This document shows, one piece after another, positions 1-22,611 of a stretch of 22,611 nucleotides of DNA. Position 1 is the stretch's first letter. Every line of letters starts with the position of its first letter. The stretch comes from a virus. The notes below the pieces were generated by a model. The model ran no database searches and was not told where the DNA came from. It saw only the letters and a list, made by a program, of their open reading frames with translations. The stretch lies in the IMG/VR virus record IMGVR_UViG_3300044237_003605, positions 1 to 22,611 of that record; one strand, given 5' to 3'. The position numbers and the translations under genes are program-made.

Positions 1-3000
1 ACCTTGCTCTAAATTAGCCGCCATTCTAGCTGGTAATTCATCTGCGAAAACATCTATTTGTTTTTGATTGTTGTATAAGTATTCCTGTAACGGATTCATC
101 CCAGCTATTTTTGCATCGTACGCTTCTTTTGAGTTTATTATATCTAACTCTAATCTTTTTGCTTCTTTTAAATAAGTTAACCTATTTTCCAAATGCTGTA
201 TTTCTTTCATTTGTTCCTCTGATCCACCAAATACAGTTGCCAGATTTAAATCTTGTAATTTATTCATGGTCTCATTTTCTAACTGAGTAAATTTATCTGC
301 TGTACCAAGTCTATTTACTGAAGCTTGTCTTCGAATAAGATCTACATTAAGGTCTCTTGCGTCTTTTCCAACTAAACCTTGACCTTGAGCCCTATCTAAA
401 TTTATGCTGAGTTGTGATAATTGTGTACTATTTTTTGATGCTTCAATAAATCTTTCTTGCGCTCTTATTCTTTCGTTTAGTGCGTCCGTTCCTTCGGCTA
501 TTGCATCATTTTCATCTTTTCTTAAATCTAAATTTTTCTGTAGATCTTTGCCCATTTCTTCGTTCGTGGCTTTTAATGTCAATGCTTTTTCAACTATAGT
601 TTGTATTTGTTCTTCAGTGTATTCTCCAGTCTCACCTAATAAATCAGTTATTTGTTTTGTGAATTTTAAATAATCTGTATTTGCATCAACACTTTCTAAA
701 AGATTGTTAAATCTTTCTTTTTCGATCTCACCTAATTTCTTACCCTCAACAGCTTGATTTGCTAATGTTTTTAAATCTGCTATTTTTTGAATTTTTATTT
801 TTTCAGCATTTGCAGCGCTATTTATTTCATACTGAAGATTTACTTTCTGAACTTCACTAAGTTCTTTGTTTATTTGTAATAAAGCTTTAGCTTCATTTAA
901 AGTTAGACCACCAGTTTCTAATTGAGCTGTACCTTGAATATCTCTTCTCTTTTGACCAAATTGTGTTATTATAGTGGATTTAGCTTCACCTTTAGTCATA
1001 GCTTCTACCATGGTTGCTGCTCTTGTTGTTACTTTTATTTCTTTTACTTGTTCTTTTAATTCAGCTATTTTTTTAGCTCTATCCGCCATCGCTTCTTCGT
1101 CTAGAATTTCCTCAAAAATTTGCCTGGTAAAGGAACCGAATCTACCACCACCCCCCGTGATTTGTTCTGTTCCTGTCTTAACTTTTTTCATTATAGGTCC
1201 CGCTTCTTCTAGAGCTTTGAGTTGCTCTTGTAATGATTTTACTGGAGATTCACCCGTATCATCCATCATTGGTTGTTCGCCAAAAGCTCCCATAAAAGCA
1301 GGAGCCGAATAAGCTAGAGTCGAAAGTAAAATTCCGGCGGTACCCATAGGTCCACCAGGTAAACCTCTTGGAGCAGGAGCAGGACCTCTTCTTATTGTTT
1401 GACCCCCTAAACCCTTTTGTATTCCTTTTCTGGTTGATAAAAATTTAAGTGTTTTATCAACAACTAGTGGAATAACGGTAGCTGCAATTGTTGATATCAA
1501 AAAAGGCGCAGCCATAGCAAGTGGAGCAACAAAATTTGGAACAGCTCCAGTTGGCTCATCTCTTGTATTAGTTACGGCAAGTCCTCCTGGGTTTGCAGAA
1601 TTTCTAAGTTTGCCACTTTGATTAATTCTTATCTGATTTATAGGTACTCCTGCTGCTGCTTCCCTACCTATTGCATCTGATAATGGATCTGCATAATTTG
1701 GAATATAGCCACCAGCACCCCTAGCCATTAAAGATTGGTCTATGAATTTTGATTTTTGTTTTATACTATTTTTATAATCACCATCAACATAAGCTTTAGG
1801 CAAACCGAAAATTTCTGTTAGAGCAGCTCTATTTTTTTCGTTAAATTTAATATCTAATTTTCCAGCCCTGTCTTTTCTAGAACCCCCGACAATCATCTCA
1901 ATTATAGCTTCAAACATAGCACCTCTAAATGATCCAAATGCACCTTCACCACCTTCTTGTAAAAACTTTTGTTTCGCTGCTTTTGTTGATATTGGAGGTG
2001 TTGGTGAAGTTTTTATAGCTGGGTAAACTTTTCCAACAATAGAATTAATCGCATTACCCATTGCCGCATCTAATTCCTCATCTAAACCAACTAATTTATT
2101 AAATTTAGAATCATTTCTTAAGTTAGGATCTATACCAAAAGCTTTTCCTTTAAAAGAACCGTATTGTTTTCCACTTGCTCCAGTTCTAGGTTTATTAAAT
2201 CTAGTAGCAAGACTTGCGCCTCTAATTCCTTTTTGGGGAACCAACATTACAATACCTCTAGCATCCGCATTAAATCCTGGTAATTTCTTACCCGCATTTA
2301 ATTGTCTCTGCCTCATTAACAATTGAGCTTTTTCACTTCTCAATGCTGGACTTGTTGGGTTTTGCATTTTCTCTGCCTTCAAAGATCTATTTACATCAAA
2401 CATTGTCATATTTGCAATAGATCTAAAGTTTGGTATAAAACCACCAGCGGCTGTTATCTTTCTTGCTCCAGGAGGAAGACCCATAGACTTAACCATGTTT
2501 TGATTAAATATCGCATCTCCACCACCAGCATAATTTGGAACAATATATTCACTAGTATTAGCAATCATTGTTCCACGTTTGCCACCGCCAAAAGCAAAAT
2601 TTGGAATTGATACAACTTGAGCAGCTGATGTAGCGCCACCAACACCTCTATTTACATCTCTTCTTTCTGAAGCTATATAACCACCAGAAGCTTTACCTGT
2701 TACACCTCCTGGCCCACCTCTAAGACCTTTTCCATAAAGTCCGGGTGTTACAGTTTTTGATATTGCCGCCAATCTTGACATGGCATTTATTTGTTGTTGA
2801 TAAACTCTTAAAAGTAATTGTTCTTGTGCGGCTTTATCATTTCCAAGTTTTAATAAACTTGCTTGTAAAGCTTCATTTTGCATTAAAGATTGTAAAACAG
2901 ATTGTTGCAAAGCATTCTGTCTTTCTGTTTGAGCATTTAAACCTAGTAAAGATTTTAAAGAAGTTACCCCAAATTTAGCTAAGTCAATAAACAGTTTTGT

Positions 3001-4326
3001 AAAAATAGCTAAAGCTAAACCTAAACCAGGTCCAGTTAATACACTACCTATACCTGCAATTAAACCTCTTGCAAATTTTGAACCAATACCTTCTCCATCT
3101 AAAATATCAGTTATTGCATTAACAACTGAAGAAAATCCATCAACTATACCTTTTGCTGCATCTAAAAATCCTATCTCACCTAATACTGAAGCTAACTGTT
3201 GACCGCTTGTCACTAAATTTTTAATTAGAGCATCTAATGTTTGATTTAATTGTTGGTTTTTTGAATCCAACGCTCCCACTGATGATGCGGATACTTTTAG
3301 GGCTTGATTAAATTTGCTTTGTTCAGAATTTAAATCTTCAATCAAATTAATTAAAATATCACGCTGACGAACACCCGCTACTTTTTGAATTATGTCTCCA
3401 GCCTTAGTACTTCTTAAACCAATATCATCTAATCTTACTGCCAATTCTCTGAACAAAGGAACAGCATCTCTAACATTACCTTGTGTATCTAAAACTTGTA
3501 TTCCTAATTGTTCTAATGCTACCAATGTATCAGTTCTACCTAATCTAGCAAAAATAGTTTTGAAAGCATTACCAATAACAGCACCACCACGTTGGGTTCT
3601 TTCTTGAACAGTTGTAACGGCGGCTAATAATTCATCAAATGAAACTCCAGCAACACGAGCTGACGCAGAAGCACGCTCTAAACCATTTATTAAATCTTCT
3701 GTCGAAACAGCAAACTTTGTATCAACCTCTGCTAATTTATCTCCTATTTCAGCTACAGTTAGCCCAGCTCCTTCAAATCCTTTAATTGCTGCAGTTAAAC
3801 CAGCAACAGCTTGTTGTGAATCAATGCCCGCAACACGAACAAGTTTTAAAGCTGTTTCAACTCTAGATAAAGATTCTTCCACGGATAAACCTTGACGGGC
3901 TAATTCTAAAGCTCCATCCGCAACTTCATCAAAACCAGTTGCAGTTCTTTTTGCTACTTCAAAAATACCATCACCAAATTGTTTTAGTTGTGCTTGTGTG
4001 CCACCTAGAATAGTATTTATCTTAGCGAATGTTGCTTCTACTTTTATCGTGTTACTAACTAGAGCTCCAAAAGCTTCAGAAAGTTTATTAATAACAACAA
4101 CGGAAGCACCAAAAGCTAAAACACGAGCATTGGAAGCTTCTAAAGATTTTTGGAATTCATTGGCTTGGCCAGTAATTTTACCTAAAGGTCTGGATAATTT
4201 GTTTAGAGATCTGGCGCCACCACCAAAATCTATACCTTTTGCTTGTGATTGTAGCCTAGCAAGCTCTCTGTCAACCTTTGCAGTGACTACTGGGTCAAAT
4301 TCTACTCCTATTTTTGCTCTAGCCAT
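1..4326 (-). CDS. Phage tail tape measure protein (partial, C-terminus beyond left edge)
   Basis: The frame is open from the ATG at 4326 to the first base of the window, so at least 1,442 residues are visible and the end is missing. Residues about 90-300 look like the PhageMin_Tail tape-measure core, rich in Ala/Gly helices (FAKINTILGG, ALELARQGLSVEES, QRGGAVIGNAFKTIFARLG). Hydrophobic stretches lie at about 423-449, 933-956 and 996-1016. Residues 548-932 carry six loops of the GG[YF]IPN[YF]A type, with a nuclease-like segment at about 790-860. From about 1020 onward the protein is highly charged and helical. Tape measure proteins set tail length, fill the tube and are often ejected into the cell ahead of the DNA. 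Position after two chaperone-like genes fits the usual tail order. The family call is secure. The embedded domain is inference. Confidence 0.93.
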   Translation of the reverse strand, partial: MARAKIGVEFDPVVTAKVDRELARLQSQAKGIDFGGGARSLNKLSRPLGKITGQANEFQKSLEASNARVLAFGASVVVINKLSEAFGALVSNTIKVEATFAKINTILGGTQAQLKQFGDGIFEVAKRTATGFDEVADGALELARQGLSVEESLSRVETALKLVRVAGIDSQQAVAGLTAAIKGFEGAGLTVAEIGDKLAEVDTKFAVSTEDLINGLERASASARVAGVSFDELLAAVTTVQERTQRGGAVIGNAFKTIFARLGRTDTLVALEQLGIQVLDTQGNVRDAVPLFRELAVRLDDIGLRSTKAGDIIQKVAGVRQRDILINLIEDLNSEQSKFNQALKVSASSVGALDSKNQQLNQTLDALIKNLVTSGQQLASVLGEIGFLDAAKGIVDGFSSVVNAITDILDGEGIGSKFARGLIAGIGSVLTGPGLGLALAIFTKLFIDLAKFGVTSLKSLLGLNAQTERQNALQQSVLQSLMQNEALQASLLKLGNDKAAQEQLLLRVYQQQINAMSRLAAISKTVTPGLYGKGLRGGPGGVTGKASGGYIASERRDVNRGVGGATSAAQVVSIPNFAFGGGKRGTMIANTSEYIVPNYAGGGDAIFNQNMVKSMGLPPGARKITAAGGFIPNFRSIANMTMFDVNRSLKAEKMQNPTSPALRSEKAQLLMRQRQLNAGKKLPGFNADARGIVMLVPQKGIRGASLATRFNKPRTGASGKQYGSFKGKAFGIDPNLRNDSKFNKLVGLDEELDAAMGNAINSIVGKVYPAIKTSPTPPISTKAAKQKFLQEGGEGAFGSFRGAMFEAIIEMIVGGSRKDRAGKLDIKFNEKNRAALTEIFGLPKAYVDGDYKNSIKQKSKFIDQSLMARGAGGYIPNYADPLSDAIGREAAAGVPINQIRINQSGKLRNSANPGGLAVTNTRDEPTGAVPNFVAPLAMAAPFLISTIAATVIPLVVDKTLKFLSTRKGIQKGLGGQTIRRGPAPAPRGLPGGPMGTAGILLSTLAYSAPAFMGAFGEQPMMDDTGESPVKSLQEQLKALEEAGPIMKKVKTGTEQITGGGGRFGSFTRQIFEEILDEEAMADRAKKIAELKEQVKEIKVTTRAATMVEAMTKGEAKSTIITQFGQKRRDIQGTAQLETGGLTLNEAKALLQINKELSEVQKVNLQYEINSAANAEKIKIQKIADLKTLANQAVEGKKLGEIEKERFNNLLESVDANTDYLKFTKQITDLLGETGEYTEEQIQTIVEKALTLKATNEEMGKDLQKNLDLRKDENDAIAEGTDALNERIRAQERFIEASKNSTQLSQLSINLDRAQGQGLVGKDARDLNVDLIRRQASVNRLGTADKFTQLENETMNKLQDLNLATVFGGSEEQMKEIQHLENRLTYLKEAKRLELDIINSKEAYDAKIAGMNPLQEYLYNNQKQIDVFADELPARMAANLEQG
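1534..2688 (-). repeat. GG[YF]IPN[YF]A motif repeats inside the tape measure protein
   Basis: Six related short motifs occur in the translated tape measure protein: GGYIAS near residue 550, SIPNFAFGGG at 573-582, YIVPNYAGGG at 594-603, GGFIPNF at 628-634, GGYIPNYA at 872-879 and AVPNF at 928-932. The shared core is an aromatic or hydrophobic residue, then I/V-P-N-[FY]-A, usually flanked by glycines. The DNA copies are diverged, so this is a protein-level repeat and not a recent DNA duplication. The motifs seem to separate unrelated segments, as linkers or cleavage/processing sites would. Their function is unknown. Confidence 0.7.
1750..1965 (-). other. Possible PD-(D/E)XK nuclease-like domain within the tape measure protein
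   Basis: Residues about 790-860 of the tape measure protein contain GSFRGAMFEAIIEMIVGG, then KLDIKF, then VDGDYKNS. Candidate active residues are Glu806, Asp825, and Asp850 with Lys852, spaced as E-x18-D-x24-D-x-K. This is the residue order of PD-(D/E)XK nucleases: a glutamate on the first helix, an aspartate on a strand, then D/E-x-K on the next strand. The segment sits between two GG[YF]IPN[YF] motifs and is not part of the standard tape-measure core. The assignment rests on motif pattern alone and may be coincidence. Confidence 0.4.
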
Positions 4327-4341
4327 ATCCTATATAGGATA
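4326..4341. repeat. 16-bp perfect palindrome at the tape measure start
   Basis: TATCCTATATAGGATA is its own reverse complement. It fills most of the 22-base gap between the upstream gene's stop codon and the tape measure ATG and includes the A of that ATG. On the mRNA it could fold as a six-pair stem with a four-base loop, placing AGGA beside the start codon. It could be an operator for a dimeric protein or a translational brake. Confidence 0.45.
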
Positions 4342-4348
4342 ATTACAC

Positions 4349-5329
4349 TTAAACTCCATGAAGTTTCATCATTTGTTCCATATCTAACGTCCCTCCTTGC
4401 TTTTTAACTTGATCTTTTAAGGATATGACTTCTTCTCCCTCTTGTTTTACCTCCTCTAGGTCTCTTTCTGTAGCTCCAAAGTACGTTGTTGCACCATCCC
4501 CCTCAGAAGCTTTTGTTCTTTTTTGTTGAGTTTGATTGGTTTGTGATTCCCAAAATTCTAGTAATAATTCTGGATCTTTTGCCACATATTGTGGTATTTT
4601 CTTTTGTGAGTTTTTAAAAATATTTAAAAAAGTTCTACCATAAGTCAATAATTTTAATTGAAAAGCAGTTAAATCTTTTGCTGGTTTACCAAATAAACCT
4701 AAAACATCTTCACAAAAATTTAAATAAGGAGAAAAAAATGGACATAGCGCAGATTTAGAAATATTTTCGTCTGAAAATTTTTCGAAAAAATTTGATTGTA
4801 ATTTTAAAATCTCAATTTCTTTTTCTCTTTCGTCATAATCTAAATTTTTAAATGCTGGAATTTTGAAATCTTCATCTAAAAATGTTATTGAATCAAAAAA
4901 GGTTTTATTAACTTTGCTTTCTGCAAAACTCTCTGCGGTTAAACCCATCAGTTTTTTTCTCTCAACTGTTAGTTTTTCCAAACTTTTCTCTTCTGCTTTT
5001 ATAAGTTTTTTGTGCTGGTCTCTTTTTGAAGGTAATTGAATTTTAGTCAAACCTTCTGTCATTCTTTCAATTAATTCTAATTTTTTTTTAACTTGATTTT
5101 CTTTTTCTTCTTCCCAAAAACCTTCTTTTATCAATCTATCCAAAGATTGTTTTTCGGTTTCAAGTCCTTTTGAAACAGCCTCTTCAATAAAAATATTTTT
5201 TTTACTTAGTATCGATCTGGATTCTAATTGATCAAAGTGTTTGAAATAAATATTACCAAAACTACATCTTACAACAGTTTTTTCTTTAAATATTTCTCCA
5301 ATAACTTCAGATAAATCATTATTTTCCAT
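4349..5329 (-). CDS. Probable tail assembly chaperone-like protein
   Basis: This 326-residue soluble protein has no signal peptide or membrane segment. Residues about 50-135 are strongly charged and predicted helical or coiled-coil. The middle (about 190-260) is more globular and contains FCEDVLGLFGKP followed by DLTAFQLKLLTYGR. The tail is Gln/Glu/Lys-rich and ends near DMEQMMKLHGV. The ATG overlaps the preceding gene by 11 bases (ATGGAAAATAA), so translation is probably coupled. Lying immediately before the tape measure gene, in the place where tailed phages encode the chaperones that coat the tape measure protein, it is best read as a tail assembly chaperone. This rests on position, since no family motif is recognised with certainty. 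A baseplate or hub-assembly protein is an alternative. Confidence 0.55.
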   Translation of the reverse strand: MENNDLSEVIGEIFKEKTVVRCSFGNIYFKHFDQLESRSILSKKNIFIEEAVSKGLETEKQSLDRLIKEGFWEEEKENQVKKKLELIERMTEGLTKIQLPSKRDQHKKLIKAEEKSLEKLTVERKKLMGLTAESFAESKVNKTFFDSITFLDEDFKIPAFKNLDYDEREKEIEILKLQSNFFEKFSDENISKSALCPFFSPYLNFCEDVLGLFGKPAKDLTAFQLKLLTYGRTFLNIFKNSQKKIPQYVAKDPELLLEFWESQTNQTQQKRTKASEGDGATTYFGATERDLEEVKQEGEEVISLKDQVKKQGGTLDMEQMMKLHGV

Positions 5330-6047
5330 CGCTCTGTTCGATAAATTTATCTATTTCTTTCTTGTCTGCTTGTGGAGCATAGAACCAATAAGAAACAGCT
5401 TTCATAAATTTATCTGTAACTTTTGAATCAAAGCCTTCTGATTCTTCTTTTGTGTATAAATCTTCTAATTGTTCTTCGTAAACAACTCCGTTAAAGTAAG
5501 GTAAATATTCTTCACCATCTACTTTACAAGATAGTTGTATAGTATACCAAAGCAATGTCGCTCTTTCAGCTCTAGCATCTGCTGTATGCTGATAAACTGT
5601 TTGACTTGAAGTTTCTAGTTCTATTAAAATTTTTTGTAATTCTATAATTTGTTTTTGAAGTTCCGCTATTTCTTTTTTATCTCCGTCAGTAGTTTTCAAT
5701 AACTGGTATTTAGCTTTTTTTTCGTCAAGATCTTTCATTAAAACCAAAATAGTTTTACCTTCATCTTCTGTAAAAGTCCCTCCAGTATCCATATACTGTT
5801 TAGCTAACATAGCTTTTGTTACGATACCCTTTTTTACATTTTTACTTAATTCTGTAGCGTAAAAAGTTTCGCCTTCATCAGACATTCTTCTACTTGGTTT
5901 TTTGATAACAAACTCTACTGGTACTTTTACCTCTTTTTCCTCTAAAAGAGTTTCGTCTTCTCCAGTTTCTTTATTTTTTCTTTTTACTTCTACCTTTTCT
6001 TTTACTGTTTTTTCCACAGTAAAGTTATATATACTTGCTTTTGCCAT
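5319..6047 (-). CDS. Tail protein, probable tail assembly chaperone partner
   Basis: This 242-residue protein starts MAKASIYNFTVEKTV. It has a Lys/Glu-rich beta-like N-terminus ending in VPVEFVIKKPSRR, a coiled-coil at about 105-150 (KKEIAELQKQIIELQ) and a compact C-terminal part containing ATLLWYTIQLS and AVSYWFYAP. It begins 2 bases after the preceding 95-residue gene and overlaps the next by 11 bases, forming a tight operon with the tape measure gene. Two cytoplasmic proteins directly before a tape measure gene is the arrangement seen for tail chaperone pairs. Here they are separate overlapping genes, because the second has its own ATG in the +1 frame and I see no convincing slippery site. 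The role is inferred from context. Confidence 0.55.
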   Translation of the reverse strand: MAKASIYNFTVEKTVKEKVEVKRKNKETGEDETLLEEKEVKVPVEFVIKKPSRRMSDEGETFYATELSKNVKKGIVTKAMLAKQYMDTGGTFTEDEGKTILVLMKDLDEKKAKYQLLKTTDGDKKEIAELQKQIIELQKILIELETSSQTVYQHTADARAERATLLWYTIQLSCKVDGEEYLPYFNGVVYEEQLEDLYTKEESEGFDSKVTDKFMKAVSYWFYAPQADKKEIDKFIEQSDGK

Positions 6048-6049
6048 AA

Positions 6050-6337
6050 TTATTTAAATTTAAATTCAACAGTTAGATTCTCTAATTCACTATTATAATC
6101 TCGCAAAACAGAATTTCCAATATCTAACACCTTTTTTCTATAGTGTTGGTATCTGTTTTCGTCAAAATAATCTGCCATATCTATGTAATTTTCATACTCT
6201 GGCGGCAAATTGTCTCTCAATTTGTCAAAATTGACTTCATGATGATTCTGTAAGTCTTCTAATATCCCCAAAAAAGACTTAAACAGAAATTTAATGTGGT
6301 GATCTGATCGATCATTTAAAAAATCCCTAGCTTTCAT
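6050..6337 (-). CDS. Small uncharacterised tail-operon protein
   Basis: This 95-residue acidic, helical protein has many aromatic residues (FLFKSFLGILEDL, YENYIDMADYFDENRYQHYRKK). No membrane segment, cysteine motif or known domain is visible. It is the first gene of the minus-strand tail operon that continues through the chaperone-like genes to the tape measure gene, and it lies beside the divergent control region 6338-6382. The AAGG just before the ATG may act as a poor, closely spaced ribosome site. The gene is probably real because it fills the space exactly and ends 2 bases from the next gene. I do not recognise its family. A small tail or connector assembly factor is a guess from position. 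Confidence 0.6.
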   Translation of the reverse strand: MKARDFLNDRSDHHIKFLFKSFLGILEDLQNHHEVNFDKLRDNLPPEYENYIDMADYFDENRYQHYRKKVLDIGNSVLRDYNSELENLTVEFKFK

Positions 6338-6382
6338 ACCTTATACCTATAATAGTTTACACAAAAAAGTGTAAAAAGTCAT
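6338..6382. promoter_or_regulatory. Divergent intergenic control region with GTGTAAA hairpin
   Basis: These 45 bases separate genes transcribed in opposite directions. TTTACAC (6356-6362), six A, GTGTAAA (6369-6375) form a perfect 7-bp inverted repeat. On the plus strand TATAAT lies at 6348-6353. On the minus strand GTGTAAA is followed by TATTAT (6354 to 6349) and then the ATG at 6337. Each strand therefore carries a GTGTAAA copy pointing at its own gene, as expected for paired promoters or an operator serving both directions. It is not a clear terminator, because both neighbours start here. Confidence 0.5.
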
Positions 6383-6841
6383 ATGGCGACTTCATATATA
6401 TCAAATGCACTAAAGACAACACTTAGAGGTGTTATAGATAACGTACACGAAACTTTTGCTAGAAATATTACAGTTTACGAAGAAGGAGAAAGAGTACTTA
6501 TCGCGGCAAGTTCCACATACAACGGAGTTTACGGTAAAACAAATACTGGAAGTTCTTCAGTATCAAGAACAGTTGTTTCTCATACAATAAAAGCTAGAAT
6601 CAAATACATAGAAGCTGATGAAAGCAATTTATCAGATGGGCAAATAGATTCTCAAATAGATGTGGAATTAATCAATGGATCAGTAAAAATTACCGTAGAT
6701 CCTTCTGGTTTTGAAATTTTAAAGGAAGCAAAAAGGTGTGAATTTGAAGGAAGAAAATACGAAATATCTAGCAAGGGAAATCCAACTGGTGTTTTGGGGC
6801 CACAATATTATCATTTCTTGTTAAAACCTTTAGATGAATAA
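6383..6841 (+). CDS. Probable head-tail connector or neck protein
   Basis: This 152-residue protein starts MATSYISNALK and is mostly predicted beta structure in its C-terminal half (HTIKARIKYIEADES, IDVELINGSVKITVD, RCEFEGRKYEISS, YYHFLLKPLDE), with a Ser/Thr/Gly-rich loop near residues 46-62. There is no membrane segment or signal peptide. It heads the plus-strand cassette 6383-9840 and overlaps the next gene by 8 bases. Small beta proteins directly upstream of the tail tube gene are commonly head-closure or tail-completion proteins. The assignment is by position and size only, with no diagnostic motif seen. Confidence 0.5.
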   Translation: MATSYISNALKTTLRGVIDNVHETFARNITVYEEGERVLIAASSTYNGVYGKTNTGSSSVSRTVVSHTIKARIKYIEADESNLSDGQIDSQIDVELINGSVKITVDPSGFEILKEAKRCEFEGRKYEISSKGNPTGVLGPQYYHFLLKPLDE

Positions 6842-7412
6842 TTCTTTAATCAAACAGTCTTTAAAAAAACAAGCTCCTAAATTACTGCAAGCTAAAGCCC
6901 GAAATATATTACGGGAGGCTTTTCAAAAAGTAAAAAATAAAATGCTTGCAGAATTTTTGGCGCACCCAGTTACAAGAGAAATAGAGGGTGGTATAAAATC
7001 ATCAAATATTAGCGGAACCCTAAACAATATAACTAACTTATATTCTTTTATAGGTTTTAATTCTGGTGACGACCCAATAGCTCCCATTGAAGATTTATTG
7101 CTTTCTACTGATATAAGGTTTGTTAAAATGTCTAGAATGGGATTAGAATTTGAGGTAACTTTACCAGACGCCAAAGATATTTTTGCCGTGACGCCCTTAC
7201 CATGGGCTCCGGGTAGAAGTTGGGCTAAGGGTATAGAGTCTGGTTTATCTGGATTAGGTTATTATTTAAATAAGTCTACAGATAAAAGTAGATCTGGTTT
7301 AGGTGTTCAAACTTCGCAAAAGATCAGAAAAGGTGTAAAATTTACTAACACTAAATATATTTCCTCAATTCTAAATAAATATCAAAAAGAATTTGAAAAC
7401 ATAACATTATGA
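6834..7412 (+). CDS. Probable neck or tail-completion protein
   Basis: This 192-residue basic protein has an amphipathic Lys/Gln/Ala-rich N-terminal helix region (about 1-45), then a globular region with LYSFIGFNSGDDP and VTLPDAKDIFAVTPLPWAPGR, and a basic C-terminus (KIRKGVKFTNTKY). Its ATG overlaps the preceding gene's stop (ATGAATAA), and its own stop overlaps the next start (ATGA), so the three neck-region genes are probably translationally coupled. Its position fits a neck or tail terminator protein, and the aromatic Pro-Trp-rich patch after residue 120 is its most distinctive part. No known domain is recognised with certainty. Confidence 0.5.
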   Translation: MNNSLIKQSLKKQAPKLLQAKARNILREAFQKVKNKMLAEFLAHPVTREIEGGIKSSNISGTLNNITNLYSFIGFNSGDDPIAPIEDLLLSTDIRFVKMSRMGLEFEVTLPDAKDIFAVTPLPWAPGRSWAKGIESGLSGLGYYLNKSTDKSRSGLGVQTSQKIRKGVKFTNTKYISSILNKYQKEFENITL

Positions 7413-8257
7413 AACCTCAGTATCAGCATAAAGTAATGACCAGCTTTCTTTTGTGGTTTGACAATCATTTGTTAACACAAGGAGAAGCTTTTTCAAATAA
7501 AACGGGAACTCTTCATTACTTTGACGATTCAAGATTACCTAGTAGCTATAAAGCTTATGCAAGCCCATATAAACAGTGGGTTACAGATTCTTCAGTAACA
7601 GGTTCAACTAACCCAACGATACCAACATCTTTTATGGGTAGTGGCAGAAGTGATGGTATTATATTCGATTTTGAAAACGGGAGAATAATAGAAACAGGGA
7701 ATGCTTTTGGTGAAACAGCGGTAATTACTGGCACCTTTGCCGTAAAAGATTTTAATGTTTACCTAACCAACGAGACAGAAGAAGATTTAATTTTAGAAAA
7801 TAAATATGTACAAAATAGTAGATACACTCAAAGCGAAAGTGGTATCAAACCATATGATCAAGCAGTGCCAGCAATTTTTATAAATCAAGAAGTAGTCAAT
7901 AATGTGCCTTTTGCTTTTGGTGGAGAGGATGAAACAAGAATGACAATTAAAGCTGTAGTTTTAGCTGAAGATACTTACAGTTTAGATGGAGTTTTGTCTA
8001 TTTTTGCAGACTCAAGACATAAAAACATAACTCTAATTCCATTTAGTGGTCACCCAGCAACAGAATACGGCGATTTAGATGGTGGATCTTACAATTATAC
8101 TGGTGTCGAGGACTCTTATAAAAATTCAGAGGAGCCTTTGTATATTGAAAATGTCACTGTATCAAAATTATCAGACAGGGCAAAAAAACAAGCTATAGGA
8201 GATTTAAAAGTTGGATTCATAGATTTTGATGTTTACCAACACAGATTCCCTCGCTAA
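7409..8257 (+). CDS. Structural protein of the neck/tail-tube cassette
   Basis: This 282-residue, mainly beta-type protein starts MKPQYQHKVMTSFLLW. Visible blocks are TGTLHYFDDSRLPSSYKAYASPY near 33-55, a Gly/Ser-rich loop, DGIIFDFENGRIIETG, FAVKDFNVYLTNETEEDLI, a section with PAIFINQEV and PFAFGGEDETRMTIKAVVL, and a Tyr/Asp-rich loop near residues 210-235. It is acidic and lacks membrane segments. It starts inside the stop codon of the previous gene (ATGA overlap) and is followed, after 45 bases with a promoter-like motif, by the tail tube gene. The composition and place suggest a virion structural or head-tail joining protein. It does not look like a tail sheath. The family is not recognised. 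Confidence 0.55.
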   Translation: MKPQYQHKVMTSFLLWFDNHLLTQGEAFSNKTGTLHYFDDSRLPSSYKAYASPYKQWVTDSSVTGSTNPTIPTSFMGSGRSDGIIFDFENGRIIETGNAFGETAVITGTFAVKDFNVYLTNETEEDLILENKYVQNSRYTQSESGIKPYDQAVPAIFINQEVVNNVPFAFGGEDETRMTIKAVVLAEDTYSLDGVLSIFADSRHKNITLIPFSGHPATEYGDLDGGSYNYTGVEDSYKNSEEPLYIENVTVSKLSDRAKKQAIGDLKVGFIDFDVYQHRFPR

Positions 8258-8302
8258 TAATTTCACAAATTAAAAATTTAACTGTAAAGAATATAAAATA
8301 TT
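8258..8302 (+). promoter_or_regulatory. Candidate promoter of the tail tube gene
   Basis: This 45-base AT-rich gap precedes the tail tube ATG. It holds CTGTAAA at 8282-8288, one base different from the GTGTAAA seen before other operon-head genes, and TATAAAAT at 8292-8299, which ends 3 bases before the ATG. No good Shine-Dalgarno sequence is visible. A separate promoter would make sense, because a tube protein is needed in far more copies than the three genes upstream. Confidence 0.4.
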
Positions 8303-9421
8303 ATGGCTAGAAATCGAGTAATTTATCAATCAGAAGCGTTATTCGTGTCCGATGATGCGAGTCAAACCGCAGCAAACAAACACGAACAACTACAAAGAGT
8401 TCAGTCCGCGAACTACTCTTTTAACATTTCACGTCAAGATGTAAATCAGTTCGGGCAACTCTCTAGAATTGATTCTCTTGTTTTAGAAGCGCCAACAGTT
8501 TCTGTTGACTTTTCTTATTATTTAGGTGGCGGATTCAATGAAGCTGCGTTAGGTTTCTTTACAGGAGATCTTACGAAAGGTTTTGCATCTGGCCACATGA
8601 CAGCATCATCTGGTAAAAATTTATTTATCACTACAGCTGATGAAGGCTCTGACGCAAAAGACAATAAAACAGAAGGTGGTACACAACCAGTTATTGGCAT
8701 CGGTAACGCTTATCTATCAGACTATACTGTTGACGGTTCAGTTGGATCACTTCCAACTGTTTCAGTAAGCATGGAAGCTGCAAATATCGCTTCTACAGTT
8801 GTAGCTTCTGGTGATTCAAATGGTTATTCTGGTGTTATTAATCCAGCAGTTGATCAATCAGACGGATCTAAAAAGACAGCAGCTATATCACTTCCATCCG
8901 CTAATACAGGTCAAGGAAGCATTACAGCATTGCGTCCAGGCGATATCACCGTTTCTTTTGGCACCGCAGCATCCGATGCTGAAGATGGTCCAATCGTAGA
9001 CATTAGCGGTGATGCAGATGGAACACATATTCAAAGCGTTTCAATTAATTTAGGTTTAAGCAGAAGCCCACTTGAAAGACTTGGTTCAAGATTCCCGTTT
9101 GCAAGAACAGTGGATTTCCCAGTTCAAGCTACAATGAATGTTTCAGCTATTATAAATGAAATCACAACTGCTAATTTAGCAGATATGTTAGATAGTGCAA
9201 ATTTATTTGATCTTACAGTTGACTTTAATGAAGCTGGCACAAGTGATAAAGCTTGTACATTTAAATTGGCAAATGCAACACTTGATTCAGAATCAATTAG
9301 CTCAAGTATAGGTTCTAACAAAACAGTTGATTTAACATTTACATGTTCTATTGGCGGTCCAGAAGATGCTACTAATAATATATTCTTTTCTGGAAGTGAT
9401 TCACACGTCCCTTTCGCATAG
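8303..9421 (+). CDS. Major tail tube protein (zero-frame product)
   Basis: This 372-residue beta-rich protein starts MARNRVIYQSEALFVS. It reads as two related halves. Residues 36-162 contain NYSFNISRQDVNQFGQL and later NAYLSDYTVDGSVGS with VSVSMEAAN. Residues 246-351 contain SINLGLSRSPLERLGSRFPF, then NATLDSESISSSIGS with VDLTFTCSIG. The insert between the halves is Ser/Gly/Asp-rich. Two tandem tube-type beta domains in one chain match the large tube proteins of some long-tailed phages. Codon use looks adapted for high expression. The gene ends TCC CTT TCG CAT AG in the raw order, which contains the heptamer CCCTTTC and opens into a -1 frame, so a longer form is likely. The tail structural role is well supported by repeats and context. 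The exact tube label is inference. Confidence 0.75.
   Translation: MARNRVIYQSEALFVSDDASQTAANKHEQLQRVQSANYSFNISRQDVNQFGQLSRIDSLVLEAPTVSVDFSYYLGGGFNEAALGFFTGDLTKGFASGHMTASSGKNLFITTADEGSDAKDNKTEGGTQPVIGIGNAYLSDYTVDGSVGSLPTVSVSMEAANIASTVVASGDSNGYSGVINPAVDQSDGSKKTAAISLPSANTGQGSITALRPGDITVSFGTAASDAEDGPIVDISGDADGTHIQSVSINLGLSRSPLERLGSRFPFARTVDFPVQATMNVSAIINEITTANLADMLDSANLFDLTVDFNEAGTSDKACTFKLANATLDSESISSSIGSNKTVDLTFTCSIGGPEDATNNIFFSGSDSHVPFA
9409..9415 (+). promoter_or_regulatory. Candidate -1 ribosomal frameshift slippery site CCCTTTC
   Basis: CCCTTTC has the X-XXY-YYZ form in the correct phase: zero-frame codons are GTC CCT TTC GCA TAG, and slipping back one base re-pairs on CCC and TTT. The zero-frame stop is 4 bases downstream (9419-9421). 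The -1 frame then runs open to 9838. The previous stop in that frame is at 9397-9399, so the overlap is usable only from this spot, and the frame has no ATG, GTG or TTG before 9472. Confidence 0.6.
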
Positions 9422-9449
9422 GAGTTTATAGTTTTTCAGATCGGACTAC

Positions 9450-9474
9450 CACGACCGTCAGTGGGGCGGTCGTG
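9450..9474 (+). other. Strong GC-rich RNA hairpin after the tail tube stop
   Basis: CACGACCG (9450-9457) pairs perfectly with CGGTCGTG (9467-9474) around a 9-base loop. A possible outer stem is ATCGGA (9440-9445) with TCCGAT (9496-9501). This is one of the most GC-rich spots in an AT-rich genome. It is not followed by a T-run on either strand, so an intrinsic terminator is unlikely. A frameshift stimulator, or masking of the GTG at 9472, is a better reading. It begins 34 bases after the slippery heptamer, which is farther than usual for simple stimulators. Confidence 0.55.
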
Positions 9475-9840
9475 CCTTTAAGCTCCTTCAGCTCCTCCGA
9501 TATGTCCATATATCCACTGAAAAGGATAGCTGGTACTAGTATTGCGACTGTAACTCAAATAATTAATGGAACATTTGCCCCAACCAAAATGGGTGAATTT
9601 AGTCCAAATGACGGACCACTTGTTTTTATTACTGCGGATGGCGATGATTCCTGGGAAATGGATCCTCCGTATGATAATTTGCGTGGATTGTCTCAAAGCT
9701 CTTCACAACCTGGTTCATCTACAGCAAGCCAAAATGGTATTGCATATTTCTTTAGGGCTTATGATATTGATGAATCGAGTTTAATTACATTCGATGGGAA
9801 TTTAAACGCTTTGTATAGAGTAGATACTCAATCAGAATAA
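9472..9840 (+). CDS. C-terminal extension of the tail tube protein via -1 frameshift (or separate small protein)
   Basis: The first canonical start in this frame is the GTG at 9472, giving 122 residues. An ATG at 9502 gives 112. The GTG lies inside the right arm of a stable hairpin, and neither start has a good ribosome site. Upstream of it the frame is open back to 9400 and reads like protein (VYSFSDRTTTTVSGAVVPLS), which supports entry from the tube gene by slippage at 9409-9415. That would add 141 residues after Phe371, giving a 512-residue product from 8303 to 9840. The domain contains SIYPLKRIAGTSIATVTQ, FITADGDDSWEMDPPYDNLRG and a Ser/Gln-rich loop, so it is acidic and beta-like. Other phages add C-terminal domains to a fraction of tail tube subunits by frameshifting, where they decorate the tail surface. 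I do not recognise this domain. Confidence 0.65.
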   Translation: MPLSSFSSSDMSIYPLKRIAGTSIATVTQIINGTFAPTKMGEFSPNDGPLVFITADGDDSWEMDPPYDNLRGLSQSSSQPGSSTASQNGIAYFFRAYDIDESSLITFDGNLNALYRVDTQSE

Positions 9841-10320
9841 TTAATTATAGCTATTACCAGTTGGTTGAACCAAAGATTCTATACCACCAACTTGTCTAGG
9901 TGCAGCTTGATAACTATTGTAACTTTGCACCAGACGCAACATTTTATCATACGAGTCTTGAGCTAACCCTCTATACACTTTAGATACTTCGTTTTTATTT
10001 ACGAAAGTTATTGTTTGCTCACCATCTCTTACACTAGTTATGTTTCCGTTTGTATCGTTTGCAATGCCTCTAAGGGTGTTTCTAGCCTGTTTGGTGTAGT
10101 AATGGTATAGATACATCTCTTTATATATATCACGCTCTTCTAGGCCCATTCCAGACACGCTATCACCACTTCCGGATAAGCTTGTGTACAAGTAATTGTT
10201 TAAAAGGCCAAAATTTTCATTCAACCAACCAGATACAGACGAAAGAGTAACTCCAGTAGAGTCTAATTCGTTTTCAAAAATGTCGGTCGCTAAACCACTA
10301 ATGCTTCCAGTTATTGCCAT
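9841..10320 (-). CDS. Probable neck/head-completion protein
   Basis: This 159-residue protein starts MAITGSISGLATDIF. It has a Ser/Gly-rich N-terminal half and a helical, Tyr-rich middle (ERDIYKEMYLYHYYTKQARNTLRGI), then VRDGEQTITFVNKNEVSK and a polar C-terminus ending NSYN. Its stop codon directly abuts the stop codon of the convergent plus-strand gene, and its start codon shares one base with the preceding gene's stop. It is the last gene downstream of the capsid terminator on this strand, so it lies in the head-to-tail transition of the gene order. A neck or head-completion role is inferred from this position. No family motif is certain. Confidence 0.55.
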   Translation of the reverse strand: MAITGSISGLATDIFENELDSTGVTLSSVSGWLNENFGLLNNYLYTSLSGSGDSVSGMGLEERDIYKEMYLYHYYTKQARNTLRGIANDTNGNITSVRDGEQTITFVNKNEVSKVYRGLAQDSYDKMLRLVQSYNSYQAAPRQVGGIESLVQPTGNSYN

Positions 10321-11027
10321 TAATTTTGTCTTTGATATTCTTGCTTAATTAAAGTAATAAGCTTATTTCTATCAAAGCCAGGTTTGTAACCTAATTGAGC
10401 TGCTGTAGCTTGAAGGTCTGACAATGATTTAGATTTAAGCTTTTCTTCTAAATCTTTTACACTTTCAGCTCCTTCGAAAGCTGCTGATAAAGCACCTTTT
10501 TCAGCTTTTTTTGAAGCATCTGTTTGAAATACTTGATTTTTACTACACCACTCACGGAATGCAGTTTTTAATTCATTTTTTTGTCTTACGGAATCTGAGT
10601 ATACTCTTGCAGCTACTCTGTATGCAATTTGACCCATTTTTTCTCTAGACATAGATTCAAGCTTTCTTTCAAAAACTCTCATGTCAGCGGTTCCAAAAGG
10701 ACTAATTATGTCTGTTCCAATTAATTTTTCTTGGTCTTCTATTAGATCGACTTCGTCTCTTTCTTTGCCATCCGTGTATTCTAATTCATCAAGATTAGGC
10801 TCTTCCGATTCTTCTTCGGTTTGGCCATTCGCTTCTTCCAAATCTTCTAATGGATCGTCATTTATGACTTCATCATTCTCTACAGCTGTAGCTAAGTCTT
10901 CAACAAACTCTTCCTTTAATTGAACTAATGTTTTTTTAGCTTTCTTTTTTGATTTTTTTAATTTTGTTTCGGGCAACTCAACATATTGAGAACCTTCTGA
11001 ATTAATTTGTTTTGATAAATCTTCCAT
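10320..11027 (-). CDS. Acidic protein with C-terminal SAP-like domain
   Basis: This 235-residue protein has three parts. Residues about 20-35 are Lys-rich (KLKKSKKKAKKTL). Residues about 40-105 are very acidic (repeated DDPLEDLEE, EEESEEP, KERDEVDLIEDQ), probably disordered. The rest is helical. The last 35 residues (SLSDLQATAAQLGYKPGFDRNKLITLIKQEY) fit a SAP or Rho-N-like helix-extended-helix motif, which binds DNA or RNA in other proteins. It is the first gene after the capsid terminator and has promoter-like sequence before it, so it may be transcribed separately. Its place suggests a head or neck assembly role, perhaps contacting DNA at the portal exit. The domain call is moderately confident. 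The role is inference. Confidence 0.6.
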   Translation of the reverse strand: MEDLSKQINSEGSQYVELPETKLKKSKKKAKKTLVQLKEEFVEDLATAVENDEVINDDPLEDLEEANGQTEEESEEPNLDELEYTDGKERDEVDLIEDQEKLIGTDIISPFGTADMRVFERKLESMSREKMGQIAYRVAARVYSDSVRQKNELKTAFREWCSKNQVFQTDASKKAEKGALSAAFEGAESVKDLEEKLKSKSLSDLQATAAQLGYKPGFDRNKLITLIKQEYQRQN

Positions 11028-11058
11028 ACTATATATTACACTAACTTTAAACTTTTCT
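11028..11058 (-). promoter_or_regulatory. Candidate promoter before the SAP-domain gene
   Basis: Reading the minus strand, GTGTAAT (11041 to 11035) is followed by ATATAGT and the ATG at 11027. The GTGTAA core matches the motif before other operon-head genes. Because it lies just beyond the capsid terminator, a restart promoter here would be logical. It is very close to the start codon, so a transcript would have almost no leader. Confidence 0.35.
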
Positions 11059-11089
11059 AAAAAAAAAGGGCCACTCCGAAGAGTGGCCC
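11059..11089 (-). terminator. Rho-independent terminator after the major capsid gene
   Basis: On the minus strand GGGCCACTC and GAGTGGCCC form a 9-bp GC-rich stem closed by a TTCG loop (CTTCGG, the exceptionally stable tetraloop type), followed at once by nine T. The hairpin is 11068-11089 and the T-run is 11059-11067. It starts 28 bases after the capsid stop codon. This is the clearest terminator in the window. Confidence 0.95.
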
Positions 11090-11116
11090 GAATTTAAAGG
11101 TTTGACTGTTATTGGA

Positions 11117-12265
11117 TTAAGCTCCCATAACTGCTGTACCAATTAATGCACGATCATCAAGAACAATACGACCTTCTTCGAGTGAACCGAAGTAACCGAT
11201 CTTGTTTTGACGGATGCTATATTGATCATCAGCAATCAAGTTGAACTCACCACCATTTTCAGCGTCAACTGCAACTGGACGAATCAATGATTCACGTGTG
11301 CGGTCGATACCAAGAACTAACTCATCTGTGCCTGCGAAATCTTGGTCACCAGTTGAACCACCAGCAAAAGGAATATTTCCACTTTGTGCGCTTGCGAAGA
11401 TGTCGTTGAATTTGCGTGAAGAACCGCCAAGTCCAGAACCACCAAACTCATTAAGCTCGATAACGTTAATTCCATAGAACTCTGGAGCACCAGCAGCGTT
11501 ATAAGCTTGAGAAGCGATTTCGTCTGCAGTACGTACTGGAGTTACAGAACCAGTTGTTGCACCTTTAGTGTTGATTGGGTTGTATGCAATAGCACGTAAC
11601 TCTTCAACAAGCTCTGGTGAACAGATAATATCTGTAATTCCTCTACCACTGCGAGAATCTGGAGTACCACCAGCAAATGATGTAACGATACGTTTTGAAC
11701 GAGTAATCATACGATTAAGGTCAGCAAGAACGAAACGGTTATTTGCACTTCCTTCTTCAAGGTGAAGATTGTTATTTGTGAATGCTTGAGCAAGAGCTGT
11801 AAGCACAACATTAGCAGAAATTGTGTTCTGTTTCAAAAGAATTTCTTGAGCAACACGAGTCATTGTTTTTGCAACAACATCCATGCGTGATTTAGCTGCA
11901 TAGCGACGATCGAAGCTAACTGCTGAATCAAGTGAATATGTAGCAACTTTTAACTCTGAAGATGTTGGAAGAACTTCTGAAGTTGGTAAACCACCAGCAC
12001 GTGACTGAGAATAAACCTGTACGTAATCCTCATCAGCAATATCGTGATATAAATCTAATGGAATTGAAGGATTGTCGTCAGCGTTGTACTGAAGTGTTGT
12101 GAAAAGGTTAGACAAAGCGGGAGCTTGGTTGATAACCTCTGCTAAGACTGGTCCGATGAACTCAGCTAAAGCTGTTTGAGCTTCGAAAGCAACAGCGCGG
12201 TTGCGAGAAGCCATAGCTTTAATAAGCTCAACTTGTTCTGGAGTATTTTTTAATGTAATTTTCAT
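11117..12265 (-). CDS. Major capsid protein
   Basis: This 382-residue protein has the length and layout of a HK97-fold capsid protein: a helical N-terminus (EQVELIKAMASRNRAVAFEAQTALAEFIGPVLAEVI), an extended arm with LDLYHDIADEDYVQVYSQS, a long central helix (DVVAKTMTRVAQEILLKQNTI) with ANVVLTALAQAF, and a beta-rich C-terminal half including IICSPELVEELRAIAYNP and GFDRT-like LVLGIDRTRESLIRPV. A good ribosome site (AGAAGGGA) lies upstream of the ATG. Codons are more GC-rich than in neighbours, with many CGT arginines, as expected for the most abundant virion protein. It follows the protease-scaffold and decoration genes and ends at a strong terminator. Position and composition make the call solid. 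No cleavage site is obvious. Confidence 0.85.
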   Translation of the reverse strand: MKITLKNTPEQVELIKAMASRNRAVAFEAQTALAEFIGPVLAEVINQAPALSNLFTTLQYNADDNPSIPLDLYHDIADEDYVQVYSQSRAGGLPTSEVLPTSSELKVATYSLDSAVSFDRRYAAKSRMDVVAKTMTRVAQEILLKQNTISANVVLTALAQAFTNNNLHLEEGSANNRFVLADLNRMITRSKRIVTSFAGGTPDSRSGRGITDIICSPELVEELRAIAYNPINTKGATTGSVTPVRTADEIASQAYNAAGAPEFYGINVIELNEFGGSGLGGSSRKFNDIFASAQSGNIPFAGGSTGDQDFAGTDELVLGIDRTRESLIRPVAVDAENGGEFNLIADDQYSIRQNKIGYFGSLEEGRIVLDDRALIGTAVMGA

Positions 12266-12286
12266 TTTTGTAATATTTCCCTTCTA

Positions 12287-12910
12287 TTAACCAATTTTAA
12301 CAATGATATACTCACCAGCAAACTGATCTGTAAGACCACCTTGAGATGCGCGTGAACCAGTACCAATAACTGTACCGAATGCTTTATCAGCACTTGGAGC
12401 AGCTCCTGTAATTTTTCCGTCTGTATTGTCGGAAATTCTGATACCAGTACCAACAGTATAATCAACCGCGTCACCCTCAAAAGCTTCTTCAGCTAAAGTG
12501 AAGATACCTTTTGTAGCGACAGGAACTGATTGTCCAGGAAGAACAGCTTGAAGCTCTTCTCTTTTTGTTGCGTTATAAAGTAATTTCTCACCATTTTCAT
12601 CGTTCTTTGCAGTTTGTAGCAAAGTAAGGCCTAAAGGCACATCACCGGAAGTACAACCTGTAACGATTAATGGATTTGAAGGATAAGCGTCTTTGCCAAC
12701 AAATGGGAAATCTGACTTACCAAGATATGAATCTTCAGCATATGTGATGACATCTTGGTTGAAATTTCCATTTTTGACTTTAACAAATACCCCGTTTGAG
12801 CCTTTCCCATCTCCTGTAGTAGAATCAAGGATCATGGCACTATCAAGAGCGAAGAGATTGACAACGTCGTTCTCATCGTATTGTCTAAACGGTAATAATC
12901 TTAATGACAT
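12287..12910 (-). CDS. Probable capsid decoration/head protein
   Basis: This 207-residue beta-rich protein starts MSLRLLPFRQYDENDVVNLFAL. Visible blocks are SNGVFVKVKNGNFNQDVITY, NPLIVTGCTSGDVPLGLTLL, KREELQAVLPGQSVPVATKGIF, VDYTVGTGIRISDNTDGKI and a C-terminal GEYIIVKIG. The LPGQSVPVATKGIFT block, followed by a strand ending in VKIG, is typical of beta-barrel head decoration proteins whose genes neighbour the major capsid gene. It lies between the scaffold and capsid genes with gaps of 26 and 21 bases. Its codon use resembles that of the capsid gene, which suggests high expression. The decoration role is inferred from composition and order. No single diagnostic motif proves it. Confidence 0.65.
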   Translation of the reverse strand: MSLRLLPFRQYDENDVVNLFALDSAMILDSTTGDGKGSNGVFVKVKNGNFNQDVITYAEDSYLGKSDFPFVGKDAYPSNPLIVTGCTSGDVPLGLTLLQTAKNDENGEKLLYNATKREELQAVLPGQSVPVATKGIFTLAEEAFEGDAVDYTVGTGIRISDNTDGKITGAAPSADKAFGTVIGTGSRASQGGLTDQFAGEYIIVKIG

Positions 12911-12936
12911 AGTTTTTTTTAATTAAATGTTAAATT

Positions 12937-13614
12937 TTATGATAAAATATTTTCACGGCTGAAAGCAGCTGCAAATTTATCTTTTAAAGTTTGAGATGAA
13001 GCTTGTGCTTCGTTATTATTAGGAATTTCAGCTGTTTCTTGTTCCGCGCTATCTAAAGCAGCTTCAACGTCTGTTGTTTCTTCAACTTCTGAAGCGTCAG
13101 ATTGTAAACGTTTTTCAACTTCTTCGTTAACACGAGCTTGAACTTCTTCTTCGAATTTAGCTTTAGCTTCTTTGTTTTTGCTTGCCCAAAATACTTCAAG
13201 TTCTGACTTCAAAGAAGCAAATGCTTCTTCTGAAGAATCAAGACCTTTTAGTTTTTCTGCAATAAAAGCTGAATCGCTTTCTTCTAAGTCGTAAACAGAG
13301 TCAATTTCTTCCATGCGTGAGTTGAATGTAGCAACTGCTTCTTCAGCAGCTTTTACTTTTTCAAACTCAGCAATGCGTTCTTGAGCACTTGCTAATTCCT
13401 CTTTTATTGACTCTACAGAAGCTGTAAGCTCTTTATTCGCAGCAGCGATTTCTGCTTTTGCATTTTCTGCAGCCTCAAGAGAAGCTTTGTACTCTTCATC
13501 TTTGGTTTTAATGGCATCAGCAAAAGTTGATGTCATGCCAGCGATAGCCTCTTCTGAAAATTTCTTTTCAGTAAGAGAAGCTTTGATTTCTGATAATAGA
13601 GTTTCGATATCCAT
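12937..13614 (-). other. Possible nested scaffold product from an internal start
   Basis: An in-frame ATG at 13614 (Met285) falls at the boundary between the protease-like domain plus a short Asn-rich linker and the coiled-coil region. Starting there would give a 225-residue scaffold. No strong Shine-Dalgarno sequence precedes it, which weakens the idea. The domain boundary and a shift toward more GC-rich arginine codons downstream support it. Confidence 0.35.
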
Positions 13615-14466
13615 AATTTTGTTATTGTTTACAGTATTTTTTATCTTTTGTGAAATTTTAGCGGCTACTTTTTGTAGTTGTTTACTTTGTTTAGTGTATA
13701 TTTCAACGGCACCCGCTTCTTTAACTTTTGGTGTTTCGCTTTCTTCGGATATAACACCTTTAACATTTGCGGCTGGTTTCATAGTAAAACCTATACCCAA
13801 AGGATAAACATTACCCACGATCAAACGATATAGAGGAGTTCCATCTTCCATCATTCCTTTTCCACCAAATCCTTTTAACATAGCCTTCATTTCCATTATT
13901 TGTTTTGGATCGGAAACTATTTCTGCGTCTTTTAAATTTTTACTTCCAACGGCTATTTTATAATCACTAAATCCAACCTCCCAACTGGCAGACACAGTGT
14001 TATGTATTTTGCTATTCGGATTTGTGCTATTTTTTAATGTTTCAAAAAAATTTTTATCTACGGTTTTATAAACAACCGCACCTAAAGCAATATTAAAAGG
14101 TTCTTTTGTTTCTTTGTCTATATTTACGATTATTGAACTGTTGTTATAATCACTAAATCCAGCATTTACTATGTGACCAACAATTTTCTTTTTATTATGT
14201 TCGATATTTGTAGGTTTGTGAACAAATTGTTGAACAGATTCTATTGCAGTATTAGTACTTATACCATCTCCATTTTTATTAAACTCGTTTACAACAGCAG
14301 CATTGAAAGCAACACCCATCAAATCAATATTTTTCTTTAAATCCACATTTGTTGGAATTAAAGGTTTTAAATTTTCAATGTTTGCCTTAGAAATGTCTAT
14401 GCCTGCAATCTCTCTGCAGGCTTGGACTTCAAAATCAAATGTTGTGCTGTATTTGTAATCCGGCAT
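12937..14466 (-). CDS. Probable prohead protease fused to capsid scaffold
   Basis: This 509-residue protein has two distinct parts. The N-terminal domain (about 1-245) contains NAAVVNEFNKNGDG, KPTNIEHNKKKIVGHI with candidate His90, and HNTVSASWEVGFSDY with candidate Ser161. This matches the His/Ser layout of phage prohead serine proteases. The C-terminal part (about 285-450) is a long Ala/Glu/Lys coiled-coil, as in internal scaffolds, followed by an acidic Ser/Glu tail. Fused protease-scaffold proteins and nested scaffold genes are known in tailed phages. Met285 (13614) begins a natural-looking scaffold start, MDIETLLSEIKASL. The gene ends 26 bases before the decoration gene and begins 2 bases after the preceding head gene. 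The scaffold part is clear. The protease part is a motif-level inference. Confidence 0.7.
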   Translation of the reverse strand: MPDYKYSTTFDFEVQACREIAGIDISKANIENLKPLIPTNVDLKKNIDLMGVAFNAAVVNEFNKNGDGISTNTAIESVQQFVHKPTNIEHNKKKIVGHIVNAGFSDYNNSSIIVNIDKETKEPFNIALGAVVYKTVDKNFFETLKNSTNPNSKIHNTVSASWEVGFSDYKIAVGSKNLKDAEIVSDPKQIMEMKAMLKGFGGKGMMEDGTPLYRLIVGNVYPLGIGFTMKPAANVKGVISEESETPKVKEAGAVEIYTKQSKQLQKVAAKISQKIKNTVNNNKIMDIETLLSEIKASLTEKKFSEEAIAGMTSTFADAIKTKDEEYKASLEAAENAKAEIAAANKELTASVESIKEELASAQERIAEFEKVKAAEEAVATFNSRMEEIDSVYDLEESDSAFIAEKLKGLDSSEEAFASLKSELEVFWASKNKEAKAKFEEEVQARVNEEVEKRLQSDASEVEETTDVEAALDSAEQETAEIPNNNEAQASSQTLKDKFAAAFSRENILS

Positions 14467-14468
14467 TA

Positions 14469-15065
14469 TTACAACATATCTCTGATACGTTTTGCTTGAC
14501 TTGCGTGAGCCTTCACTCCACTATCTAATTCTGATACTATTTCAGCTAGTTTTTTTTTAGCGTCTGCTGGTAATTCTTGTGCAGCTTTAGAAACTTTTGG
14601 CTTTTTAGGGTTATCTACTTTTTTCATTTCGCCCTCTGGACCAACTTCTACTTCTTTTTTGTCATCTTCTGAAAGCATTTTTAAATATGCAGCTTCTGCT
14701 TTTTCTGTCATCTTCCCTTCTTTTTTAACTTTTTCTAAGATAGCTTTTTGTAAAGCAGGGGGTAGATTTTTCTTTTGTTTTTCTGTTAAGCCAGCTAACA
14801 TTGGTTTCATTTTGTAAAGATTAGCTTCTACTTTAGCTATGACTGGTTTAATATTTTGGCTATATATGTTACCGCAAGTTTTCATAGTTTCATCGTCACT
14901 CATATTCTTTGTGTCGGTTGCATACGAGTCATTCATTGCACACATACCCATAAACTTTTTGAATACAGGCTCTTCGGAATCACTATATTTTTTAGCGATT
15001 GATATTTCAATGTCGCCGTTTGATCGGTCAACGCTTGCTACTAATGGATTTTTAATTTCTTTCAT
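14469..15065 (-). CDS. Small head-region protein between portal and protease-scaffold
   Basis: This 198-residue, Lys/Glu-rich, mostly helical protein starts MKEIKNPLVASVDRSNGDIEI. Cys residues near 43 and 64 sit in a segment with MCAMNDSYATD and MKTCGNIYSQN. The middle is LTEKQKKNLPPALQKAILEKVKKEGKMTEKAEAAYLKML, followed by a charged Pro-rich linker and a C-terminal helix. It overlaps the portal gene by 14 bases and stops 2 bases before the protease-scaffold gene, so it is part of the head-assembly operon. Its position and composition would suit a prohead core or a portal-assembly helper. No family is recognised, and this role is inference. Confidence 0.55.
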   Translation of the reverse strand: MKEIKNPLVASVDRSNGDIEISIAKKYSDSEEPVFKKFMGMCAMNDSYATDTKNMSDDETMKTCGNIYSQNIKPVIAKVEANLYKMKPMLAGLTEKQKKNLPPALQKAILEKVKKEGKMTEKAEAAYLKMLSEDDKKEVEVGPEGEMKKVDNPKKPKVSKAAQELPADAKKKLAEIVSELDSGVKAHASQAKRIRDML

Positions 15066-17013
15066 TTGAATGGTATAAAATTGCTGATGGATAAAGTTCT
15101 AATTTGTGAGCATCTGACACATCATAAATTTCATTGAGTATGCCTAAATCCTCTATGTTATTGTAATCATTTACACAAGAAATCATTACATTTGTCCAAT
15201 TTTCTTTTTCAGAGCTACAAACAACAGATTCACACAATTTATCTAACATTTCTTTTTGTTGTTTATTTAATCTTTTCTTGCCTAATTTTTTACGCATTTC
15301 TTGACTCGCTAAAGAGTGCAAAGCTTCTATTTCATAGATTGTTGTTTGAATTGCTTCCTTTGAAACTGCTTTTGAAGCTTCGGTTGTTCCAAGTGGTCTA
15401 CCTGGTTCTCCAGGAACTTTTTGCTCATCCGCTGGTTCAACTGGCGCATCATCATCTTCTATCATTGGAATACCTCCAACTATTGGATTGTAATGTCCTC
15501 TTTTGCGTTGTTCTACAAACTTTTCTTGAGCTTCGTCTAGCTCTTCAGCAAGTGGGAATCTACCTGTTTGAATGATTGTCATTCCTTGCTCTGCTGTTAA
15601 AATTCCTAATTCCATTAATCTAGTTGCTACACGCATTAATTGTACTTCGTCCCTTAAATCAATATCTTTAAATTTGACCGTAGGATAAGATCTAAATCCT
15701 AAATCTTTAGCAATTCTTTTGATTTCTGGTTGTAGAAAATCATTTATAAACGCCTCTCTTGCTTCTTTGAGTCTGTCTAAAAATACTCTTGCTTTTATTT
15801 GGGCGCCATTATACTTGTCTTCGTTGAGTATAATGTTTTGCAAACCTTCTTTAATATCTTTATTAATAACTTCGTATTTTGCAGGGCCAACAACTTTGTT
15901 AATATCTGGAATAACGAAGTCTGCCTTTGTCGTATAGTCTGACACTAAAACTCTTCCAACAGATTCGTTTTGGAAAAGTGATTGCATGGCTTTCACATTA
16001 TGATGATTGATTCCGCCTTTATCTGGATCGGTGCCCATTGTTATCATGAGAATCACGTTTTCCACAGTTCTCATAATTGCTTGATCCATTTTTTTCATCT
16101 CAAGTTTAGCATTGATATCTTGTAAAACCGGGAATCCAAAAGGAATTGCGAATGGTTCGTAATCTTGCTTTTTGTAAAAACTATATGAAATTCTATCGTT
16201 TTCTAGATTAATTTTTAATCCGTCTTTGAAATATGCACCATCTTTAATTAACTTTTGTGTTTCTGGATCTAATGCTTCGAAAATTTGTTTATCATCATCA
16301 TTCTTTGGATTTGCCAATCTTTCCATATCAAATTCAGATAAAATTTTGGCATACGCACCATCTTTTGTATTGAATACCGTACTTCTTTTAGCAACAATTT
16401 CAAATGGATTTAACAAAATATACTTTAATGGAAACTTGTTTTCGCTTGGTGTTTCTGAAATGTTTTTAGAAAACTTCTTAAAATCCTCTAAACTAAACTT
16501 ACCATCTATGCGATATAAGAATATGTTACCACTCCTATAATATTCTCTGAAGTATTGATCTTTTAAATCCCAAAGTTTAATTTTAGTAAATAGTTTATCA
16601 AAAAAATCTCTTGAATTAGCGTTGCCACCTTCTAGATATATTTCAGAATTTGCAAACTCAGACATCATATCAACTGTATTTCTAAAAATTGGAACATTTG
16701 CGTAAGCTTTTTGACAAAGTTCAATAGCCTCTCTGACATTAATTCCATCTGAAGATAATTCATATGGTAGCAACCCACCCCTAATTTGACTGTATTTATT
16801 AAGAGGTTGTACTACAGATGATCTATTTAAACGGGTCGATGTATTGCCTCCTCTTGCTGCGCTTGCGCTTGAACCACTTCTTTCATACGCTAAAGAAACA
16901 TGATACGCTTCTCCCATTGCCGCTGGCTCTACGTTTTCTTGTGCTTGTGCTACATTTTGGATTTTATTAAATTTATTCCAATAGTTTGATTTTTTTGTAT
17001 ATTTTCTAGGCAT
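15052..17013 (-). CDS. Portal protein
   Basis: The product has 653 residues. After a basic start (MPRKYTKKSNYWNKFNK) and a flexible Ala/Ser/Asn-rich stretch to about 75, the portal body contains REAIELCQKAYANVPIFRNTVDMMSEF, FFDKLFTKIKLWDLKDQYFREYYRSGNIFLYRI, FEIVAKRSTVFN, an Ile/Met-rich helix (DQAIMRTVENVILMITMGTD) and ARVFLDRLKEAREAFINDFLQPEIKRIAKDLGF. This arrangement, with a long C-terminal helical crown region, is typical of portals, as is the location directly downstream of the large terminase. The last 130 residues include a Pro-rich linker and a charged helix. The portal forms the twelve-subunit ring at the head vertex through which DNA is packaged. A TATAAT box and a GTGTAAA motif precede its ATG. 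Confidence 0.88.
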   Translation of the reverse strand: MPRKYTKKSNYWNKFNKIQNVAQAQENVEPAAMGEAYHVSLAYERSGSSASAARGGNTSTRLNRSSVVQPLNKYSQIRGGLLPYELSSDGINVREAIELCQKAYANVPIFRNTVDMMSEFANSEIYLEGGNANSRDFFDKLFTKIKLWDLKDQYFREYYRSGNIFLYRIDGKFSLEDFKKFSKNISETPSENKFPLKYILLNPFEIVAKRSTVFNTKDGAYAKILSEFDMERLANPKNDDDKQIFEALDPETQKLIKDGAYFKDGLKINLENDRISYSFYKKQDYEPFAIPFGFPVLQDINAKLEMKKMDQAIMRTVENVILMITMGTDPDKGGINHHNVKAMQSLFQNESVGRVLVSDYTTKADFVIPDINKVVGPAKYEVINKDIKEGLQNIILNEDKYNGAQIKARVFLDRLKEAREAFINDFLQPEIKRIAKDLGFRSYPTVKFKDIDLRDEVQLMRVATRLMELGILTAEQGMTIIQTGRFPLAEELDEAQEKFVEQRKRGHYNPIVGGIPMIEDDDAPVEPADEQKVPGEPGRPLGTTEASKAVSKEAIQTTIYEIEALHSLASQEMRKKLGKKRLNKQQKEMLDKLCESVVCSSEKENWTNVMISCVNDYNNIEDLGILNEIYDVSDAHKLELYPSAILYHSNERN

Positions 17014-17066
17014 AATTTATATTATAAAGTCCTTTACACAACTTTAAAGTAACTTTGACAACTTTT
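17014..17066 (-). promoter_or_regulatory. Candidate promoter of the portal/head operon
   Basis: Reading the minus strand, the gap holds three spaced AAAGTT copies (two of them AAAGTTGT), then GTGTAAA (17039 to 17033), then TATAAT (17026 to 17021) shortly before the ATG at 17013. No terminator for the terminase operon is seen here. The same GTGTAAA followed by TATA-like layout precedes the gene at 6337. Confidence 0.45.
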
Positions 17067-18917
17067 CTACAGAAACATTGGTGTGAATGTAGAATTTGAT
17101 TCTGCCGGCATATCCATCATATCGTAATATATGTTCATACCCCAGTTACCTAGTACTAAAGCGGAATAAGAGTCTTTTCTGGGTCTATCGGCTCCCTTTT
17201 GCCTTTTTAAATTACTAGGTAAATCAAAGTTTTGATTACCTCCAGCAGATGTTGTAACTTGTACAAGTGCACATTCTGCTTTTGTTAAGTCTAACATATC
17301 TTTCTGATGTTCTATAAACTCAATCATTTTGGCGCCAATATTTTTTTCATCTTCATATTTTGAAAACTTTAGCTCTTTTATTGGTATTCTTTTAGCTTTT
17401 TGTATTGAATAATTATCGTCCATAGCAGAGGCTGCAAAATAAATTTTCTTTCTATCGAAAGATGTTTGCAACATTTCGTTTGCTGTTCTTATCCAAGATG
17501 ATGTAGGTTTTCTTAAATTACATATAACCCTTTCATTTAAATTATAGCTTCTTCTAGCTTGTTTTAAATCTTGATGATAGTTTTGAGGGTTATTAAAATC
17601 AGCTTCGAAACAACCTATATTTATCTTTTCTTTCTTAAATATATCGCTTTCATTACAAGAATTAATAAATTGAACACCACCATTATAGTCTCCTGCAATC
17701 ATAATTACGTTAAAGTGGTCTAATAAATACTTAAAATAAATTATATGCTTTTTTAAGTTGGTTCCTGGTAAAGCGTAACTATGCACAATTACCCCCTTCT
17801 TTTGTTCTGGCAACAACTTAATTACTTGTATAGCAAAATCATCAGATGTTTCAGATTCAGACCACGATGGGTCAAAAGCTAATATGTATTCAGCTCCTGG
17901 CTCACCAGCTACTTCTACACAAGGGGATTCTCCATCAACGATTGTACAATCTGCCATTTTGCTTATTTTAAAATAACCAGCACTATCATCTGTAAACTGA
18001 GCGTTAAATTCCCTGTCTATTTGAGATTGACTCATAGAACCTTTAGCTTGTGTGATCAAGTTTTCGTCATATAAAGCTTTGGGTGCGGCGTCATAAGAAA
18101 ACTGCATAATACATCTTCTACCTTGATTTTTAGCACCTGGATTGAAAATCATATTCTCGTATGTTTGATATAACTTGTATAAATACTCAAACTTGTAACA
18201 TGCAGATGACAATCCAATCATTTTATTGCTTGGCCATTCTGTTCTTTCTTCTTCTGTCATTTTGCCCGCTTTAATCATTTGATCTTCAGCGTTTTTAATT
18301 TTTTGTCTTTCTGTTGGGTTTTCTACAACAGCCAAGAACGGCATGATCACTTCGTTGTAAATTTTCTCTGGCATCAAAAGTAACTCATCCACAATAATTC
18401 TTTGGAAACGAAAACCACGAAGCTTTTCACCATCACCCAAAGGTAAAGCTGTTATACGACTCTTGCCAATCTGCATAGACCATTCGTCATTCGATTTGGT
18501 TACCTTACCGATGCATTGTTGAAATAGTTCCGCTTTACTGTCTTGTGCTATATCCTCTATCTTTCGGAATATCATTTTAGACTGACGAAATGACTTAGAT
18601 ATAATACCAATATGTACTCCTTGGTTTAACATAGCGTCTAACAGCGCAAAAATGCCCGTAGAAAAGGATTTTGACATACCACGAGACCATATGCCCAAAA
18701 AGTAATCATTCTCCATCATAGCCTTTACAGCCATATGTTGAAATGGAAATAATTCTATACCAGTTAAAAGTTCTGTTGTGAATGTTATGTTTTCTTTTAA
18801 AAATTTGTACAACCAATACTTCGCCTTGTTGTCTTCAAGGTATCCCTCAAGTTCTAAAACTTGTTCATTGACGTTTTCCCTTTGTAGGGGTTTTTGATTA
18901 CCTGCTTCCCAAGACAT
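17067..18917 (-). CDS. terL: Large terminase subunit (ATPase and nuclease)
   Basis: This 616-residue protein has the two-domain TerL layout. The ATPase domain shows the adenine motif FPFQ (57-60), a deviant Walker A loop WSRGMSKSF (77-85, Lys83), Walker B RIIVDE (Asp177, Glu178) and the coupling motif IGLSSACY (234-241). The RNase H-like nuclease domain shows FDPSWS (Asp349) and AGDYNGG (Asp410), and a late MDD that may supply the third acidic residue. TerL pumps DNA through the portal and cuts the concatemer. The Walker A has Ser instead of Gly just before the lysine, a known type of deviation in phage terminases but worth noting. The gene overlaps the ERCC4 nuclease gene by 20 bases and is followed by the portal gene. 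Confidence 0.93.
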   Translation of the reverse strand: MSWEAGNQKPLQRENVNEQVLELEGYLEDNKAKYWLYKFLKENITFTTELLTGIELFPFQHMAVKAMMENDYFLGIWSRGMSKSFSTGIFALLDAMLNQGVHIGIISKSFRQSKMIFRKIEDIAQDSKAELFQQCIGKVTKSNDEWSMQIGKSRITALPLGDGEKLRGFRFQRIIVDELLLMPEKIYNEVIMPFLAVVENPTERQKIKNAEDQMIKAGKMTEEERTEWPSNKMIGLSSACYKFEYLYKLYQTYENMIFNPGAKNQGRRCIMQFSYDAAPKALYDENLITQAKGSMSQSQIDREFNAQFTDDSAGYFKISKMADCTIVDGESPCVEVAGEPGAEYILAFDPSWSESETSDDFAIQVIKLLPEQKKGVIVHSYALPGTNLKKHIIYFKYLLDHFNVIMIAGDYNGGVQFINSCNESDIFKKEKINIGCFEADFNNPQNYHQDLKQARRSYNLNERVICNLRKPTSSWIRTANEMLQTSFDRKKIYFAASAMDDNYSIQKAKRIPIKELKFSKYEDEKNIGAKMIEFIEHQKDMLDLTKAECALVQVTTSAGGNQNFDLPSNLKRQKGADRPRKDSYSALVLGNWGMNIYYDMMDMPAESNSTFTPMFL

Positions 18918-19827
18918 TTTCTTTTTCTATGTAATATTGGATATCCGTTTCCCAAAGTTCTTCTCCCAAAGCTAATAACTTTGGAATAATTAATTGGCTT
19001 TGCTCTCTACACCTAGTGAACACGAATTGACACTTTCTAGGAAACTCGTGTTGAAGTTTTACCATATTTGAAAAAGCCCAGTTTAAACTAGATGGTCTTT
19101 TACCAGGAAAGTATTGTTTATACATCTCTCTTATTTCTTTTTCTATCACGATATACATATAACCATCAACACTCACACATCTTTCCATTTCTCTCCTAAA
19201 TCTATTAAAGCCCTTACCAAAAGTTCCCAGAAAGTCTGTTGGGCTTTTTCTATCTACAAAAGTATTATTAAAATCTTCTCCAGCTAAAGTATAATCACCA
19301 AAGTCTAATTTTAAACTTTCAGAATTTTTAAAATGCAAAGGTTTTTGTTCTCGAGTATCAACAAACACTTTGACGTCAAAATCATCAAAAAACTTTTTAG
19401 TTAAAGGTTTTTTTAGAAGTGGTTCTATACCTATTTCTGCACAAGCTTTATTGTATCCACCATAATATTTTTTATATATGTCGATATCTGGTAATTTGGT
19501 TTTATATAACTCTAAATGATTTGGGGCATATTCCCAGTTTTTCATTTTAATTCTTTCGGCTAAAACTTTTAAAATATAACTTGTTACTTCAAATTTATCA
19601 GACTTTTCGCACCACTCCCTCATTTGATTTCTGTTAGCAAAGTCGGTAGTAAAGTATTGTTCTTTCTTTCTGAACTGTATTGGGTTACCAGTAAGTTTAT
19701 TAAACCTGGGATAGTGTTTTACGTAATAATCAGCTACATAAAAACCGTGCTTCTTAATATGAGCATGTAAAGCTTTTTCAGAAGCAAAGTCTTCTCCACA
19801 TTCTTTGCACTTATAAGACATCTTCAA
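18898..19827 (-). CDS. C2H2 zinc finger plus ERCC4-type nuclease
   Basis: This 309-residue protein has a C2H2 finger at residues 7-27 (Cys7, Cys10, His23, His27, spaced C-x2-C-x12-H-x3-H). A basic linker region (about 30-150) follows, with YYVKHYPRFNKLTGNP and a Tyr-rich block at about 115-130. The ERCC4-type nuclease has FVDTREQKPLHF (Asp157 onward), FGDYTLAG (177-179 GDY) and VDRKSPTDFLG (191-195). This signature is shared by XPF/MUS81-type nucleases, which cut branched DNA. The gene overlaps both its neighbours (by 17 and 20 bases), placing it inside the terminase operon, so a role in clearing DNA branches or in cutting during packaging is attractive. An ATG three codons into the gene (Met3) is an alternative start. 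The domain calls are solid. The packaging role is inference. Confidence 0.88.
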   Translation of the reverse strand: MKMSYKCKECGEDFASEKALHAHIKKHGFYVADYYVKHYPRFNKLTGNPIQFRKKEQYFTTDFANRNQMREWCEKSDKFEVTSYILKVLAERIKMKNWEYAPNHLELYKTKLPDIDIYKKYYGGYNKACAEIGIEPLLKKPLTKKFFDDFDVKVFVDTREQKPLHFKNSESLKLDFGDYTLAGEDFNNTFVDRKSPTDFLGTFGKGFNRFRREMERCVSVDGYMYIVIEKEIREMYKQYFPGKRPSSLNWAFSNMVKLQHEFPRKCQFVFTRCREQSQLIIPKLLALGEELWETDIQYYIEKENVLGSR

Positions 19828-20857
19828 TACTTATTCCTAAAACCCTTGCTTTCCAAGCCGCCATACCCTCTAACCTTTGAGCTTCTTCTTTGATCAACTC
19901 CTTTTGCATTTCTGCTATGCGCACCATATTTTTGCGCTCTTCTTCCTCTTGAAACAACTGAACAATAGATAAAAATGAAGCAGTTTCTTTTGCTTTATTC
20001 TTCATTCTTTCTCCACGATCTCCTTGTAGTTTTTTAGTTAAATTTTCAATACGACTTTCGCATTGATGGTATTCAGAACTTTTTGCTTTAATAATTTCAG
20101 CCAACCTTACTGTCATTTCGTCTTGATCGTCAGCAGACTCAAACATGTCGTTTAGTTTTTGTAGATGTGAGGTAATTAACTCTAAATTAATTATTTCTTT
20201 GCATACATTCATGTAAAGATTTAATTCATCTGGAGTCAAATCTGGCTTGTCCCAAGTTAGTCGAATAAATTCTTGTTCAAATAATTCTTTGTCTCTAAGG
20301 CTTATATAATTATTAACGATAGCTACAAATCTTGAATTATTTAAATTAGTTCTCAATTTTTCACAACAAATTGTTTGTTGTCTAGACATTCTGTTTTCTT
20401 CCAAACCATAGCCAGTTGAATCATTGATTTTTTTAATTATTCTTGAAATGGCGTGAGGAGCCACATAAGAAGGCGCTTCTTCTTCTTCTGATGGAACCTC
20501 TTCTCTGTTTATTGTTAAAATATGCTCGTGAACGGTTCTTTGTTCTTTGCTTAAATTTTTTACAGAGTTTCCAAATAATTCTTTTGCTATCTGCAAAGAT
20601 GACCAACCTGCGTCAACTCTCTGTTCTATGATATTTTTTTGTTCTTGAGTTAGTTCTATAGATTCTACTTTTTGGTGTTTTGTTGTTTGAACTTTTAAAC
20701 CATTTTCTGCTAAAAATTTTGTAACAGATCTACCCTCTTTTGATCTACCGTCTAAAGAATCATCATCAAAAACTATTTTTGTTATGTCAATGATATTTGG
20801 ATTTTTTTCAAACTCCTCTAAAATTTTTTCTTTTTGAATGTCTGATAAATCTATCAT
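19811..20857 (-). CDS. Tandem HTH-like repeat protein, probable small terminase subunit
   Basis: This 348-residue protein has two related helical units at its N-terminus, residues about 3-56 and 69-117. Both contain an I-x-K-x-x-F or L-F block, then SKE-x-R-x-V (GRSKEGRSVTKFLAENG versus NLSKEQRTVHEHILTIN), which suggests repeated helix-turn-helix DNA-binding units. An acidic linker follows (residues about 119-128), then a long helical, Lys/Glu-rich section (about 150-330) rich in coiled-coil heptads, which could build an oligomer. The gene overlaps the sigma-like gene by 4 bases and the ERCC4 nuclease gene by 17, two genes upstream of the large terminase. DNA binding plus oligomerisation beside TerL is the profile of a small terminase. 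The assignment is inference from layout. Confidence 0.5.
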   Translation of the reverse strand: MIDLSDIQKEKILEEFEKNPNIIDITKIVFDDDSLDGRSKEGRSVTKFLAENGLKVQTTKHQKVESIELTQEQKNIIEQRVDAGWSSLQIAKELFGNSVKNLSKEQRTVHEHILTINREEVPSEEEEAPSYVAPHAISRIIKKINDSTGYGLEENRMSRQQTICCEKLRTNLNNSRFVAIVNNYISLRDKELFEQEFIRLTWDKPDLTPDELNLYMNVCKEIINLELITSHLQKLNDMFESADDQDEMTVRLAEIIKAKSSEYHQCESRIENLTKKLQGDRGERMKNKAKETASFLSIVQLFQEEEERKNMVRIAEMQKELIKEEAQRLEGMAAWKARVLGISIEDVL

Positions 20858-21525
20858 AAAATATCCTTTTCTTCTAATATGGCTTTAACTTTAATTTGAA
20901 ATATTTTTTTTAAATTTTTAATTTGTTTGTACCCAGCAGATCTTTTTTTCTCTGTTGTTTTGTATCCCAAATAATTTGCCACTTTTTCTTCAGAGTGATT
21001 TTCAACAAAAAGCATTCTAAATGCTGTGTATTGCTTTTCAGTTAAATGTTTTTTTAATTCTTTTGCTACTTTTTCTGTAGCTATATCCAAATCCACAAAA
21101 TCATCGCGTCTTGCTTGTATCTCATTGGTGTGATTTTCTATTGTTACTGCTAGTTTTATATCATATGCAGATTTTTTTCTTTTTTCCCAATCGGCATATT
21201 CTGAACAAGAATTATCTTGAACATTACTTTTTGTTATCTGGCAAGATGTACCGCCCATATTATACTTACATTTAAGACACGGCCTTACAAAATTACCGTA
21301 GTGATTTCTTAATAAGTTTTTAAATTGATTAGAAACAACTCTACTGAGCCATGGCTCTATCGCTTTTGACTGATCCCAAAGATGCCATTTTTTGTAAATG
21401 TGGGTCATGATAATTTGTTTGATATCATCATAGTCAACGGATGGAACTGCATCCAAATCCCATTTACTCCTTTTGCTTTCTAAAGCTTTTTCAATTTCTT
21501 GAAGCTTGTCTTCAAACTGGAACAT
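20854..21525 (-). CDS. Sigma-70-like factor with four-cysteine insert
   Basis: This 223-residue protein has a region-2-like helix set at residues about 31-80 (DYDDIKQIIMTHIYKKW, AIEPWLSRVVSNQFKNLLRNHY) and a region-4-like HTH at about 161-210 (LTEKQYTAFRMLFVENHSEEKVANYLGY). Between them lies an insert with Cys83, Cys86, Cys95 and Cys107 that could bind zinc. The Trp-rich core, the N-terminal region 2 and the region 4 recognition helix fit a compact, ECF-like sigma factor. It lies between the zinc-ribbon gene (stop and start overlap as TAAATG) and the terminase operon, and its stop overlaps the next start by 4 bases. Phage-encoded sigma factors often switch on late genes. A link to the GTGTAAA-type promoters in this window is possible but untested. 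Confidence 0.65.
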   Translation of the reverse strand: MFQFEDKLQEIEKALESKRSKWDLDAVPSVDYDDIKQIIMTHIYKKWHLWDQSKAIEPWLSRVVSNQFKNLLRNHYGNFVRPCLKCKYNMGGTSCQITKSNVQDNSCSEYADWEKRKKSAYDIKLAVTIENHTNEIQARRDDFVDLDIATEKVAKELKKHLTEKQYTAFRMLFVENHSEEKVANYLGYKTTEKKRSAGYKQIKNLKKIFQIKVKAILEEKDIL

Positions 21526-21846
21526 TTATAAATCTTCTATTCTTTTTGTATTATTCTTCTTTCGTGTTGGCGGGGTTTTTCCAGCCAAGGAGCCTATGTT
21601 TTGAATAATATTAGAACCAAAAGTATCTATCTCATATTCTAATTTAGAAATTTCTGGAACAAACTCAGCATCAGTTTCATCATCAGCTATCGCTTTTATT
21701 TTTCTCGTTGAATTTACGTTACGATCAATAGGCTTAGACTCATTTACATGAGCAACACCCATTGCCTCTCCGCAATTAGAGCAAAATTTTGGGGGGCTGA
21801 ACTTGTATTCAACTTTAGTACCACATTCAGAACAAAACTTAATCAT
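21526..21846 (-). CDS. Small zinc-ribbon protein
   Basis: This 106-residue protein has an N-terminal zinc ribbon with Cys5, Cys8, Cys22 and Cys25 (FCSECGTK and FCSNCGEAMG). A charged, mostly disordered region follows (RKIKAIADDETDAEFVPEI), and the C-terminus is basic (TPPTRKKNNTKRIEDL). The stop codon is joined to the next ATG (TAAATG), so it is co-translated with the sigma-like factor. This suggests a regulatory role, such as a nucleic-acid or polymerase-binding partner. Zinc ribbons are too widespread to assign a function from the motif alone. It starts 35 bases after the structural gene that enters from the right edge. Confidence 0.65.
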   Translation of the reverse strand: MIKFCSECGTKVEYKFSPPKFCSNCGEAMGVAHVNESKPIDRNVNSTRKIKAIADDETDAEFVPEISKLEYEIDTFGSNIIQNIGSLAGKTPPTRKKNNTKRIEDL

Positions 21847-21881
21847 ATCTAATAGTAAATTTAATTAGACTTTTTTAAATT

Positions 21882-22611
21882 TTATTTCAACGGTTGAATA
21901 ATTGTCATTTGTCCCCTAGCTAAATCTCCAGCTGTAAGACTGACGTTTTCTGAATTCAATGTTCCATTTAAAGTTAATGTGTGCATAGTGCCTGTTTGAT
22001 TGCTAATAGTTAGGACTGGACTCACGTGAAGACCACTTGTGATTGGTACTAAGTCTTCAATATTATCAGCTTGAATTTGTATTGATTGTTGGGCACTAGT
22101 AAATATAACTGTTGGGTTGTAGCTTCCTATTTCATAAATTGGAGTATATTGAGCTGAGTAACTATAATTAACATTTTCAAAAATACCTGCATCTGTTAAA
22201 TTACCTGTAAATGCACTATAGACTCCGTGAGCTAATTTATCTATATCTGGATCTGGAACATGATTTGATACAGTTTGTTCTGCTAATTTTGCGTTAGTTG
22301 CTTGGGTTGTTAAGGTATCCTTAAATGGAAAATATCCAACAAAATCACACTGAGCTACAATAGGCGCGTATGGAGATATTGTGAGATTAATTGAATTTAA
22401 AAATAATCCACTTAATTCTATACCATTGCCATGGTCTCCAATAACAGCTGTTGTTCCTAATCCCGTTTGACCTGTAAAAAGAAATGGATCAAATTCCCCA
22501 TGTTCTAAAAAACAACTAAATGAAAGAGAGATATTTGGAGGTCCTGCCATTCGTATATCGTTTCTGTCTGCCGCTTTACCGAGTAATTTTTGTGTTGTTA
22601 AAGCTGGAGCC
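21882..22611 (-). CDS. Tail-tube-like structural protein (partial, N-terminus beyond right edge)
   Basis: The frame is open through the right edge. An ATG at 22550 would give 222 residues, but 20 further codons upstream are open and coding-like (KLLGKAADRNDIR) and the ATG has no good ribosome site, so the true start is probably outside the window. The protein is beta-rich with repeats resembling the tail tube protein. NYSYSAQYTPIYEIGSYNP resembles SINLGLSRSPLERLGSRFP of the tube gene, and LNGTLNSENVSLTAGD resembles LANATLDSESISSSIGS. Hydrophobic strands with GLFLNSINLTIS also match. It is therefore likely a paralogous virion or tail protein. The gene ends 35 bases before the zinc-ribbon gene. 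The exact role is unknown. A fibre, tube or adaptor component is possible. Confidence 0.6.
   Translation of the reverse strand, partial: APALTTQKLLGKAADRNDIRMAGPPNISLSFSCFLEHGEFDPFLFTGQTGLGTTAVIGDHGNGIELSGLFLNSINLTISPYAPIVAQCDFVGYFPFKDTLTTQATNAKLAEQTVSNHVPDPDIDKLAHGVYSAFTGNLTDAGIFENVNYSYSAQYTPIYEIGSYNPTVIFTSAQQSIQIQADNIEDLVPITSGLHVSPVLTISNQTGTMHTLTLNGTLNSENVSLTAGDLARGQMTIIQPLK

Follow-up and report, generated by a model that had tools for sequence, protein, structure and literature searches.

Probable expression of the open −1 frame at the end of a tail tube gene

How might a long open −1 frame at the 3′ end of a phage tail tube gene be expressed when its first part holds no start codon? The question arises in the window, i.e., the whole stretch of DNA analyzed, a 22.6-kb virus record (22,611 nt). 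The tube gene, an open reading frame at positions 8303 to 9421 of the plus strand, specifies a 372-residue short form and ends on the TAG at 9419 to 9421. The −1 frame is open from 9400 through 9837, stops at 9838 to 9840 and, as an initial annotation made from the sequence had claimed, lacks any ATG, GTG, or TTG before the GTG at 9472; the next candidate start is the ATG at 9502. The best explanation, with a probability of roughly 0.87, is a −1 frameshift at CCCTTTC, by which some of the tube subunits would gain a domain of 141 residues.

Searches of Pfam and PHROG with the tube protein returned no family match. An AlphaFold model built from a 46-sequence alignment (pLDDT, 80) matched in Foldseek the T5 pb6 tube, the SH-Ab15497 major tail protein, and the P74-26 tube, with E values down to 1.5e-10. 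Judged by this predicted structure, the gene at 8303 to 9421 encodes a duplicated-fold (T5 pb6-like) tail tube protein, which bears out the identity first assigned to it. The tubes of relatives end at the same place as the short form of the window. The locus would thus combine an apparently complete short form with a longer form encoded at its end, here in the −1 frame, which is the arrangement of SPP1/936-type tubes.

The tube frame ends ...GTC CCT TTC GCA TAG. The heptamer C_CCT_TTC (9409 to 9415, plus strand) lies in X_XXY_YYZ phase with this frame, 3 nt 5′ of the stop, and a slip of −1 would re-pair it as CCC_TTT. The overlap that permits a shift spans 7 codons (9400 to 9421), and CCCTTTC is the sole X_XXY_YYZ site inside it. 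In the AT-rich genome of the window, chance alone would place about 0.11 in-phase heptamers, whatever their kind, in 7 codons, and those of the CCC/GGG type are rare (6 per 5788 codons). The extension read after the shift (9415 to 9840, plus strand) consists of 141 codons (RIGVYSFSDR...VDTQSE) plus TAA, and the fused form would have 371 + 141 = 512 residues. The phase of the heptamer, its distance from the stop and the length of the long form all agree with what had been proposed.

Conservation of the site and the extension in one relative

Relatives of the tube were collected as 80 plus a further 80 IMG/VR loci, some on the same contigs, which amount to about 133 distinct tubes. After the stop codon of most of these genes comes an intrinsic terminator or another gene, and no long −1 frame is attached. 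The −1 extension occurs in 2 of the approximately 133, the window and the locus L081 (contig IMGVR_UViG_3300044299_004048, found with the extension protein as the query); it is thus uncommon in the family, which corrects the first reading. The nearest tube relatives, L094 and L095 (67%), are without it. Neither the tube nor the extension had a match in cultured phages by tblastn, and bacterial and archaeal genomes gave no match either. Further IMG/VR searches for relatives of the extension, by alignment, with L081 as the query and by exact DNA matching, returned the L081 contig alone. Nine other contigs carrying TAGGAGTTTATAGTTTTTC are unrelated; eight encode GVYSFS within ordinary reading frames and one within a short frame, and they were taken as chance occurrences.

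The tubes of L081 and the window are 52% identical, within the range of about 50 to 67% seen among related records, and their extensions are 49% identical over 138 residues, starting at the first residue after the stop. Homologous loci had been named as a check on the frameshift, and this one extension-bearing relative retains the heptamer, the stop, and the −1 frame: it is identical to the window at CCCTTTC, the alanine codon, the TAG, and the next 16 bases. Over the 1.5 kb of tube plus extension, the longest exact DNA matches between both phages measure 31 nt, at the block of the heptamer and the 5′ arm described below, and 17 nt (9475 to 9491), at the block of the 3′ arm. A different gene follows in L081, yet the extension is still attached to the tube.

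Some features of these records stand apart from the extension. The terminases of four related records share 85 to 90% identity with that of the window; that of the L081 record is 90% identical to the window protein (17067 to 18917) versus 52% for the tube, suggesting unusually fast divergence or exchange of the tube. In L028, L023, and L025, each phage has two tandem tube genes.

The residues encoded at 9421 to 9501, before any possible start, are conserved between the window and L081 (GVYSFSDR...AVVPLSSFSSSD). In the −1 frame, 16 codons of this block are the same in both phages, 5 differ synonymously, and 5 differ by a replacement; one gap takes up a whole codon, and stops are absent. All of the replacements lie in the loop bounded by 9445 and 9465. 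The other two frames each show 1 synonymous and 9 replacement differences, with stops. The residues before both candidate starts are therefore selected as protein, in line with the earlier impression that 9415 to 9471 encode real protein: the amino acids from 9415 to 9501 are conserved with synonymous changes, no stop or frame break interrupts the −1 frame of L081 over the block, and from the shift site on, this frame is open and its protein sequence is conserved. A test for fewer synonymous changes over the whole block gave P = 0.07; since the extension is known from two sequences only, codon and covariation tests are weak in power. Comparison of the two sequences shows protein-level constraint on the −1 frame 5′ of any start codon and conservation of both the site and the arms. 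Taken with the retained heptamer and stop, this protein-level conservation supports the −1 frameshift initially proposed.

Predicted RNA structure downstream of the heptamer

The predicted folds of both phages place a stem, S1, 4 nt 3′ of the heptamer, a spacer at the short end of the usual range. Its 5′ arm (AGGAGUUUAUAG, 9420 to 9431, invariant in L081) and its 3′ arm (CUUUAAGCUCCU, 9476 to 9487, within the 17-nt exact match) pair as 9420 to 9428 with 9479 to 9487, plus 9430 and 9431 with 9476 and 9477. As an isolated duplex, S1 has an energy of −11.2 kcal/mol. Its arms lie within the two longest exact matches, and the 5 synonymous changes of the block are all outside these arms. S1 encloses the inner hairpin at 9450 to 9474 (arms 9450 to 9459 and 9465 to 9474), which the initial annotation had already noticed and which forms 10 pairs in the predicted fold. 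In L081, the hairpin differs in sequence and keeps 9 of 9 consensus pairs, two of them through compensatory changes on both sides; in a shuffle control on these two sequences, 144 of 500 shuffles attained the observed pair counts, which is not significant.

The hairpin had been offered as the downstream element of the shift, but it lies 35 nt away, and the main RNA stimulator is instead probably the previously unlisted stem 9420 to 9431/9476 to 9487. The complementarity between 9440 to 9445 (AUCGGA, S2) and 9496 to 9501 (UCCGAU, S2′), earlier read as a possible outer stem, is real; these arms cross the main helix and would form a pseudoknot rather than an enclosing stem. Five of the six S2 pairs are invariant in L081, and pairs that do not vary prove nothing about a pseudoknot. 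The fold energy is better than that of codon-matched sequences for the same peptide (P of 0.001 for the window and 0.03 for L081) and of codon permutations (P of about 0.02 in both phages). Rfam searches at the gathering score with the window and six loci assigned no family. As evidence for a stimulator drawn from two sequences, folding and covariation are supportive, not conclusive.

Alternative routes to the extension

A separate downstream gene could start at the ATG at 9502, or at the GTG at 9472, either independently of a Shine-Dalgarno sequence or through ribosomes that reinitiate once past the tube stop. The ATG is indeed kept in L081 (at 4079) and genes of this phage mostly lack Shine-Dalgarno sequences, but the roughly 20 residues that the −1 frame encodes before it are conserved, with some codons changed synonymously, and the GTG is a GTT in L081. 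Moreover, both candidates have structured leaders rich in GC or C, whereas all 20 listed genes of the phage have AT-rich leaders: A+T in the 20 nt before the two candidate starts amounts to 25% and 40%, versus 60 to 95% for those genes. A downstream gene with its own conserved start had been named beforehand as a challenge to frameshifting; what was found is a conserved ATG with a leader unlike the starts of this phage and an unconserved GTG. Conserved residues upstream, a GTG not shared by L081, and leaders poor in A+T therefore make internal initiation unlikely, and readthrough of the TAG likewise. In the window, most gene starts (e.g., 8303, 7409, and 12265) have AT-rich leaders without Shine-Dalgarno sequences, which suggests a Bacteroidota-like host.

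Readthrough at 9419 would have an open frame 0 of 19 codons in the window and 18 in L081, up to a shared TAA; it is nonetheless close to negligible, as 9 of 10 codon differences in that frame replace the residue and another gene of the window that ends in TAG, the terminase gene, shows no sign of TAG recoding. Reinitiation at the AUA at 9418 to 9420, which would yield a free extension protein, draws on an AUA/UAG overlap (AUAG) conserved in both phages, but it leaves the conserved in-phase heptamer unexplained and demands AUA, a very poor start codon; we give it hardly any credence. The −1 frame might also be an unexpressed remnant or an inserted cassette, with the hairpin as a former transcription terminator. 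Intrinsic terminators are common at that position among relatives, and tube ends are apparently swapped within the family; against this, the frame has stayed open and under constraint in two phages whose proteins are about 50% identical, the hairpin has no T-run behind it, and the terminator scan gave no plus-strand match, so that this origin is highly improbable. Transcriptional slippage was ruled out because no long homopolymer precedes the stop.

The extension and variable tube ends

The extension had no significant match in Pfam, PHROG, or the PDB, and no sequence match placed it among Ig-like/FN3 phage decoration domains. Its model reached a pLDDT of 36, i.e., no confident structure, which made fold comparison impossible. 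In-frame C-terminal additions of 75 to 106 residues occur at the same point in 5 of the approximately 133 tubes; the tube end therefore seems to be an attachment place for extra domains. Four of these tubes share a domain without an assigned family (L137:2240–2557, L149:4117–4425, L139:4117–4422, and L130:4117–4422), and the fifth (L161:4165–4392, on the same contig as L027) carries an Ig-like domain (Bact_surface_Ig-like in Pfam, E value of 4e-13). No profile similarity was found between the extension and the addition of the L137-type tubes.

In L094 (4078; SGANS-stop), the tube reading frame ends with GGAGCGAAYAGCTAAG, a sequence that recurs 12 to 17 nt past the tube stop in L001:1174, L005:5403, L027:6407, and L030:6164. 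In these four loci, it is likely a relic of the former gene terminus, left behind when the C terminus was replaced. Such relics suggest that tube ends are exchanged by recombination in this family.

Proposed mechanism and comparison with known systems

We infer a −1 shift with the following course. Most ribosomes would halt at the TAG at 9419 and release the 372-residue tube subunit. In a minority, tRNA-Pro and tRNA-Phe on CCU UUC would move one base backward and re-pair with CCC UUU, aided by the stem 9420 to 9431/9476 to 9487 with its inner hairpin, perhaps closed as a pseudoknot, 4 nt downstream. Shifted ribosomes would read the −1 frame to 9837 and produce the 512-residue form. The additional 141 residues would make a domain that some of the subunits probably carry on the outside of the tail tube, as in SPP1 and the lactococcal 936 phages; by analogy with these, its most likely role is to face outward and bind the host or a surface.

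Automatic gene calling would skip such a decoration domain or mis-start it as a 122- or 112-residue orphan. The tube family includes members with a domain added in frame, two that would add one by frameshift, and a majority with none, which makes it a natural series for asking what benefit a controlled decoration stoichiometry brings.

In SPP1 (gp17.1/gp17.1*), the last codons of the tube gene are the shift site, and a minority product with a C-terminal domain enters the tail at 3:1; a +1 shift at CCC_UAA appends 87 residues that include an FN3 domain (PMC8718954, PMC6316719). The window resembles SPP1 in its terminal shift site and in a C-terminal domain on a predicted minority form, and differs in the −1 direction at C_CCU_UUC, the downstream stem, the 141 residues of an unmatched domain, and the T5-type duplicated fold. 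MTP-TpeX of the lactococcal 936 phages arises by a +1 shift at CCC_UAG, and its extension resembles the host-binding BppA carbohydrate-binding module (PMC4759559, PMC6669499). Both are frameshift-added extensions on a tail tube protein, whereas that of the window matches nothing in the databases searched. The major virion proteins of the Listeria phages A118, A500, and PSA (tsh) are also frameshifted, by +1 at CCC_UGA (PMC5009743). They share frameshifting with the window, but in the +1 direction, and no sequence relation was seen. Lactobacillus phage A2 reportedly makes use of −1 frameshifting in two instances that involve major virion proteins; by its title, the paper on the later instance concerns −1 frameshifting on a second major virion protein. 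T5 pb6 bears an additional C-terminal Ig-like domain outside the tube as part of a single product, and the review that describes it mentions no frameshift (PMC8718954). Its tube fold is like that of the window, where the extra domain lies instead in the −1 frame.

Frameshift-extended tubes are therefore already known from SPP1, 936, and Listeria phages; what would be new here is a −1 shift on a T5-type tube, unlike those tail cases in direction and signal, and an unmatched domain. A literature search found no mention of CCCTTTC as a phage shift site; the slip site, RNA structure, and domain appear undescribed, as the initial annotation had presumed for the heptamer and the domain. We propose only tentatively, at somewhat less than even confidence, that C_CCU_UUC with the stem/inner-hairpin pseudoknot 4 nt on is an undescribed −1 signal, operating in a host without Shine-Dalgarno starts, that equips some T5-type tube subunits with a decoration domain of a wholly new kind. 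The locus would extend frameshift-made tail decorations from SPP1-type tubes, where shifts are mostly +1, to a −1 shift on the T5-type duplicated tube of an uncultured phage group.
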